NCBI RefSeq assembly: GCF_902806455.1
Contig: NZ_CADCWQ010000001.1
Location: forward strand, 186,001-250,000
DNA length: 64,000 nucleotides
From: Virgibacillus doumboii
GTDB taxonomy: Bacteria; Bacillota; Bacilli; Bacillales; Amphibacillaceae
Direction: 5' to 3'
Numbering within the stretch: the first letter of the stretch is position 1; every line of letters starts with the position of its first letter. Shown in pieces: positions 1 to 64,000 of the stretch. The notes under the pieces are model-generated. The model ran no database searches. It was not told the DNA's origin and was given only the letters and a program-made list of their open reading frames with translations. The position numbers and the translations under genes are program-made.

Positions 1-173
1 CATAGGGACAGGTCCCGTGTCTCACTCAGGAAGGCGTTAACTTCGGCGATTTCATCTTGAACTTCGGCGATTTTCCACTAAACTCCGGCGATTCACAATT
101 AAACTTCGGCGACTTCACGCCAAACTCCGGCGATTTCCTCATTCGATGAGACAAGGTGCCTAGTCCCCCTGTC
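1..173. repeat. Interspersed element: five 21-nt units inside imperfect terminal inverted repeats
   Basis: The core 'actTCGGCGAt' (or actCCGGCGAt) recurs at 40, 61, 82, 103 and 124, an exact 21-nt period. The block is bounded by 'gggacaggtcccgtgtctca' (5-24) and its imperfect reverse complement at 146-172 (tgagaca...ctagtccccctgtc). Either strand of the repeat can be read as imperfect heptapeptides, but there is no start codon or ribosome site, so it is treated as non-coding. It abuts the stop codon of the next gene. Short 'gggacctgtccc'-like ends are familiar from intergenic DNA of Bacillaceae; that is recalled, not searched. Confidence 0.6.
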
Positions 174-1172
174 TTAATCCATCAATTCACCAATAATTTC
201 ATACGAACGTTTTCGGGCTTCCTGGTCAAAAATTTGAGAGTTGATGATGATCTCATCAGCTTGTGTTTGTTCGAGAAACGCTTCAAGACCATCGCGTACC
301 GTTTCTTTACTGCCGACTATCGTCGAGAAGGAATTGACCGACTGCTCGACTGCCGCTTTTTCCATTTCAGACCACACTTCATCAATGTTTTCAATTGGCG
401 GCTGTAATTTCATCGGCTGTCCCCTGCGAATGCTTAAGAATTGCTGTTGCTGGGTGGTGGCCAGGTACTTAGCCTGTTCATCCGTATCAGCGGCAATCAC
501 ATTCACACCAGGCATTGCATATGGTTTCTCCATTACTTCGGATGGCTGGAAATTATCACGATACAATTTCAATGCCCCGATTGTGTTATCCGGAGCAAAG
601 TGACTTGCAAATGAAAACGACAACCCTTTTTGGGCAGCAAGCTGTGCACTGAAGCCACTGGAGCCCAACAGCCAAATTGGGATGTTCAGTCCTTCTCCCG
701 GCACTGACTTAACACGCTCTGTTCCTGCAAAATAACCCTGCAATTCTTCAACCTGCATCGGAAAGTCCTCGACACGCTGGTTCAACGTCCGGCGCAGTGC
801 ATATGCCGTTACCTGATCCGTTCCGGGTGCCCGGCCAAGACCCAAATCGATTCGGCCCGGGTAAAGCGATTCCAGTGTACCGAACTGCTCTGCAATCACT
901 AACGATGCATGGTTTGGCAGCATAACGCCGCCGGAGCCGACACGCATATGGTTTGTTGTCCCGGCAATATGGCCGATAATCACCGAAGTTGCCGAGCTCG
1001 CTATTCCCGGCATATTGTGGTGTTCGGCAAGCCAGTAACGGTGGAATCCGGCTTTTTCCACGGTCTGGGCAAGATCAACACTGTTTTTAAAAGACTCTGA
1101 CGGGTTCCCGCCTTCCAGTACAGGTGCCAGGTCCAATACGGATAAAGGAATATTATTAAATGTTTTACTCAT
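174..1172 (-). CDS. LLM class flavin-dependent oxidoreductase
   Basis: A 332-residue luciferase-like monooxygenase family protein, expected to be a cytosolic TIM-barrel flavoprotein using reduced FMN; substrate unknown. Family motifs are RYWLAEHH (about 45-52), [10 protein letters not shown] (about 79-88) and [14 protein letters not shown] (about 104-117). This pattern belongs to the MsnO8/YvbT-like group common in Bacillus. I chose the ATG at 1172 because AAGGAG sits 8 nt upstream; an in-frame GTG at 1181 overlaps that ribosome site and is unlikely. It is transcribed away from the eps locus and stands alone. The product class is secure, the physiological role is not. Confidence 0.9.
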
Positions 1173-1189
1173 CTCATTCACTCCTTGTT

Positions 1190-1345
1190 AAGAAAAGCGT
1201 AAGCGCCCGTTTAGCAACGTACAAACTGCGCCCGCGCATCGCGGGTGGGTCGGCGTTGCCACGCAAAGACTCAGCCGATGTTGACTTATCGTAGTGGAGG
1301 AGTGTGAAGTTTGCTAGTTGCTGGGCGCTGGAGCTGGACATGGCT
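1190..1345. repeat. Bacillaceae-type interspersed repeat with inverted ends
   Basis: The left part 'agcgcccgtttagcaac' (about 1202-1220) is nearly complementary to the right part 'gttgctgggcgct' (about 1316-1328), enclosing GC-rich hairpins such as 'cccgcgcatcgcggg'. Its composition contrasts sharply with the AT-rich DNA that follows. From memory, elements ending in 'gggcgctggagctggaca' are repeated in many Bacillus-related genomes; I could not verify that here. Confidence 0.5.
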
Positions 1346-1599
1346 TACCATATCGCAAGCATAATAACGCCTCATATTTTATGCTTTCTTTTCTTATGAA
1401 GAATGATACGACGATTAGCAAACAACGTCCAATTATTAGCTTATACAGTTATGGCACCGATAAAATAAAAGAAACACGTAAATGGTTTTTCGTTCTAAAA
1501 AAGTGTCCTTACCCATACAATAAATTCGTGTGTTCTTAATTAAGAAATTGAAAGTTACTGTTTTCCTAAATAAAAATAAAAAATATTTTAAATTAACCG
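1346..1599. other. AT-rich gap without recognisable gene
   Basis: A short open frame crosses 1318-1539 but it begins inside the repeat, lacks a ribosome binding site and has no recognisable sequence. I see no RNA gene here; the eps promoter follows immediately. Confidence 0.5.
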
Positions 1600-1628
1600 T
1601 TGACTTGTTCATTATAAAGAACTATTAT
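1600..1628 (+). promoter_or_regulatory. Predicted eps promoter (sigma-A type)
   Basis: TTGACT (1600-1605) and TATTAT (1623-1628) are separated by exactly 17 nt. The spacer is entirely occupied by the 16-nt palindrome at 1607-1622, so repressor and RNA polymerase would compete. Transcription would start near 1635, leaving a leader of about 125 nt before epsA. Confidence 0.75.
1607..1622. promoter_or_regulatory. SinR-like operator 1 (eps promoter spacer)
   Basis: GTTCATTATAAAGAAC has GTTC/GAAC arms over 16 nt, the same length and arms as the B. subtilis SinR operator (half site GTTCTYT, inverted repeat). It lies between the -35 and -10 hexamers of the eps promoter. A SinR homologue is encoded at 13160-13501. 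Confidence 0.7.
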
Positions 1629-1686
1629 AAGAAATAATAACGAAAACAGTCCCTTATCAAAGCGGGGAAATTTTTTTGAATCTATT

Positions 1687-1702
1687 GTTCGCTATAAAGA
1701 AT
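1687..1702. promoter_or_regulatory. SinR-like operator 2 (eps leader)
   Basis: GTTCGCTATAAAGAAT matches operator 1 at 12 of 16 positions and lies exactly 80 nt downstream of it, in the transcribed leader. Paired operators are known in the B. subtilis eps control region. Confidence 0.55.
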
Positions 1703-1759
1703 ATTTAGGAAACACATGAATATAGATATAAAATCCTATGAAAATATAAGGTGGTTCTA

Positions 1760-2506
1760 TTGAGCAGATTAAAACAAAATAACTACATGGAACGGAAGCC
1801 GGTTAAAGAAATTAATTTAAAGGAATATTTCGAGGTTATCAGAAAACGGTTTTGGGTGATTATTCTTGTGACGGTAATTGCCACTTCAGTTGGATATTTT
1901 TATACCAACATGAATAATGTGCCACTTTATCAGACATCGACAAGGATTATTTTAGGCTCAGACAGCGACATGAAAACACTGATGGTCATGATTAAAGACC
2001 CAATCATTATGGAGATGGTTAAAAACGACCTGGAGCTTTCACGGAGTTCTGATAGTATCGCGAATCAAATCCAGGTTACGCGAATAGAAGATTCACAGGT
2101 TATCAAGATCGCTGTTACTGATACAAATCCGGAATTAGCTGTTGCTATTGCAAATTCAACCGCAGCATCATTTAAAAGCGGGATTGCAGACATACTTGAT
2201 TTTAAAGAAGTCCAGCTGCTGTCCGCTGCCGAGGAAAACCCGTTTCCGATCAATAGCAGCCAAAATAAGATCGTTATTGTTGCATCGGTCTTCGGGCTGT
2301 TAACGGGAATTGGATTGGTGTTTTTGCTTGATACGCTGGATGGAACGGTGCGAAAAGAAAGTGAAATTGAAGATATTTTGGGTGTTCCAGTAATTGGGGT
2401 TGTTCCAAACATGAACAGGCAGAAATTTATAAAAACCAAAAGTAAGAGTGATAATAAACAAAAACAGGAATTTAAACAGAGAGGTGAGACAGTTGATATT
2501 AAATAG
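1760..2506 (+). CDS. epsA: EpsA-like Wzz/tyrosine-kinase modulator
   Basis: Membrane modulator of the bacterial tyrosine kinase EpsB, of the Wzz/CapA family that governs polysaccharide chain length. The protein has 248 residues with TM1 near 31-48, an extracytoplasmic domain, a Pro-containing segment before TM2 (ENPFPIN) and TM2 near 171-190, then a short basic cytoplasmic tail that would contact EpsB. The start is TTG 1760 with AAGGTGG five bases upstream; the upstream GTG lies inside that ribosome site. Its end overlaps epsB by 14 nt. First gene of the eps locus, behind a promoter carrying SinR-like sites. Confidence 0.9.
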   Translation: MSRLKQNNYMERKPVKEINLKEYFEVIRKRFWVIILVTVIATSVGYFYTNMNNVPLYQTSTRIILGSDSDMKTLMVMIKDPIIMEMVKNDLELSRSSDSIANQIQVTRIEDSQVIKIAVTDTNPELAVAIANSTAASFKSGIADILDFKEVQLLSAAEENPFPINSSQNKIVIVASVFGLLTGIGLVFLLDTLDGTVRKESEIEDILGVPVIGVVPNMNRQKFIKTKSKSDNKQKQEFKQRGETVDIK

Positions 2507-3152
2507 ACGAACAAACGCAATTCATTTGAAAAAGCGAAACCTTATCACATACTCAAATCCTGATTCTGTCGTGTCCGATCAGTTCAGAACAATTCGTACA
2601 AATATTACATTCCTGACAGGAGAGACGGACAATAGAGTCTTTCTTATCACGTCACCAGGGGCGGGCGAGGGAAAATCAACGACAATAGCAAACCTGGCAG
2701 TATCCCTTGCGCAACAAAAAGAAAAAGTACTATTAATCGATGCCAACTTAAGAGAGCCGATTATTGACAGTCTGTTTAAAGTTCCAAACAGGCTTGGGTT
2801 AACAGACGTACTTCATGAACATGCAACGCTTGATGAGGCTGTTTATGCTACGGGAATTGGGAAACTGGACATTTTGACAAGTGGTTCCATGACCTTTAAC
2901 CCTGGGGAAGTTCTTGGTAACGAAATCATGACCAGGATGCTGCAAGGGGCAGGGGTTGCTTACGATACGGTGCTGATTGATTCTCCTGCTGTTTTGCAGT
3001 CAACGGAAACCAGGGTCCTGGCGAATCAATGTGATGGCGTCGTATTAGTACTGACCCGTGGCAAGACTACTATGGATAAAGCAGCTGAAGCAGGGAAAGT
3101 GCTTGAGCTGTCACTGGCAAACCTGGTAGGCTCCATTATTATAGAAAAATAA
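2493..3152 (+). CDS. epsB: EpsB-like bacterial tyrosine kinase (CpsD/CapB family)
   Basis: Cytoplasmic BY-kinase partner of EpsA, regulating exopolysaccharide assembly. Of 219 residues, Walker A is SPGAGEGKST (about 54-63), Walker A' is VLLIDANLREP (about 79-89) and Walker B is VLIDSP (about 160-165). The C-terminus ends GSIIIEK without the tyrosine cluster that most BY-kinases autophosphorylate; the last tyrosine I see is in GVAYDTV near 157. The TTG at 2493 has AGAGGTGAG upstream; an ATG at 2448 would run deep into epsA. Translation is probably coupled to epsA. Confidence 0.9.
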   Translation: MILNRRTNAIHLKKRNLITYSNPDSVVSDQFRTIRTNITFLTGETDNRVFLITSPGAGEGKSTTIANLAVSLAQQKEKVLLIDANLREPIIDSLFKVPNRLGLTDVLHEHATLDEAVYATGIGKLDILTSGSMTFNPGEVLGNEIMTRMLQGAGVAYDTVLIDSPAVLQSTETRVLANQCDGVVLVLTRGKTTMDKAAEAGKVLELSLANLVGSIIIEK

Positions 3153-3170
3153 TATTTTTTTACATATTTT

Positions 3171-3186
3171 GTTCTCTATTAAGAAT
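3171..3186. promoter_or_regulatory. SinR-like operator 3 (epsB-epsC gap)
   Basis: GTTCTCTATTAAGAAT, 16 nt, carries the exact B. subtilis half site GTTCTCT. It sits 19 nt after epsB and about 40 nt before the EAR element. It could block an internal promoter or act as a roadblock; no clear -35/-10 pair was seen. Confidence 0.5.
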
Positions 3187-3221
3187 TAAATTATGTTAAA
3201 AGTGCGTTATAAAGAAATAAT

Positions 3222-3345
3222 TCAGGTGATGTCTACTTGCCGTTATCGATGTAGGCACTCGATCATGCTGTGGGTTTATCCAATATAAACCTTAGACGCC
3301 TGTCGTCGGTAGTGTGGTGTGAGGGCGGGTTGGATGCCCATTTCA
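3222..3345 (+). promoter_or_regulatory. EAR element (eps-associated antitermination RNA)
   Basis: The gap between epsB and epsC is where the EAR RNA lies in Bacillales. Visible structure: GTCTA (3231-3235) can pair with TAGAC (3293-3297), enclosing a perfect 7-bp hairpin GGTTTAT/ATAAACC (3273-3279 with 3285-3291), followed by GGGC...GCCC near 3322-3338. EAR is established as a cis-acting RNA that makes RNA polymerase ignore downstream terminators in eps and capsule operons. Identification rests on position, length and these stems; a covariance-model search (Rfam EAR) would settle it. Confidence 0.75.
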
Positions 3346-3382
3346 TTACATATAAAAAAATTCATGGGAAAGGAGGATGCGT

Positions 3383-5209
3383 GTGACATACAGGCAGCGA
3401 TTATCGCTATTCATCATTATCGATTCATGTATTATACTTACCGCTATTTTTATCAGCAGTTTTCTGGTTAATGCAAGCATTTATGTCATTACTGTGCCGC
3501 TGATAATTAGCTGCATAACGATTCTTCTTTGTCACTATATTTTCTCCATAAGATATAAACTCTACAAAAAAATATGGGAATACGCCAGCACGAAGGAATT
3601 ATTAATTATTTTTAAAATAGTTACTTTTTCAATCTTGTCTGCAGTTATCATTCAGTATCTTTATACACAGGAAATTTCCTACAGACTTCTGGCAGTAACC
3701 TGGCTGCTTCACATGTTTTTAATTGGCGGATCACGATTTGTCTGGCGGCTGTACCGGGATACGGTCATGAACAAGCATGACAATAAAATCAGAACATTAA
3801 TCATTGGCGCTGGATCTGCAGGGACGATGGTGGCGCGGCAATTGTTGAAAAATAACGAGGGTGATCTTCTGCCAGTCGCTTTCATTGATGATGATACGAG
3901 GAAGCATCATCTCGATCTTCTTGGTCTACCCGTCATTGGTGGTATTAAAAAAATTGCCGAATGTGTGGAAGAACTCAACATTGATAATATAATCATCTCG
4001 ATTCCGTCACTCAGCAAAAAGGAACTGAACGCCATTTTTCAGGAATGTGCTAAAACCAAAGCACAGACGAAAATTCTGCCGCTGCTGGAAGACTTAATCA
4101 CGGGAAAAGTTTCGGTCAATCAGTTCCGTGATGTGCAGGTTGAGGACCTTCTGGGCAGGGACCCGGTGGATATGGATATCGAAAGTATTTCGGAATATAT
4201 CACGAATAAGGTAGTTCTGGTTACAGGGGCTGGTGGTTCCATCGGTTCGGAGATAGCCCGGCAAATTTCGGAGTTTAATCCAAAAAAGCTTATTTTACTT
4301 GGGCATGGCGAGAACAGTATTTATTCGATTGAAATGGAGCTGAAAGAAATCTTTCCATCCAGCCAGGTTGAATTTATAACGGAAATCGCTGATGTACAGG
4401 ATGTGAAAAAGATGATGGCTGTTATGCGTACCTATAAACCGGACGTTGTTTATCATGCTGCAGCACACAAACATGTTCCGCTAATGGAACGAAATCCTGA
4501 AGAAGCGGTTAAAAACAATATTATCGGAACAAGAAATACAGCAAGAGCGGCAAGCTGGAACCACGTAAAAACGTTTGTCATGGTATCAACCGATAAGGCG
4601 GTTAATCCGACAAGCGTGATGGGCGCATCAAAGCGGCTTGCTGAAATGATTATCCAGGATATGGATAAAAACAGCAAAACAAAATTTGTTGCCGTCCGGT
4701 TCGGTAATGTACTGGGAAGCCGAGGCAGTGTGATTCCATTATTTAAAAAACAAATTGAAAAAGGCGGTCCGGTGACAGTAACCCATCCGGAAATGGTCCG
4801 TTACTTCATGACCATTCCTGAAAGCTCAAGGCTTGTTATTCAGGCAGGTGCACTTGCAGATGGTGGAGAGATTTTCGTTCTGGATATGGGGGATCCAGTG
4901 AAAATAGTGGAGCTCGCCAAAAACCTGATCAAACTGTCCGGAAACTCCATTGATGATATTGGACTGGAATTCACCGGTATACGACCAGGCGAAAAACTTT
5001 TCGAAGAGCTGCTGCAGAAAGATGAAATACACGAACAGCACGTCTATCCAAAAATATATATCGGCAAAACAACGGAACTCTATATGGAGGATATTGATAA
5101 AATCATAACAAGCTATGCCAGCTTTAATAAAGACACACTTCGCAAGCAACTGCTGAAACTGGCAAATAATGAAGTAACCCGTGAATCTAAATCAGCGGTT
5201 ACGATTTAA
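3383..5209 (+). CDS. epsC: EpsC-like nucleotide-sugar 4,6-dehydratase (CapD/PglF family)
   Basis: Membrane-bound dehydratase expected to convert UDP-GlcNAc to a 4-keto-6-deoxy sugar, first step of the EPS-specific sugar. The 608 residues have four N-terminal TM segments (about 8-115), a Rossmann-like domain with GAGSAG (142-147), and a C-terminal SDR domain with TGAGGSIG (281-288). The usual SDR tyrosine is methionine (M413 in MGASK, K417), as is typical of this dehydratase family. GTG 3383 is chosen because AGGAGG lies 6 nt before it; the ATG at 3377 touches the ribosome site. Confidence 0.93.
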   Translation: MTYRQRLSLFIIIDSCIILTAIFISSFLVNASIYVITVPLIISCITILLCHYIFSIRYKLYKKIWEYASTKELLIIFKIVTFSILSAVIIQYLYTQEISYRLLAVTWLLHMFLIGGSRFVWRLYRDTVMNKHDNKIRTLIIGAGSAGTMVARQLLKNNEGDLLPVAFIDDDTRKHHLDLLGLPVIGGIKKIAECVEELNIDNIIISIPSLSKKELNAIFQECAKTKAQTKILPLLEDLITGKVSVNQFRDVQVEDLLGRDPVDMDIESISEYITNKVVLVTGAGGSIGSEIARQISEFNPKKLILLGHGENSIYSIEMELKEIFPSSQVEFITEIADVQDVKKMMAVMRTYKPDVVYHAAAHKHVPLMERNPEEAVKNNIIGTRNTARAASWNHVKTFVMVSTDKAVNPTSVMGASKRLAEMIIQDMDKNSKTKFVAVRFGNVLGSRGSVIPLFKKQIEKGGPVTVTHPEMVRYFMTIPESSRLVIQAGALADGGEIFVLDMGDPVKIVELAKNLIKLSGNSIDDIGLEFTGIRPGEKLFEELLQKDEIHEQHVYPKIYIGKTTELYMEDIDKIITSYASFNKDTLRKQLLKLANNEVTRESKSAVTI

Positions 5210-5254
5210 ATGAAAACTGCGGGTTCAAAGCAAACATCCAAGGAGGTGATGCCA

Positions 5255-6409
5255 ATGAAAAAGAAAATACTGTATTGCGCAACCGTTGATTATCATTTTA
5301 AAGCATTTCATTTACCATATATGAAATGGTTTAAAGAACAGGGATGGGACATTGATGTCGCCGCAGCAGGCAATATCAATTTACCGTATACAGACAATAA
5401 ATACGATATTCCCATCGAACGCTCTCCATTCAGCCGATCCAATATAAAGGCGTATAAACAGCTAAAGGAAATTATCAATCAGAATAAGTATTCCATTATT
5501 CATTGTCATACACCTTTGGGGGGAGTATTGGCACGGTTGGCAGCACGTCAGGCCAGGAAGCAGGGGACAAAACTGATTTATACAGCACACGGATTTCATT
5601 TTTGTAAAGGATCACCTCTGATCAACTGGCTTATTTATTATCCAATTGAAAAGTTTCTGTCACGCTATACCGACAGTTTAATAACCATTAATCAGGAGGA
5701 CTATGAACTAGCCAAAAAACACCGGTTCAAAGCCGGAAAAATTGAGAAAGTCCATGGTGTCGGAGTAGATACGGTACGCTTTAAACCGATGGAAGAAAAT
5801 AATAAAGCTGAACTGAAAAAGTCATTTGGCTATCATGCCGATGACTTTTTATTGTTTAACGCATCCGAATTTAACACAAATAAAAATCAGCAGTTTCTGC
5901 TTCAATCGATGGTTCACCTAAAAGATGCATGTCCAAACGCCAGGTTGCTGCTTGCTGGAGATGGGGCATCACTGGAAACATGCAAAGAGCTCGCTGGCAA
6001 ACTTGAAATTAATCATATGGTTGATTTTCTAGGGTTTAGAAAGGATATTGATCAGCTCCTGCCAATGTGCGATATTGCGGTCGCCTCAAGCTACCGTGAA
6101 GGACTTCCCGTTAATATCATGGAGGCGATGGCATGCGGCTTGCCTGTTGTGGCTATGGAGAACAGGGGGCATCGTGAACTTGTACAAAATAATAAAACCG
6201 GATGGACGCTGGCCGAATGGGATGCGGAGGCATTCGCCAAAAAAATAAAAGCGCTCGCAACCGCAGTAGATATGAAAAAACAGCTTGGACTAAACGGGCG
6301 TGATGCCATTATTTCAACGTACAGTACAACAAAAGTATTAGCAGAAACAAGCCGGATTTACCAATCTTTTATGGTAGAACAGGAGGAAACCGTGTGGGCA
6401 GCCCATTAA
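5255..6409 (+). CDS. epsD: EpsD-like glycosyltransferase (GT4)
   Basis: Cytosolic or membrane-associated glycosyltransferase adding a sugar to the lipid-linked EPS repeat. The 384-residue GT-B fold starts MKKKILYCATVDYHFKAFH, very close to B. subtilis EpsD as I recall it, with HCHTPLGGVLARLAAR in the N-terminal half and the donor-site motif REGLPVNIMEAMACGLP in the C-terminal half (E-x7-E). ATG 5255 follows AAGGAGGTGATGCCA; an earlier in-frame ATG at 5210 directly after the epsC stop lacks a ribosome site. Its end overlaps the next gene by 16 nt. Confidence 0.9.
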   Translation: MKKKILYCATVDYHFKAFHLPYMKWFKEQGWDIDVAAAGNINLPYTDNKYDIPIERSPFSRSNIKAYKQLKEIINQNKYSIIHCHTPLGGVLARLAARQARKQGTKLIYTAHGFHFCKGSPLINWLIYYPIEKFLSRYTDSLITINQEDYELAKKHRFKAGKIEKVHGVGVDTVRFKPMEENNKAELKKSFGYHADDFLLFNASEFNTNKNQQFLLQSMVHLKDACPNARLLLAGDGASLETCKELAGKLEINHMVDFLGFRKDIDQLLPMCDIAVASSYREGLPVNIMEAMACGLPVVAMENRGHRELVQNNKTGWTLAEWDAEAFAKKIKALATAVDMKKQLGLNGRDAIISTYSTTKVLAETSRIYQSFMVEQEETVWAAH

Positions 6410-7512
6410 GAGTATTGCATGTTGCTGTAAATATGAACCGTGGCGGTGCCGAGACACTGATTATGAATCTGTACCGAAATATTGAGAGATCAAAAGTCCA
6501 GTTTGATTTCCTCACATGCAAAGAAGGAGTATTTGATGACGAAATCCGTCAAAAAGGCGGGAGAATTCACCGCATACCTTATGTTACCGAAGCAGGGCAT
6601 ACGGGCTTTAATCGGCAGCTGAGGCAATTCTTTCAGAAGCACCCGGAGTACAGAATTGTTCATTCGCATATGGACAAAATGAGCGGTTTCATCCTAAAAG
6701 CAGCCGGGAAAGCAGGTGTTCCGGTGCGAATCGCTCATAGTCATAATACGGAAAGTGAAGGTGGATTTGGGTCAAAGGCCTATAAATGGTATGCAGGAAG
6801 TCGTATAAAGTCTGCTGCAACACATTATTTTGCCTGTTCGCTGGCAGCGGCGGACTGGTTGTTTACGAATCAGTCCGGAAAAGCATTCATTCTGAAAAAT
6901 GGAATAGAAACAGATAAATTTCAGTTTTCGCGGACGTCGCGTGAATCGATAAGAAATGAATTAAATCTGGAAAAGAATACATTGGTTTTGGGACACGTTG
7001 GCCGATTCGCATCACAGAAAAATCACTTGTTTTTACTTGATATATTTACCGGTTTACAGAAGGAATTCCCAAATTCTGTTCTTTTGCTGGCCGGTGATGG
7101 ACCGTTGAAAAACGCCATTGAAGAAAAAATAAAATCGTTGAACCTTGAGAGCAAAGTGAGATTACTGGGTATCCGAAAAGATATTAACGCACTGTTGCAG
7201 GCATTTGATATTTTTATTTTCCCGTCCATTCATGAAGGGTTGCCGGTTACCCTGGTCGAGGCGCAGGGTGCAGGACTGCCATGTCTGGTTTCTGACAGGA
7301 TCACAAAAGAAGTTGATATGGGGGCAGGTCTGATGGAACATCTTCCATTAACTGATAGAAATGCCTGGGTCAAGCGTATTATCCATTTAGAAAAAGAACT
7401 TCACACTCGAACGATTGATCAGACTGCTTTAGCTGACAAAGGATATGACATCCGAAAAACGGCTGAGCAAACACAAACAACCTATTTATCACTGGGAGAG
7501 CAAGCGATATGA
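6394..7512 (+). CDS. epsF: EpsF-like glycosyltransferase (GT4)
   Basis: GT-B glycosyltransferase of 372 residues. The N-terminus LRVLHVAVNMNRGGAETL and IVHSHMDKMSG, with the C-terminal donor motif HEGLPVTLVEAQGAGLP, match the EpsF/CapM-type GT4 group. GTG 6394 has AGGAGG 7 nt upstream, inside the end of epsD, and the stop overlaps the next start (ATGA at 7509). A paralogue with the same N-terminal pattern (NRAGTETMLMNIFRNI) lies at 13529. Acceptor and donor sugars cannot be read from sequence. Confidence 0.88.
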   Translation: MGSPLRVLHVAVNMNRGGAETLIMNLYRNIERSKVQFDFLTCKEGVFDDEIRQKGGRIHRIPYVTEAGHTGFNRQLRQFFQKHPEYRIVHSHMDKMSGFILKAAGKAGVPVRIAHSHNTESEGGFGSKAYKWYAGSRIKSAATHYFACSLAAADWLFTNQSGKAFILKNGIETDKFQFSRTSRESIRNELNLEKNTLVLGHVGRFASQKNHLFLLDIFTGLQKEFPNSVLLLAGDGPLKNAIEEKIKSLNLESKVRLLGIRKDINALLQAFDIFIFPSIHEGLPVTLVEAQGAGLPCLVSDRITKEVDMGAGLMEHLPLTDRNAWVKRIIHLEKELHTRTIDQTALADKGYDIRKTAEQTQTTYLSLGEQAI

Positions 7513-8402
7513 AAAAGTTAACGGTATTCACCCCGGCCTACAACCGGGCATATTGTCTTGATAAATGTTATGAGAGTCTCAAAAGGCAGTCATGCAAGGA
7601 TTTTATCTGGTTAATTATTGATGATGGATCCACCGATAATACAAGCGAGATGGTAAACACGTGGATAGAAGAGAACGAGATTCAAATACACTATCACCAT
7701 CAAAAAAATCAGGGAATGCATGGTGCGCATAACACAGCATATGAACTAATCGAAACCGAGTTAAATGTTTGTATCGATTCGGATGACTATATGCCGGATG
7801 ATGCAGTTGAAAAGATACTGTCCTTCTGGAATATGTACGGTGGTGACCATGTCAGCGGTATCATCGGACTTGACGCCGACAGTGACAATCAAATAATCGG
7901 TACGAAATCACCGGTTCACATAAAACAGTCAACACTGTTTGACCTGTATAACAAACATCGGGTTACCGGTGATAAAAAATTGGTCTATCGGTCAGCGTTA
8001 ACAAAAAAATACCCATACCCAGTCTTCCCGGATGAAAAATATGTCGGGCTTGCTTACAAGTATTTCATGCTTGATAAAGACTACGAAATGCTGTTAATGA
8101 ATGAAGTTCTATGTTGTGTGGAATACCTTCCCGATGGTTCATCCCGGAATATGCTTCACCAGTACATGAGGAATCCAAATGGCTTTTCTTTTTACCGCAA
8201 AGAATTGATGAAATTGCCTTTTGCTGGTGGGTTATATAAATTCAGGCAGGCGATACATTATGTATCTAGCAGTTTGATAAGCAGAAACCGGGCATTTTTA
8301 CAGGAGACACCAAGTAAACTGCTGACAATTGCTGCCATGCCATTCGGTTTTTTATTGTATCTGTATATAAAAACCAAAACGCGGACAGTTAACGCTTCGT
8401 AA
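7509..8402 (+). CDS. Family 2 glycosyltransferase (GT-A)
   Basis: A 297-residue GT-A protein: N-terminal nucleotide-binding segment LTVFTPAYNRAYCLDKCYESL, LIIDDGSTDNT, then the metal-binding DxD variant CIDSDDYM (about residues 88-95). The C-terminal part is helical and ends with a hydrophobic stretch (LLTIAAMPFGFLLYLYI) that could anchor it to the membrane. Its place between epsF and epsG is where B. subtilis has EPS glycosyltransferases, but it is not clearly EpsE or EpsH. ATGA overlap couples it to epsF. A perfect hairpin follows at 8417. Confidence 0.85.
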   Translation: MKKLTVFTPAYNRAYCLDKCYESLKRQSCKDFIWLIIDDGSTDNTSEMVNTWIEENEIQIHYHHQKNQGMHGAHNTAYELIETELNVCIDSDDYMPDDAVEKILSFWNMYGGDHVSGIIGLDADSDNQIIGTKSPVHIKQSTLFDLYNKHRVTGDKKLVYRSALTKKYPYPVFPDEKYVGLAYKYFMLDKDYEMLLMNEVLCCVEYLPDGSSRNMLHQYMRNPNGFSFYRKELMKLPFAGGLYKFRQAIHYVSSSLISRNRAFLQETPSKLLTIAAMPFGFLLYLYIKTKTRTVNAS

Positions 8403-8416
8403 TTTTTTATATAAAC

Positions 8417-8440
8417 GAAATCGGCTTACTCGCCGATTTC
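8417..8440. other. Perfect intra-operon hairpin without T-run
   Basis: GAAATCGGC and GCCGATTTC form a 9-bp stem with a 6-nt loop in the gap between the GT2 gene and epsG. Only 'ttacaatcc' follows, so it is not a standard terminator. It could stabilise the upstream mRNA or pause polymerase; an EAR-modified polymerase would pass it. Confidence 0.45.
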
Positions 8441-8519
8441 TTACAATCCGATTTCCGGCATCTGACTTCTAGAAAGACGAGGCGTGAGCCGAGTATTTCT
8501 TATGAAAGGGATTTATCAA

Positions 8520-9596
8520 ATGACGATACTTTGGATTAATCTCGCCCTTGTTTTCAGTACTGCACTTTTTGCAAGATATTTTGCCGCTCCGGCATTAGCG
8601 GGTGGAATACCTGTATCAGTAAAACCGAATAAGTTTCTTTTTTTCGGTTCCATGGCCAGTATCGTAGTCATTTCAGGTCTCCGATCAAACATTGGAGATA
8701 CATATGTTTATAAAAACATTTACGAACAGAATGAATTCACCTGGGAGTTTATCGTGTCACAAAAAGATATCGGGTTCGGTATTTTGCAACGGGTGTTAAA
8801 AAGCCATATTTCAGAAGATCCGCAAATTATGATTTTTACAGCGGCACTGATTACTAATGTGCTTATTCTGTTTGTTTTTTACAACTATTCCAGGATGATC
8901 GAACTCAGCGTGTATGTTTATATCACTGGAGGCTTGTTTTTAGTATCGATGAATGGTATCAGGCAGGTGCTTGCAGCAGCGATTGCGTTTACAGCTATCA
9001 AATATTTGGTGGAAGGCAAGTTTCTTAAATATGCGCTAATCATTATAATGGCATCTTTTTTTCATCAAAGTGCACTTATTCTGCTGCCTATGTTCTTTTT
9101 GGTCAAATTTAAAGCATGGTCCAAGGCTACCCTTGCACTGATCATACTCTCTGTATTAATTGTCTTCGGTTTTGAACAATTTTCATCCTTGCTTTTTTCA
9201 GCATTGGAGGATACGCAATACGGTCACTATCAAAGTTTTGAGGAAGGTGGCGCTAACTTCCTCAGGGTTGCAGTGATGGGTGCTCCGTTATTTATTGCCT
9301 ATTTGGGGAGAGAGCGCCTGAAGGAAATCATGCCGAATAGTGACTATATCGTAAATATGTCTTTGATGGGCTTGATTTTTATGATTATAGCAACCCAGAA
9401 TTGGATTTTTGCCAGGGTGTCCATTTACTTTGAACTGTATCAGCTTATCCTTATTTCCTGGATTGTGAAGGTGTTCCGGGAAAGGGATCAAAAGATTATC
9501 TATATTGCAATTATCGCCTGCTATCTTGCTTATTTCTATTTTGAAAATGTTATTAATCTGAACATCATGTACCGGAGTGATTATATAGATTTATAG
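8520..9596 (+). CDS. epsG: EpsG-like exopolysaccharide polymerase
   Basis: Polytopic membrane protein of 358 residues, about ten predicted TM segments, of the EpsG family that replaces Wzy as the polymerase of lipid-linked repeat units. Family features include GLRSNIGDTYVYKN near residue 50, SMNGIRQVLAAAI near 145 and FFHQSALILLP near 180. I chose ATG 8520 (MTILWINLAL) with AAAGGG about 9 nt upstream; longer in-frame starts at 8484 and 8502 add a non-hydrophobic prefix and have poorer ribosome sites. Same position as epsG in B. subtilis. Confidence 0.88.
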   Translation: MTILWINLALVFSTALFARYFAAPALAGGIPVSVKPNKFLFFGSMASIVVISGLRSNIGDTYVYKNIYEQNEFTWEFIVSQKDIGFGILQRVLKSHISEDPQIMIFTAALITNVLILFVFYNYSRMIELSVYVYITGGLFLVSMNGIRQVLAAAIAFTAIKYLVEGKFLKYALIIIMASFFHQSALILLPMFFLVKFKAWSKATLALIILSVLIVFGFEQFSSLLFSALEDTQYGHYQSFEEGGANFLRVAVMGAPLFIAYLGRERLKEIMPNSDYIVNMSLMGLIFMIIATQNWIFARVSIYFELYQLILISWIVKVFRERDQKIIYIAIIACYLAYFYFENVINLNIMYRSDYIDL

Positions 9597-9615
9597 ATGA
9601 AAGGGGGACATGATA

Positions 9616-10710
9616 GTGAGTATTCTTGTAACAGGCGGCGCAGGATATATTGGAAGTCATACATGCGTCGAGCTGCTGAATAAAGATTATGAGGTCATTG
9701 TGCTGGATAATTTCTCGAATAGTAACTCGGAGGCCATCCGTCGGGTGACTGAAATTACCGGCAAACAGGTTAAAACATACAAGGCTGATTTATTGGATAA
9801 AGAAAGCCTGACTACCATCTTTAATGAAAATAAAATAGATGCCGTGGTTCACTTCGCTGGACTCAAGGCTGTTGGTGAATCTGTTTCAGTTCCACTCAAA
9901 TATTATGAAAATAATATCACAGGAACTGTTAATTTATGTGAAGTGATGCGGGCATTCGGGGTAAAGAAACTTGTGTTCAGTTCATCGGCAACAGTATACG
10001 GAGCAACGGGTAAAGTGCCAATAACGGAAACTACCAGGCTGAATGCAACGAATCCATATGGCCGCACCAAACAAATGATAGAAGAAATATTAATCGATTT
10101 GCATCGTTCAGATCAGACGTGGAACATAGCGCTTTTGCGTTATTTTAATCCAGTTGGAGCGCATCAAAGCGGGCGTATTGGTGAAGATCCAAATGGTATT
10201 CCAAATAATTTAATGCCCTTTATTTCACAGGTGGCCGTTGGCAAACGCCAGCAATTGCAAGTATACGGAAATGATTACCCAACCAAAGATGGAACAGGAG
10301 TCAGAGATTACATCCATGTTGTTGACTTAGCCAGAGGGCACGTAAAAGCATTGGAAAATGTGCAGGCTGAAATCGGTATTGATGCTTACAACCTGGGCAC
10401 CGGCAAAGGGTACAGTGTGCTGGAGATAGTTGCGGCATTCGAAAGGGCTTCCGGTAAAACAATTCCTTATACGATCACAGAACGTCGCCCGGGTGACATA
10501 GCCATATGCTATGCAGATCCCCAGAAAGCCAAAGAAGGGCTTGACTGGCAGGCAATAAAAGACATAGATACCATGTGTGAAGATGTGTGGCGATGGCAGT
10601 TAAATAATCCGGATGGTTACAGTACATCCGTCGAAAAAAATACAGAAAGTGATACCCCGGTGCATGTTGCAGCGGGTTTTTTAATGCCTGAAAAAGTTAA
10701 CGGGGAGTGA
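9616..10710 (+). CDS. galE: UDP-glucose 4-epimerase
   Basis: Interconverts UDP-glucose and UDP-galactose (or the GlcNAc forms), supplying an EPS precursor. Extended SDR of about 364 residues with [10 protein letters not shown] near the N-terminus, the catalytic SSSATVYG serine/threonine region and NPYGRTK (YxxxK). The last 25 residues or so (after NNPDGYS) form a short extension beyond the usual GalE end. GTG 9616 is 8 nt after AAGGGGG; ATG 9610 is too close to it. An epsL-type UDP-galactose phosphotransferase follows directly, which fits a galactose-containing repeat. Confidence 0.92.
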
Positions 10711-10717
10711 ACGTCGA

Positions 10718-11317
10718 TTGAAACGAATGATGGATATACTGATTTCTTTGACCTTACTCACAGTATTTTCCCCAGTAATTGTTATTACTGCTGCACTCAT
10801 AAGACTTCAAATGGGGAAACCGATAGTTTTTAAACAACAACGGCCCGGATTGGATGGCAAGCCATTTAACCTCTATAAATTCAGAACGATGAAAAATGCG
10901 TTTGATCAAAATGGCAATGAACTGGCTGATGAAGTCCGGTTGACAGCATTAGGTAAGCGTCTCAGGCAATTTAGTCTGGATGAGTTTCCACAGCTGATTA
11001 ATGTTTTAAAAGGCGACATGAGTTTAGTCGGACCAAGGCCGCTATTAATGGAGTATTTACCGTTATATACAAAAGACCAGTCAATGCGCCATACGGTAAA
11101 CCCGGGGATAACAGGCTGGGCACAGGTGAATGGCAGAAATGCAATTACATGGGAGGAAAAATTCGCGCTTGATACATGGTATGTCACCAATCAAAGTATC
11201 CTGCTCGATTGCAAAATTCTGCTGTTAACTGTTCTCAAAGTAGTAAAGCATGAAGGAATCAGTCACAGAAATAACGCAACGACGGAAAAATTTAGTGGCA
11301 CGAAAGAAGTGCTGTAG
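10718..11317 (+). CDS. epsL: EpsL-like initiating sugar phosphotransferase
   Basis: Membrane phosphoglycosyltransferase (bacterial sugar transferase family, short monotopic form) that moves a sugar-1-phosphate to undecaprenyl phosphate and starts the repeat unit. The 199 residues match B. subtilis EpsL in length. It has a re-entrant hydrophobic N-terminus (ILISLTLLTVFSPVIVITAA), KPFNLYKFRTM, the catalytic Asp-Glu region (LDEFPQL), SLVGPRPLL and NPGITGWAQVNGRN. TTG 10718 is preferred because L-K-R-M-M-D aligns with the EpsL start; GGGGAG lies about 10 nt upstream. Confidence 0.92.
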   Translation: MKRMMDILISLTLLTVFSPVIVITAALIRLQMGKPIVFKQQRPGLDGKPFNLYKFRTMKNAFDQNGNELADEVRLTALGKRLRQFSLDEFPQLINVLKGDMSLVGPRPLLMEYLPLYTKDQSMRHTVNPGITGWAQVNGRNAITWEEKFALDTWYVTNQSILLDCKILLLTVLKVVKHEGISHRNNATTEKFSGTKEVL

Positions 11318-11318
11318 C

Positions 11319-11948
11319 ATGAACGTTATTATTTTGGGGGATGGCGGGCACAGCAAAGTCATTCAGGAAACAATTCATACCATTGGCGACTATAAGATTG
11401 CTGCAATTTTGGATGATAAGTACAAAGATGGCTTTCAGGAGAAAGGAGTTATTTATGCTCCGATAGCTTTCACAGGTAAGTTGTTACGGCAGGGTACGAA
11501 AATAGTTGTTGCTATCGGCGGGAATAAAATAAGAAAAGATATCGTTCAGCAATTGAACCTGCCAGCGGAAAGTTATTTAGCTGTAGTCCATCCTGCAGCG
11601 GTTGTAAGTAAATCAGCTAAGGTAGGTAACGGCACAGTAGTAATGCCAAATGCAGTAATCAATGCCAGGGCAGAAATTGGCATGCACTGCATTATCAATA
11701 CAGGAGCAATTATCGAGCATGACAATTCTATCGGTGATTGTACACATGCTTCACCAAATGCAACATTATCAGGCAATGTGACTACTGGTCAGGGAGTGCA
11801 TGTCGGCTCTTCCGCAACAGTTATCCCGGGAAAGCATCTTGGCAGCTGGTCGGTCGTCGGGGCAGGTTCTACCGTTATTGAAAATATTCCAGCGTACAGT
11901 AAGGCTGTTGGAAGTCCGACACGAATAATTGAACGAATATTAACGTAA
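11319..11948 (+). CDS. epsM: EpsM-like sugar O/N-acetyltransferase (PglD/NeuD family)
   Basis: Acetylates the 4-amino sugar made by EpsN, using acetyl-CoA. The 209 residues start with a nucleotide-sugar-binding Rossmann part (MNVIILGDGGHSKVI) and end with a left-handed beta-helix of hexapeptide repeats (VGNGTVVMPNAVINARAEIG...). His-containing IEHDNSIGDC is at the usual catalytic position. ATG 11319 lies 1 nt after the epsL stop, with a weak ribosome site, so coupling is likely. With EpsC and EpsN this completes a UDP-diacetylbacillosamine-type pathway, as for PglF-PglE-PglD and B. subtilis EpsC-N-M. Confidence 0.92.
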   Translation: MNVIILGDGGHSKVIQETIHTIGDYKIAAILDDKYKDGFQEKGVIYAPIAFTGKLLRQGTKIVVAIGGNKIRKDIVQQLNLPAESYLAVVHPAAVVSKSAKVGNGTVVMPNAVINARAEIGMHCIINTGAIIEHDNSIGDCTHASPNATLSGNVTTGQGVHVGSSATVIPGKHLGSWSVVGAGSTVIENIPAYSKAVGSPTRIIERILT

Positions 11949-11965
11949 GGAAGGGTGGTGGTTTT

Positions 11966-13156
11966 TTGACAAATTCGAGAATCCATTTATCTCCGCCACA
12001 TATGAGCGGGAAAGAACAGCAGTATGTAAATGAGGCGTTTGAAACAAATTGGATTGCACCATTGGGACCAAACGTGGACGCATTTGAAAAGGAAATGGCT
12101 GAAAAAGCAGGATTGAGAGATGCTGCAGCTTTAAGTTCAGGGACGGCAGCAATCCATCTCGCTCTTTCTTTATTAGGTGTCACAAAAGGTGATACGGTTT
12201 TTTGCTCGACACTTACCTTTGTAGCCAGTGCGAATCCGATTATCTATCAGGGGGCGGATCCTGTTTTCATTGATTCAGAGCCGGAATCCTGGAACATGTC
12301 ACCTCGTGCACTCAAGCGGGCAATGCGTGATGCCGCTCATGAAGGAAAGCTTCCAAAAGCAGTCATCATCGTTAACTTATATGGCCAAAGTGCCAAGATG
12401 GATGAATTGCTGAAAATATGTGAAGCGTATGATGTTCCTGTAATTGAAGATGCTGCAGAATCGCTTGGTACCACATATAAAGGGAGAGCAAGCGGCACCT
12501 TTGGCAAATTCGGTATTTATTCTTTCAACGGAAATAAAATAATTACCACTTCCGGTGGTGGAATGCTCGTATCAAATGACAGCGAGGCAATTCAGCAGGC
12601 CCGCTTCCTGGCAAGTCAGGCACGTGATCCGGCCCCACACTACCAGCACAGTAAAGTCGGATTCAACTATCGGATGAGTAATATACTGGCGGGAGTTGGC
12701 AGAACACAATTAAATGTACTGGAAGACCGGGTTAAAGCAAGAAGAATGATTTATGATATCTATTATTATGGATTAGCCGATCTGGCAGGAATTACCTTCA
12801 TGCAGGAATTGGAAGGTACTAAGATGAATCGCTGGCTGACTGCATTTACCCTGAATGAGGAAGAAACGGGGGCAACGGTAGAGCAGCTGCTGGAGGCACT
12901 TAATAGAGAGAATATCGAAGCACGGCCTGTCTGGAAACCGCTTCATATGCAACCACTTTTTGACGAAGCTAGATACTATTCACACGGTGATAACGAGCAT
13001 GTAGCGGAAAGGTTATTTCAAACAGGAATTTGCCTGCCTTCCGGTTCAAACCTGACAGGGGATGACCAGCAGCGGGTAATCAGGTGTATTAGAGACCAGT
13101 TCACTAACATCATCCGTAATAGGTATTACATGATTTTAGGAAAACACGAGGTATAA
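11966..13156 (+). CDS. epsN: EpsN-like PLP-dependent sugar aminotransferase (DegT/DnrJ/EryC1)
   Basis: Transfers an amino group to the 4-keto-6-deoxy sugar from EpsC. The 396 residues include ALSSGTAAIHLAL (cofactor phosphate contacts), EDAAESLGTTY and the PLP lysine in SFNGNKIITTSGGG. The opening NSRIHLSPPHMSGKEQQYV is typical of EpsN/PglE. TTG 11966 follows a purine-rich AAGGAAGGGTGGTGG. B. subtilis EpsN is 388 residues, so this is full length. Confidence 0.92.
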   Translation: MTNSRIHLSPPHMSGKEQQYVNEAFETNWIAPLGPNVDAFEKEMAEKAGLRDAAALSSGTAAIHLALSLLGVTKGDTVFCSTLTFVASANPIIYQGADPVFIDSEPESWNMSPRALKRAMRDAAHEGKLPKAVIIVNLYGQSAKMDELLKICEAYDVPVIEDAAESLGTTYKGRASGTFGKFGIYSFNGNKIITTSGGGMLVSNDSEAIQQARFLASQARDPAPHYQHSKVGFNYRMSNILAGVGRTQLNVLEDRVKARRMIYDIYYYGLADLAGITFMQELEGTKMNRWLTAFTLNEEETGATVEQLLEALNRENIEARPVWKPLHMQPLFDEARYYSHGDNEHVAERLFQTGICLPSGSNLTGDDQQRVIRCIRDQFTNIIRNRYYMILGKHEV

Positions 13157-13159
13157 GCC

Positions 13160-13501
13160 ATGATTGGGAAAAAAATTCAGCAAATCCGTAAAAGTAAAGG
13201 GCTCAGTCTTTCTGAGTGTGCCCAGAGAGCAAATATTTCCAAATCGTATTTAAGCAATATTGAGCGCAACGTAAATCAAAATCCATCTATTCAAATCATC
13301 GAGAAAATCGCAATGGTTTTGGATGTTGACTTTCATATATTACTGGAAACAAAACCTGTTGAAGAACTGATGCCGGAAAATGAATGGCTGGATTTTGTTG
13401 AAGCACTAAAGGAATCTGGAGTCGATAAGGATCAACTCCAGGAATATAAAACCGTTATCGAATTTGCCAAATGGCAGAATGAAAATTCAGGGAAGAAATA
13501 A
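13160..13501 (+). CDS. sinR: SinR-like biofilm repressor encoded inside the eps operon
   Basis: DNA-binding repressor of 113 residues. The N-terminal XRE/HTH domain (about 1-66: MIGKKIQQIRKSKGLSLSE, ISKSYLSNIERN, NPSIQIIEKIAMVLDV) closely follows B. subtilis SinR. The C-terminus (EWLDFVEALKESGVDKDQ...FAKWQ, about 75-106) matches the SinR/SinI multimerisation helices. B. subtilis sinR lies away from eps beside sinI; here it follows epsN by 3 nt, with a ribosome site (CGAGG) in the epsN end, and no sinI is visible. SinR-type palindromes at the eps promoter suggest negative autoregulation of the operon. Confidence 0.9.
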   Translation: MIGKKIQQIRKSKGLSLSECAQRANISKSYLSNIERNVNQNPSIQIIEKIAMVLDVDFHILLETKPVEELMPENEWLDFVEALKESGVDKDQLQEYKTVIEFAKWQNENSGKK

Positions 13502-13528
13502 GATTTGAGAAAAAATGAGGCTGGAAAA

Positions 13529-14650
13529 ATGAGAGTACTACATGTCGTTGGAGCAATGAACAGAGCAGGGACCGAAACAATGCTGATGAATATTTTCCGG
13601 AATATCGACCGTAAAAGAGTACATTTTGATTTTGTTTCATACAGCTCAGAGGATGCTCATTATGATCATGAAATAAAAAGGCTTGGCGGCAGAGTTATCA
13701 AGCTTTCAAAAACAAATTCGATAAAAGAAATCTATCAGGTTATTAAAAAATACGGTCCATATGATGCAGTTCATGCGCACACATTATTTCATTGCGGGGT
13801 TGCAGCAGTGGCAGCCAGACTTGCAGGTGTAAAAGTGCGAATTTCACATGCACATACAACATTGGATGATGATAACGGGTTTATACGAAAAGCCTACATA
13901 AACGTAATGCGACTGATGATTACGTTTTTTTCAACGCACTTACTGGCATGCAGCAATGAAGCAGGAAGGTATTTATTTGGAAAAAAACCATGCATCTATT
14001 TTCCGAATGCCATTGACTATTCAAAGTTTCTCGTAAACCCGCAGGCAAAAGTGATTAAATTTAAAATGGAGCAAGGCTTTGGCAAAAACATGGTAATTGG
14101 CCATATTGGCAGGTTTATCGAAGCTAAAAATCATAAATTTTTGCTTGAGATTATGGAGCGTGTTATCGGGAAGGACCCATCTATTAAACTGTTATTGGTG
14201 GGGGATGGCGATTTAAAACGACAAATCGAGGAAGAAGCTAAACAGAAGGATCTTCTTGAAAATATACGATTTGTTGGGGTTAGAAAAGACATTACCACAA
14301 TGCTGCACAGTATGGATGTTTTTGTTTTCCCATCACTCTATGAGGGGTTGGGCCTGGTTCTGTTAGAAGCGCAGGCAAGTGGAATTCCATCCATCGTTTC
14401 TGAAAATATACAACCTGAGGCAGACCTTGAAATCGGAATGGTAACAAAGCTTTCATTAGCCGATGGACCTGCAGTATGGGCAGACAAAATTATCGAATTG
14501 GCAGATATGAAGAAACTGGATACCGCTGAAATTATTGATGGTTTTGAACGAAGCGGATATTCCCTGTCCAAAGCAATTTCAGCCTTAAAGAATATCTATG
14601 AATCTAAACCAGGAGGAGCTTATGAAAGAGATACTGATTACCTCCTTTGA
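13529..14650 (+). CDS. EpsF-like glycosyltransferase (GT4)
   Basis: GT-B glycosyltransferase, 373 residues. MRVLHVVGAMNRAGTETML and VHAHTLFHCG at the N-terminal side and YEGLGLVLLEAQASGIP as donor-binding motif show GT4 membership; the N-terminus is paralogous to the gene at 6394. ATG 13529 has GAGG 8 nt upstream; an in-frame TTG at 13505 is possible but lacks a good site. It begins the non-syntenic part of the locus, after sinR, and overlaps the next gene by 29 nt. Confidence 0.87.
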   Translation: MRVLHVVGAMNRAGTETMLMNIFRNIDRKRVHFDFVSYSSEDAHYDHEIKRLGGRVIKLSKTNSIKEIYQVIKKYGPYDAVHAHTLFHCGVAAVAARLAGVKVRISHAHTTLDDDNGFIRKAYINVMRLMITFFSTHLLACSNEAGRYLFGKKPCIYFPNAIDYSKFLVNPQAKVIKFKMEQGFGKNMVIGHIGRFIEAKNHKFLLEIMERVIGKDPSIKLLLVGDGDLKRQIEEEAKQKDLLENIRFVGVRKDITTMLHSMDVFVFPSLYEGLGLVLLEAQASGIPSIVSENIQPEADLEIGMVTKLSLADGPAVWADKIIELADMKKLDTAEIIDGFERSGYSLSKAISALKNIYESKPGGAYERDTDYLL

Positions 14651-15800
14651 TATGGAAGTTGGTGGGGTAGAACGAAGTCTTATCAGTATGTTAAATCACT
14701 TTGATTATGAAAGCAGCAAAGTTGATCTCATGTTATACAGCCATACCGGTGATTTCATGAAGCTGCTGCCGGAAGAGGCAAATTTACTGGAAGAATCATT
14801 AGCTTATAAAACATTCCGGATGCCGATAGAGCGTTTATTTAAATCAGGTAAGCTATTACTTGGAATAACAAGGCTGCTGGCAAAGTATAAGGCGGGCAGA
14901 AGCCAGTCAGCAGAGCCCGGTTACAGGCAAATGCAGTATATGTGGAAATACGCAGTGCCTTTTTTACCAAAAATGAAAAAGAAATATGATGTTGCTATCA
15001 GTTATTTATGGCCGCATTACACGGTGGCAGAGAAAGTAGAGGCAAACACGAAAATTGCCTGGGTACATACTGATTTTTCAACAGTGGAAACAGATGTTGA
15101 AGCGGATCTTGACATGTGGCGTAAGTTTGATTACATCGCGGCTGTGTCGGATGAATGTATGAAAGCATTCATTACGAAATATCCGAGCCTGACAGAGAAA
15201 GTAGTTGTAATCGAGAACATCTCTTCACCTGACTTTGTTAACGCCCTGTCTGTTAATGAACTGGAAAACCCAATGATTGCTGATCCGCGGTTTAAATTGA
15301 TAACAGTAGCCAGAATGTCCCATGCAAAAGGAATTGATAATGCCATAAATGCATTGAAGGCATTGCACGAACGTGGATACGATAACATTGCCTGGTATGT
15401 AGTTGGATATGGCGGTGATGAAGCAATGCTTAGAGAGTTAATAGCAGACAGCAATTTGCAGGACAGCTTTATTTTACTGGGTAAAAAAACAAATCCATAC
15501 GCTTATATTAAAGCGGCGGATTTATATGTGCAACCATCGCGTTATGAAGGGAAAGCCGTGACGGTAGGTGAAGCGCAAATACTCGGCAAACCTGTACTGA
15601 TAACAAATTATCCAACAGCAAAAAGCCAGGTCATTGATGGAATTGACGGTACAATTTGCGATTTGTCCGTTGAAGGAATAGCGGATGGAATCGAAAAACT
15701 GTATGTGGACCATGCTTTCCGGAATCAGCTTGCAATCAATTGCAGAAGAAAAGATTTTGATAATAGTGGGGAACTGGAAAAACTATACGAATTAATTTAG
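14622..15800 (+). CDS. Glycosyltransferase (GT4)
   Basis: A 392-residue GT-B protein: EVGGVERSLISMLNHFDYE near the start, AWVHTDF in the middle, and NPYAYIKAADLYVQPSRYEG followed by GEAQILGKPVL as the donor motif. It forms a paralogous trio with the genes at 18488 and 20717, which share the NPY...ADIYVQ..EG pattern. ATG 14622 has AGGAGG 5 nt upstream, inside the end of the previous gene. Confidence 0.87.
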   Translation: MKEILITSFDMEVGGVERSLISMLNHFDYESSKVDLMLYSHTGDFMKLLPEEANLLEESLAYKTFRMPIERLFKSGKLLLGITRLLAKYKAGRSQSAEPGYRQMQYMWKYAVPFLPKMKKKYDVAISYLWPHYTVAEKVEANTKIAWVHTDFSTVETDVEADLDMWRKFDYIAAVSDECMKAFITKYPSLTEKVVVIENISSPDFVNALSVNELENPMIADPRFKLITVARMSHAKGIDNAINALKALHERGYDNIAWYVVGYGGDEAMLRELIADSNLQDSFILLGKKTNPYAYIKAADLYVQPSRYEGKAVTVGEAQILGKPVLITNYPTAKSQVIDGIDGTICDLSVEGIADGIEKLYVDHAFRNQLAINCRRKDFDNSGELEKLYELI

Positions 15801-15812
15801 GAGGGACAATAT

Positions 15813-16850
15813 ATGTTGCAAAAGGGAAAAGTTAGCGTTGTTGTCCCTGTTTATAAAGTTGAAAAATATATTCACCGATGTGTAGACAGTATACTGAATC
15901 AAACCTATACCAATTTAGAAGTAATTCTCGTAGATGACGGGTCACCGGATAATTGTGGTGCAATTGTTGATAAGTATCGGGTAACAGATGAGCGAATAAA
16001 GGTTATCCACAAGGAAAACGGTGGATTATCCGATGCCAGAAATCATGGAATGAAGCATGTGATTGGCGAATTTACGATGTTCGTTGACAGTGATGACTGG
16101 ATAGAACCGAAAATGGTTGAACAGATGGTTAAATATAGCAGGGAATACCAAGCTGATGTCGTTCAATCAGCTTTTTATTATGCGTATGACGATAAAATAC
16201 TGTTGGATAAAAGGTATTTTCGGGAAAATGCACTTTTAGATAATCATTCTTTAATGTATGAATTGCTGGTTAATGAACGGGTGAAAAATTTCGCCTGGGG
16301 TAAGCTTTATAAAACAGAACTGATTAGCGATATCCCATTCAAAAAAGGGGTGCTGTTTGAAGATGTCTTTTGGGCACACCACGTGATGCACCGGGTGAAG
16401 CGCTTTTTGCTTTTGCAGCAGCCACTATACTACTATTTACAGCGGGATGACAGCATAGTTGCTTCTTATACCCCGAGAAACCTGGATATCATTAAAGGGC
16501 TGAAGGAAAGGCACCGGTTTATTGAGGAATATTACGGGGAGCTAACAGATGAATCGTATAAAGGAATATTGAAAATGAGCTTTATCCATTACAATTTGCT
16601 GTTGCGTAACCGGGCAAAAGACCAAAATGGTGCTCATCGGAAGGAAATACAATCATACATAAAAACAAATCAGCACGAGTTGAAACAAGCAGTAAAGAAT
16701 GACAGACAGTTATGGATGCAATTATTTTTTTTCACATTGCATCCCTTTTTTAATATTTGCTTTCTTGGAGTCAGGAAAGGACTAAAGACGGTGGGAATCT
16801 TGTCGCAGCCTGATGGACTGACACAGGTTGATAAAGGAGGGGTCGTTTGA
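15813..16850 (+). CDS. Family 2 glycosyltransferase (EpsJ-like GT-A)
   Basis: GT-A enzyme of 345 residues: VSVVVPVYKVEKYIHRCVDSIL, VILVDDGSPDNCG, KENGGLSDARNHGM and the metal-binding MFVDSDDW. The segment FAWGKLYKTELI and a helical C-terminus are shared with the GT2 genes at 19704, 21953 and 22991. A GGAGGG ribosome site precedes ATG 15813. Donor and acceptor unknown. Confidence 0.88.
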   Translation: MLQKGKVSVVVPVYKVEKYIHRCVDSILNQTYTNLEVILVDDGSPDNCGAIVDKYRVTDERIKVIHKENGGLSDARNHGMKHVIGEFTMFVDSDDWIEPKMVEQMVKYSREYQADVVQSAFYYAYDDKILLDKRYFRENALLDNHSLMYELLVNERVKNFAWGKLYKTELISDIPFKKGVLFEDVFWAHHVMHRVKRFLLLQQPLYYYLQRDDSIVASYTPRNLDIIKGLKERHRFIEEYYGELTDESYKGILKMSFIHYNLLLRNRAKDQNGAHRKEIQSYIKTNQHELKQAVKNDRQLWMQLFFFTLHPFFNICFLGVRKGLKTVGILSQPDGLTQVDKGGVV

Positions 16851-18038
16851 ATGAAGATGAACATAAAGAAATGGATTGCTTTACTTGCGATTTATCTGTT
16901 TAATTGCTTTCCGTTGAAGAATAATAAAATTTTCGTGTTCAGTTATTACGGAAGTCAGTACGGTTGCAGTCCGAAATATATTACTGAATTTATTAGTAAA
17001 AATAATCCGGAAGGCATGTTTGATATCGTCTGGGCGTTTAATGACCCCGAATCCAAAAAGCACCTGGATAATTTCCGGAAGGTGAAGACGATGTCGTTAC
17101 GTTATTTTTACGAACTATGTACCTCGAAAGTTGTCATTACAAACTTTCGAACAACAGACTTATTTGTAAAGCGCAAAAATCAGTACTACATCCAAACGTG
17201 GCACAGTTCACTACGATTAAAGCATATTGAAAAAGATGCAGAAAATGTATTGCCGTCGGATTATATACAAATGGCAAAAAAGGATTCAGTGAAGTGTGAT
17301 CTTCTGTTATCAGGCTGTAAATACAGTACCGATATTTTTAAACGTTCCTTTTGGTATGACGGTGAAATTTTTGAACATGGTACACCGAGAAATGATCTAT
17401 TATTTCAACGTAATACCGGCAAGCGGGAGAAGATCATGAAGAAATTAAATATTCCGTCTGAAAGGAAAATCTTGTTGTATGCACCTACGTTCAGGAAGGA
17501 CAATAACCTGGATGTGTATAAGCTCGATTGGCCGGGACTGGTGGAGAAGTTGAAAAGCAGATTTGGGAATGAGTGGACCATTTTGGTGAAACTGCACCCA
17601 CATCTAATATCAGAGTCCGACAAGCTGATTTATGGAGAAAATGTTATCGATGTTACTTCTTATGACGATATTCAGGAACTTCTATTGACAGCAGATATTT
17701 TAATATCAGATTACTCGTCGCTCATGTTTGACTTTTCCATAACCAAGCGGCCGTGTTTTCTTTACGTACCGGACCTGAAGGAATATACAAATCAGGAACG
17801 GAAGCTGTATTTTGATGTAAAGAATCTGCCATTTATTAGTGCTGTTAGTAATACTGATTTACAGGAGAAGATCGGGTCGTTTAATGACGTACAATATCAA
17901 CACAATCTGGAAAAGTTCTTAATGAAAATCGGATCCTATGAACAAGGAAAAGCCAGCAATTATTTGATGAACCGGATTGACGAAGTTTGCTATGGAAAAG
18001 AGCCAAAAAGGAGTGAAGAACTAAATGAAGCAGTATAA
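16851..18038 (+). CDS. CDP-glycerol:glycerophosphate glycerophosphotransferase-like (TagB/TagF family)
   Basis: A 395-residue member of the Glyphos_transf family that transfers glycerol-phosphate from CDP-glycerol. Supporting motifs are QTWHSSLRLKHI near residue 115, HGTPRNDLL near 175, ILLYAPTFRKDNN near 205, VKLHPHL near 245 and DILISDYSSLMFDFSI near 280. The N-terminal hydrophobic stretch (WIALLAIYLFNCF) suggests membrane association. The stop overlaps tagD by 14 nt, so substrate supply and transfer are coupled. The length fits single-domain TagB-like enzymes rather than long TagF polymerases, hinting at decoration with one glycerol-phosphate. Confidence 0.88.
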   Translation: MKMNIKKWIALLAIYLFNCFPLKNNKIFVFSYYGSQYGCSPKYITEFISKNNPEGMFDIVWAFNDPESKKHLDNFRKVKTMSLRYFYELCTSKVVITNFRTTDLFVKRKNQYYIQTWHSSLRLKHIEKDAENVLPSDYIQMAKKDSVKCDLLLSGCKYSTDIFKRSFWYDGEIFEHGTPRNDLLFQRNTGKREKIMKKLNIPSERKILLYAPTFRKDNNLDVYKLDWPGLVEKLKSRFGNEWTILVKLHPHLISESDKLIYGENVIDVTSYDDIQELLLTADILISDYSSLMFDFSITKRPCFLYVPDLKEYTNQERKLYFDVKNLPFISAVSNTDLQEKIGSFNDVQYQHNLEKFLMKIGSYEQGKASNYLMNRIDEVCYGKEPKRSEELNEAV

Positions 18039-18441
18039 AATCGGCTATACAACAGGTGTTTTTGACCTGTTTCACGTTGGACATTTGAACATATTAAAAC
18101 GGGCAAAAGAACAGTGTGAACACCTCATTGTGGGAGTCAGCACCGATGAACTGGTAGAAGAGTATAAAAATAAAGAAACGGTCATCCCGTATGAGGAACG
18201 AATCGAAATTGTCGAAGGGATTAAATATGTGGATGAAGTAATCCCGCAAATAAACAGAGATAAATACGCAGCCTGGGAGCAGTTGCTTTTTGACGTCATG
18301 TTTGTCGGTGATGACTGGAAAGGAAGTGCTCTTTTTAATGAACTGGAGGAAAGGTTTGAACAGGTGGGTGTTGATATTATTTATTTTCCGTATACGAGGG
18401 GTGTTTCATCAACGCTTGTGAAACGGAAGGTGAAGATGTAA
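18025..18441 (+). CDS. tagD: Glycerol-3-phosphate cytidylyltransferase
   Basis: Makes CDP-glycerol from sn-glycerol 3-phosphate and CTP. At 138 residues it is close to TagD. Nucleotidyltransferase motifs are GVFDLFHVGH with HVGH at 17-20 and GVSSTLVK near the end (the usual ISTT-type motif). ATG 18025 has AAGGAG about 11 nt upstream within the preceding gene. It feeds the TagB-like transferase just upstream; a copy inside an EPS locus, separate from the wall teichoic acid genes, suggests glycerol-phosphate in the exopolymer. Confidence 0.93.
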   Translation: MKQYKIGYTTGVFDLFHVGHLNILKRAKEQCEHLIVGVSTDELVEEYKNKETVIPYEERIEIVEGIKYVDEVIPQINRDKYAAWEQLLFDVMFVGDDWKGSALFNELEERFEQVGVDIIYFPYTRGVSSTLVKRKVKM

Positions 18442-18487
18442 AGGGTGTACGAGAAGAGGCAATTATAAACATAATGGAAGTGAGAAG

Positions 18488-19678
18488 ATGAAGAAAAAAC
18501 TGTTATTCGTTATAGACTCATTGAAAACCGCTGGAGCTGAAAAGAGTTTAGTAACGTTATTATCAATGCTGGATTACTCCAGATTCTCAGTAGACTTACA
18601 GTTGTTTGCATACGGTGGTGCATTGGAAGAACTTGTTCCAATAGAAGTAAACATTCTAAAACCTTTGAAGTATACAGACTTTGCCAAAATGAATTTAAAA
18701 AAATCACTTAAATACACAATAGTGAATCGCGAATATAAAATGTTTTCATCAAGACTCAAATATTCAACGAGAATACGTAAAGAAAAATATAGTAACCCGC
18801 AAAAAGCAATACTATTTTGGAAGAACGTTTCCAATGTGATCGAGGAAAACCCAAAAAAATATGATATTGCTATCGCTTATGCTCAAGGTATTCCGACCTA
18901 TTATGTAGCCGAGAAGGTTAAAGCAAAAAGTAAATTCGCCTGGATTAATGTAAGCTACCGGTTAAATCATTGGGAAAAACAGTTTCAGGGTGCTTCTTAT
19001 AATCAATTTAATCGAATAGTGACTGTATCCGAATCAACTAAAGATACTTTTCTCGAAGCATTTCCTGAGTACGCCAGCAAAGTTAATGTTATTTATGATA
19101 TAAATAATGCTCGCTTCATTGCTGACATGGCAGAAATGGGAAATAGTTATGATGATTCTTTTGATGGGGTTAGAATCCTGACAATAGGCAGACTGGCAAA
19201 CCAAAAAGGTTATGACATTGCTCTTGAGACTTGCAAAAAACTAAAGAATCTGGGAATTAACTTTAAATGGTATGTTCTTGGCAAGGGTCCATTGGAACAT
19301 GAGATGAAAGAGTATATAGAACAAAATGGTTTAGAAAATCATTTTATACTGTTGGGAATTAAAGCAAATCCTTATCCGTTTATAAAGAACGCTGATATTT
19401 ACGTGCAAACTTCCAAATTTGAAGGGTTTGGTCTTGCTATAGCAGAGGCACGAATGCTGAATATTCCCGTTGTTACAACCAGATTTGATGCAGTCTATAA
19501 TCAAATGATCCATGAAAAAAACGGGCTCGTAGTTGACATGAATGCCGATGCGGTGTGTGAAGGTATTAAAAGATTATTAACTAATAACGAATTACGGGAA
19601 GAGATTGTCAGCTATTTGAAGACCGAGAAAAAAGGCAATGCTGAAGAGATAGATAAATTTTATCAATTAATAGGATGA
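18488..19678 (+). CDS. Glycosyltransferase (GT4)
   Basis: GT-B protein of 396 residues: FVIDSLKTAGAEKSLVTLLS, then IGRLANQKGYDIALE and NPYPFIKNADIYVQTSKFEG followed by IAEARMLNIPVV. It belongs to the same paralogous set as 14622 and 20717. ATG 18488 has GAAGTGAG upstream. From about here codon use becomes visibly more AT-rich than in the eps-like genes, suggesting a different origin for the central array. Confidence 0.87.
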   Translation: MKKKLLFVIDSLKTAGAEKSLVTLLSMLDYSRFSVDLQLFAYGGALEELVPIEVNILKPLKYTDFAKMNLKKSLKYTIVNREYKMFSSRLKYSTRIRKEKYSNPQKAILFWKNVSNVIEENPKKYDIAIAYAQGIPTYYVAEKVKAKSKFAWINVSYRLNHWEKQFQGASYNQFNRIVTVSESTKDTFLEAFPEYASKVNVIYDINNARFIADMAEMGNSYDDSFDGVRILTIGRLANQKGYDIALETCKKLKNLGINFKWYVLGKGPLEHEMKEYIEQNGLENHFILLGIKANPYPFIKNADIYVQTSKFEGFGLAIAEARMLNIPVVTTRFDAVYNQMIHEKNGLVVDMNADAVCEGIKRLLTNNELREEIVSYLKTEKKGNAEEIDKFYQLIG

Positions 19679-19703
19679 AAACTTATTGAGGAGTAGGGAA
19701 AAA

Positions 19704-20690
19704 ATGGTGCAACCAGAAATAAGTATTATCGTTCCAGTATATAACTCAAGCCCTTACATCAAAAAGTGTCTGGACAGTATTCTGACCCAAACGTTTAAAA
19801 ACTTTGAACTTATTGTTGTGAACGATGGGTCAACTGACCATAGCGGTGATATTTGTAATCAATATGCTCAAAAAGATAATAGAGTGAGGGTAGTTCATAA
19901 GAAAAATGGAGGAGTTGCGTCTGCAAGAAACACAGGATTGGAGATGGCAAAAGGTGAATATGTCAGCTTTGTGGATGGGGATGACTGGATATATGAAGAT
20001 ATGTATCTGATATTATATGAGCTTTGTAAAAAAACGAAAAGCGATATATCCATCTGCAGCAATGACAGGGAAGTCAATGGTGAGGTCATTCGTGTTGAAA
20101 GAGAAGAATTTATTAAGGAAATGGATAATATCGAGGCAATGAAACAATTATTTACTGCTAAATATTATAGATTTGCAGTGTGGGGGAAATTGTACAGGAA
20201 AAGGTGCTTCAATAACATCAGATATCCAGAAGACAGAAGACTTGATGACTTACCGACCACATACAAGATCTTTGCTAAAGCAAACAAAGTAGTCTATACA
20301 AATTATTCCGGGTATATATATTTATTACGGGAAAACAGCATAATAACTTCTTCTTATAATGAAAAAAAGCTGGATGTATTTTTGGGTTGGGATGAAATCA
20401 TTACTTTTATGAGTAAAAATTATCCACAGCTTTCTGAAGAGTACATTTCATGTTTTGTGTATTACAGCATGGATCATGTATATGCTATTTTGAATCAGGT
20501 AAGTGACCCTGCCAAAAGGAAAAAGTATTTGCTGTTTATACAGAAGTACATCCGAAAGTATTATAAGCAAATATCTAAAAACCCCAGGTTATCAATGAAG
20601 TACAAATACTTAACCGCATTAATAAAATTCGATGCTCATCTTTTTTATTTAAATAATAAATTGAAAAGAAAAGTGGCTGCCCTTATATAG
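19704..20690 (+). CDS. Family 2 glycosyltransferase (GT-A)
   Basis: A 328-residue GT-A enzyme with EISIIVPVYNSSPYIKKCL, IVVNDGSTDHSGD, KNGGVASARNTGL and SFVDGDDW as metal-binding motif; FAVWGKLYRKR recurs as in the other GT2 genes. ATG 19704 is preceded by GAGGAG; an in-frame TTG at 19686 lies upstream of that site and is rejected. Confidence 0.88.
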   Translation: MVQPEISIIVPVYNSSPYIKKCLDSILTQTFKNFELIVVNDGSTDHSGDICNQYAQKDNRVRVVHKKNGGVASARNTGLEMAKGEYVSFVDGDDWIYEDMYLILYELCKKTKSDISICSNDREVNGEVIRVEREEFIKEMDNIEAMKQLFTAKYYRFAVWGKLYRKRCFNNIRYPEDRRLDDLPTTYKIFAKANKVVYTNYSGYIYLLRENSIITSSYNEKKLDVFLGWDEIITFMSKNYPQLSEEYISCFVYYSMDHVYAILNQVSDPAKRKKYLLFIQKYIRKYYKQISKNPRLSMKYKYLTALIKFDAHLFYLNNKLKRKVAALI

Positions 20691-20716
20691 AAATGCTAAT
20701 GGAAGTGAGTATTAAT

Positions 20717-21907
20717 ATGAAGAAAAAAATTATATTTATGGTTATAAATATGAATGTTGGCGGAACGGAAAAAGCATTGCTTAACATGATATCTGAAATG
20801 CCGAAAGAGAAGTATGATATTACCATCTTGATGCTGGAAGAGTACGGTGGATTTTTAGATTCAATACCGGATGATGTTCATGTTGAGTACGTTAGTGAAT
20901 ACACTGAAATAAAATATGCGATTAACAAACCGCCAAAGCAAGTTGCATTAAACCATTTTAAAAAAGGTAAGTTTATAAAAGGAATCGTCTTTTCATTGAT
21001 TACCATGCTTTCAAAGGTAACAAAAAGAAAAAGTATTTTCTTTAAATATCTTCTCAAAAAAGTTTCAGGTTTAAAAAATGAGTATGATACTGCTGTAGCT
21101 TATGCTGGTCCAATGGATCTCATAAGCTATTTTGTTGCAGAAAAAATTAAAGCAAAAAAGAAAGTTCAATGGATTCATTTTGATATAACGAAAGTAGGAT
21201 TTGATAAACAGTTTACAGAAAGGCTTTATCAAAAGTTTGATAAAATCTTTGTTGTTTCCAAAGAAGGACAGCAGAAATTTAATTCGATGTTTCCTCAGTT
21301 AAAAGATAAATCTGCAACATTCAATAATGTGGTGCCTTCTAAACAAATTCTAAAATTAGCGGATGAAGGTCCAGGGTTTGATGATGATTTTGATGGAATC
21401 AGAATATTAACTGTCGGCCGATTAAGTAAAGAGAAAGGGCAGGATTTAGTCATTCCCGTTCTGTCAGAACTCAAAAAAAGCGGACTCAATGTAAAGTGGT
21501 ATTGTATTGGGGAAGGGAAAGCGAGATTGGAATATGAGAAATTGATAAAGGAGTATGATGTGGAGAACGACTTTATACTGCTTGGATCAAAGGTGAATCC
21601 ATATTCATATATGAAACAGTGTGATATTTACGTTCAGCCCTCCAGGCATGAAGGGTATTGTATAACGCTTTCTGAAGCTAAATGTTTTCAAAAATTGATA
21701 GTTGCAACAAACTTTACCGGGGCAACAGAGCAGATAGTGAATAATAAGACAGGATTTATTGTGGAAAATGGAGAGATTCAAATGATTAACTTACTGAAAA
21801 AATTACTTACAAAGGATAGTGTCAGGAAAAATCTTATAGAGAACTTGAAAAAAGAGAATGTGACCGCTAAACGGAAGGATATTAATTTAATAATGCTAAG
21901 TACTTAA
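20717..21907 (+). CDS. Glycosyltransferase (GT4)
   Basis: A 396-residue GT-B protein: FMVINMNVGGTEKALLNMIS, VQWIHFDIT, VGRLSKEKGQDL and NPYSYMKQCDIYVQPSRHEG. Closest within the window to 14622 and 18488. ATG 20717 has GGAAGTGAG 7 nt upstream; the ATG at 20693 would start before that site. Confidence 0.86.
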   Translation: MKKKIIFMVINMNVGGTEKALLNMISEMPKEKYDITILMLEEYGGFLDSIPDDVHVEYVSEYTEIKYAINKPPKQVALNHFKKGKFIKGIVFSLITMLSKVTKRKSIFFKYLLKKVSGLKNEYDTAVAYAGPMDLISYFVAEKIKAKKKVQWIHFDITKVGFDKQFTERLYQKFDKIFVVSKEGQQKFNSMFPQLKDKSATFNNVVPSKQILKLADEGPGFDDDFDGIRILTVGRLSKEKGQDLVIPVLSELKKSGLNVKWYCIGEGKARLEYEKLIKEYDVENDFILLGSKVNPYSYMKQCDIYVQPSRHEGYCITLSEAKCFQKLIVATNFTGATEQIVNNKTGFIVENGEIQMINLLKKLLTKDSVRKNLIENLKKENVTAKRKDINLIMLST

Positions 21908-21952
21908 ATCAATCAAATATAAATAATTTGTTTTACGAGAGGAAAAAGTCGC

Positions 21953-22975
21953 ATGGAACCAACAGTAAGTATCATAGTACCAGTATATAATGGTGAACAA
22001 TTCATAGAAGAATGTGTTGAGTCTATTTTATCTCAGACCCTAAGTAACTTTGAATTAATAATAGTAAACGATGGTTCAGTTGATAATACACGAACAATTT
22101 GTAATAAACTTTCAAAACAGGATGAAAGGATTCAAGTAATTCATAAAAGTAATGGAGGGCCGGGTTCCGCAAGAAATACAGGGATAAAAAATTCACGTGG
22201 AGAATATATCGGTTTCGTTGATTGTGATGATACTCTTGAAAAAGATATGTATAAAAAAATGTATTGTGCGATAAGGAATAACAATGCGGATATTTGCTTA
22301 TGTGGATACAAAGAGTTGAGTAATAAAGGAGTCTATGAAGCTATTCACCCTCTGAATGGAAAGTTGAACATCAACGATAAGATAAAAATTCAAGAAGAAA
22401 TGGAAATATCTCTAGTTCACAATAATATATTGGGTTATGCAAGCCTATGCAACAAGCTATACAATAGAGAGTTTATTATGGAAAACAACTTATTAATAAA
22501 TGAAAATGTACGAATAGCTGAGGACCAGTGTTTCAATTTAAGGGCGTTCTCTTGCGCAAGTCATGTGTGTGCGATAAATGAAGCACTATATTTATACAGA
22601 AGGATTAATGACAAAAGTATAATGAGCAACAAACGGCAATCTTTTTACTTACACTTAGAAGGAAGAAAAGAAATTATACACACACTCAGTAATATTAATA
22701 TAGGGGATGCCGTATTTAAGCATTGTGTTAAGTATGAGAACAGCAAAACAGTATCTCAGTACCTATCAAAGATAGTTAGTGTTTATTTTTCTAAAGTGAG
22801 TCCAAAAGTTAAACTTCAGAAAATAAATAGTTTAATTCATGAAAGTTATTTCTTAAATGCGATTAATGATTTTAGTGGTAAGGAACTACTAATGAAAGCG
22901 AATTTGGTTTTAAAGATATTAGGTGGATATTTATTTCTGGAAAGAAACTTTAAAAGAGTTTTACCGTACAAATAA
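21953..22975 (+). CDS. Family 2 glycosyltransferase (GT-A)
   Basis: GT-A enzyme of 340 residues: VSIIVPVYNGEQFIEECVES, IIVNDGSVDNT, SNGGPGSARNTGI, and GFVDCDDTLE where the metal-binding motif has a cysteine in place of the usual Ser/Gly (DCDD). Strongly AT-rich. A GAGAGGAAAAAG ribosome site precedes ATG 21953. Donor and acceptor unknown. Confidence 0.86.
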   Translation: MEPTVSIIVPVYNGEQFIEECVESILSQTLSNFELIIVNDGSVDNTRTICNKLSKQDERIQVIHKSNGGPGSARNTGIKNSRGEYIGFVDCDDTLEKDMYKKMYCAIRNNNADICLCGYKELSNKGVYEAIHPLNGKLNINDKIKIQEEMEISLVHNNILGYASLCNKLYNREFIMENNLLINENVRIAEDQCFNLRAFSCASHVCAINEALYLYRRINDKSIMSNKRQSFYLHLEGRKEIIHTLSNINIGDAVFKHCVKYENSKTVSQYLSKIVSVYFSKVSPKVKLQKINSLIHESYFLNAINDFSGKELLMKANLVLKILGGYLFLERNFKRVLPYK

Positions 22976-22990
22976 AATGGAGTGATAGTC

Positions 22991-23920
22991 TTGTTTCCAA
23001 AAATATCAATTATACTTCCGGTGTACAATGTAGAACAATATATCGATAAATGTATAAATTCCATACTGACTCAAACTTTCCAGGGTTTCGAACTAATAAT
23101 TGTTAATGACGGATCAACAGATGGCACAGGTAAAGTGTGCAATGGGTATGCCGAGAGAGATAATAGAATAAAAGTAATGCATACAAAAAATAATGGTCAG
23201 GCCAGTGCAAGAAATTTAGGTCTTCACCACGCGAAAGGTAATTTTATCGGTTTCGTGGATGGTGATGATTGGATTGAAAAAGATATGTTTAAGCTATTGC
23301 ATGATTCTTGCAGGGTAGAAGAATCGGATATGGCAGTGATAGGAGTTAGAGAAGTGAATGAAGAAGGGGATTGCTTAGGTTCTTATATTCCTGGTGAGTT
23401 GAATCTGCAAGAGATCTTAAAAAGAGCATACCCATGTAACAAACTTATTAGAAGAGAGTTATTTTATAAAAATGATTTATTTTTTGTTGAAGGCAGATTT
23501 TATGAAGATTTGGAACTTATACCAAAATTACTTATAATGTGTGAACGAAGATCTGTGGTAAATGAAATATCATATAATTATTTAAAGAGGAAAAATTCAA
23601 CAACCAGCAGCAGAGATGACAGAATTCTTGATAATCTATGGGCTTATACTGAAATCAAGAAATTCTTGTTGGAAGAAGGATTATACTCGATACATAAAAA
23701 AGATTTTGAAATGGGAGTATTACACTTTAAACGGTATTATATAAATATACTTTATGATTATCCCACTAAGTTTTTATGTAAAAATACCAGAAAACTAATA
23801 AATGATTTTTCAAAAATTGGAGGATTTGGTGCCTTAAATTATTTTAAGCTCACTATTAGACATTTTAATTACAAGATAAGAAAGATAGGGCATTTTTATA
23901 AGAAAAGGCTATTAAACTAA
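22991..23920 (+). CDS. Family 2 glycosyltransferase (GT-A)
   Basis: A 309-residue GT-A enzyme with ISIILPVYNVEQYIDKCINS, LIIVNDGSTDGTG, NNGQASARNLGL and GFVDGDDW. TTG 22991 is chosen because TGGAGTGA ends 6 nt upstream; the GTG at 22982 lies within that ribosome site. The tail is basic (YKIRKIGHFYKKRLL), suggesting membrane contact. Last glycosyltransferase of the array. Confidence 0.86.
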   Translation: MFPKISIILPVYNVEQYIDKCINSILTQTFQGFELIIVNDGSTDGTGKVCNGYAERDNRIKVMHTKNNGQASARNLGLHHAKGNFIGFVDGDDWIEKDMFKLLHDSCRVEESDMAVIGVREVNEEGDCLGSYIPGELNLQEILKRAYPCNKLIRRELFYKNDLFFVEGRFYEDLELIPKLLIMCERRSVVNEISYNYLKRKNSTTSSRDDRILDNLWAYTEIKKFLLEEGLYSIHKKDFEMGVLHFKRYYINILYDYPTKFLCKNTRKLINDFSKIGGFGALNYFKLTIRHFNYKIRKIGHFYKKRLLN

Positions 23921-23955
23921 GAGTTATACTTTATTATTTTTAAGGTGGGATGATA

Positions 23956-25728
23956 TTGAGAGTAAAAATTAAGGAGTTAATGTTATTTTTTAATAAAAGA
24001 GAGAAGAAAAAATTGGTTATACTGTTTTTTATGATGATTGCTGCAGCTTTATTTGAAACGATTGGAATAGGGCTGATTGTTCCTTTTGTGGGAATAGTAA
24101 CAAGTCCCGAAATGATTCAGGAGCAGGCTGTTTTGAATTATCTTTATAACTTGTTTGATTTCCAATCAACAACATCATTTATTATATTTGCTGTTATTTT
24201 ACTGCTTGCAGTATTTATTATAAAAAATTTATACTTGCTGCTCTTCAACTATGCACAATTTAGGGTTATTCTAAATCAGCAGGTAAAATTATCGAGGAAA
24301 CTATTTAATGAATATTTAACAAAACCATATACATTTCATTTGCAGCGGAATACTGCAGATTTACTTCGGAATGTGAATGGAGAAGTCACCAGAGTATTCC
24401 AGGGAATCGTGATGTCAGGTTTTCAATTGATTACAGAATTTCTTGTAGTAACATGCATTCTGATATTACTGTTAGTAACTGCTCCAATTGCAACAATAGT
24501 AGCTTCTATCTTATTAGGTGGAAGTGTTTTTTTATTTTTTGCTATCCTTCGTAAAAAAATCAGCCTTTTAGGAAAAGAACAGCAGAAAGTAAGCGGGACA
24601 ATGATTAAATGGGTAAATCAAGGTTTGGGAGCAAGTAAAGAGGTAAAGGTATCCGGAAAGGAAAAATTCTTTATTGATTCCTATACAGGTCAAAGCCAAA
24701 TAAAGGCAGATAATAGCCGTTATATGAAAATGTTGGAAATAGTACCCAGGCTATTTATTGAAACATTATTGGTATCCTTTGTTCTTGTAACTATGCTAAT
24801 AATTGTTTTTCAGGGTACCGGTATAGCTCAAATGATCTCAACAATGGCTTTATTTGCGATGGCGGCTTTTCGATTGATGCCATCCATTACTCGAATAGTA
24901 TCTCTTATTACTAAAATTCGGTATAGTCAGCCTGCATTATCTGTTGTCTATGAGGATTTATTTATGAATAACGATGAAACTAAAAACAAGATAAGTAAAA
25001 AGCCAAAAATAATTAATCAGGGCGCAAGAACATTTGAAGATTCGATAAAGCTGAATGAAGTATCTTTTCGCTATCCCAATCAAGAAGTATACTCAATAAA
25101 GGATATTTCATTGACGATACCAATCGGACAGTCAGTAGCATTTATTGGTGAGTCCGGAGCCGGAAAAACTACACTTGTGGATATAATTTTGGGATTATTC
25201 CATCCCGAAAATGGAAGTGTATTGGTTGATGGAAAAAACTTGTTTGACCAAAAAGCTTTATGGCAGCAAAAAATAGGCTATATACCTCAATCAATATTCC
25301 TGTCTGATGATACAATTCGAGGGAATGTTGCCTTCGGGATCGATAAAGAGCAGATTGAAGACAAGGAAGTATGGCGTGCTTTAGAACAAGCACAATTAAA
25401 AGAATTTATTGAGGGACTCCCAGAGGGATTAGAAACAACCGTAGGAGAACGAGGAGTAAGGCTATCGGGTGGACAGCGCCAGCGTATAGGAATTGCACGT
25501 GCATTGTATCATAATCCCGAAATACTTTTTATGGATGAAGCAACTTCTGCACTGGACAATGAAACAGAAAAGGAAATTATGAAAGCTGTCGATGGATTAA
25601 AAGGAGAGAAAACGTTATTAATAATAGCCCACAGATTAAGCACAATAGAAAACTGTGACATCGTCTTTAAAATTAGTAATGGACAGCTGGTAGCTGTTGA
25701 GAATAAACGGGAAAGGTCAATCATCTAA
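23956..25728 (+). CDS. PglK-like ABC flippase (fused membrane and ATPase domains)
   Basis: Half-transporter of 590 residues: six TM segments (about 20-320) and a C-terminal ATPase with GESGAGKTT (Walker A), LSGGQRQR (signature), LFMDEATSALD (Walker B) and IAHRLS (switch His). Its layout and the opening ALFETIGIGLIVPFVGIV recall PglK/WlaB, which flips undecaprenyl-diphosphate-linked oligosaccharides. No Wzx/EpsK-type flippase is present in the locus, so this is the best candidate for that step. TTG 23956 follows AAGGTGG by 7 nt; ATG 23950 is too close. Confidence 0.85.
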   Translation: MRVKIKELMLFFNKREKKKLVILFFMMIAAALFETIGIGLIVPFVGIVTSPEMIQEQAVLNYLYNLFDFQSTTSFIIFAVILLLAVFIIKNLYLLLFNYAQFRVILNQQVKLSRKLFNEYLTKPYTFHLQRNTADLLRNVNGEVTRVFQGIVMSGFQLITEFLVVTCILILLLVTAPIATIVASILLGGSVFLFFAILRKKISLLGKEQQKVSGTMIKWVNQGLGASKEVKVSGKEKFFIDSYTGQSQIKADNSRYMKMLEIVPRLFIETLLVSFVLVTMLIIVFQGTGIAQMISTMALFAMAAFRLMPSITRIVSLITKIRYSQPALSVVYEDLFMNNDETKNKISKKPKIINQGARTFEDSIKLNEVSFRYPNQEVYSIKDISLTIPIGQSVAFIGESGAGKTTLVDIILGLFHPENGSVLVDGKNLFDQKALWQQKIGYIPQSIFLSDDTIRGNVAFGIDKEQIEDKEVWRALEQAQLKEFIEGLPEGLETTVGERGVRLSGGQRQRIGIARALYHNPEILFMDEATSALDNETEKEIMKAVDGLKGEKTLLIIAHRLSTIENCDIVFKISNGQLVAVENKRERSII

Positions 25729-25771
25729 GAAGTTATTCTAAATAGTTTACTTAGTAGAAGGGGATCCGAAT

Positions 25772-26854
25772 ATGAAGAAACGAATACTCGTTGATGCGTA
25801 TTTTGCAATGAATTTAGGAGATGACCTGTTTCTCAAAGTGTTATTTGATAGATATCCCAATGTTAAGTGGGATTTGTTAACATCCAGCAAAAAATATAAA
25901 AACATCTTCAGAGATTATAAAAACGTGAGGATTATTAAATCACTTAGTGTAAAAATAATTGGTGAGCGAAAAATAAATCTGTTCTCCAAGTTAAACAGGT
26001 TTTTTAATTATTTCAGGTACGATGCCTTGGTAATAATAGGCGGATCTATATTTATGGAAAAGCAATCTTGGAAAAGCTTGTTGAAAAGCTGTGATTATTT
26101 ACCTAACAGATTTAAAGATTTAGGCAAAAAAGTATTTATATTAGGTTCTAATTTTGGCCCATTCAATGATCAACTATTCATTACTGAACATAGGAGGTTC
26201 TTTTCTCAGTTTGATGACATATGTTTTCGAGATACTTATTCATATAATATATTTAAAGGGTTGGTAAATGTAAGAAAGGCCCCTGATGTAGTCTTTAATT
26301 TAGAACATAGAGGAAAACAACTTGAAAAAAGTGTTGGCTTTTCGGTAATTGATATTGAAAAACGGGAAAAGTTAAGTAAATATTTTCATAGTTATACTGA
26401 AATGCATATAGAGCTGATAAAAAAATATATTGAACAGGGATATAAAATTAAATTATTCTCATTTTGTAAACAAGAGGGTGATTTAAAGGCCATAAATTAT
26501 ATAAAGGGAAATTTAACACCCAGGGAAAAGGACTATGTAGAAGTTATAAGTTACGAAGGCAATATTACTGATTTTTTAGATTCCTATAGCACCTGTGAAA
26601 CAATAGTAGGGACTAGATTTCATTCAGTAATATTGGCTTTTTTATTTAAGCAGAATGTAATACCTATTATATATAGTGAAAAAACTTTTAATGTGCTGAA
26701 AGACTTAAAAATGGATAAAAATTGCTGTTATATAAGAGATATAAAGGATTTGAATATCAATGATGTGCTTTCTAATAATTTCAAGTTGGAAAAAATAAAA
26801 GTAATAAAAGACGCTGAAAGGCAATTTTTAAAATTAGATTCATTTGTTAAATAG
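25772..26854 (+). CDS. Polysaccharide pyruvyl transferase family protein
   Basis: A 360-residue protein of the PS_pyruv_trans family (EpsI/EpsO, CsaB), which adds pyruvate ketals from phosphoenolpyruvate to sugars. Motifs: NLGDDLFLK at the N-terminus, IIGGSIFM, ILGSNFGPF, CFRDTYSY, APDVVF and the C-terminal ETIVGTRFHSVILA. Pyruvylation would give the polymer negative charge. It follows the flippase in the AT-rich block; an AGAAGGGGAT ribosome site precedes the start. Confidence 0.87.
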   Translation: MKKRILVDAYFAMNLGDDLFLKVLFDRYPNVKWDLLTSSKKYKNIFRDYKNVRIIKSLSVKIIGERKINLFSKLNRFFNYFRYDALVIIGGSIFMEKQSWKSLLKSCDYLPNRFKDLGKKVFILGSNFGPFNDQLFITEHRRFFSQFDDICFRDTYSYNIFKGLVNVRKAPDVVFNLEHRGKQLEKSVGFSVIDIEKREKLSKYFHSYTEMHIELIKKYIEQGYKIKLFSFCKQEGDLKAINYIKGNLTPREKDYVEVISYEGNITDFLDSYSTCETIVGTRFHSVILAFLFKQNVIPIIYSEKTFNVLKDLKMDKNCCYIRDIKDLNINDVLSNNFKLEKIKVIKDAERQFLKLDSFVK

Positions 26855-26954
26855 TCAAATACAGGTAATAAAGCTGAGTGCTAAAACAACTCACCTTCGA
26901 AAAATTCATAGGATTAGATTACTTGGTTCTATAAAGATTTGGGAGATGATAAAA

Positions 26955-28160
26955 GTGTTGAAGCTTTACAAACCAGAAATCATCAAAACTGAAACCGGCG
27001 TTAGAATTCAAGCCCTATTTGAATATAATCAAAACACCAATACACTATGGTACGAAGTCGAAGAAAAGTATAGTGAATATCTAACAGATGAAACAGCAGA
27101 TGGTTTTTTTGTTGGCTTATTATTTTACGCGTTAAAAAACGGATATGATATAGAAGTTTCGGCACCCGTCTCCCAGAACCTATATTATTCAATTAACAAC
27201 TACTTAGCTCCTTTGTTAGCCAAAATACATGGATTTAGTAACATTAAAATAACATGTGAGGAACTAATTACTGAGCCTATAAAGAGCAAAGGAGCAGTTG
27301 GTACTGGTCTTTCTTGTGGTATAGACTCTTTTGCAACTATTATTGATCACCTAAGCAATAGCTGCCCTGAAAGCTATAAAATTACTCATTATACTTTTTT
27401 TAATGTTGGCTCACATGGGGATAATGGCGGTGAAAAAGCAAGAAAATTATTTAAAGAAAGAGCTGAAATAACAAGGAAGTATGCAAGAGAGTTTGGAAAA
27501 GAGTTTATTTCGGTGGATAGTAATATTAGTGAGATATTAAGTATGAACTTTCGAAAAACGAATACATTAAGGAGTTTGTCTGCAGTATTAATTCTGCAAA
27601 AGCTATTTAACGTTTACTATTATTCCTCCAGTGTCCCTCTTTATCGGTTTAAGCTTAAAAAAGAGGACTCTGCAGGGTTTGATATTTTTAACACGAATAT
27701 GTTATCCACTGAAACAATAAGGTTTTTTTCTTCCTGTCCCATTATAACAAGGGTAGAAAAAACCAAACTTGTTGCAGACTATACACCGTCCTATAAATAT
27801 TTGAATGTTTGCTTTTTTAGCAAGCACAATTGCGGAAAATGCCCTAAATGTTTAAGAACGCTATTAACATTGGAGATTATCGGTAAAATAGAAAACTATT
27901 CCGATGTATTTAATCTTGAAGCGTATTATAAAAACAAAAATAAATTCATTACTACTATTCTTGCTGAAAAGGGAAATAACCCAACATTAAATGAGATTTA
28001 TGATGAAATGTTAACCAGTAATTACAAAATACCTTTCTCTTGTAAAGTAAGGTCTGTCGGTTATAAAGCAAAAGCTAATTTTGAAAACAAATTCCTGGGT
28101 AAGGGAAGATATATGAAACTAAAAGGTATGTTTAGAGGAATAAATTTAAGAAACACATAA
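26955..28160 (+). CDS. QueC/ExsB-like PP-loop ATPase of unknown function in EPS locus
   Basis: About 401 residues. An ATP-pyrophosphatase loop SCGIDSF (about 120-126, a variant of SGGxDS) is followed by a four-cysteine set C286, C293, C296, C299 (HNCGKCPKCLRTLL). Both features and their order match QueC, where the cysteines bind zinc, but the protein is much longer and has an unrelated N-terminal domain. It could activate a carboxylate on a sugar for amidation or nitrile-like chemistry; that is speculation. GTG 26955 is preferred (GGGAG 9 nt upstream); the frame is open back to 26844 but that part looks non-coding. Confidence 0.75.
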   Translation: MLKLYKPEIIKTETGVRIQALFEYNQNTNTLWYEVEEKYSEYLTDETADGFFVGLLFYALKNGYDIEVSAPVSQNLYYSINNYLAPLLAKIHGFSNIKITCEELITEPIKSKGAVGTGLSCGIDSFATIIDHLSNSCPESYKITHYTFFNVGSHGDNGGEKARKLFKERAEITRKYAREFGKEFISVDSNISEILSMNFRKTNTLRSLSAVLILQKLFNVYYYSSSVPLYRFKLKKEDSAGFDIFNTNMLSTETIRFFSSCPIITRVEKTKLVADYTPSYKYLNVCFFSKHNCGKCPKCLRTLLTLEIIGKIENYSDVFNLEAYYKNKNKFITTILAEKGNNPTLNEIYDEMLTSNYKIPFSCKVRSVGYKAKANFENKFLGKGRYMKLKGMFRGINLRNT

Positions 28161-28207
28161 AAGGAAAAATTATAGTTTTGCTGAAAAGCGAACGAAGGGA
28201 GGCTCTA

Positions 28208-29305
28208 ATGAAAAATCAAAGTTTTATTAATGAAGTATTTTGGCTCCGATGTATAGCATGTCTGGCTGTTACATTAGGTCATGCTATTGTTAGCGGAAAT
28301 AATTATTTCACGGGATCTTCCATATATCATTTTGGGTCATATGTGTTGCATATGGCCGTTCTTTTTGGAGTTCCAGTATTTATTTTCATTTCAGAGCTTC
28401 TCTTGGCAAATAAGTATACTGAGAAGGTACCTGATACATTTATTAGGAGAAGAGCACAAATACTGCTGTTTCCTTATTTGGTTATGAGTATTATTTATGC
28501 ATTAATTTCAATTGAAACCTGGACGTTTCAGGAAGTAATAACCAGAATAGCAATGAGTGTTTTTCTCGGAGACTCAGCAGTCTATTTTATTTTAATTATA
28601 TTTCAATTTTACTTTTTACACTTACTTTTACGAAAATATTTAAATCGCTTTTCAGCAAAATATACTATTCCTATTGCATTACTCATTAACTTTCTTTACT
28701 TGGCTTTCTTTAATTTTACGGAGGTACCAGATAATGCAGTAGGTTATTTCATATGGACAAAAGGTTATTGGATGCCATTTACCGGTTGGCTTTTTTATTT
28801 TGTATTAGGCTTTTACTGTGGAAGGAATTATCGGGCTGTTCTATACTTTTTTAGAAATAAATGGCTGCTGGTAATACCGTTTTTATCACTGGTATTAATG
28901 TTGCTGATGAACAATATGTTTCACTTGGATTATGATTCAAAAAGAGTGGATATGCTGCTCTATGCCAGTTCGGTAATTTTTTTAATTATGTATGTATCTT
29001 CAAGTATCACAAAGTTACCTAAATTAGTGATGTTTATCAGTAACTATTCATTTAGTATATTTTTGTTAAACCTTTTTTATTTTCGGCTATTAAGTGCTGT
29101 AGAACCACCTGACTTTTTAAACTTACCATCTTATACAGTTTTGTTATTTTTATTTACCTTGCTCCTATGTATTGGTACAGCATATTTATTTAATCAATTC
29201 CGCTTTGGAAAATATGTGGTAGGGAGAATTATGACATATAAAGTTGAGAACAAATCAAAAAGTGCGTACCAGTTTCCTGCTGTAGCCGTTAAAGAAAGTG
29301 AATAG
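28208..29305 (+). CDS. Membrane acyltransferase (acyltransferase 3 family)
   Basis: Polytopic membrane protein, 365 residues and about ten TM segments, of the family that moves acyl (often acetyl) groups onto extracellular polymers. The N-terminal helix carries LRCIACLAVTLGHAIV with the characteristic His. ATG 28208 has AGGGAGG 5 nt upstream. It closes the AT-rich block and is followed by a probable terminator at 29316. A second member lies at 36585. Confidence 0.86.
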   Translation: MKNQSFINEVFWLRCIACLAVTLGHAIVSGNNYFTGSSIYHFGSYVLHMAVLFGVPVFIFISELLLANKYTEKVPDTFIRRRAQILLFPYLVMSIIYALISIETWTFQEVITRIAMSVFLGDSAVYFILIIFQFYFLHLLLRKYLNRFSAKYTIPIALLINFLYLAFFNFTEVPDNAVGYFIWTKGYWMPFTGWLFYFVLGFYCGRNYRAVLYFFRNKWLLVIPFLSLVLMLLMNNMFHLDYDSKRVDMLLYASSVIFLIMYVSSSITKLPKLVMFISNYSFSIFLLNLFYFRLLSAVEPPDFLNLPSYTVLLFLFTLLLCIGTAYLFNQFRFGKYVVGRIMTYKVENKSKSAYQFPAVAVKESE

Positions 29306-29315
29306 TTCATTAATC

Positions 29316-29344
29316 AAAGACTTATACAAAGTCTTTATTTTTTT
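29316..29344 (+). terminator. Probable Rho-independent terminator
   Basis: AAAGACT (29316-29322) pairs with AGTCTTT (29330-29336) across a 7-nt loop, followed by A and seven Ts. The stem is short and AT-rich, so termination may be partial. It separates the main EPS array from rfbA. Confidence 0.55.
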
Positions 29345-29387
29345 ATGCTTTTTACAGCAAAATTTACTTTGAGAGGTGTGATCTGCA

Positions 29388-30293
29388 ATGAAAGGAATTA
29401 TTCTAGCTGGCGGAAGTGGAACGCGTTTATATCCATTAACAAAATCGATATCCAAACAGTTATTACCTGTTTATGATAAACCGATGATTTACTATCCGCT
29501 TTCCGTTCTAATGTTGGCGGGGATAAAAGATGTTTTAATTATCTCCACCCCGAAAGATGTTCCCAGGTTTGAACAGTTGCTGGGGAATGGAGAGGATCTG
29601 GGCATAAATTTATCGTACGCCATTCAGGAAAAACCAAATGGATTGGCGGAGGCATTTATCGTTGGAGAAAACTTTATTGGAAATGATGATGTTTCCCTTA
29701 TTTTAGGTGACAACATATTTTATGGTCATGAATTTATTTCGCAGCTTGAAAGGGTAAGAAAACAGTTAAATGGTGCAACGATTTTTGGCTATAACGTTAA
29801 TGATCCGGAAAGGTTTGGAGTGGTTGAATTTGATGAGAATCGTAAAGTGCTTTCCATCGAAGAAAAACCAAAGCGGCCTAAATCAAATTTTGCTATTACG
29901 GGATTGTATTTTTTCGATAACCAAGTAGTTGACATTGCGAAATCTGTAAAACCGTCCGCCAGAGGTGAATTGGAAATAACTGATATTTTAAATGCATATG
30001 TTAAACGGGATAAGTTGCAGGTAGAACTAATCGGCCGCGGCTTTAGCTGGTTGGATACTGGCACGCATGAGTCGTTGTTGGAAGCATCGCAATTTATTGA
30101 GATTATAGAAAAACGTACCCGCTTGAAAGTGGCTTGCCTGGAGGAGATTGCATTCAATAAAGGGTACATTTCTGAGACTGAATTATTGCAGCTGGCAGAG
30201 CCATTAAAGAAAAGCGACTATGGTAAATATTTAATCCGGTTGGCGGAAATGAACAGAAACGAGGCAAGCAAAGGATTGCAGCTTGTGGAATAA
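29388..30293 (+). CDS. rfbA: Glucose-1-phosphate thymidylyltransferase
   Basis: Makes dTDP-glucose from dTTP and glucose 1-phosphate. The 301 residues start [18 protein letters not shown], the nucleotide-binding signature, and include [24 protein letters not shown] and [13 protein letters not shown], all standard for RmlA. A GAGAGGTG ribosome site precedes ATG 29388. Only rfbC of the remaining dTDP-rhamnose genes is recognisable in the window; rfbB and rfbD are absent, so the sugar is either finished by genes elsewhere or is not rhamnose. Confidence 0.95.
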
Positions 30294-30316
30294 TTCTTGT
30301 AACAACTTAATCAAAT

Positions 30317-30390
30317 GTGAAAATTATTGAATCTATTGCTTTTCAGGACAATAGAGTTTTTTATGGAAAGTTTTAACCTTCATATTCAGT
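30317..30390 (+). pseudogene. Remnant of a diverged rfbC 5' end
   Basis: Reads V-K-I-I-E-S-I-A-F-Q-D-N-R and then, after a 2-nt deletion, F-F-M-E-S-F-N-L-H before a stop. This aligns with K-I-I-E-P-D-V-F-Q-D-N-R-G-F-F-M-E-S-Y-N-L of the intact rfbC near 32510-32574. At DNA level 'TTNCAGGACAAT' and 'TTTTATGGAAAGTT' are shared. The remnant lies right after rfbA, where rfbC normally starts, so the genes at 30440 and 31698 look like a later insertion. The same segment also forms a weak TCTATTG/CAATAGA hairpin with T-run. Confidence 0.7.
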
Positions 30391-30439
30391 AATCTTTAAC
30401 CTGATACCTTTAACTATATGAGTAAAAGTAGGGATTTTC

Positions 30440-31639
30440 ATGTTAAATAAAAATGAATCTAATCATGTTGCAAAATTTAAGTTAAAAAGTTTATACCATA
30501 AATTTAAGCTTTATTATTATAGAAGGCAGGCGGCTAAATTAAAAGACTCACCAAAAATTAAAAATGTTACGGCTAAATTGCAAAAAGCTGTAGAAGAAGA
30601 ATTTAAAGATATTAATCAATTAAAAAGGGAGATAGAGGCGAACATTGTACCTGATGGCAATAGTGAAATTACATCTGAATATAAATATTTGGGTGGTGGG
30701 TCTAACCTTGGCTTGATAGATCATACTGAAATCAAAGGAGAAAGAGAATATAGTTATTTAACAAAAATTTTAACAAGGACAATAGGGGAAGATGAATTGT
30801 TTTTTTACACTAAGGTGTACCGTAATTATAAGTCTATAAGGGAGATAACTCCTAAACTTGTTAATTTATTTGAGTGTAAAGAATCTAACTTATGTCTAAT
30901 TACTACGGAGAAAATTATAGGTGACAGACCTAGTTTCAATGAGGAAGAAATCAAGAAGGTAATAAAATCAAGTGAAGTAATTTCATCAATTAAATTAGAT
31001 CAATTGACCCGAGATGGATTAAACCAAAAGAGCGTTAATGGTAATTCTAGGGTTAACATCAACTGGAAACATAAGTATAAATTTATGGGCAATGCTTTCC
31101 AATTACTGTCATTAAGTCATCAAGAGGAAGTACATAAAAATATTTTTGTTGCAATATATAAAAGAATGCAAATGGAAAACTATTCTCAGATATGTATCAA
31201 TTTAATGAAAAGAGTAGAGAAATGCATTGTCGATAATCAAATGTTCAAGGAAATAAATCCTGATTATCATTATTCTTTAAGGCATCGTGATCTAAATAAA
31301 GAAAATATGCTGATAGACAAGAATAGTGGTTTACTATACATTATTGATTGGGGACAATTGAGTGTTGGTCCGAGCTGGTTGGATATTGCATGGTTTCTAG
31401 GTAAGTTAAAACAACCTTTTGATGTGATTAATAATTTATTTTTAGCCAATCCGGAAGATAGTCTCAATCTTGATGACATAGGCAGAGTATTCTTTCTATA
31501 CTCTTTAATAATAATCTGGTTCCTCGAATTAAGTAAAGAAGAGTTTAATAACAACTATACGAGCTTTGTATTACCGGCTGTTGAAAATATAGAACAATTA
31601 CAACTAAATATGAAAAAATCATCTATATTTTCTGTGTAA
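30440..31639 (+). CDS. APH/choline-kinase-like phosphotransferase
   Basis: A 399-residue protein with the catalytic loop HRDLNKENML (H282, D284) and the metal motif IIDWGQLSVGPSWLDIAWFLG (D303), as in aminoglycoside phosphotransferase and choline kinase folds. The N-terminal third is lysine-rich and unrelated to known APH enzymes. By position it probably phosphorylates a sugar or an alcohol such as choline or glycerol for the EPS; drug resistance is unlikely. AT-rich; part of the two-gene block inserted between rfbA and rfbC. Confidence 0.7.
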   Translation: MLNKNESNHVAKFKLKSLYHKFKLYYYRRQAAKLKDSPKIKNVTAKLQKAVEEEFKDINQLKREIEANIVPDGNSEITSEYKYLGGGSNLGLIDHTEIKGEREYSYLTKILTRTIGEDELFFYTKVYRNYKSIREITPKLVNLFECKESNLCLITTEKIIGDRPSFNEEEIKKVIKSSEVISSIKLDQLTRDGLNQKSVNGNSRVNINWKHKYKFMGNAFQLLSLSHQEEVHKNIFVAIYKRMQMENYSQICINLMKRVEKCIVDNQMFKEINPDYHYSLRHRDLNKENMLIDKNSGLLYIIDWGQLSVGPSWLDIAWFLGKLKQPFDVINNLFLANPEDSLNLDDIGRVFFLYSLIIIWFLELSKEEFNNNYTSFVLPAVENIEQLQLNMKKSSIFSV

Positions 31640-31697
31640 TCCCTTAGTATTTGGATGTCTTCTGTAAATATAAAAGTTAATTAATGAGGTTGATCAT

Positions 31698-32354
31698 ATG
31701 ATATTTGATAAAATGTTAAATCGGTTCTTAAAGAAATATAAAAATAGAAAGTTCTATAAAATGTTCCGGGAAAAAAACAGTCATAATTTAATGTATCCTG
31801 TTGGAATCTTTTCACTTCATGGAATTGATATTGGTAAAATGACATACGGTCCATTGAAGGTTGAGAGATGGAATGTAGAAGAGGAGGCTTTATCCATAGG
31901 GAACTACGTATCTATTGCTCGTAATGTTACGTTTATCCTTGGCGGAAACCATTCCTTCAACCATTTTTCAACGTATCCATTTAAGAATAGAGTATTAAAT
32001 GATTGGAGTGTTACAGAAAGTTATTCCAAAGGGAAAATAAATGTTGGAGATGATGTTTGGATTGGGCTTAATGCTGTTATTCTCTCTGGGGTGGAAATAG
32101 GTCAGGGTGCTATCATAGGGGCTCATGCAGTTGTAGCTAAAAATGTTCCCCCATATGCCATTGTTGCGGGTAATCCAGCCAAAATTATCGGGTATAGATT
32201 CGGTGATGAGACGATCAACAAACTATTAGAATTTGATTTTAGTAATTTGAATAAAGAATATATAAAAGGCAATATTGACTATTTTTATAAAAAAGTGGAT
32301 GAGTCAGTTCTTCACCGATTAGTTGATTTTCAATCTAAAAAATACAGCAATTGA
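31698..32354 (+). CDS. Left-handed beta-helix O-acetyltransferase (CatB/xenobiotic acyltransferase-like)
   Basis: A 218-residue trimeric acetyltransferase-type protein with hexapeptide repeats: LSIGNYVSIARNVTFILGGNH carries the catalytic-type His, followed by VGDDVWIGLNAVILSGV, IGAHAVVAKNVPPYAIVAGNPAKII. The last phrase is typical of acetyl-CoA-dependent O-acetyltransferases acting on sugars. It forms with 30440 the insertion between rfbA and rfbC. Substrate unknown. Confidence 0.85.
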   Translation: MIFDKMLNRFLKKYKNRKFYKMFREKNSHNLMYPVGIFSLHGIDIGKMTYGPLKVERWNVEEEALSIGNYVSIARNVTFILGGNHSFNHFSTYPFKNRVLNDWSVTESYSKGKINVGDDVWIGLNAVILSGVEIGQGAIIGAHAVVAKNVPPYAIVAGNPAKIIGYRFGDETINKLLEFDFSNLNKEYIKGNIDYFYKKVDESVLHRLVDFQSKKYSN

Positions 32355-32476
32355 AGGTCAAAAATTAGAAGTTCATTCAGGATAATTTAGAGAGAGTTTA
32401 GTAAATATTTAATATGTATTATAGTGATTTTATACGCTATAACTCCTAATAACTTTTTAGAAAGGCTGTGGGAATA

Positions 32477-33055
32477 ATGAAAATAGTTGATACAAAGATT
32501 GAGGATATAAAGATTATTGAACCCGATGTCTTCCAGGACAATCGGGGTTTTTTTATGGAAAGTTATAATCTCCGTAAGTTTGAAGAAATAGGATTAAGCT
32601 ACAATTTTATCCAGGATAATCACTCCTTGTCAGCGGATAAGGACGTCATACGCGGCCTTCATTATCAACTGAATCCGAAAGCACAGACCAAACTTGTCCG
32701 GGTGATTACTGGGGCAATTTATGATGTGGCGGTGGATATCCGAAAAGGCTCACCGACATTCGGGCAATGGGTAGGCGTTACATTAAGCGCAGAAAACCAT
32801 CGTATGCTACTGGTTCCAAAAGGCTTTGCACACGGGTTTTGTACTTTAGCGGAGAATACGCATGTGCAATATAAGGTTGATGCGTACTATTCAAAAGAAA
32901 ATGACCGTGGGATACGCTGGGATGACCCGGAAATCGGAATCGATTGGCCGGCGTCAGCGCCCGTTTTATCCGAAAAGGATGCAAATCAGCCGTTTTTAAA
33001 GGAATCGGAAATAAATTTTGTGTACCGTGTGGGAGCAGGTCATGAAACCGTATGA
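32477..33055 (+). CDS. rfbC: dTDP-4-dehydrorhamnose 3,5-epimerase family protein
   Basis: Cupin-fold RmlC, 192 residues. Motifs: DNRGFFMESYN, IRGLHYQLNPKAQTKLVRV with the catalytic His, AVDIRKGSPTFGQWVG and GFAHGFCTLAENTHVQYKVD. ATG 32477 is preferred; a GTG at 32468 is in frame. The end overlaps the next gene by 14 nt. Without RfbB and RfbD nearby, its substrate may be another dTDP-4-keto sugar. Confidence 0.93.
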   Translation: MKIVDTKIEDIKIIEPDVFQDNRGFFMESYNLRKFEEIGLSYNFIQDNHSLSADKDVIRGLHYQLNPKAQTKLVRVITGAIYDVAVDIRKGSPTFGQWVGVTLSAENHRMLLVPKGFAHGFCTLAENTHVQYKVDAYYSKENDRGIRWDDPEIGIDWPASAPVLSEKDANQPFLKESEINFVYRVGAGHETV

Positions 33056-34268
33056 TTATCTGATTGTCGGTGGTGGAATCGTGGGTTTATCTATTGCAAG
33101 GGAATTAATAAACAGGTTCCCGAAGGCGTTAATCTGTATTTTGGAAAAAGAATCCAATGTAGCAAAACACTCCAGTGGCAGAAACAGTGGTGTGCTGCAT
33201 GCCGGTTTCTACTACACAGCCAACAGCCTGAAGGCAAAATTCGCCAGGAACGGAAACCGGGAGATGACGGAATACTGTGTTAAAAATGGTCTGAAAATAA
33301 ATAGGTGCGGAAAACTTGTTGTGGCTTCAAATGAGGAAGAACTAAAAGGGTTATACGAATTAAAGAAACGAGCAGAAAAAAATGGTGTTGAACTTCACTG
33401 GATGAATGAAACAGAGGTGAAATTGTTTGATCCAAATGCCAAAACCCATAAAAGGGCGCTTTATTCTCCTACAACCTCTTCTGTTGATCCAGTTGAAGTC
33501 TGTGAAACGTTGAAATCGGAGGTGCTCGATAAAGGGGTAGACATTATATGCAGTACCCAGTATAAGGGGAAATCGAATAATAAAATTCTCACTAATAACG
33601 GTGTATTTACATGCCGTTATTTTATAAATGCCGCCGGATTGTACGCGGATAATATTGCTAAAGACTTTGGCTTTGGTGAAAAATACACAATTATACCGTT
33701 TAAAGGTATTTACCTGAAATATGCCAAAAACAAAACGGATGTTACCACTAATATATATCCGGTACCAAACCTGGCTAACCCATTTTTAGGTGTTCACTTT
33801 ACGAAGACAGTAAACGGTTCTATTAAAATAGGTCCAACAGCGATACCTGCTTTTTGGAGGGAAAACTACAGTGGGATGAAAAATTTTAAGGCCAGAGAAT
33901 TTTTCAGCATATTATTTTATGAGATGAAGTTGTTTATGACTAACTCCTTTAAATTTCGCTCATTGGCGTTTAACGAAATGAAAAAGTATATGAAATCATA
34001 TTTTATCAATCTTTCTATGAAAATGGTTAAGCAACTGGATAAAAAAGGATTTGGACAGTTTGCAAGACCGGGAATACGAGCTCAGCTATTAAATAAGAAA
34101 ACATTAGAGCTTGTACAGGATTTTGTTGTAGAAGGGGATTACCATTCATTTCATGTATTAAATGCGGTTTCCCCGGGATTTACATGTGCATTTCCATTTT
34201 CACGATATGTGGTGGATGGAATTATTGAAAAGCAAGGAGAAAAATTCGAGAAAGAATACATTTCATAA
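33042..34268 (+). CDS. L-2-hydroxyglutarate oxidase-like FAD-dependent oxidoreductase
   Basis: A 408-residue DAO-family flavoprotein. N-terminal FAD motif YLIVGGGIVGLSIARELI, then KHSSGRNSGVLHAGFYY, a signature of the LhgO/L-2-hydroxyglutarate oxidase group, and FINAAGLYADNIA. Placement between rfbC and an SDR gene, with 14-nt overlap on rfbC, suggests oxidation of a hydroxyl group in nucleotide-sugar or hydroxy-acid chemistry rather than central metabolism. ATG 33042 has GGGAG upstream. Confidence 0.85.
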   Translation: MKPYDYLIVGGGIVGLSIARELINRFPKALICILEKESNVAKHSSGRNSGVLHAGFYYTANSLKAKFARNGNREMTEYCVKNGLKINRCGKLVVASNEEELKGLYELKKRAEKNGVELHWMNETEVKLFDPNAKTHKRALYSPTTSSVDPVEVCETLKSEVLDKGVDIICSTQYKGKSNNKILTNNGVFTCRYFINAAGLYADNIAKDFGFGEKYTIIPFKGIYLKYAKNKTDVTTNIYPVPNLANPFLGVHFTKTVNGSIKIGPTAIPAFWRENYSGMKNFKAREFFSILFYEMKLFMTNSFKFRSLAFNEMKKYMKSYFINLSMKMVKQLDKKGFGQFARPGIRAQLLNKKTLELVQDFVVEGDYHSFHVLNAVSPGFTCAFPFSRYVVDGIIEKQGEKFEKEYIS

Positions 34269-34281
34269 GGAGGAATGATTC

Positions 34282-35358
34282 ATGAAAAACGTACTTGTAA
34301 CAGGTGCAGGTGGCTACATTGGCAGTATCCTTGTACCCAAATTGTTGGACCGGGGATACCATGTTAAAGCGATCGACCGGTTCTTTTTTGGTGTTGATAA
34401 ATTACAGTCACATCCTAATTTGACCATTATTAATGAAGATTGCCGCCGGTTAAAAGAAGTACATTTTGTGGATGTGGATGCTGTCATTGATTTAGTGGCA
34501 ATTTCCAATGATCCAAGCGGAGAACTTTTCAAAGAAGTCACCTATGAAGTAAACCATTTAGCCAGAGTTAATACAGCAACTCTAGCCAAGAAGATGGGTG
34601 TAGAACGATATATTTTGCCTTCATCCTGCAGCATTTATGGATTCCAGGATAAAGAGGTAATAGTTGATGAAAATACAAAAACAAATCCATTAACAGTCTA
34701 TGCCAAAGCAAATGAGAAAGCTGAACACGGGGTTCTACCATTGGCTGATAATAATTTTACCGTAACAGTAATGAGGCAAGCGACGGTATATGGTTATTCA
34801 CCGCGAATGCGATTTGACTTGGCGATAAATGGAATGACGTATGGTGCATGGGAAAACGGCGTAATTCCACTAATGCGGGACGGTTCTCAATGGAGACCAA
34901 TGGTACATGTGGAAGATACGACTGATGTCATGTGTCTGCTGCTTGAATCAGAAGTTCATAAAATAAATGGGGAAATATTTAATACGGGTTCGAACAGGAA
35001 TAACTATCAATTAGGGCCACTTGCTGAGGAAATTGCAGCAGCATTGCCTATTGATGTGAAGATTGACTGGTATGGCGATCCTGATCATCGTTCTTATCGT
35101 GCTAATTTTGATAAGATCGAAAAAGCTTTAAATTGGGAAGCAAAATATATTGCAGCAGATGGGGCACAGGAAATCTATAAGAAGTTGGCGAGTGGAACAC
35201 TTGAAAAAACAGAGCAAACCATAACGTTAAATTGGTATAAGCAATTAGTTAAATGGCAGAAGATAATGAAACAGGTAAACATGTACGGAGGTATTTTAGA
35301 GATAGAAAAGGATGAAGCTTCAAAGTTAGTTCATCAAAGTAAAGAAGTATTTTTTTAA
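34282..35358 (+). CDS. NAD-dependent epimerase/dehydratase (extended SDR) with YxxxN in place of YxxxK
   Basis: A 358-residue extended SDR: TGAGGYIGS (7-15) binds NAD, PSSCSIYGF gives the catalytic Ser, and Y140 lies in VYAKANEK. The residue four after the Tyr is Asn (N144), not the usual Lys, so the standard Ser-Tyr-Lys triad is altered. The C-terminal 60 residues (TITLNWYKQLVKWQKIMK) are an extension. It is not a typical RmlB or RmlD. It probably acts on the rfbA/rfbC-derived dTDP-sugar or a related intermediate. AAGGAGG ribosome site. Confidence 0.82.
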   Translation: MKNVLVTGAGGYIGSILVPKLLDRGYHVKAIDRFFFGVDKLQSHPNLTIINEDCRRLKEVHFVDVDAVIDLVAISNDPSGELFKEVTYEVNHLARVNTATLAKKMGVERYILPSSCSIYGFQDKEVIVDENTKTNPLTVYAKANEKAEHGVLPLADNNFTVTVMRQATVYGYSPRMRFDLAINGMTYGAWENGVIPLMRDGSQWRPMVHVEDTTDVMCLLLESEVHKINGEIFNTGSNRNNYQLGPLAEEIAAALPIDVKIDWYGDPDHRSYRANFDKIEKALNWEAKYIAADGAQEIYKKLASGTLEKTEQTITLNWYKQLVKWQKIMKQVNMYGGILEIEKDEASKLVHQSKEVFF

Positions 35359-35365
35359 ACTAATT

Positions 35366-35381
35366 GTTCTTTATTAAGAAG
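35366..35381. promoter_or_regulatory. SinR-like palindrome overlapping a ribosome binding site
   Basis: GTTCTTTATTAAGAAG has the half site GTTCTTT of SinR and the same 16-nt layout as the eps sites. Its right arm overlaps the AAGGAGG of the next gene. It may be an operator for an internal promoter or a coincidence, because AAGAAGGAGG is common at ribosome sites. Confidence 0.35.
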
Positions 35382-35393
35382 GAGGCTAAACTA

Positions 35394-36548
35394 GTGAGTA
35401 AAATATCGAGAATCGGTATTGCAGGTACAGGTTTGATTGGTAAGGGAATTGCATTGGAGGTGGAAAAACAATCTGAATTAGAGCTTTCTAAAGTTCTTAC
35501 AAGGCGTCGCATCAGTACAGTGTCTGACTACCCTTTCCCGGAGACACTAACGAATTCAGTGGAGGAATTTATTGAAAACAGCGATTTAATTGTGGAATGC
35601 AGCGGGGATGTTATTTATGGAACAGAAGTTATTGATCAGGCCATGAAGGCTGATAAACCGGTGGTAACGATGAATGCTGAGCTTCAGGTTACTACCGGTT
35701 CTTATTTTGCAAAAAGAGGGTTTATCACTGAAGCGGAAGGCGACCAGCCGGGATGTCTGGCCTCATTGCATGAAAATGTGATAGAGATGGGTTTCAAGCC
35801 ATTGGTATATGGAAACATTAAAGGCTTTATGAAATTGGATCCGAACTTGGAAGACATGAAATATTGGTCAAAACGAAATGGTGTCCGCCTTGATATGACA
35901 ACTTCTTTTACCGATGGAACAAAAGTCCAGGTGGAGCAGGCGTTGGTTGCTAATGGCCTTGGTGCTGGAATTGCCGTTGATGGTCTGCTTGCTCCCAGTT
36001 CAGATGATTTAAATCAAGCAGGGGAAGAATTAGCTGAAGAGGCTAAACAGTTAGGGTATCCCATTTCTGAATTTGTGCTCGCACCAAAAGCTCCTCCCGG
36101 GGTGTTTATTACAGCAGAACATGACAGTCGGCAAAAGGATGCACTACGCTATTTCAAGATGGGCGAAGGACCATACTATACTATTCTGCAAAACTATCAT
36201 CTATGTCACCTGGAAGTGGTAAAAACGATTAAACGGGTCATAAATGGCGGTGGTGTCCTTTTAAATAATGGTGAAAACCCTGCTGTCAGTGTTGCAGCAA
36301 TAGCCAAAAGAACACTTCAGCCTGGAGAGAAAATTGAAAAAGGCATTGGCAGTTTCCAGGTTAGAGGCGAAGCAGTAAAAATTGCAGGGCATAAAAATCA
36401 TGTGCCAATTGGCTTGCTTGTAAATGCAGTCATGAAACAGCCGGTTGAGGAAGGTGAGATTATTACGTTTGATGATGTGGAACTGCCTGAGAGTTTGGCT
36501 TTGGCAGCATGGCTGGATACTATCGGAAAAACACCGATTAATAACTGA
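35394..36548 (+). CDS. Homoserine-dehydrogenase-like NAD(P) oxidoreductase with C-terminal SAF domain
   Basis: A 384-residue protein with N-terminal Rossmann fold RIGIAGTGLIGKGIALEVE, LIVECSGDVIYGTEVIDQAM and a C-terminal SAF segment (about 310-375; AKRTLQPGEKIEKGIGSFQVR, NHVPIGLLVNAVMKQPVEEGE). The arrangement recalls the DXR-like (DRL) family related to homoserine dehydrogenase, which can make 2-C-methylerythritol 4-phosphate, so reduction coupled to carbon-skeleton rearrangement is conceivable here; not established. GTG 35394 follows AAGGAGG by 8 nt. A fragment of a homologue lies at 40167. Confidence 0.78.
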   Translation: MSKISRIGIAGTGLIGKGIALEVEKQSELELSKVLTRRRISTVSDYPFPETLTNSVEEFIENSDLIVECSGDVIYGTEVIDQAMKADKPVVTMNAELQVTTGSYFAKRGFITEAEGDQPGCLASLHENVIEMGFKPLVYGNIKGFMKLDPNLEDMKYWSKRNGVRLDMTTSFTDGTKVQVEQALVANGLGAGIAVDGLLAPSSDDLNQAGEELAEEAKQLGYPISEFVLAPKAPPGVFITAEHDSRQKDALRYFKMGEGPYYTILQNYHLCHLEVVKTIKRVINGGGVLLNNGENPAVSVAAIAKRTLQPGEKIEKGIGSFQVRGEAVKIAGHKNHVPIGLLVNAVMKQPVEEGEIITFDDVELPESLALAAWLDTIGKTPINN

Positions 36549-36584
36549 GAAAAAAGCTTTTACTGTGAAGGGATGGGCTTCCAC

Positions 36585-37697
36585 TTGGAAAGAAACTCTA
36601 CAATAGATGTTATGAAGTGTATTGCAGTATTTCTAGTTGTCAGTTTACACACGGTGACTTATGGCTATGATTGGCAGGAAGTTGAATATATCCGTTTTAT
36701 CATTCGTGTCTTTCCAAGATGGGTTATTCCCTTTTTCTTTATTGCTGCAGGCTATTTCTTTGCCCGGAAGATCAAACAGCACAATTCCAGGGCGTATTTT
36801 AACCAGTATGTGACTAAATTAATCCGATTGTTTATTATATGGTACTTATTCTATCTGATTTATGACCTTGCTATACAAGTGGTTCTTGCAGTCTATATGG
36901 GATTAAACGTAAAAGCTGAATTACTGGATTACATAACATCATATGTGAATGTAAATGATCTTTACTATGGAAGCGGAATGACGTCCTATCATCTATGGTT
37001 CTTGACTGCACTTATCTGGTCAATGGTTATTTTGTATGTTGCTTTAAGATTTAATAAACTTAAATTTCTATTGATTGTGAGCTGTGTCCTTAACATAATC
37101 GGACTTTTCGGACAGACATACTCGAGCATCTTCAGTTTACCGATACACACTAGAGATGCTTTATTTTTCGGGTTGTTTTATACAACGATAGGTTGCTATA
37201 TTGCAATGCATCGCGACTGGATTATCAAGAAGATCAGTGGGATTAAATCAAGTATCTTTGTTTATTTGTTCCTATTATTATCATTGATTCAAATTGGTGA
37301 ATGGTTTCTAACAGTTAAAATATTGGATGGGACAAAAATGTTCGGTGACTATTATGCAACAACGGCCCCTTTAACTATCAGTCTCTTTTTGATAACGTTA
37401 AAAAACATTTCAACAGGAAGAAACACATTCATCGCTAAAGTAGGCAAAAATGCAGTAGGAATATATGTCTCACATTTGTTTGTAATAAGTATAATTATTC
37501 TTTTATTTAAATTACTGGATATAAGTTATTTAAGAAACAATTTTTGGTTTAACCTTATGTTAGTGCTGACAATTTTCTTTATTTCATACTATTTCTTCAT
37601 ATTTTTTAACAGCTTATTAAATAAAATTAAGATCTTGTTTTTATCGTTTATCGGGGATAGAAAGCATTTAAGGCAATCGAACAAAACAGCAATGTAA
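36585..37697 (+). CDS. Membrane acyltransferase (acyltransferase 3 family)
   Basis: Polytopic protein of about 370 residues with roughly ten TM segments; STIDVMKCIAVFLVVSLHTVTYG carries the family's N-terminal histidine. Likely O-acylates the exported polymer. Start is uncertain: TTG 36585 has GAAGGGATGGG 7 nt upstream, while ATG 36573 lies inside that ribosome site and would add four residues. Last gene of the EPS locus, before the terminator at 37753. Confidence 0.83.
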   Translation: MERNSTIDVMKCIAVFLVVSLHTVTYGYDWQEVEYIRFIIRVFPRWVIPFFFIAAGYFFARKIKQHNSRAYFNQYVTKLIRLFIIWYLFYLIYDLAIQVVLAVYMGLNVKAELLDYITSYVNVNDLYYGSGMTSYHLWFLTALIWSMVILYVALRFNKLKFLLIVSCVLNIIGLFGQTYSSIFSLPIHTRDALFFGLFYTTIGCYIAMHRDWIIKKISGIKSSIFVYLFLLLSLIQIGEWFLTVKILDGTKMFGDYYATTAPLTISLFLITLKNISTGRNTFIAKVGKNAVGIYVSHLFVISIIILLFKLLDISYLRNNFWFNLMLVLTIFFISYYFFIFFNSLLNKIKILFLSFIGDRKHLRQSNKTAM

Positions 37698-37752
37698 AAG
37701 GGTAAAAAGGTGGAAGGTATGATTTTCAAGAAAGGATATGAAGATGCTCCAG

Positions 37753-37790
37753 GGGATAGCGATTTTATTCATGCTATCCCTTCATTTTTT
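37753..37790 (+). terminator. Rho-independent terminator closing the EPS locus
   Basis: GGGATAGC (37753-37760) and GCTATCCC (37773-37780) form a perfect 8-bp stem with a 12-nt loop, followed by ttcaTTTTTT. Confidence 0.8.
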
Positions 37791-37875
37791 GCTGATTAGG
37801 CGGGCTACCCAAATACCTGTAAAACATAAAATTAGTGAGCAGAAAGTAACTTAACATTTTACTATGGAGGTAATT

Positions 37876-39870
37876 ATGAGTGCTATCGCTGGAATTTATA
37901 ATTTAAATAATGAACCTGTTTCGATAGAACATAGTCACGGCATAATGAAATCATTACAAAAATTCCCCGCTGATGATGTTCAGGTATGGCAAAAAGAAAA
38001 TACTTTCTTAGGCTGCCATGCACAATGGATTACGCCTGTATCAGTTGGGGAGCAACTGCCTTATTTTGACTATGAGCGACAGTTGGCTATTACTGCTGAT
38101 GCAATAATTGATAATCGTGAAGAATTGTTACAGAAGTTGCAGATTGATAAAGACGAAGGAAAAATAATGCCCGACAGCAAGTTGATTTTGCTTGCCTACT
38201 ATAAATGGGAGGAAGAAACACTTAAGCATTTAATTGGTGATTTCGCATTTATGATTTGGGACGAGCGGAAGCAGAAGCTTTTCGGGGCAAGAGATTTTTC
38301 TGGTGCCAGAACGCTTTATTTTCACAAGAGCCCGCAGCGATTTGCTTTTTGTACAGCAATTGGCCCGTTGTTAACGCTACCTTATATTCAAAAGCAATTG
38401 AATGAACAATGGCTTGCTGAATATTTGGCTATACCGAACATGATTGATGCGGTAGATGGCTCCTTAACTGTAATTAAAGGTACCAAACAGGTTCCTCCAT
38501 CCCACTCAATTACAGTAGTCGAAGGACAAGTAAACATTTCAAAATATCATACTTTGGTTGTTAATAAAGAGATAAAGTATAAAAATGATCGGGATTATGT
38601 TGATGCTTTTCGAGATGTGTTTCAAAATGCGGTAGACTCACGATTACGTACGCATCTTCCTGTTGGTTCCCAGTTGAGTGGCGGATTGGACTCAGGAGCA
38701 GTTGTCAGTTTTGCTGCTAAAACATTGAGAAAGAAGAATAAACAATTACATACATTTAGTTATATTCCGGAAAGTGACTTTAAAGATTGGACGCCACGAC
38801 ACAGAATGGCTAATGAACAGCCCTTTGTTGAATCAACTGTACAACATGTAGGGGGTATTAAGGACCACTATTTGAACTTTGAAGGGAAAAGTTCTATCTC
38901 AGAAATAGATGAATGGCTTGAAATAATGGAAATGCCTTATAAATTTTTTGAGAACTCCTTCTGGGTGAAAGGAATTTTTGAGAAGGCTAAACAACAAGGA
39001 ATCGGAGTATTATTAAGCGGCGCCAGGGGGAATTTTTCAATATCCTGGGGACCGGCTTTGGACTATTATGCGGGTTTATTAAGAAAAATGAAATGGTTTC
39101 GTCTGAATAGTGAATTGCAGCGTTATAGCATAAACAACGGAGTAAATAAAAAAGCCCGCTTACTTCAACTTATTGGAAAGAAGGCATTCCCATCCTTAAA
39201 CCGCTCAAAAGAAGTTTATCAATTGCCAATGCTAATTAATCCTGAATTTGCCAAAAGGATGGATGTTTTTAATAAAGTAGAAAGCCACGGAATTGATATA
39301 AACAGAGATTCTAAACCTAATATATATGAAGTTAGGAAGCAGCATTTTGAAAAGGAATATATGTGGAATTCGACTGGAACATCCGGAACAAAATTATCCT
39401 TGCGTTATGGGTTATGGAATCGCGATCCAACAAATGATATAAGGGTAATTCGATATTGTTTGGCCTTACCGGAAGAACAATTTGTGAGAAATGGATTAGA
39501 CAGGGCGCTTATTAGAAGGGCTACAAAAGTATATCTACCTGACAAAGTAAGGTTGAATCAAAGCGTAAGAGGCATTCAAGGGGCTGATTGGGTTCATCGG
39601 ATGACACCTTCCTGGGGACTTTTTATAAAAGAATTGCAGCAGCTGGTTATGGATCCCATCGTTTCGGAATTCTTAAATATTAAACTATTGAAGACTGCCA
39701 TTTCCAAGCTTAAGGAAGGACCACGATTAGATTACGCATTTGATCCGGAGCTCAGGGTTCTAATGCGTAGTTTAATCGTTTATAGATTCTTAAAAGCATT
39801 TTATCTTAAAGGAGGTGAAATATATGCAGAAAGAATGGGAAAGGCCAGTGTTGGAAGTGCTGGATATTAG
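37876..39870 (+). CDS. Lasso peptide cyclase 1 (asparagine synthetase-like)
   Basis: ATP-dependent macrolactam synthetase (lasso protein C), 664 residues. The N-terminal glutaminase-like domain begins M-S-A-I-A-G-I-Y: the nucleophilic Cys2 of true AsnB is missing, so it cannot use glutamine. The synthetase domain has the PP-loop SQLSGGLDSGAVVSF (around residue 270). It adenylates the side-chain carboxylate of the core Asp and joins it to the core N-terminus. ATG 37876 has GGAGG 5 nt upstream. Its last 47 nt overlap the precursor gene. Similar along its whole length to the second cyclase at 40497. Confidence 0.92.
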   Translation: MSAIAGIYNLNNEPVSIEHSHGIMKSLQKFPADDVQVWQKENTFLGCHAQWITPVSVGEQLPYFDYERQLAITADAIIDNREELLQKLQIDKDEGKIMPDSKLILLAYYKWEEETLKHLIGDFAFMIWDERKQKLFGARDFSGARTLYFHKSPQRFAFCTAIGPLLTLPYIQKQLNEQWLAEYLAIPNMIDAVDGSLTVIKGTKQVPPSHSITVVEGQVNISKYHTLVVNKEIKYKNDRDYVDAFRDVFQNAVDSRLRTHLPVGSQLSGGLDSGAVVSFAAKTLRKKNKQLHTFSYIPESDFKDWTPRHRMANEQPFVESTVQHVGGIKDHYLNFEGKSSISEIDEWLEIMEMPYKFFENSFWVKGIFEKAKQQGIGVLLSGARGNFSISWGPALDYYAGLLRKMKWFRLNSELQRYSINNGVNKKARLLQLIGKKAFPSLNRSKEVYQLPMLINPEFAKRMDVFNKVESHGIDINRDSKPNIYEVRKQHFEKEYMWNSTGTSGTKLSLRYGLWNRDPTNDIRVIRYCLALPEEQFVRNGLDRALIRRATKVYLPDKVRLNQSVRGIQGADWVHRMTPSWGLFIKELQQLVMDPIVSEFLNIKLLKTAISKLKEGPRLDYAFDPELRVLMRSLIVYRFLKAFYLKGGEIYAERMGKASVGSAGY

Positions 39871-39955
39871 CATGACAATGCAAGGTCCGGGGATTAGGGA
39901 TGTGGATGCTACGTTTGAAGATGAGGATGAAGTAGCGCATCTTCATAAGAGTTAA
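39824..39955 (+). CDS. Lasso precursor peptide A1 (paeninodin-like)
   Basis: A 43-residue precursor with AAGGAGGTG upstream of ATG 39824. The leader (1-19) has the conserved W/Y..P...L..LD pattern (KEWERPVLEVLDI) and Thr18 at position -2. The core (20-43) begins QGPGIRDVD; D28, core position 9, is the expected ring acceptor, giving a 9-residue ring as in paeninodin (AGPG...D9). D26 (position 7) is an alternative. The tail is acidic (FEDEDE) and ends HLHKS, with a terminal Ser, the residue phosphorylated in paeninodin. Gln at position 1 is unusual. Confidence 0.9.
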   Translation: MQKEWERPVLEVLDISMTMQGPGIRDVDATFEDEDEVAHLHKS

Positions 39956-39987
39956 TTTCTAGTCCTGACTTAATGTTTTATTTTTAA

Positions 39988-40021
39988 ATGCCCTTATGCA
40001 TCAATTATTGTATAAGGGCAT
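39988..40021 (+). terminator. Hairpin after precursor A1 (terminator or attenuator)
   Basis: A 13-bp stem (39988-40000 with 40009-40021, core ATGCCCTTAT/ATAAGGGCAT) with 8-nt loop, 32 nt after the A1 stop, followed by a moderately T-rich 'agaatttcttt'. A related CCCTTAT/ATAAGGG hairpin follows A2, so it seems part of the duplicated module. Confidence 0.6.
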
Positions 40022-40166
40022 AGAATTTCTTTATCTTACTAGCTTGCTGTATAAAGTAAAGTTATTATTTTCGACAGGGGAAAGTAGGCATATTAGGCGA
40101 GATAAGCAAAATTTACTATTTAAAATGAGGTAAGTCTAATTAACTACATTTCCAACTCCGGATAGT

Positions 40167-40290
40167 GCCTGATAAATAGATTGAAAAAGGCATTGCACCT
40201 TCCAAGTAAGAGTTGAAACAGTTAAGCTTGGCTGGCAACACGAATTGTGTTCCAAATGGCTTAATTATATATGCATTTATGAAAGGGTTA
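40167..40290 (+). pseudogene. SAF-domain oxidoreductase remnant
   Basis: The DNA aligns with 36321-36440 of the SAF-domain gene: both contain ATTGAAAAAGGCATTG, then stretches coding for F-Q-V-R-x-E-x-V-K and, in a shifted frame, N-C-V-P-N-G-L-I-I-Y-A-F-M-K against N-H-V-P-I-G-L-L-V-N-A-V-M-K. Stops and indels break the frame. It is a degenerate piece of a second copy of that gene, lying between the two lasso modules and marking an old recombination junction. Confidence 0.75.
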
Positions 40291-40311
40291 TAAAAAAATT
40301 AGAAATAAGTA

Positions 40312-40340
40312 TTGAAATTCCACTCAAAATGGGGTATGTT
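40312..40340 (+). promoter_or_regulatory. Candidate promoter for the second lasso module
   Basis: TTGAAA (40312-40317), 17-nt spacer, TATGTT (40335-40340). The SinR-like palindrome at 40338-40353 overlaps its -10 and start region. Confidence 0.45.
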
Positions 40341-40353
40341 CTTTATATAGAAC
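40338..40353. promoter_or_regulatory. SinR-like operator before lasso cyclase 2 (distal)
   Basis: GTTCTTTATATAGAAC, 16 nt, half site GTTCTTT; the flanks gtat/atac extend the symmetry. It sits at the candidate promoter of the second module. Confidence 0.55.
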
Positions 40354-40450
40354 CATACAGGTGTAAAGTCACATTAATCACCTAATATACTGTTTTGGAC
40401 ACAATTTAGATTATAGCAAATTAAGCAACAGCTTTTTTTATGATTTTATA

Positions 40451-40466
40451 GTTCTTATTAAAGAAC
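40451..40466. promoter_or_regulatory. SinR-like operator before lasso cyclase 2 (proximal)
   Basis: GTTCTTATTAAAGAAC is a 6+4+6 perfect inverted repeat of the same 16-nt format as the eps operators, 30 nt before the cyclase start. Two sites 113 nt apart resemble the paired arrangement at eps. Confidence 0.55.
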
Positions 40467-40496
40467 AAACGATGATCTTTTTTAGGAGAAGATACG

Positions 40497-42482
40497 ATGA
40501 GTGCAATTGCTGGAATTTATTATGTAAAAGACACTGTTCCCAAAATTCATGGACAACAAATGATGCAGGCATTAAGCAAGTTTCCTGCAGATGCCGTGCA
40601 AACCTGGAACAAAGAAAATGTGTTTTTAGGGTGCCATGCACAGTGGGTTACACCGGAATCAATCGGTGAACAATTGCCTTTATATGATTATGATCGACAA
40701 TTGGCAATTACGTCAGATGCAATGATTGATAATCGGGAAGAACTATTTGATAAATTAGGAATTCATCGTGAGGAAAGGAAAGTGATTCCGGACGGTAAAT
40801 TGATTCTTCTTGCGTATTCGAAATGGGGAGATGAAGTTGTAAAACATTTGATTGGTGATTTTGCTTTTATGATTTGGGATGAAAAAAACCAAAAGTTATT
40901 TGGGGCAAGAGATTTTTCCGGAACAAGGTCGCTTTATTATTACCATGATGATCAGCGATTTGCATTCTGTACAGTCATGGAACCATTACTAAAACTGCCC
41001 TATGTAAAAAAGAAATTAAATGAAGAGTGGCTGGCTGAGTATTTGGCAATTCCGAACATGATTGACTCAGTTGATGTATTAAAAACTGCCGTTAAGGATA
41101 TTCAACAAGTTCCTCCCTCACATACGATTACTGTAAAGAATGGAAGCGTGAACCTTTCTAAGTATCATGTACTATCATTTGACGAAAAAATTAGATTCAA
41201 GTCAGATGAAGAATACATTGAGGCTTTCCGTGATGTTTTCCAGAAAGCGGTTGACTCAAGATTACGTACATTTAAAGCAGTTGGATCACAATTGAGTGGT
41301 GGACTCGACTCAGGATCGATTGTTAGTTTTGCTGCAAAAACGTTGAAAAAACAAAATAAGAGATTACATACCTACAGTTCGATTCCTGTGGAAGATTTTA
41401 ACGATTATACACCAAGACATCATTTCCCTGACGAACGCCCATTTATCAATAAAACCGTTGATTATGTAGGAAATATTGAAGATCACTATTTAAGTCTAGA
41501 TGATAAAAATTCTTATACAGATATCGATGACTGGCTGGAAGTTATCGAAACGCCTTATAAATTTTTCGAGAATTCATTCTGGATGAAAGGTATTTTTGAA
41601 CATGCGAGTAATGATGATATTGGGATTTTATTAAGCGGAGCGAGAGGAAACTTTACAATATCTTGGGATCCGGGATTAGAGTATTATAGTCATTTATTAA
41701 AGCGTATGAAATGGATTCATTTTGCCCGTGAACTTAAATCTTTTAGCAGTAATATTGGAGTAGGGAGGAAAAAAGTACTTCAAGTTATAAGTAAAAAGGC
41801 CTTTCCTTTTTTAAGCCATGAAGACGACTATCAATTTCCGATGCTTATTAATCCTCATTTTGCTAGTGAGATGAACGTGTTTGATAAACTTCAAAAATAT
41901 GGAATGGGAGAAGATGGATTCCCCGAACTCAACATGTTTAAAGAAAGGCAATACCTTGTTGGTAAAGATTTTATTTGGAATACAAATGGAATATCATTCT
42001 CGAAGTTATCTTTGCAATATGGATTATTAATGCGTGATCCAACCAATGATATCCGTGTGATAAATTATTGTATGGCTATTCCATTGGATCAATTTATTAA
42101 TAGCGGAATGAACCGAGCGCTTATCAGAAAAGCAACAAAAGGGTATCTGCCGGATGAAGTGAGGTTAAACCAAACAAAATATGGACTTCAAGCAGCGGAT
42201 TGGGTTCATCGGATGATACCCTGCTGGACAGATTTAATTAAAGAGGCGAAACAGCTAGTGAAAGATAAGGATATGGCACAATATTTGAATATGGGGACGG
42301 TAAAAAATGCCCTTTCTAAAGCAATGGAAGTTCCAAAAGGTGATTTTACCCCTAATCCTGATCTTAGAGTCCTAATGCGTAGTATAATCGTATATCGATT
42401 TCTACAATCATTTGACCTTGAAGGAGGTGATACATATGAAAAAGAAATGGAAAGAGCCAAGACTAGAATTGTTGGATATTAG
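40497..42482 (+). CDS. Lasso peptide cyclase 2 (asparagine synthetase-like)
   Basis: Second lasso macrolactam synthetase, 661 residues, colinear with cyclase 1. It starts M-S-A-I-A-G-I-Y-Y, again without Cys2, and has SQLSGGLDSGSIVSF as PP-loop. Both end with the same pattern (LRVLMRS.IVYRFL followed by GG), where the downstream precursor's ribosome site is embedded. TTAGGAGAAG precedes ATG 40497. Divergence from cyclase 1 and the different core suggest each cyclase serves its own peptide. Confidence 0.92.
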   Translation: MSAIAGIYYVKDTVPKIHGQQMMQALSKFPADAVQTWNKENVFLGCHAQWVTPESIGEQLPLYDYDRQLAITSDAMIDNREELFDKLGIHREERKVIPDGKLILLAYSKWGDEVVKHLIGDFAFMIWDEKNQKLFGARDFSGTRSLYYYHDDQRFAFCTVMEPLLKLPYVKKKLNEEWLAEYLAIPNMIDSVDVLKTAVKDIQQVPPSHTITVKNGSVNLSKYHVLSFDEKIRFKSDEEYIEAFRDVFQKAVDSRLRTFKAVGSQLSGGLDSGSIVSFAAKTLKKQNKRLHTYSSIPVEDFNDYTPRHHFPDERPFINKTVDYVGNIEDHYLSLDDKNSYTDIDDWLEVIETPYKFFENSFWMKGIFEHASNDDIGILLSGARGNFTISWDPGLEYYSHLLKRMKWIHFARELKSFSSNIGVGRKKVLQVISKKAFPFLSHEDDYQFPMLINPHFASEMNVFDKLQKYGMGEDGFPELNMFKERQYLVGKDFIWNTNGISFSKLSLQYGLLMRDPTNDIRVINYCMAIPLDQFINSGMNRALIRKATKGYLPDEVRLNQTKYGLQAADWVHRMIPCWTDLIKEAKQLVKDKDMAQYLNMGTVKNALSKAMEVPKGDFTPNPDLRVLMRSIIVYRFLQSFDLEGGDTYEKEMERAKTRIVGY

Positions 42483-42609
42483 AGAGACAATGCTGGGTAG
42501 TTGGAAAGGTGGCCATGATGCAATATTTGATTTCAATGATAAAGGTTGGTACCCGGACAATCCAGGTGGTGGCGGTAACGATGGCGGAGGCGGCAACATC
42601 GGTAGTTAA
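42436..42609 (+). CDS. Lasso precursor peptide A2 with long glycine-rich tail
   Basis: A 57-residue precursor; ATG 42436 follows AAGGAGGTGAT and overlaps cyclase 2 by 47 nt. Leader (1-19): MKKKWKEPRLELLDIRETM, with the W..P..LELLDI signature and Thr18 at -2. Core (20-57, 38 residues) begins LGSWKGGHD; D28 at core position 9 is the ring acceptor. The tail contains FDFNDKGWYPDNP, then GGGGNDGGGG and ends NIGS. A 38-residue core is long for a lasso peptide (commonly 15-26), and the Gly blocks are unusual. It ends in Ser, fitting the cluster's kinase. Confidence 0.9.
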   Translation: MKKKWKEPRLELLDIRETMLGSWKGGHDAIFDFNDKGWYPDNPGGGGNDGGGGNIGS

Positions 42610-42781
42610 ATTATGAAATTCGATAGTTTTTACCTAGGTCTGTTTGTATTGCCATATTTAATAGAAGTTTAATAGTAATCAGGCGATGCGGGACCAGGGT
42701 AGAAGTTATGGACCAATATGATGTTTATGAACCAACTATCATTTTGGTTATTGTAAGCCGTATTCAACATTAATTCCATTG

Positions 42782-42811
42782 ACCCTTATACATACCAGTT
42801 TGTATAAGGGT
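42782..42811 (+). terminator. Hairpin after precursor A2 (terminator or attenuator)
   Basis: Perfect 11-bp stem ACCCTTATACA/TGTATAAGGGT (42782-42792 with 42801-42811), 8-nt loop, followed by 'tattcttta'. Same sequence type as the hairpin after A1. Partial termination here would give more precursor than processing enzymes. The rest of the 318-nt gap between A2 and the kinase shows no convincing gene. Confidence 0.65.
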
Positions 42812-42927
42812 TATTCTTTAATATAGAAAAGATTACTATTTTTTGAGACTGTACAATAGTGTTGAGAGATCTACGTTTCATTTGTTTGCAATATTTTATT
42901 TATCATAAAAAAGTAGGTGAGTAACTA

Positions 42928-43854
42928 GTGTTTCAAACAACTAAAGCCACATCCTATGCAGCATTTGGATTAAACATTTTAAGTGAATATTTTTTACCTG
43001 AATTAAAACGTAATAGTAATGAAGATTGTGATTCAGATTTAATAATCAAGAAAGAAGACCTATCTATCTTTTGGCTGGAAAATGCCCAAACAGACTCCTA
43101 TTACTACATCAAAGAAAACCTTTGCATGGTCAGGGTTCCCGATGTAGCCATTTACAAAATTGAAGATGGAAGGGGAATTTCGGTATCTCCTTTCGAAGGC
43201 TCAAACGATGACCAGATCCGACTTTATATACTTGGCACGTGTTTGGGTGTAGCACTCATGCAACGAAAAATATTACCTATACATGGAAGCTGCATTGCTA
43301 TTGATGGGAAAGCCTATGCTATTGTAGGTGATTCCGGTGCAGGAAAATCAACGCTGGCTTCCGCATTTGTAAATCGGGGCTTTCAATTACTTACAGATGA
43401 TGTCATAGCTGTGACGCTATCTGAGGAAAATGTTCCGATTGTTATACCTTCCTATCCACAGCAAAAATTATGGCAGGAAAGTTTGGACCAGTTCGGCCTC
43501 AAGTCTAATCAGTTTAAACCTATTTATGATAGAGAAACAAAATTTGCAATTCCTGTTACCGACCATTTTCTTGATAAACCCATGCCCTTAGCGGGGATTT
43601 TTGAATTGAATAAAACAGATCAACATGAAATTGAAATATTACCTGTTCAGCAATTAGAGCGGTTTCCTATTCTCTACTATAATACCTACCGGAACTTTAT
43701 GATTAATCGTTCCGGACTAATGGAGTGGCACTTTGAGTTTTCAGCCAATATGGTAAATCGGATTGATTTTTATCAAATAATGAGACCAAGTTCACGATTC
43801 ACTGCTCATGAATTGGTGGATAACATATTAAATTTAATAAACAAGGGAGAGTAA
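42928..43854 (+). CDS. Lasso peptide tailoring kinase (HPr kinase-like, PadeK/PsmK type)
   Basis: A 308-residue P-loop kinase resembling the C-terminal domain of HPr kinase: GDSGAGKST Walker A at about 134-142 and TDDVIAV at about 157-163, where the catalytic Asp of HprK lies. In the paeninodin cluster the homologue phosphorylates the C-terminal Ser of the precursor; both precursors here end in Ser. GTG 42928 has AGGTGAG 7 nt upstream. The N-terminal 110 residues are unlike HprK and may recognise the precursor. It opens the shared processing operon. Confidence 0.88.
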   Translation: MFQTTKATSYAAFGLNILSEYFLPELKRNSNEDCDSDLIIKKEDLSIFWLENAQTDSYYYIKENLCMVRVPDVAIYKIEDGRGISVSPFEGSNDDQIRLYILGTCLGVALMQRKILPIHGSCIAIDGKAYAIVGDSGAGKSTLASAFVNRGFQLLTDDVIAVTLSEENVPIVIPSYPQQKLWQESLDQFGLKSNQFKPIYDRETKFAIPVTDHFLDKPMPLAGIFELNKTDQHEIEILPVQQLERFPILYYNTYRNFMINRSGLMEWHFEFSANMVNRIDFYQIMRPSSRFTAHELVDNILNLINKGE

Positions 43855-43859
43855 GACAT

Positions 43860-44150
43860 ATGAATAAAACAATCTCAATAAACGATATTGTAAGTCAGAT
43901 AGAAGGAAATATTGTCAGTGACATGGATGGAGAAAAAGTCATGTTAAGTATCCAAAATGGAAAGTATTACAATCTTGGTGAAATTGGCGGGGAGATTTGG
44001 GAGTTTATCAAAGAACCTGCATCAATTCATGACCTGATTCGTTCGTTAGTAGCGCAATATGATGTAGAAGAAAGTGAATGCAGGGATCAGACTATTGGAT
44101 TCATAGATCATTTATTAGAAGAAGGTTTAGTAAAGGTAGAGTCTGCTTAA
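43860..44150 (+). CDS. Lasso RRE protein B1 (PqqD-like)
   Basis: RiPP recognition element, 96 residues, binding the leader and presenting it to B2. The PqqD-like winged-helix signature is seen in GEKVMLSIQNGKYYNLGEIG, EIWEFIKEPASIHDLI and VEESECRDQTIGFIDHLLEEGLVKV. Starts 5 nt after the kinase stop with an AAGGGAGAG ribosome site. A separate B1, rather than a B1-B2 fusion, is typical of Gram-positive lasso clusters. Confidence 0.9.
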   Translation: MNKTISINDIVSQIEGNIVSDMDGEKVMLSIQNGKYYNLGEIGGEIWEFIKEPASIHDLIRSLVAQYDVEESECRDQTIGFIDHLLEEGLVKVESA

Positions 44151-44167
44151 GAAGGGGAAAGAGCGAG

Positions 44168-44614
44168 ATGCGAAAGGTAAACATACTTCTGTCGTTAAAT
44201 ATGGAAATGAAAGTGCTCTTATTCGAAGCATATTTTTATCTAGCCTGGGGGCGTATGCTAAAAGGGATGCCCTTTTCAAAAATTGCCCCTTCACTGGGAG
44301 AAAAAATGAAAGAAACATCGACCAATCTAAATCCTGAATACAGAAGGAAGTTGGGAGGAATATCCCAAGCGATACAAATCATGAGCAAGTATACGTTTTG
44401 GGAAAGTGAATGCCTTGTTAAAGCAATTGCCGCAATGAAGATGCTGGAAAAACGGGACATTGAAAGCACGCTTTACCTGGGAATGGCAAAAGATGAATCG
44501 GGCCAATTAATTGCCCATGCTTGGTTGCGCAGTGGCCCTTTCTATATAACTGGTGCGGCAGGGATGGAACGTTTTACAGTTGTCAACAAGTTTGCAAAAA
44601 CCTTGTCAAAGTAA
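44168..44614 (+). CDS. Lasso leader peptidase B2 (transglutaminase-like Cys protease)
   Basis: A 148-residue lasso protein B2. The catalytic Cys82 is in WESECLVKAIAAM and His117 in LIAHAWLRSGP; the Asp of the triad is probably within the following GP.YITG.. region by family comparison, not seen directly. It cuts after the leader residue following Thr(-2). ATG 44168 follows GAAGGGGAAAG and lies 17 nt after the B1 stop. Confidence 0.9.
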   Translation: MRKVNILLSLNMEMKVLLFEAYFYLAWGRMLKGMPFSKIAPSLGEKMKETSTNLNPEYRRKLGGISQAIQIMSKYTFWESECLVKAIAAMKMLEKRDIESTLYLGMAKDESGQLIAHAWLRSGPFYITGAAGMERFTVVNKFAKTLSK

Positions 44615-44626
44615 GGAGAGAACGAT

Positions 44627-45802
44627 ATGAAACGGTTCAATCTTGATATCTCCAACGTACCAAATGAACTTCGCTTCATAATTGAGCTATTAAAAAACGA
44701 AGATATTGCTACTATCAATCCAATAGTTTATAAGAATATTGATTGGAAAGCATTTATAGAATTGTTATTTCATCACCGATTATACCCGATTATCTATTCA
44801 AAATTAAAACAGTTTGACGGGGGAATTGTACCACCGGATGTGGTGAATTATATTTCCATTTACTACAAGAAAAACACATTGCAAATGCTGAAATTCAGTG
44901 CAGTGACGGAAAATATCAGCAGACTGTTTGCTGAAAATCGGATTCCACTCATTTTATTAAAAGGGCCGGCACTTGGTCATTTATTGTATGGGGACATTTC
45001 ACTAAGAACCTCCAGTGACTTAGATTTCCTGGTTCCTATTGAGGAACTGGAAAAAACGGATAGATTGCTTGCCGAACAGGGCTATCAAAAACATGATTAC
45101 ATAAAAACAGTACTTAATGATTGGAAATGGCGACATCACCATGTAACTTATTATCATCCCCAGCAACAAATCAAAATGGAAATTCATTGGCGATTAAATC
45201 CTGGTCCCGCTAAAGAACCTGGTTTTCAGGAATTATGGGAGAGGAAAAATAGAAGTAAGTTTACTAGTTTTCCAGTTTATTTATTAGGGAAAGAGGATTT
45301 ATTCTTATTTCTAACGTCTCATGGTGCACGCCACGGCTGGTCACGGCTTCGCTGGTTGGTCGATATTCAGGAATTGGTTAAACAAGAAATAGATTGGAAA
45401 AAAGTAAATGATAAATTAAGAGTATGTTACTATAAAAAGCCTGCAGGGCAAGGACTTTTATTGGCATCTTGTCTTTTAAATTCGGGGATAAGTCATGAAA
45501 TGCAGCGATTAATGAAAGCTAAATCGACAATGCATTTAGCTCAGCAGGCGGTATATTATTTGGAAAATAGGATTAATCTGCACACAGATCCGGTTCCGGA
45601 AGATGTAGCGCACTTTCATAAACATCATTTATTTTCATTGATGGGTTGGCGGCAGAAATGGTTATTTTTATTGAGTTTCTTATACCCTTATCCAGATGAT
45701 GTAGAAACATTACCATTACCAAAAACCTTGCACTTTCTCTATTTTCCATTACGGCCAATTTTGTGGGCTTACCGGAAGACGAGAAAAATTGCCTTTTCAT
45801 AG
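44627..45802 (+). CDS. Lasso-associated nucleotidyltransferase family protein (NTP_transf_5, PsmN type)
   Basis: A 391-residue protein of the nucleotidyltransferase family found in phosphorylated-lasso clusters. ILLKGPALGHLLYGDISLRTSSDLDFLV contains the G-S/D-x-D metal site (SSDLDFLV, about residues 130-137), and KMEIHWRLNPG the third acidic residue. In pseudomycoidin biosynthesis the homologue PsmN adds hexoses to the phosphorylated C-terminus, so a sugar-type second modification is plausible here. An AAGGAGAG ribosome site precedes ATG 44627. Confidence 0.85.
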   Translation: MKRFNLDISNVPNELRFIIELLKNEDIATINPIVYKNIDWKAFIELLFHHRLYPIIYSKLKQFDGGIVPPDVVNYISIYYKKNTLQMLKFSAVTENISRLFAENRIPLILLKGPALGHLLYGDISLRTSSDLDFLVPIEELEKTDRLLAEQGYQKHDYIKTVLNDWKWRHHHVTYYHPQQQIKMEIHWRLNPGPAKEPGFQELWERKNRSKFTSFPVYLLGKEDLFLFLTSHGARHGWSRLRWLVDIQELVKQEIDWKKVNDKLRVCYYKKPAGQGLLLASCLLNSGISHEMQRLMKAKSTMHLAQQAVYYLENRINLHTDPVPEDVAHFHKHHLFSLMGWRQKWLFLLSFLYPYPDDVETLPLPKTLHFLYFPLRPILWAYRKTRKIAFS

Positions 45803-45810
45803 GGGGGACG

Positions 45811-47610
45811 ATGATGAAATCCATCATTTATTTTTTAAAACAAATACACGCTTACTCTGGGAAAATTGTTTATATAAATCTTATGGCAATGACGGGGATT
45901 GGTTTATTAGAAGGTGTAGCTATTTTATTACTGATACCATTAATCAGTATAAGTGGAATTATCGACATGGGTGTAGAGGGAATCCCTCTTTTAAACAATC
46001 TTGGTTTTATTGAAAATATCCCCCCTCTTATTGGACTTCCTGTGATTTTAACTTTTTATGTTTTACTTGTAATTGGTCAAAATATCGTGCGCAGACAGTT
46101 AACAGTGAAGAATACAGAAATACAACAGGGTTTTCTACGATACATGCAGGTGGAAACCTATAAGTCAATACTTCATTCAAATTGGCAATTTTTTGTCAAA
46201 CAAAGAAAATCGGATTTGGTAAACATTCTGACATCAGAAATTGGTCGTTCGAGTATGGGGGCGTATTCTGTATTAAAGTTTATTTCATCTACGGCATTTT
46301 CCGCCATTCAAATTGGTCTTGCTTTCATTCTCTCACCCAGTATAACCATTTTTGTATTGCTATGCGGTTTGATTCTCATCTTTTTTAATCGTAAGTTCCT
46401 TAAACGGTCACTTGCCTTAGGAAGAAGAAATTTTGAATTAGGCCGGGAATACCTTGGGGGTGTTACGGATCAGATGAATGGGATTAAAGATATTAAAAGT
46501 AACACACTTGAAGATTCCAGAATGGTTTGGTTTCAATCGATTACTAAAGATATGAAAAATCAACAAGTGGAATACACAAGATTAAAAGCAACCTCACAAC
46601 TATATTACAAAGTAGCATCAGCGTTATTAATTGCTGTGTTTATTTATTTTGCCTTAATGATGTTTCAGGCACAGGCAGCACAACTTCTTTTAATAACAGC
46701 GATTTTTTCCAGGTTATGGCCAACAGTTGCTGGTATACAAGCATCATTGGAACAAATTGCATCAACGATTCCATCATTTAAAGCAGTGATAGCGTTACAG
46801 AATGAATGTAAGATTGCAAGGGAATTTGAGAAAAATAAAGAAGAAAAAATTATACCGTTACAGGTCCAGAATGGTATCGAATGTGATCACATCCATTTCC
46901 GATACAACCAGCGTAAAAATAATTATGCACTTAAAGATATTGACATTACCATCCCCGCAACCCAAATGATGGCATTTGTAGGGCGCTCGGGTGCTGGGAA
47001 AAGTACATTAATTGATATTTTATTGGGATTAAATAAACCGGAAAAGGGGCAAGTCATTATTGATGGGGTACCATTAACCAGTGATCAGTTATTAGCATGG
47101 AGAAGGTCCATCAGCTACGTACCACAGGATCCATTCCTATTTAATACGAGTATACGAGACAATCTTCTTTTAGTAGAACCTGATGCGAGTGAAGAACAAA
47201 TGTGGGATGCCCTTGATTTCTCCTCGGCAGCAGAGTTTGTGAGTAAGCTGCCGGATGGACTTGATACGTTAATTGGCGATCGCGGGATAAAATTATCCGG
47301 CGGTGAGCGGCAGCGGCTTGTTTTGGCTCGCGCAATCTTGCGTAACCCATCTATTCTTGTACTGGATGAAGCAACAAGTTCACTTGATACGGAAAATGAG
47401 GCAAAAATCCAGGAAGCATTGGATAGGCTGAAAGGGAAAATGACAATCATAGTAATTGCGCACCGTCTATCAACGATTCGAAACGCCGACCAAGTGGTTG
47501 TGCTGGAAGAAGGTGAAATCGTCCAAAAAGGCGGGTTCACCCAGCTGGCAGGTGAGAAAAGAAGCACATTCAGTTATTTATTACAGAATCAAACGGAAGT
47601 TACACAATAA
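45811..47610 (+). CDS. Lasso peptide ABC exporter (LanT-less type, protein D)
   Basis: Fused ABC half-transporter, 599 residues: six TM segments in the first 320, then GRSGAGKST (Walker A), LSGGERQR (signature), LVLDEATSSLD (Walker B) and IAHRLST. It has no N-terminal peptidase domain, consistent with leader removal by B2. It should export the mature lasso peptides and give immunity. Start is ATG 45811 or the adjacent ATG 45814, after AGGGGGG. It follows the nucleotidyltransferase by 8 nt. Confidence 0.88.
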   Translation: MMKSIIYFLKQIHAYSGKIVYINLMAMTGIGLLEGVAILLLIPLISISGIIDMGVEGIPLLNNLGFIENIPPLIGLPVILTFYVLLVIGQNIVRRQLTVKNTEIQQGFLRYMQVETYKSILHSNWQFFVKQRKSDLVNILTSEIGRSSMGAYSVLKFISSTAFSAIQIGLAFILSPSITIFVLLCGLILIFFNRKFLKRSLALGRRNFELGREYLGGVTDQMNGIKDIKSNTLEDSRMVWFQSITKDMKNQQVEYTRLKATSQLYYKVASALLIAVFIYFALMMFQAQAAQLLLITAIFSRLWPTVAGIQASLEQIASTIPSFKAVIALQNECKIAREFEKNKEEKIIPLQVQNGIECDHIHFRYNQRKNNYALKDIDITIPATQMMAFVGRSGAGKSTLIDILLGLNKPEKGQVIIDGVPLTSDQLLAWRRSISYVPQDPFLFNTSIRDNLLLVEPDASEEQMWDALDFSSAAEFVSKLPDGLDTLIGDRGIKLSGGERQRLVLARAILRNPSILVLDEATSSLDTENEAKIQEALDRLKGKMTIIVIAHRLSTIRNADQVVVLEEGEIVQKGGFTQLAGEKRSTFSYLLQNQTEVTQ

Positions 47611-47627
47611 GATGGCGGTGATCAGTC

Positions 47628-48605
47628 TTGAAAAAGATTGGAGGAAGGATTCTACTAGGAATATTACTCGCATTTGTTGTATTAATTGTTTATACCATAT
47701 GGGACAATAACCGAATAACGATCACAGAGCAAAAAGTCATGATAGAAGATCTCCCGGAACAACTTAAAGGGTTCCGGATTCTTCATGTTACAGACCTGCA
47801 TGAAAAAGAATTTGGCAACAATCAGGCAAAATTGATAGACGCGATAAATGCCATCAATTATGATGCGATTGTTTTCACAGGGGACATGCTGGATAGCACG
47901 CAAAGCACCGATTTCACCTCTTTTTACACTTTGCTCGAAGGTATTACGAATAAAGAAAATGCCTGGTTCGTACCAGGAAATACTGATCCATACAGTTACC
48001 AATTCAACCCGGATATCGAAAAAAGTGAGTTCATTAAAGGGATGGAAAAAAGAGGTGTCAAACTGTTGGAATCAATAGATACAGCAGAAATAGATGGATC
48101 GGAAGTCCACTTTGTGAATTTCGAGCTGGCTATTGTGAAAGATTCTGAACACGTTGGCATAAGTAACGGCGTGGTCACCCCGCCATATGAATCAAATGAA
48201 AAGTATATCGCGCATCGAAAGCAGCTTTGGGAGGGCATGGAAAAAATAGAGGATGAAAAAACAGTCATTGCTCTCAACCATTACCCGGTGGTTGATGCGA
48301 GAATCGATTATATCAAAAATAGCTCCAGCAAAGTTTTAAGAGATTTTGATTTAATCATGGCTGGACACTATCATGGCGGCCAAATCCGCCTGCCGTTTGT
48401 AGGTGCACTATTCGTTCCAGAGCCCTGGTACAACAACAGTTTTTTTCCACCAAAAGACCGTGTGAATGGATTATGGGAATACAAGCAAATGAAGCAGTAT
48501 GTCAGTACCGGTCTTGGAAGCAGTGACTCCATCTTATTCCTGAAGTTTCGCTTGTTTAACCCTCCGGAAATTAACCTGATCACATTGGAGCGTCAAGCAA
48601 AATAA
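47628..48605 (+). CDS. Membrane-anchored metallophosphoesterase
   Basis: A 325-residue calcineurin-like phosphoesterase with an N-terminal TM helix (ILLGILLAFVVLIVYTIW) that anchors it outside the membrane. Metal-binding motifs in order: HVTDLHEKEFG, FTGDMLD, GNTD, LNHYPV and AGHYHGGQIR. It follows the exporter by 17 nt and may be cotranscribed, which raises the possibility that it dephosphorylates an exported peptide or lipid, but it also resembles housekeeping YkuE-like enzymes. TTG 47628 with GGCGGTGAT upstream. Confidence 0.85.
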   Translation: MKKIGGRILLGILLAFVVLIVYTIWDNNRITITEQKVMIEDLPEQLKGFRILHVTDLHEKEFGNNQAKLIDAINAINYDAIVFTGDMLDSTQSTDFTSFYTLLEGITNKENAWFVPGNTDPYSYQFNPDIEKSEFIKGMEKRGVKLLESIDTAEIDGSEVHFVNFELAIVKDSEHVGISNGVVTPPYESNEKYIAHRKQLWEGMEKIEDEKTVIALNHYPVVDARIDYIKNSSSKVLRDFDLIMAGHYHGGQIRLPFVGALFVPEPWYNNSFFPPKDRVNGLWEYKQMKQYVSTGLGSSDSILFLKFRLFNPPEINLITLERQAK

Positions 48606-48672
48606 AAATAGCTTTTGCTGTAAAAAATCTAGTATAATAGTACTATGCAATCATCACCGGGAGGAGAGTATA

Positions 48673-50091
48673 GTGAGAGACACAATTTATAAAAAAGACA
48701 TAAAGAATTCTGGTAAACAGCGTTGTAAGCAGCTGGAGCGGAATCAGCAATTTTATAAAAATAAGTCGCACAAAAACCGGAAATCCCCAAATGCCCCATC
48801 TGAGTCAGCATCTGAAAACTATCAACGGGAAAAGAAGCTCCGCAAACGAGCGCAGAAGGATTTACATACAGTTCGAAATACACTGGAGCAGAATAAGAAG
48901 ACTATTAAAAAGCAAAAGCAGGAATTACAGGAGTATAGGAAAGAAGTTTTCAGGCTTAAACATGATTGCTGGGAACTTACACAATCGCTTAAACAAGTAA
49001 ATACCCTCGAAAAAGAGATAAAGCAGCAGGAACATACCATTCAACTGGAACGAGAAGAGCGGTTAAAGGCAGAAGATACAGTTCGGCAACTGGAAGCTGA
49101 ACGAAAGAAACGCCGGAAAAATAATAACAAAATGACTGCGCATACGAATCAGGTCAAACAATTAAAACAATCAAATGCCTCGCTGAAACGTCAATTGGAA
49201 AATTATGATCTGCTATCCCATCAAAAATATAGTAATCTCGAACAAGAGGTAAAAGATTTGCGGAAAGAAGTTCTCGTTCATCGCAATCGCGAGAAAGAGA
49301 TTTATAAAAATCCGATGTATCTGTTTCCATATTTGAAACAGCATATTACAAGTGATTATTTGCCCGATTTATTAAATCTGATTGAAGACTCCATTACCAC
49401 CAGCAACCTCCCGCATTTCTACCGCGGTCCCCATAATTTGTTTTATCTGCTTATGCGGCGTGTGAATTTACTTGCCTATCAAACCAAAAAAAGAACCAGG
49501 CCGTACCATCTTCAGAATACACACAATACAAATAAAATAAATCGTCTCGGTTATCTAATCTATGTAAATGATAGCTGGAAATTTGTAGACCTCTCCGAGA
49601 GTGACAGACAGCAAGTTTACCCGGTAATTGAAAATTTGAGCGATAGTGAGCTTTCCATCAATACACCAGCTAGGGCTATTTTTCGCCAGGAAGGGGTAAA
49701 CATTCTGCACCTATTTTCATTACGGCCTCCAAGAACTCCACAGGCCAAACAAAAACATACCAGAACAAAATCGCCAAAAAAACAATACAATTTTTTTGGC
49801 AAATTCAATATTCTGGTTTTGGGATCAAGGTTTATGAACGATTATAAATACCGATTGGAAAAACACGGATTTATAGTAGAACTTCACAATCCCTATGAAG
49901 AAAGCTATGAACTGTTGAAAGGTAAAATTAACCGAGCCGAAATAATCCTTGTCTGTGAACGTCATGTTCCACATAGTATTTGGGATTATATTGATAAAAC
50001 ACAGCCATATGTGAGTGTGTTAAAGCAGGACAGCAAGGATCTGATTTCCACACATGCCTACCTGACGTTACAACGGTGTGAGCTTGTATAG
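48673..50091 (+). CDS. Coiled-coil protein with C-terminal DUF2325
   Basis: A 472-residue cytosolic protein. Residues about 50-215 are a long charged coiled coil (Lys, Glu, Gln rich). A middle domain (YLFPYLKQHITSDYLPDLL...) is unrecognised. The last 100 residues (FNILVLGSRFMNDYKYRLEKHG, NRAEIILVCERHVPHSIWDYI) match the DUF2325 pattern of a small Rossmann-like domain with a conserved His. Function unknown. GTG 48673 has GAGGAG upstream, and a TATAAT at 48633-48638 may be its -10. Confidence 0.7.
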   Translation: MRDTIYKKDIKNSGKQRCKQLERNQQFYKNKSHKNRKSPNAPSESASENYQREKKLRKRAQKDLHTVRNTLEQNKKTIKKQKQELQEYRKEVFRLKHDCWELTQSLKQVNTLEKEIKQQEHTIQLEREERLKAEDTVRQLEAERKKRRKNNNKMTAHTNQVKQLKQSNASLKRQLENYDLLSHQKYSNLEQEVKDLRKEVLVHRNREKEIYKNPMYLFPYLKQHITSDYLPDLLNLIEDSITTSNLPHFYRGPHNLFYLLMRRVNLLAYQTKKRTRPYHLQNTHNTNKINRLGYLIYVNDSWKFVDLSESDRQQVYPVIENLSDSELSINTPARAIFRQEGVNILHLFSLRPPRTPQAKQKHTRTKSPKKQYNFFGKFNILVLGSRFMNDYKYRLEKHGFIVELHNPYEESYELLKGKINRAEIILVCERHVPHSIWDYIDKTQPYVSVLKQDSKDLISTHAYLTLQRCELV

Positions 50092-50098
50092 GAAATGG

Positions 50099-50104
50099 TA
50101 TAAT
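50099..50104 (+). promoter_or_regulatory. Extended -10 promoter element
   Basis: TGGTATAAT (50096-50104) is a perfect extended -10; no good -35 is visible. It lies 30 nt before the SEC-C gene. Confidence 0.45.
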
Positions 50105-50133
50105 CGGGTATAGATGAATGGAGGCAGATTTTC

Positions 50134-51294
50134 ATGAACGCGTTTTTAAAAACAATTGAACCACATATACTTTCTGATGATCCGATACTGCAGCGTTCTG
50201 TGATGCATTCATTAAGGGAATACCCGTATATACCCATTGAATGGACAGCAGAATTATTGCGAAAGTCCAGAGGCTCCAGACAGTCGATGCGTAATATTGT
50301 CCTTTCGATGGACGAAATGCATTTTGATGAGAATGCCGTGAAAGAATTAATTATATGCCTGAGACTAACCAGCAAAGAGAAGCTTCATATCTATACAAGA
50401 TTACTTCATCAGATTAGTCCGGAATTGCTGTTGGCTCATAAAAAAGAACTTAATCCATATATTTCTGCTGTAGATTGGGAGTTTTATCAGAAATTAGTAA
50501 CAGTCAATGATATGGAGGAAGCTTACTCTCTCTACTTTGATGCTATTCGTAATTTAGACTCAAAATACAACGGGCATTGGTATAAACTCTGCAAGCGAGC
50601 TATTGAAATGCTTATTGAAAAAGGCTTCATGAATGAATGGGAGATTGTACTCAGAATCCGGGAAATACTTGAAGAGAATGATGGCATCCTTAATTATGAA
50701 GGTCTCTTGAATGTATACGCGATGAGTATTTTTCGTGAACCGAAATGGATTCCACTGCTTGTCGAAATGCTCACATGGGACGATGATTTTTTGCTGGAGG
50801 AAGTAAGCAGATCACTAATAAGCTATCAGTCGGATAAAGTAGTTGAAGCAGTTTACCCGCTTTGTAAAACAGATGATTTTATTTTTCCGATTGGCGTTTT
50901 GAAAGATACAAAAACAGAATCAGCAGTCAGCGCATTAAAGCAACTCTATCATGAAACGGATGATTCCGAAGCGTGGGAACTCATTGCAGATGGACTATGC
51001 AGTCAGTTTTCCATAGAAGGAATTCCAGAGATTGAACGGCATATGGATCAGGGTTATCGCGCAAAAATTGTGGAAATAGAGGAATCGGCATATGGGTTTT
51101 ACAAGGTTATCGGGGAGACGCATCCGGAATTGCACCTTTGGAAAAGAGAATCAGAGGAACGTGAGCGCAAATTTCAAGCACGATTGGGTAGGGATTTGGT
51201 GAACCAACCTATTATTAAAGAAAGTAAAGTTGGACGCAATGACCCATGTCCATGCGGGAGCGGTAAGAAATATAAGAAGTGCCACGGCGCCTGA
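50134..51294 (+). CDS. HEAT-like repeat protein with C-terminal SEC-C zinc motif
   Basis: A 386-residue, mostly helical protein whose repeated helices (for example [46 protein letters not shown]) resemble HEAT/PBS-type repeats. It ends with [20 protein letters not shown], the SEC-C zinc-binding motif also found at the SecA C-terminus. SEC-C can bind ribosomes or SecB-like partners, but the role here is unknown. GGAGG 9 nt before ATG 50134. Confidence 0.8.
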
Positions 51295-51317
51295 TGTGGA
51301 TAGTAGAATTTGCCGCA

Positions 51318-51346
51318 TTGCGGTACATCCAGTAATATAGTACAAT
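51318..51346 (+). promoter_or_regulatory. Predicted rlmN promoter
   Basis: TTGCGG (51318-51323), 17-nt spacer and TACAAT (51341-51346), 34 nt before the start codon of rlmN. Confidence 0.5.
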
Positions 51347-51380
51347 GTAAGAATTGCAACGTTTGAAATGAGGTATCAAA

Positions 51381-52448
51381 ATGAGTAAAACATCCATTTA
51401 TGGAATGACATATGAACAATTGACCGATTGGCTGGTGGAACACGGACAACAGCGTTTCCGCACAGATCAGGTTTGGAACTGGCTTTATAAAAAGCGTGTC
51501 ACTGAATTCGCTGAGATGAAGAACGTCAATAAAGAAACAATTGAACTGCTTGAGGAGAATTTTGTTCTTCACACATTGAAGGAGGAAATCAAGCAGGAAT
51601 CTTCTGACGGTACGGTTAAATACTTGTTCAGGCTTGCGGATGGCAACGTAATCGAGACGGTATTGATGCGTTTCAATTACGGATTGTCTGTTTGTGTGAC
51701 AACACAGGTAGGCTGTAATATTGGCTGTTCGTTCTGTGCAAGTGGTCTGTTGACGAAGAGCCGTGATCTGAATGGCGGCGAAATTGTCGAGCAGATTATG
51801 AGTGTGCAGAAGCATCTTGACGAAAAAGGTGAAGATGAGCGCGTAAGTCATATCGTTGTTATGGGTATTGGCGAGCCATTCGATAACTTTAACAATCTAA
51901 TGGACTTCATCAATGTCGTGAACCATGACCATGGCTTGAATATTGGTGCAAGACATATTACCGTGTCTACAAGTGGCCTTGCTCATAAGATTTATGAATG
52001 GGCAGATGCCGGCACACAGGTTAATTTGGCTATATCCTTACACGCGCCAAATAACGAACTAAGAACCCAGATTATGAAAATAAACCGGGCATTTCCGATT
52101 GAAAAGCTCATGGCTTCAGTCGATTACTACCTGGAAAAAGTAAACCGCCGTATTACGTATGAATATATTATGCTGAAGGATGTCAATGATCATAAAGAAG
52201 AAGCGGAAGAACTGGTGAAATTGCTTGATGATAAACGGCATTTAAGCTATGTGAACCTGATTCCGTATAATTCCGTTGACGAACACAACCAGTATCAGCG
52301 CAGTGACTCCGAAACAATCCAGGCATTTTACGAAACATTAAAAGAGAACGGCATTAACTGTGGTGTCCGCTGGGAAAACGGTGCAGATATTGATGCTGCA
52401 TGCGGACAGCTCCGAAGCAAGCAAATTAAGAAAAAGAACGCAGTGTAA
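51381..52448 (+). CDS. rlmN: 23S rRNA (adenine2503-C2)-methyltransferase
   Basis: Radical SAM enzyme of 355 residues that methylates C2 of A2503 in 23S rRNA (and A37 in some tRNAs). The cluster motif is CNIGCSFC (C112, C116, C119), followed by [26 protein letters not shown] and [10 protein letters not shown]; the methyl-carrying Cys is in DIDAACGQL near the end. The sequence follows RlmN rather than Cfr. GAGG about 9 nt upstream of ATG 51381. Own promoter and terminator, so a single-gene unit. Confidence 0.93.
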
Positions 52449-52450
52449 GA

Positions 52451-52487
52451 AAAAAACCAATTGCTGTCATTCAGCGATTGGTTTTTT
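52451..52487 (+). terminator. rlmN terminator
   Basis: AAAAAACCAATTGCTG and CAGCGATTGGTTTTTT form a 16-bp stem with one G-T pair and a 5-nt loop, ending in six Ts. Confidence 0.88.
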
Positions 52488-52513
52488 GGTAATTGGAAAA
52501 AAGAACATACGAA

Positions 52514-52694
52514 GCGGACATATATTCCGCTATTTCCCGCAAAACACACGTTTTAAAGGTATTCACGGACATATATTCCGTTATATCCCAAAAATGAGCG
52601 AATGGAAGACCGTTTTTCGCCTGATAGCGGAACAAATGTCCGCGAACAGTGTAAAATCACCGTTTTCGACACAAATAACGGAATAAATGTCCAC
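52514..52694. repeat. Composite inverted repeat (GGACAT...ATTCCG family), copy 1
   Basis: Two forward units 'ggacatatattccg(c/t)tat' (from 52516 and 52573) and two inverted units 'ata(g/a)cggaa(c/t)aaatgtcc' (ending near 52641 and 52692) with 'aaacacacg' between the forward units. The element fills the gap between the rlmN terminator and the next gene. A second copy with the same order is at 56393. Confidence 0.7.
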
Positions 52695-52722
52695 TTAATC
52701 ATTGCAGCACAGATTTATGTAC

Positions 52723-53247
52723 CTACTGTTTTTCACTGTTTGTCGTCACGGTTTCCTCAGCCTGGTCCTCTTCCCATCCTTTACAAACATCCACCCAGCC
52801 TTTAGCAAATGAATAATCAGCTAACTCATCACATGATAATTCAATTGCTGAGTTTGTACTTCCACAGGCAGGAAATACGGTTTCAAAGCGTTTCATCGAG
52901 ACGTCCAGATAAACATCCAGGTCGTTTGTTAATCCAAATGGGCAGACGCCGCCGACGCCATGCCCTGTCTGTTCCAACACTTCGTCAGGTGAAAGCATTC
53001 GTGCCTTGAAGCTGAAATAATTACGGAACTTTTTATTATCAATTTTGGCATCACCAGCGGTAACGACCAATAGTCCGTTGTCCCCTTCGCCTCTGAAGGA
53101 TAGCGTTTTCGCGATACGTGCAGGACGAACACCAATCGTATCAGCTGCTTCCTGAACCGTGGCGCTTGAGCTGTCAAACTCCATTACGTCTGCATCACGA
53201 TCCCACTTTTTAAAATGATTCTTCACACTTTCCAATGACATCTGCAT
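52723..53247 (-). CDS. YbaK/EbsC family aminoacyl-tRNA deacylase
   Basis: A 174-residue single-domain YbaK/ProX-type protein, expected to hydrolyse mischarged tRNA in the cytosol. Supporting motifs: ATVQEAADTIGVRPARIAKTL with the conserved Lys, GDAKIDNKKFRN, GVGGVCPFGL and VFPACGSTNSAIEL. The C-terminal 20 residues are acidic and variable. ATG 53247 follows GAGGAGCTGTGA. Substrate specificity cannot be assigned. Confidence 0.9.
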   Translation of the reverse strand: MQMSLESVKNHFKKWDRDADVMEFDSSSATVQEAADTIGVRPARIAKTLSFRGEGDNGLLVVTAGDAKIDNKKFRNYFSFKARMLSPDEVLEQTGHGVGGVCPFGLTNDLDVYLDVSMKRFETVFPACGSTNSAIELSCDELADYSFAKGWVDVCKGWEEDQAEETVTTNSEKQ

Positions 53248-53323
53248 TCACAGCTCCTCTCTGCCAATATTATGAAAAATATATCATTCTTTCATACAGT
53301 AAAGCAAAAAAGAGGTCCTGTCC

Positions 53324-54229
53324 CTAGCTTTTTGCATGCTTTTCCTTACGATGGAATCTAATATTTCCCAGTTCATTTAGGATAATTGCGCCAATGATTA
53401 GAATCGTCCCAACCCATTGAACGGCAGTTATTGTCTCATGAAGGATGATGCCGGCAGACGTTATTGCGACCGGCAATTCAATAGAGCTTAATATGTTTGC
53501 CAGACCTCCGGAAACTAAATGTGCTCCAAGCGCGAAAAATAATGGAGGCAACACAGCACCAAATAGTGCAACACCCGCACATACTAACCATAAGTGTCCA
53601 TCAGTTACGGGGATAGATGGGATGTCTCTGATAAAAATCAACGACACCAGTACGGCGGATCCAGTTACCATTATTGAACTGCGAACCCATGGATCAACAT
53701 CCACTGCAACTTTGCCGCTCGAATAAATAAATCCGGCATATGTAAATGCAGAAAGGATGCCAAATACAAAACCCATTGCAGGCAACCGATCAAGGCTTCC
53801 ATGAAGGATATTGGAGGCTAAAAACACGCCTGTAAGAATCAGCACGATTGCCAAAAAGGTCATAAAGGTCGGCTTGATTTTGCTGAATATCCATTCAAGC
53901 AGGATGCCGATCCAGACGAATTGGAATAATAATATAATTGCTAATGACGCCGGAAGATACTGCATTGAGCCATAGTAAAAAATACTTGTCAGCCCGACAA
54001 ACGAACCGGTAATCAGAATTTGTTTGATATTCTTTCGGTTTAACCCTCTGAAGCTTGCTCCTTTAGCTAAAGCGATACCCCACAAAAACACGAAGGAAAT
54101 CAGCATTTGAATAATATTAATCTGACCAAGTGTGTAACCATAGCTGAAGCCCAGTTTGGCAAAAATGGGTGTAAATCCAAAGCTGCCTGCCCCAATTAAT
54201 ACGAAAATAATTCCTCTTTTTCTTCCCAT
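53324..54229 (-). CDS. EamA/DMT family transporter
   Basis: A 301-residue membrane protein with ten predicted TM segments in two EamA repeats (GAGSFGFTPIFAKLGFSYG at the start of the first; FGILSAFTYAGFIYSSGK in the second), as in drug/metabolite exporters. Substrate unknown. ATG 54229 has GAGGAG 9 nt upstream; an in-frame TTG three codons earlier is less likely. The sequence ggtcctgtccct overlaps its stop codon and resembles the ends of the element at 1-173. Confidence 0.88.
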   Translation of the reverse strand: MGRKRGIIFVLIGAGSFGFTPIFAKLGFSYGYTLGQINIIQMLISFVFLWGIALAKGASFRGLNRKNIKQILITGSFVGLTSIFYYGSMQYLPASLAIILLFQFVWIGILLEWIFSKIKPTFMTFLAIVLILTGVFLASNILHGSLDRLPAMGFVFGILSAFTYAGFIYSSGKVAVDVDPWVRSSIMVTGSAVLVSLIFIRDIPSIPVTDGHLWLVCAGVALFGAVLPPLFFALGAHLVSGGLANILSSIELPVAITSAGIILHETITAVQWVGTILIIGAIILNELGNIRFHRKEKHAKS

Positions 54230-54285
54230 AGCTGTCAACTCCTCGTACTAAACAAAGCAATCATATCATAGTTTGCATGTCACAA

Positions 54286-54312
54286 TAATAAAAGACTGCT
54301 AACATAGCAGCC
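54286..54312 (-). terminator. Terminator of the diguanylate cyclase gene
   Basis: On the minus strand GGCTGCT-atgtt-AGCAGTC (54312-54294) is followed by TTTTATTATT. One G-T pair in a 7-bp stem. Confidence 0.65.
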
Positions 54313-54313
54313 T

Positions 54314-55576
54314 TCATGAATCCGAATATCTCACAGACATTGGCAAATCGTTTATGCTATTCTTTACCGACACACGGTTTTTGCCGAGTTCTTTTGATTT
54401 CAGTAATAGATGGTCGGCATTAACGTACCCTTTTTCGATGGAAAGGTATTCCGTCGTTTTATAATAATACAATCCGAATGATGCGGTATAGGAAATTGAA
54501 ATGTTTTTCGACTTAAATTCCGCATGGACCTGACTGGTACTCACATCACTCCGCATCAGTTCCACCAGTTCCCAGCATTCCTCATATGTTTTATTTCTGA
54601 GGAAAATTGTAAACTCTTCGCCGCCGGTTCGGAATAAATGATCCCCCTCAGTAAGCCTGTACTGCAGAACTTTTGCAAAATGCCGGATTACTTTGTCACC
54701 AATGGCATGGTTATAGTTATCGTTATACTGCTTGAATTTATCAATATCCGCTACAATAATTCCGATATACTCTCCTGACGCGTTATACTCCTTCATTTTT
54801 TTGTCCAAATATGCCCGGTTATACACGCCCGTCAGGAAGTCGCTGTATGCCATTTGTTCGAATTTATCACGTTCTATTTTGTTGCGGATACTCAGTGATT
54901 TATCCACGAGCGAACGACTGACCAGATAGTTTAAGATAAACAGGGCAATGACCATTTCCCATCTTTCTTCCTGTAAAAAAATAAGCAGTAACCCGTTTGA
55001 GAAGGCCATTTTTCCTAAATCAGCAACACTCCTGCTCTTTATAAAATCAATTGCATCCCGCCATGACCTGATTTCCCCATAGCAGATCGAGATGATGATA
55101 AGGTAAATATCAGATAAGAAGGCAGTAAACAGCACGAGACAGATAATTAAGATCCAAAAGCCGAACGGTATGTTTTGAAAGGCAGGATAAAATTGTGTAA
55201 ACAGGTAAAATGCAATCGTGTTGTTAAGCACAAATGACGCGATATTATAAAATGTATGCAGAAACTCTTCATCATCAGCCGTTTTTGTGAATTTGCGATA
55301 AAAATAAACTGTAAAAGAAGTAATCGTTTCGTAGATGAGCAGTCCAAGCGGGCCGGCGAACAGGGCAATTGACAAGCTGTATGAGATGCCGTAATCCATG
55401 TTTATTTTTCCATTTGTTGTTACTACTCGCAGGTGGATATAGAGGATGGAGAATAACCAATACAGTCCAAATGCCTTCAAATATACAGAAGTGTCAATCA
55501 ACATAGGTCCGGATAGTAAAGCAGCAAAAAAAGAAGCCGCGAATAATGCGATGATGAAGACCTTAACACGCAACAT
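54314..55576 (-). CDS. Membrane diguanylate cyclase (GGDEF)
   Basis: A 420-residue protein: about six TM segments (residues 1-210) form an MASE-like sensor, then a GGDEF domain starts at DFLTGVYNRAYLDKKM. The active site is GGEEF (RTGGEEFTIFL), a functional variant, with ADIDKFKQYND as the first metal motif. It should make cyclic di-GMP from GTP at the membrane. No RxxD inhibitory site is obvious just upstream of GGEEF. ATG 55576 has GGGGGAG 8 nt upstream. Cyclic di-GMP commonly controls motility and exopolysaccharide. Confidence 0.92.
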   Translation of the reverse strand: MLRVKVFIIALFAASFFAALLSGPMLIDTSVYLKAFGLYWLFSILYIHLRVVTTNGKINMDYGISYSLSIALFAGPLGLLIYETITSFTVYFYRKFTKTADDEEFLHTFYNIASFVLNNTIAFYLFTQFYPAFQNIPFGFWILIICLVLFTAFLSDIYLIIISICYGEIRSWRDAIDFIKSRSVADLGKMAFSNGLLLIFLQEERWEMVIALFILNYLVSRSLVDKSLSIRNKIERDKFEQMAYSDFLTGVYNRAYLDKKMKEYNASGEYIGIIVADIDKFKQYNDNYNHAIGDKVIRHFAKVLQYRLTEGDHLFRTGGEEFTIFLRNKTYEECWELVELMRSDVSTSQVHAEFKSKNISISYTASFGLYYYKTTEYLSIEKGYVNADHLLLKSKELGKNRVSVKNSINDLPMSVRYSDS

Positions 55577-55766
55577 TGGCAATTCTCCCCCTTTCCATAT
55601 AGGACCTTCAACCTAAACAATATTCTTAATCATATCATAATTAAATCTCTTTTTGTAAAAAATCTGTCATTTCTGATGGGATGCCTCTTTTGGGCATGGG
55701 TCCTTTGTAATTTTGTATAGAAATTGCCATTCATATCAAACTAACGGGTGAAAGGAGTTGGGAAGG

Positions 55767-56384
55767 ATGGAACTTGATTGGATTTGGAAGGCAGTACTTA
55801 TAGTTATTGGTGGAACATTCCTTTTACGGCTTGCCGGCAGGAAATCCATTTCACAAATGACGCTCCCGCAAACAGTTCTTATGATTGGGATTGGCTCGTT
55901 GCTTATTCAGCCTGTATCAGGCTCAAACATCTGGCAGACACTGGCTGTAGGAGGCATTCTTGTTTTTACGTTGATATTAATGGAATATGCCCAGGTGAAA
56001 GGGAATCCGTTTGAAAAATTCATAATTGGAAAATCCAAGGTTCTTATCGAAAATGGTCAGTTGAATGAAAAAAATTTAAAGAGGCTGCGACTTACAGTAG
56101 ATCAGCTGGAGATGAATCTGAGAGTTCAAAATGTCACAAGCTTAAAAGATGTGGAATGGGCGACTTTGGAGCCTAATGGACAGGTTGGTTTCACACTAAA
56201 AAAAGAAGCCCAGCCTGTAACGAAAAAAGAATTCCAGGAGTTTTCAGCAGAGGTTCAACAATTACTTACTCAAATAGGTAAAAATCAGGCAGCTAATCCA
56301 TCTCTTTTTCCAGATCAGCAGAATATATTTACGGAGATTGATGAAGAAAAACCTAAAAAACCATCGCCAAAACACCTGCAATGA
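55767..56384 (+). CDS. DUF421 membrane protein (YetF/YkjA family)
   Basis: A 205-residue protein with three N-terminal TM segments (about 8-85) and a cytoplasmic domain GKSKVLIENGQLNEKNLKRLRLTVDQLEMNLR, the DUF421 hallmark, followed by a Glu/Gln-rich tail. Related spore and vegetative proteins are known but the function is unclear. ATG 55767 follows AAAGGAG by 9 nt; an in-frame TTG at 55758 is rejected because it lies in the ribosome site. Confidence 0.87.
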   Translation: MELDWIWKAVLIVIGGTFLLRLAGRKSISQMTLPQTVLMIGIGSLLIQPVSGSNIWQTLAVGGILVFTLILMEYAQVKGNPFEKFIIGKSKVLIENGQLNEKNLKRLRLTVDQLEMNLRVQNVTSLKDVEWATLEPNGQVGFTLKKEAQPVTKKEFQEFSAEVQQLLTQIGKNQAANPSLFPDQQNIFTEIDEEKPKKPSPKHLQ

Positions 56385-56392
56385 AGTTGACC

Positions 56393-56575
56393 GCGGACAT
56401 TTAATCCTTTATTTCCATCAAACACACGTCTTTTGCAACTCTGGTGGACCTCTATTCCTTTATTTGGCCAAAAGCATGCCTTATTGACAGGTTTTTTAGT
56501 GGATAGCGGAACAAATGTCCGTGGACTCATCCAAAATACGATTTTTTTCAGATATAAAGGAACAGATGTCCACCG
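56393..56575. repeat. Composite inverted repeat (GGACAT...ATTCCG family), copy 2
   Basis: Same order as copy 1: forward units 'gcggacatttaatcctttat' and 'ggacctctattcctttat', then inverted 'atagcggaacaaatgtcc' and 'ataaaggaacagatgtcc', with 'aaacacacg' again between the forward units. About 183 nt, close to copy 1 in length. It fills the gap between DUF421 and the antiporter terminator. Confidence 0.7.
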
Positions 56576-56623
56576 CAAATTTTGGATGCGATACTTGTAC
56601 AATTTATCAATACATATGAAACA

Positions 56624-56653
56624 GAAATAGCATACCACCAAGTATGCTATTTC
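56624..56653. terminator. Bidirectional hairpin between DUF421 and nhaC-type gene
   Basis: GAAATAGCATAC and GTATGCTATTTC form a perfect 12-bp stem with a 6-nt loop. T content after it is modest on either strand, so termination strength is uncertain. Confidence 0.6.
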
Positions 56654-56669
56654 CGTTTCTCAGCACTTT

Positions 56670-58088
56670 TTAAATAAAAAAGAACCCTACGGCAAGATAA
56701 ATCGCAACAGAAATCCCTGCTCCTATCGAACAAATCTTTAACTTATAGCGTGCGTATTCAACCAACGGCATTTCCAGAATCGATGCGGTCGTAATGGTTG
56801 TATCCCCGAGCGGAGACGTCATTGCGCCAAACGATCCACTGGCGAACACAGCTCCAACTGTTAATGGTATCGATGCGCCGGATGATACGGCGAGTGCTAT
56901 TCCGAGCGGCATGAACAATCCCCACGTTCCCCACGATGATCCGATAAAATAACTGACTACGGCTCCAATCAGAAATATAATCGCCGGAATTGTGAACGAT
57001 GGCAGGAATGAACCGAGTGTAGTACTGATAAACTTCGAGAAGCCAAGATCCTCGGCTACAAGAGACAATGCCCAGACGAGTACGAGCAGGATGATTGCCT
57101 GCATCAGCTGGTTTCCGCCATCAAAGAAGTGGAAGATTGTCTCACCCAGCTCCTGTTTGCGGAACATGTAATAGACAAACGTAATAATAAGTGTAATGAA
57201 AATAGCCAGCAGCATGACAAATGTTGCGTCCGCTTGTGAAAAGGCATCAAAGACAGTTTCTGCACCTTTTGACACCCCGTCTTCCCATAACAGGAACAGT
57301 GATAAACCAAGCAGCAGAAATAATGGAACAATTAAATTCCAAGGCTGTGCTTTTACCATGGACAGTTCCTTTTCTATCCCGACGCGGTGGTATTCAGGGT
57401 CATCTTCATTCTTGCTTTTCTGCTTTTTAGTAATTTCTTTTTCAGATGATGACCAGAACGTCCGAATCAAGCCAATCACAAGCATGACAATGGCGTAAAA
57501 GTTAAACAGAATGCTAAGTAAAAAAATCTGATAGGAGTCCATTCCCAGGTCATGTTTCTGAACCCCGGCTTCCACCAGTGAAACCATAAACCCGACAAAT
57601 GCGGTGGCTACAGGCAACAGAACAATAACCGAGCTTGTAGAGACATCCATCGTGAATCCGACCTTGCGTTTGGACATTTTCATTTTATCCATGAGTGATT
57701 TCACGACTGGTCCAATCATCATAATCCGGAACATCGGCATCATGAATGTAAATGGCAGTGTAAGCCAAATCAAGCTAAGCAATCCGCGCTGGGAGTCTAT
57801 TTTTTCACCGATCCATTGGGAGAACCCTTTAATCCCTCCGGAGATATTCATCATACCAACAAGACCACCAAATAAATAAAGAAAGGCAATAATTTTAATG
57901 TTATTTTCATCAGATAGAGTCGTTACAATATAGTTAACTGTTTTCTGAGACCCGCCTAATACACTGAATTCAACAAGTAAAGCGCCAACTAGTAATCCGA
58001 GAACGAGGCCCGGCAGTATTTTTTTCAGCCAAATAGATAACCCGATTACAATGATAAATGGAATTAACGATAACCATGTTTGCTCCAT
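56670..58088 (-). CDS. NhaC family Na+/H+ antiporter
   Basis: A 472-residue membrane antiporter with about eleven TM segments. Typical family stretches are FLIGAVVSYFIGSSWGTWGLFMP and GSFGAMTSPLGDTTITTASI. It likely exchanges Na+ and H+ in a salt-tolerant organism; some family members exchange organic substrates (malate/lactate), so the ion assignment is inferred. ATG 58088 has AAGGGAGG 7 nt upstream; a longer frame from 58124 would begin before this site. Confidence 0.88.
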   Translation of the reverse strand: MEQTWLSLIPFIIVIGLSIWLKKILPGLVLGLLVGALLVEFSVLGGSQKTVNYIVTTLSDENNIKIIAFLYLFGGLVGMMNISGGIKGFSQWIGEKIDSQRGLLSLIWLTLPFTFMMPMFRIMMIGPVVKSLMDKMKMSKRKVGFTMDVSTSSVIVLLPVATAFVGFMVSLVEAGVQKHDLGMDSYQIFLLSILFNFYAIVMLVIGLIRTFWSSSEKEITKKQKSKNEDDPEYHRVGIEKELSMVKAQPWNLIVPLFLLLGLSLFLLWEDGVSKGAETVFDAFSQADATFVMLLAIFITLIITFVYYMFRKQELGETIFHFFDGGNQLMQAIILLVLVWALSLVAEDLGFSKFISTTLGSFLPSFTIPAIIFLIGAVVSYFIGSSWGTWGLFMPLGIALAVSSGASIPLTVGAVFASGSFGAMTSPLGDTTITTASILEMPLVEYARYKLKICSIGAGISVAIYLAVGFFFI

Positions 58089-58243
58089 ATTTATGCCTCC
58101 CTTCCACAGTTTAATTTGTCCCAATCAGGTCGATTTCATGCGAATGATTATTTCGGTACTAACGTCTTATCTTTTGCCGTAAGTATTTATTTAAATATTT
58201 CGTTAAGTTAAAATGGAAACAGATAGGATGGAAGGGGATTTGT

Positions 58244-59020
58244 ATGGTAGAAGATAAAGTGGTTTTTATTACAGGTGCAGCCAGTGGTATCGGATATGCT
58301 TTAGCGGGTGCCTTTGCCGAAAATGGGGCAAAAGTTGTTGTATCAGACCTTAATGAAGATGGGGTGAAAGAGGCTTCACAGCAATTGCTCGGCAGGGGCT
58401 ATGATTGTCTGGGTATTAAATGTGACGTGAATGATGAGGCGGAGTTGGAGCATGCGATTAATGTTGCAGCCGAAAATTATGGACGGATTGATGTTTTAAT
58501 CAATAATGCAGGTCTGCAGCACATCGCACCAATTGAAGAATTTCCAACCGAAAAATTTGAGCAGCTTGTGAAAGTTATGCAGGTAGCGCCGTTTATGGCA
58601 ACAAAACATGTTTTTCCGATTATGAAAAAACAAGGATCGGGCCGTATCATCAACATGGCTTCCATCAATGGTCTGATTGGATTCGCAGGAAAAGCTGCAT
58701 ATAACAGTGCCAAGCATGGTGTGATTGGCTTGACGAAAGTGGCAGCACTTGAAGGAGCAGAACATGGAATTACGGTTAATGCCATCTGCCCCGGCTATGT
58801 AGATACACCACTGGTCCAAAATCAGCTGGCTGACCTTGCTGGAAATCGCGGGGTATCGTTTGAAAAAGCATTGGAGGAAGTTATTTATCCGCTTGTTCCG
58901 CAAAAAAGGCTGCTGGACGTTCAGGAAATTGCTGATTACACAATGTTTATCGCAAGTGACAAAGCAAAAGGAGTGACAGGGCAGGCAGTAGTGTTGGATG
59001 GAGGATATACCACACAATAA
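58244..59020 (+). CDS. 3-hydroxybutyrate dehydrogenase-like SDR
   Basis: A 258-residue classical SDR. NAD site TGAASGIG (10-17), NNAG near 88, catalytic Ser in INMASINGL, YNSAK and PGYVDTPLV. The C-terminal GVTGQAVVLDGGYTTQ and the LVQNQLADLA segment match D-3-hydroxybutyrate dehydrogenase, which oxidises (R)-3-hydroxybutyrate to acetoacetate with NAD+. Related SDRs use other hydroxy acids. A GGAAGGGG ribosome site precedes ATG 58244. Its neighbour is a BCCT carrier sharing the terminator at 59024. Confidence 0.88.
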   Translation: MVEDKVVFITGAASGIGYALAGAFAENGAKVVVSDLNEDGVKEASQQLLGRGYDCLGIKCDVNDEAELEHAINVAAENYGRIDVLINNAGLQHIAPIEEFPTEKFEQLVKVMQVAPFMATKHVFPIMKKQGSGRIINMASINGLIGFAGKAAYNSAKHGVIGLTKVAALEGAEHGITVNAICPGYVDTPLVQNQLADLAGNRGVSFEKALEEVIYPLVPQKRLLDVQEIADYTMFIASDKAKGVTGQAVVLDGGYTTQ

Positions 59021-59023
59021 AAA

Positions 59024-59057
59024 ACCATGCAGAGAGTAAGCGCTCTGCATGATTTTT
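59024..59057. terminator. Bidirectional terminator
   Basis: CATGCAGAG (59026-59034) and CTCTGCATG (59043-59051) form a perfect 9-bp stem flanked by A-run and T-run, serving the convergent SDR and BCCT genes. Confidence 0.85.
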
Positions 59058-60702
59058 ATCTGTCGAAATCATCAAAATGCTGGTCCTCCAACACTTCAAG
59101 TGCTGAACGTTTTCTTTTTTTGCCGCGCTTACGCTTTACAATTTCCTCCCGGTCAATATGGATTGTTGGCGGATCGTAATCTTTTGACGCCTTCAAATCT
59201 TCATTGGAAGCTTTCAAAAATGACCAGGCAAGAAGCAACATGATAAATAGAACCGGAAATCCGGCGACAATACTGGCTGTCTGCAATGTCTGCAAATCGC
59301 CGATAAACATCAGGATAAGCGGCATCAGACATAGAGTAAAGGCCCAAAAAAGACGGTTCCAACGCAATGGTTCAGCTTTTACTTCCTTTTGGACAACTGC
59401 GGAAAGGATATAGGATGACGAATCAAAAGTAGTCGCAAGGAAAATAATTGCCAGTACAGTAAAGACAGGGATCATAAGCCCCGCCAATGGAAGCTGGTTA
59501 AGGATAGCGATAATCGCTGCCGGTGCTCCATTTTCATTCATAAAACCGACAACGTCAAAGCTTCCGGTTAACTGCAGGTGCAGTCCGTAATTTCCCATAA
59601 CACCGAAAAACAGAATACAGCCTAATGTGCCGTAAATCATTGTGCCGAAAATCATTTCCCGAATCGTCCGTCCACGGGAAATACGTGCGACAAATAAACC
59701 GACAAATGGCGCATACACAAGCCACCAGGCCCAGTAAAACACCGTCCAGGCTTCAGGGAAACCTGTTTCTTTAAATCCACTTATATTGGCAAACGGCTCC
59801 AGCCACGTAGCCATTTTGAAAAAGTTGTCCAAAATAAGGCCAATACTGGTGAATGCCGTTTCACTGATAAACAAGGTTGGGCCAAATACAAAGATGAATA
59901 AAAGAACAAAAATAGCGAGCCATAAATTGACATCACTTAACACCTTAATCCCGCGGCGTAAACCGGAGTAGGCACTGATTGCAAAAATAGAGGTACAGAT
60001 AAGCATAACGACAGCTTTTAACGTCATGTTTACCGGGAGTCCGGTTATTTCATTGATTCCTGCAGCGATCATCGGTGTTCCCAGTGCGAGCGTTGTTCCG
60101 GCACCACCCATAAGCCCGAACATAAAGAGAACATCAATTACAATGCCGAGTGGTGTATCCACTAATCTGCCAAGCACCGGCCGAACGGACTCACTTATTT
60201 TCAAAACAGGTTTTTTTCGGACGTAATAAAAGTAGGCAATCGGCAATGCCGGCAATGTATAAATTGCCCAGGCAATCGGTCCCCAGTGGAAGATGCCGTA
60301 TGCGGGTGCATATTGTATGGCTTCGTCTGATTTGGGTTCAATCCCGAATGGGGGTCCCTGGTAGTAGTAAGCCCACTCAATCATTCCCCAATACAGGATA
60401 CTGGAGCCGATTCCTGCTGCAAATAGCATTGCCGCCCAGGAGATGGTTCCAAATTCTTTTTCTTCATCTTCATCACCAAGCTTGATATGACCATTTTTGC
60501 TGAATGCCACAAATATCAGAAAAGCGAAGGCAGCCATACCAAAAATTAAATACAATACACCAAAATTACCTGTCACGAAATCATTAGCCATCGAGACGAT
60601 TTCTTTTCCTGCTTTCGGGAATACAGCAAGTGGTATGGAAACAGCAAGCAGTAATATTAAGGCACCAATGAATGTTGGCCAGTCAATCAAATTTTTGTTC
60701 AT
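59056..60702 (-). CDS. BCCT family betaine/carnitine/choline transporter
   Basis: A 548-residue secondary transporter with twelve TM segments. The BCCT signature is WAWWLVYAPFVGLFVARISRG, with GTISWAAMLFAAGIGSSILYWG near residue 85 as the substrate-site region. The last 60 residues form a charged cytoplasmic tail (KRKRGKKRKRS), as in osmosensing members. Substrate is unresolved; the adjacent thioesterase resembles a carnitine-catabolic enzyme, favouring carnitine or betaine. The start is ATG 60702 with GAAAGGGTG upstream. Confidence 0.92.
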   Translation of the reverse strand: MNKNLIDWPTFIGALILLLAVSIPLAVFPKAGKEIVSMANDFVTGNFGVLYLIFGMAAFAFLIFVAFSKNGHIKLGDEDEEKEFGTISWAAMLFAAGIGSSILYWGMIEWAYYYQGPPFGIEPKSDEAIQYAPAYGIFHWGPIAWAIYTLPALPIAYFYYVRKKPVLKISESVRPVLGRLVDTPLGIVIDVLFMFGLMGGAGTTLALGTPMIAAGINEITGLPVNMTLKAVVMLICTSIFAISAYSGLRRGIKVLSDVNLWLAIFVLLFIFVFGPTLFISETAFTSIGLILDNFFKMATWLEPFANISGFKETGFPEAWTVFYWAWWLVYAPFVGLFVARISRGRTIREMIFGTMIYGTLGCILFFGVMGNYGLHLQLTGSFDVVGFMNENGAPAAIIAILNQLPLAGLMIPVFTVLAIIFLATTFDSSSYILSAVVQKEVKAEPLRWNRLFWAFTLCLMPLILMFIGDLQTLQTASIVAGFPVLFIMLLLAWSFLKASNEDLKASKDYDPPTIHIDREEIVKRKRGKKRKRSALEVLEDQHFDDFDR

Positions 60703-60824
60703 TTTGAGTTCACCCTTTCTAACGATAGCTTTTCATGAAGTGGTAAGGTTATACATGCAACCGGAGAGCCTTGCCAGTTTTCATTTTAAAGCTTAAACTT
60801 GAAGGAAAAAGAAGGGAAATACAT

Positions 60825-61307
60825 ATGAACAAACCTAAAGTAATCATTGAAGATAAAGTACGTGAAGACTGGATTGACTACAACGGCCACATGAATGATG
60901 CCAAGTATGCTAAAATTTTCAGCTGGGGTGTTGACCGGTTCATGAAACTGGTTGGCATCACAGACGACTTTCGGGAAAATAGCCACTACACTGTTTTTAC
61001 GATGGAAAATCATATCTGTTATCTGGCAGAAATGAAGCTTGGAAAGCCATTTGAAGTGCATCTGCAAATGATTGATTATGATGAAAAACGTGCACATGTT
61101 TTTTACGAACTGTATGGAAAGGATGGGAAACGGGCTGCAACGAGTGAGCAAATGCTGATGGGAATGGACCAGACGACAGGACGGCCGGCTCCATTTCCCG
61201 AGAATATTGTTGCTGGTGTTAAGGAACTTGCTGCCAATCATACATTGGGTGAGATGCCTGATGAAGTCGGCCGGGTAATTGGGATTAGAAGGAAGCGCAA
61301 GGGATAG
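60825..61307 (+). CDS. Thioesterase family protein (betainyl-CoA thioesterase-like)
   Basis: A 160-residue hot-dog fold protein. The opening EDKVREDWIDYNGHMNDAKYAKIFSW resembles the thioesterase domain of carnitine dehydrogenase fusions (W-I-D-Y-N-G-H-M), with the Asp/Asn typical of 4HBT-like catalysis. Probable reaction: hydrolysis of an acyl-CoA such as betainyl-CoA. ATG 60825 has GAAGGG 8 nt upstream; an earlier in-frame ATG at 60771 lacks one. Divergent from the BCCT gene. Confidence 0.82.
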   Translation: MNKPKVIIEDKVREDWIDYNGHMNDAKYAKIFSWGVDRFMKLVGITDDFRENSHYTVFTMENHICYLAEMKLGKPFEVHLQMIDYDEKRAHVFYELYGKDGKRAATSEQMLMGMDQTTGRPAPFPENIVAGVKELAANHTLGEMPDEVGRVIGIRRKRKG

Positions 61308-61326
61308 AGTATTGGGGGATTACATA

Positions 61327-62085
61327 ATGGAGTCCGATCGAACCGCATTCGACAGACTGGATATTTATCGGAAAGTGAAAATTGTTGAAGGCGAAAAATT
61401 TGTCACGATTGAGGATACAAAAAGTCTGGGAGAAGACGAGATGGTTGAGTTTGTGACACATTTTATCGATGACCTTGCCTTTGAGGATGTTCCGAGTGTG
61501 AATGTTTTGGTGAACAATCGGTTTTCCGAAAAGGTAGAACGTATGCTTAAGGAAAAGAGTTTTCAGCTGCATGATGAAGTGGTGATGGTTCGGAAGCAGC
61601 TTGATGATATGTTATCGGGTGCGGATGATTTAACATTTTCTTTACGTTCACTGCACGAATTGCCGCTTGAGGAATTCATCAGCGTTTGGAAGAAGTCCGC
61701 TGCTAACTCACCGAATGCCTCGTCTGTTTTAAATATGGATGAACAGATGCAGAATGTCAGGAAAGAACTTGGACCGGGCTATCAGGATACATGTCTGGTA
61801 GCGTATGATGGCGGGAAGCCTGTTGGTGTTGTCATGCCGCACATTGAGCCCGGTACTTTAGATGAAGGCAGGCTTTTTTATTTTGGCCTTGTGCCTGAAG
61901 AACGCGGTAAACGGAAGAGTAAAGTGCTCCACCAACAGGCATTGCGGGTGCTGAAGGAAGACTTTGGAGCATCCTATTATATCGGGTCAACCAGTACGGC
62001 GAATATCCCGATGTTAAAGACATTTAAGGAGAACGGGTGTAGCGTGATTGAGCGGGATAGGGTGTATACACGGAAACGGAGTTAA
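61327..62085 (+). CDS. GNAT family N-acetyltransferase
   Basis: A 252-residue protein. The C-terminal half is a GNAT domain: CLVAYDGGKPVGVVMPHI, FGLVPEERGKRKSKVLHQQAL (acetyl-CoA pyrophosphate loop, R-G-K-x-K) and STSTANIPMLKTFKENGC. The N-terminal half is a separate, unrecognised domain. Substrate unknown. ATG 61327 follows GGGGG by 8 nt and lies 19 nt after the thioesterase stop, so they are probably one operon. Confidence 0.82.
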   Translation: MESDRTAFDRLDIYRKVKIVEGEKFVTIEDTKSLGEDEMVEFVTHFIDDLAFEDVPSVNVLVNNRFSEKVERMLKEKSFQLHDEVVMVRKQLDDMLSGADDLTFSLRSLHELPLEEFISVWKKSAANSPNASSVLNMDEQMQNVRKELGPGYQDTCLVAYDGGKPVGVVMPHIEPGTLDEGRLFYFGLVPEERGKRKSKVLHQQALRVLKEDFGASYYIGSTSTANIPMLKTFKENGCSVIERDRVYTRKRS

Positions 62086-62112
62086 TGACATATGGTTCGT
62101 TTTGATGCTTTT

Positions 62113-62217
62113 GGCTGTAGCTGTCACAGAAGCGGCTGATGTTCAAAAGGATTTGGCTTATGTTGTCACAGAATCGGCTTAAGTTCACAACTTTTTCGCT
62201 GAAATGTTCACATTTTA
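62113..62217. repeat. Five-unit 21-nt-period tandem repeat
   Basis: Units start GGCT (last CGCT) at 62113, 62134, 62155, 62176 and 62197, an exact 21-nt period. Odd units share 'TGTCACAGAA(G/T)C' and even units share 'GTTCA', giving a 42-nt super-period. Sequence differs from the repeat at 1-173 but unit length and number are equal. No start codon or ribosome site, so not called as a gene. Confidence 0.65.
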
Positions 62218-62354
62218 ATAGCCTAAATTGAAACAACGATTATTCTCCACCCAAAATATGTTAACTCTCCTATTGCACAAAAAAATATTCTATGCTACTC
62301 TATTACATACAATATATTGTAAATATTTTAATAGAAAATAACTATATATAGTAT

Positions 62355-62556
62355 TCGCAAGGTAAGGTGACACGCGTTGTCTTAAAAGGGAATCCAGTGA
62401 AAATCTGGAACTGTCCCCGCAACTGTAAGTGTGGACGAACGAGATACCCACTGTATCGCAAACTTCACGGTGACGATACGGGAAGGATTTCAGTAGGCTA
62501 AAAGCACAAGTCAGGAGACCTGCCATAGCTTGCAGTTTCAATTCCTCGGGGTAAGA
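62355..62556 (+). promoter_or_regulatory. Cobalamin (B12) riboswitch
   Basis: Contains the conserved core GGGAA...CCAGTGAAAATCTGGAACTGTCCCCGCAACTGTAA (62388-62429) and the B12 box AGTCAGGAGACCTGCCAT (62509-62526). These match the AdoCbl riboswitch consensus almost exactly. It lies in the leader of the ribonucleotide reductase gene, followed by an intrinsic terminator, so cobalamin binding should end transcription. Confidence 0.95.
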
Positions 62557-62605
62557 GAAGATGAAACGATGGAGAAGCAGATACATATTTTCTGTCGTTT
62601 TATAG

Positions 62606-62635
62606 CCGTTCATCCTTTGGGGTGGGCGGTTTTTT
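62606..62635 (+). terminator. Riboswitch-controlled terminator
   Basis: CCGTTCATCC and GGGTGGGCGG pair over 10 positions (several G-T) with a 4-nt loop, followed by TTTTTT, 24 nt before the start codon of the reductase. This is the expression platform of the cobalamin riboswitch. Confidence 0.85.
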
Positions 62636-62659
62636 AGTTTAAACAAGGAGGCAGTTACA

Positions 62660-64000
62660 GTGACTACGAAAACCCTGGATAAAATAACGCAGTTGGTAGA
62701 TCAGGCGACTAACGGTCTGAATGTGGACAGAGAATTACTTATGCAGAAAGCACACCAATCGGGTGGTACAGACAGCCTGATAAAACTTGCTCTTGAAAAT
62801 ATCGACGAGGCCAATCCGGACTGGACGTTTGCCGCGAGCCGAATCTATTTGCACCAACTATATGAAAGTGCTGCAGTAAACAGGGGTTACGATGCAAACA
62901 TCCGATACGGGAATTTCTATGAATTGATATTCATGCTCACAGAAAAGGGGATATATTCCCACAGGTTATTAAGCAAATACACGAAAGAAGATATCGATTA
63001 TTTTGATAAAATCATCCAACCGGAACGGGATTTGTTATTCAACTACCTTGGGCTGTATTCTCTCGCAACCCGCTATCTGGCGACAGACCACAACAAAAAT
63101 ACATACGAACTGCCTCAGGAGCGCTGGATGATTATCGCGATGCACCTGATGCAGGATGAGGACCCGAAGTATCGAAATCAATATGTCACGGAAGCATACT
63201 GGGCGCTGAGCAATCTATATATGACGGTTGCAACACCGACACTCACCAATGCCGGCAAGACGCACGGTCAGCTGTCCAGCTGCTTTATTGATACGGTCGA
63301 TGACAGCCTGCAATCCATTTATGACAGTAACACCGACATTGCCAAACTTTCCAAAAATGGTGGCGGAATCGGTGTCTACATGGGGAAAATCCGCAGCCGC
63401 GGAAGTTCAATTAAGGGGTTCAAGGGCATGTCAAGCGGGGTTGTTCCGTGGATAAAGCAACTCAATAATACAGCTGTTAACGTTGATCAGCTGGGCACCC
63501 GAAAAGGGGCAATTGCCATCTATCTGGATGTGTGGCATCAGGATATTGAGCCGTTTCTGGATTTAAAGTTGAACAATGGTGATGACCGTCTGCGCGCCCA
63601 TGATATTTTCACCGGTGTTTGTTTGCCTGATTATTTTATGGAACAGGTCGAGAAGCGCGGGGACTGGTATCTATTTGACCCGCATGAAGTTCGGCAGGTG
63701 ATGGGATTCTCACTCGAAGATTTTTATGATGAAAATAACGGCGATGGATCATGGCGCGAACACTACAAAGCATGTGTTCAGTCCGAACAGCTTACAAAGC
63801 GCGTCGTTCCGGCAATCGATATCATGAAGCGGATCATGAAATCTCAGCTCGAATCCGGTACACCGTTCATGTTCTATCGTGATGAAGTAAACCGCCAAAA
63901 CAGTAATTCGCATAACGGCATCATCTATTGCTCCAACCTCTGCACGGAAATTACTCAAAATCAATCACCAACGGAATTTCTGGAGGAATATATGGAAGCT
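62660..64000 (+). CDS. nrdA: Ribonucleoside-diphosphate reductase alpha subunit, class I (3' truncated by window)
   Basis: First 447 codons are present and the frame is open to the window end. GTG 62660 has AAGGAGG 8 nt upstream. Class I large-subunit features: QLSSCFIDTVDD holds one redox Cys, NGGGIGVYMGKIRSRGS the substrate phosphate loop, GTRKGAIAIYLDVWHQDIEPFL, and CSNLCTE the N-x-C-x-E active-site triad with the thiyl Cys. No N-terminal ATP-cone motif is evident. Class Ia versus Ib cannot be fixed without the beta subunit. Control by a B12 riboswitch implies that a B12-dependent class II enzyme exists elsewhere. Confidence 0.9.
   Translation, partial: MTTKTLDKITQLVDQATNGLNVDRELLMQKAHQSGGTDSLIKLALENIDEANPDWTFAASRIYLHQLYESAAVNRGYDANIRYGNFYELIFMLTEKGIYSHRLLSKYTKEDIDYFDKIIQPERDLLFNYLGLYSLATRYLATDHNKNTYELPQERWMIIAMHLMQDEDPKYRNQYVTEAYWALSNLYMTVATPTLTNAGKTHGQLSSCFIDTVDDSLQSIYDSNTDIAKLSKNGGGIGVYMGKIRSRGSSIKGFKGMSSGVVPWIKQLNNTAVNVDQLGTRKGAIAIYLDVWHQDIEPFLDLKLNNGDDRLRAHDIFTGVCLPDYFMEQVEKRGDWYLFDPHEVRQVMGFSLEDFYDENNGDGSWREHYKACVQSEQLTKRVVPAIDIMKRIMKSQLESGTPFMFYRDEVNRQNSNSHNGIIYCSNLCTEITQNQSPTEFLEEYMEA

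Follow-up and report, generated by a model that had tools for sequence, protein, structure and literature searches.

In the window, that is, the whole 64,000-nucleotide stretch of Virgibacillus doumboii DNA that was analysed, two cyclase-precursor modules, C1-A1 and then C2-A2, stand in tandem upstream of a single kinase (K), B1, B2, an NTP_transf_5 protein (N) and an ABC exporter (D), all on the forward strand. A preliminary description had proposed this tandem order before one chassis, and the gene coordinates and family matches confirm it. The extent given there, 37876..45802, stops short, as the exporter gene lies past its end and the cluster reaches 47610. C1 (37876..39870) encodes the lasso macrolactam cyclase of module 1, a protein of 664 aa with an N-terminal GATase-like domain, which begins MSAIAG and has no Cys at position 2, and an asparagine-synthetase domain at residues 245-561 (nt 38608-39558). 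The 43-aa precursor A1 (39824..39955) consists of a leader (39824-39880) with a W..P motif and a Thr at position -2, and of the core QGPGIRDVDATFEDEDEVAHLHKS (39881-39952), which ends in a Ser and would probably form a ring between Gln1 and Asp9. In module 2, C2 (40497..42482) encodes a lasso macrolactam cyclase of 661 aa with the synthetase domain at residues 244-607 (nt 41226-42317), and A2 (42436..42609) a 57-aa precursor with a leader (42436-42492) and the core LGSWKGGHDAIFDFNDKGWYPDNPGGGGNDGGGGNIGS (42493-42606), which has a long Gly-rich tail, a C-terminal Ser and a likely ring from Leu1 to Asp9. The leader cut is a predicted one in both precursors. The chassis then comprises K (42928..43854, GTG start), B1 (43860..44150), B2 (44168..44614), N (44627..45802) and D (45811..47610).

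Family searches support these assignments to different degrees. A1 and A2 score 56.8 and 36.3 bits against NF033524, the paeninodin family, whose cut-off is 27. For the lasso cyclase, PF00733, with the asparagine synthetase fold, is over its cut-off, and the best NCBIfam family is NF033535 (lasso cyclase), yet C1 (383 bits) and C2 (410 bits) remain below its cut-off of 525. The predicted structure of C2 (pLDDT 77) resembles asparagine and beta-lactam synthetases. K is an HprK-like kinase by its match to PF07475 (35.3 bits, cut-off 33.3). B1, a PqqD-like leader-binding protein (RRE), and B2, a transglutaminase-like leader peptidase, exceed the cut-offs of NF033536 and NF033537, respectively, as expected of a split B1/B2 system. 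N is over the cut-off of PF14907 (NTP_transf_5), an assignment at the level of the family, and D is an MsbA-like exporter with PF00664 and PF00005.

The cluster is therefore a variant of the paeninodin-type clusters, as it combines a precursor of that family, a lasso cyclase, split B1/B2 and an HprK-like kinase with a C-terminal Ser on the precursor; what is newer about it is the proposed exchangeable unit discussed below. According to PMC9266682 and PMC5067487, the paeninodin cluster of Paenibacillus dendritiformis likewise has the order C-A, an HprK-like kinase that acts on the C-terminal Ser, split B1/B2 and an ABC exporter, and the paeninodin family NF033524 takes in both A1 and A2. Unlike that cluster, which is described there with one cyclase and one precursor, the window has two of each, and N in addition. 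The pseudomycoidin cluster of Bacillus pseudomycoides resembles it in having a kinase and a nucleotidyltransferase-like protein, PsmN, tied to a phosphate-linked hexose, but is described as making a single peptide (PMC9266682), whereas the window has two modules and the role of N is predicted by analogy. Caulosegnin-type clusters also yield several lasso peptides; in PMC13352647, however, a common set of enzymes handles three precursors, while in the window each core class apparently has its own cyclase. Finally, the linear polyphosphorylated peptide (LPP) clusters of Bacillota, whose loci are placed in capsular polysaccharide regions, share the kinase, NTP transferase, MsbA-like exporter and RRE (PMC13381572). 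They are described there with YxxP leaders, a signal-peptidase-like enzyme and no cyclase; the window showed neither YxxP leaders nor a lack of cyclases, and has WxxP leaders and two cyclases instead.

Several non-coding features accompany the modules. Stem-loops of 13 bp lie downstream of A1 (39988..40021) and A2 (42780..42813), the second resembling the first in sequence, and stems of 9 bp or more come after 125 of the 149 precursors in the comparison set, where base-shuffled sequence would give 11.3. An Rfam search returned nothing for the hairpins after A1 and A2, and its one match elsewhere fell far under its gathering score. The segment 40288..40357 is common to the region upstream of SWDG-class cyclases, with 80-83% identity to loci L007, L008 and L009 and 74-75% to L011 and L063, and may be a remnant of a C2 promoter region; a promoter-like match within it (40312-40340) was not above chance. 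In 37650-43000 there were 14 promoter-like sites, below the 20.4 seen after shuffling, and 5 terminator-like ones, barely more than the 3.3 of the shuffles; these scans were not used as evidence of transcription. As previously noted, each precursor overlaps its cyclase by exactly 47 nt. Among 149 modules, this overlap occurs in 11, one of 41 nt in seven and one of 50 nt in one, while the commonest single arrangement has the precursor start 14 nt past the cyclase. The equal overlaps arise because the cyclase frame enters the conserved leader, where only a few positions offer a stop; being a consequence of that leader, they were not counted as separate evidence of coupling within the two modules.

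The earlier proposal that one B1/B2/kinase set serves both precursors was upheld by searches of the genome, which show one match each for B1 and B2 and a single full match for K, with one weak partial match elsewhere (E 2.9e-4); they revealed no second B1, no second B2 and no second kinase of the K family. As the genome also holds only two precursors of the NF033524 family, the chassis must be common to both. The leaders of A1 and A2 are indeed alike (11 of 19 residues identical) and the cores have little in common, as had been described. Across the set, leaders from the same two-module cluster resembled each other no more than leaders from different clusters did (p 0.36), so that no tuning to a common B1 was found. 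From the sequence we infer two products, their ring closure, their modifications and the pairing of cyclase with core. B1 would bind the similar leaders, K would phosphorylate A1 and A2 at their C-terminal Ser and B2 would cleave off the leader. C1 would then thread and close the QGPGIRDVD... core, and C2 the LGSWKGGHD... core, in each case from the N-terminal amine to Asp9. N probably attaches a hexose to the phosphate, by analogy with PsmN (PMC9266682), and D would export both products. The choice of core would fall mainly to the synthetase domain of the cyclase, with the leader, kinase, peptidase and exporter steps being generic. It seems fairly likely that the cluster makes two lasso peptides, both phosphorylated and perhaps glycosylated, which each have a dedicated cyclase for ring closure and share one leader-reading chassis. 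The monoisotopic masses calculated for the predicted product 1 are 2646.231 as lasso, 2726.197 when phosphorylated and 2888.250 with hexose added, and those for product 2 are 3773.652, 3853.618 and 4015.671, respectively; each linear core would weigh 18.011 more than its lasso form.

Clusters with two cyclases had been thought unusual, a view that found no support: they are not rare, as 30 of the 112 cyclase-bearing genomes have one. In 28 of these 30, tandem modules precede K-B1-B2-N-D, the arrangement for which the preliminary description had proposed a genome search; one of the 28, L137, yielded no second precursor. Among the papers listed in literature searches that covered a minority of subscription journals, no title or opening of an abstract concerned a lasso cluster with two cyclases or cyclase-precursor exchange; the sole match for 'two cyclases' refers to a polyketide cluster.

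The pairing of cyclase and core is best seen across relatives. With core classes assigned by author-defined patterns (the labels of L139 and L115 being revised after the first tree), core class on a tree of 154 cyclases needs 21 changes when five unlabelled rows are treated as a group and 16 without them, against a mean of 101 after shuffling. C1 clusters there with the QGPG-class cyclase of L066 (99), C2 lies inside the SWDG clade (9/9; 100), and the QGPG class is not one clade but requires three changes. Among the 81 clusters with a single module, the tree of C requires 15 changes of core class, compared with 29 for K, 33 for B1, 31 for B2 and 30 for D. When the first module of each of 116 clusters is used, the numbers are 14 for C, 43 for K, B1, B2 and D combined, and 43, 49, 47 and 45 for K, B1, B2 and D alone, a contrast that is inflated because module 1 of two-module clusters does not adjoin the chassis; the tree of N gives 49 changes in 110 clusters. 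Distance tests, which are independent of the core-class labels, agree: core distance is correlated with C once B1 and K are controlled for (partial r 0.278, p 0.003, 299 permutations) and not with B1 once C is (partial r -0.019). In addition, all 29 two-cyclase clusters in which both cores could be assigned have two different classes. The suggestion that the two cyclases are dedicated thereby draws support from the co-inheritance of cyclase and core class among the 154 cyclases, and each would serve its own core class.

This co-inheritance is, however, partly linkage, because cyclase and precursor adjoin. If linkage were all, the cyclases would tolerate a wide range of cores, and C and A would travel together simply through adjacency or overlap. 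Single cyclases with several cores are known elsewhere (caulosegnins I-III, PMC13352647), and K, which comes next in most one-module clusters, likewise tracks core class, in 47/81 for residues 1-100 where chance is ~0.17. Yet, at a similar distance from A, C scores higher (64/81 for residues 451-550, 60 for 376-475 and 59 for 301-400) than K (47 for 1-100, 36 for 76-175 and 43 for 151-250), and the C segment nearest to A (526-625) scores 52/81, below more distant ones. Where two precursors directly follow one cyclase, moreover, they share a class in 3/3 (L079, L081 and L118). On the other side, a scan that was incomplete, as 14 of the 149 known precursors escaped it, turned up six clusters (L072, L073, L088, L145, L148 and L151) in which an additional WxxP precursor, whose core is quite different, is not matched by an additional cyclase. 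Four of these extra precursors have no acidic residue at positions 7-9, and those of L072 and L073, between B1 and B2, are acidic at position 9. They may be linear, or their cores may be closed by a non-dedicated cyclase, and it is mainly because of L072 and L073 that confidence in dedicated cyclases is lowered. Altogether, linkage as the only explanation appears unlikely.

Tandem order, equal overlap and the same leader type might also mean that one C-A pair was recently duplicated in place, which would make the cyclases redundant. C1 and C2 share only 395 of 661 aligned residues (60%), though, and each is nearer to the cyclase of another species: C1 is 75% identical to that of L066, a QGPG+CYS cluster of a species of the same genus, and C2 76-77% to those of L007, a one-module cluster of Lentibacillus persicus, and L065. 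Likewise, across the 27 clusters that include a CYS module, the two synthetase domains resembled each other no more within clusters than between them (p 0.54). The cyclase tree and the identities contradict such a duplication, which we regard as extremely improbable. That one module is silent or decaying, so that a single lasso peptide is made, is improbable to a lesser degree. Truncated or broken cyclases do occur in some relatives (L008, L009, L086, L162, L169 and L171); C1 and C2, in contrast, are full length, each retains 78 of the 79 columns that are at least 97% conserved among 154 cyclases (C1 and C2 included), and their dN/dS relative to the nearest relatives is ~0.12-0.17. Both precursors also keep the leader motif, Asp9 and the C-terminal Ser; in the comparison set, 148 of the 149 first precursors have that Ser, irrespective of core class. 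A mixed complex, in which both cyclases are jointly needed for one or both products, could account for a weak excess of N-terminal-domain similarity within clusters (p 0.013-0.04); this excess is all that a search for gene conversion between paired cyclases brought up, with none in the synthetase domain, and no claim is based on it. Each class, however, is also found in loci whose stretch has no second cyclase of 560 aa or longer (eight for SWDG, five for CYS and three for QGPG), and such a complex has hardly any likelihood.

With dedicated cyclases as the preferred reading, the affinities of the parts indicate how the cluster arose. The chassis of the window is closer to L007 (K 75, B1 89, B2 78, N 78 and D 78% identity) than to L066 (59, 61, 66, 57 and 75%, respectively), while C1 is only 60% identical to L007. 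Thus, recombination probably joined a C1-A1 module to a cluster with one module, C2-A2, and the chassis; the left part of the result (C1-A1) would be of the kind in L066, and the right part (the upstream region, C2-A2 and the chassis) of the kind in L007. Within C, rank correlations, modest at their best (0.3-0.36), of core distance rise from r 0.095 (residues 1-235) to 0.322 (245-460) and 0.357 (461-640), whereas leader distance correlates best with residues 1-235 (r 0.338). Core divergence would thus track the synthetase part of C, not its N-terminal domain. In two pairs of related species, L066/L071 and L136/L140, the synthetase domain and the precursor have been replaced between conserved stretches, with breakpoints read from pairwise profiles of selected pairs; in L136/L140, dS is 0.13 before the swap boundary and 2.7 after it. 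This suggests that natural exchange moves the peptide and its ring-closing enzyme as one unit. A more general, tentative model, to which we give slightly less than even credence, is that the cyclases of Bacillales are two-part, with a glutaminase-like N-terminal domain that has lost the catalytic Cys and goes with leader and chassis, and a synthetase domain that goes with the core. The synthetase domain and precursor would recombine as a specificity cassette, either within C or as whole C-A modules, while the chassis stays as it is, and two-module hybrids would be the visible outcome.

How lasso cyclases select their cores is a standing question in the field, and according to a 2026 review there is no crystal structure of a lasso cyclase (PMC13352647). 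If the synthetase domain and the precursor are indeed exchanged on a constant chassis, the natural boundaries, at approximately residues 150-300, suggest joints for chimeric cyclases. The cluster would then also offer a four-way test in one strain, of two cores with two cyclases, in which the remainder is identical.

Translation of the nine genes of the window cluster and their comparison with Pfam and NCBIfam give two asparagine-synthetase-type lasso cyclases, C1 (37876-39870) and C2 (40497-42482), and two paeninodin-family precursors, A1 (39824-39955) and A2 (42436-42609), each starting 47 nt upstream of the end of its own cyclase. Downstream of A2 lies a single chassis, formed by an HprK-like kinase (K), a leader-binding protein (B1), a leader peptidase (B2), an NTP_transf_5 protein (N) and an ABC exporter (D), and the cluster ends at 47610. 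The tandem order with its 47-nt overlaps, noted in the preliminary description, is seen in the translated genes. Searching the PDB with the predicted structure of C2 (mean pLDDT 77, pTM 0.83) gives matches to TsnB9, asparagine synthetase and beta-lactam synthetase. When C2 is used as query against the genome (3.9 Mb, four contigs), it recovers C1, itself and, at 27-30% identity, three weak partial matches; the precursor family has two members. B1 and B2 have a single match apiece, and K has, beside its one full match, a weak partial one (E 2.9e-4), in agreement with the earlier proposal that one B1/B2/kinase set serves both precursors.

Clusters with two cyclases are not rare. A cyclase profile (13 rows) run on 159 genomes of the family and 397 sampled from the order was positive in 28 and 90, respectively, or 112 genomes in total with the six common to both lists; second copies may have been missed in the order sample, because at most three candidates were scored per genome. 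Once 113 fetched stretches and 22 loci (L006-L027) had been annotated with profiles, 30 of the 112 genomes showed a cluster with a pair of cyclases that are each 560 aa or longer, which does not support the initial view that such clusters are unusual. Of these 30, 28 have the cyclases in tandem ahead of K-B1-B2-N-D; L075 is interleaved, L146 has its second pair downstream of the exporter, and in L137, L144 and L164 the second cyclase lacks the beginning of the profile. No lasso cluster with two cyclases was met in the literature searched, most subscription journals being outside its reach; the phrase "two cyclases" was set aside as a precedent, as it means polyketide enzymes. Both cores could be assigned in 29 two-cyclase clusters, and in 27 of these the second one is of the CYS class. 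This core, typically NGPGNANADCFDV...SNASC, is conserved and usually has two Cys, which could possibly form a disulfide. The pairing of QGPG-class (A1) and SWDG-class (A2) cores is found in the window alone within the set.

Cyclase and core are inherited together. Eight named core classes, plus a remainder, were defined by pattern; the labels of L139 and L115 were corrected once the first tree had been built. On a tree of 154 cyclases with the first labels, core class changes 21 times with unlabelled rows taken as a group and 16 times without them, versus 101 in shuffles; a branch with support of 100 separates CYS-class cyclases from the rest, except for L139, whose label was a pattern error. 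Among 81 one-module clusters, 15 changes are needed on the C tree, compared with 29 for K, 33 for B1, 31 for B2 and 30 for D. With the first module of each of 116 clusters, the values are 14 for C and 43 for K+B1+B2+D combined (K 43, B1 49, B2 47, D 45), and the N tree of 110 clusters requires 49; this contrast is wider because module 1 of two-module clusters is not adjacent to the chassis. Without labels, core distance still correlates with cyclase distance when B1 and K are removed (partial r 0.278, p 0.003), and no correlation with B1 (-0.019, p 0.72) or K (0.004, p 0.39) is seen once C is removed. Finally, 26 of 72 cluster pairs with more than 70% chassis identity differ in core class, with cyclases 47-66% identical; five of the 26 (the window with L007, L065, L008 and L009; L068 with L074) set a two-module cluster against one sharing its other module. 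The proposal of a dedicated cyclase per core is thus supported by co-inheritance with core class, from which we infer that C1 would close A1 and C2 would close A2.

Linkage to the precursor accounts for part of this signal. In one-module clusters, core class changes 27 times for cyclase residues 1-235, a count near that of chassis genes, and 16 and 17 times for residues 245-460 and 461-640; the corresponding correlations with core distance are 0.095, 0.322 and 0.357. The nearest neighbour is of the same core class in 62/148 cases for columns 1-100 and in 127/149 for columns 351-450, pairs more than 85% identical being excluded. Nevertheless, K windows follow core class less well than C windows at a similar precursor distance, and the C window nearest the precursor does so less well than C windows farther off. 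Leader distance is best correlated with residues 1-235 (0.338; partial given residues 461-640 0.266, p 0.003; reverse partial 0.083, p 0.067).

Natural swaps appear to have boundaries within the cyclase. Most of the six locus pairs profiled were either high on a list of pairs with N-terminal parts far more alike than synthetase parts or close-chassis pairs. L066 and L071, which come from two species in the same genus as the window, share 83-92% identity over nt 1-450 of C1, drop to 52-72% as far as about 2400 nt (remaining C1 and A1) and recover to 82-96% beyond (module 2 and chassis), with only 49-66% in the aligned stretch upstream of C1; their first cores are of the QGPG and LGDG classes. 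For L136 and L140, identity is 91-98% ahead of C2 and into it, apart from one 150-nt bin at 82%, then 77% in the bin at 750, 52-69% over 900-2400 nt (remaining C2 and A2), 73% in the bin after that and 89-99% thereafter; their cores both count as CYS-class yet are widely different (NGPGNANADCFDV... vs GGPGNAIDDSYCT...). L110/L112 and L103/L115 share 87-96% over the first 450 nt of C and little else, so that each gives one boundary. In L150/L151, C-A is at 50-72% and the chassis returns to 81-93% (last full bin 74%), and L069/L070 show only a mild step, from about 75 to 60%, without return within the aligned stretch. In nt 733-end, dS is well above that of nt 1-450, at 2.7 versus 0.13 (L136/L140), 2.2 versus 0.43 (L110/L112) and 2.9 versus 0.53 (L066/L071), values above 1 being saturated; therefore, the identity step is not solely due to protein constraint.

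The window cluster itself has hybrid affinities. Its chassis is sister to that of Lentibacillus persicus (L007) with support of 100, at 75, 89, 78, 78 and 78% identity for K, B1, B2, N and D (59, 61, 66, 57 and 75% to L066). C2 is 76% identical to that of L007 and 77% to L065, and C1 is 75% identical to L066 and 60% to L007. Between A1 and C2, 40288-40357 is 80-83% identical to the cyclase-upstream region of L007, L008 and L009, and about 1 kb across the acyltransferase gene that lies upstream of C1 aligns with L066 and L071 at 69-70%. This pattern would be accounted for by a single crossover in the A1-C2 interval or by C1-A1 having been inserted ahead of a one-module cluster.

Other elements accompany these modules. 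Stem-loops lie inside the operon 3′ of both window precursors (39988-40021 and 42780-42813), and a stem of 9 or more pairs in the 300 nt after the precursor occurs in 125/149 modules, versus 11.3 expected from base-shuffled sequence. Their arms are often like CCCTTATAC/GTATAAGGG, CCCTTAT is present in 67 of 122 listed hairpins, and an Rfam search of the window returned no family for them; lying between the precursor and the tailoring genes, they possibly act as partial terminators or mRNA stabilisers. Some loci encode stand-alone proteins (226-240 aa) whose match is limited to the N-terminal GATase-like domain of the cyclase (L067, 14120-14848; L069, 3206-3958, minus strand; L070, 13135-13884; L077, 2941-3678, minus strand; L008 and L009, 8968-9696). 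They sit 3′ of the exporter or 5′ of the cyclase, three share the C-terminus SSSYDE[FY]V, and they may be either remnants or a real partner protein. Capsular or exopolysaccharide genes precede the window cluster (1-37000); of the eight upstream proteins that were scanned, one is Wzz, one a polysaccharide synthesis protein (Polysacc_synt_2) and two are glycosyltransferases, which fits the description in PMC13381572 of such clusters as lying in capsular polysaccharide loci.

Additional precursors bear on the reading of one cyclase per core. Paired precursors directly behind one cyclase are of the same core class in 3/3 cases (L079, L081 and L118). Against this reading, six clusters have an extra WxxP precursor with a Ser end, a very different core and no additional cyclase; these counts are incomplete, since 14 of the 149 known precursors escaped the scan. 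Those of L072 (7240, minus strand) and L073 (7464, minus strand) lie between B1 and B2 and have an acidic residue at 9; those of L088 (6744, minus), L145 (11278, plus), L148 (3931, minus) and L151 (4921, minus) lack one at 7-9. Their products may be either linear, perhaps phosphopeptides made on the lasso chassis, or closed by a cyclase already present. In the STGP and NPSG core classes (for instance, in L012, L097 and L125), the first acidic residue from position 7 on is at position 10 in 16/16 and 7/9 cores, respectively; with leader cleavage after Thr-X, the rings would have 10 residues.

Multiple precursors on one enzyme set are already known from the caulosegnins (PMC13352647) and appear in PMC13381572, and paeninodin-type tailoring is also known. 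PadeK acts on the linear precursor at its C-terminal Ser, and hexose addition is linked to PsmN (PMC9266682); PadeB2 was reported to be active independently of PadeC (PMC5067487). A C-terminal Ser is present in 148/149 first precursors, across core classes. Given these reports and the Ser ends, the steps of leader binding, phosphorylation and leader removal can all be generic, and ring closure would then be the first step obliged to read the core.
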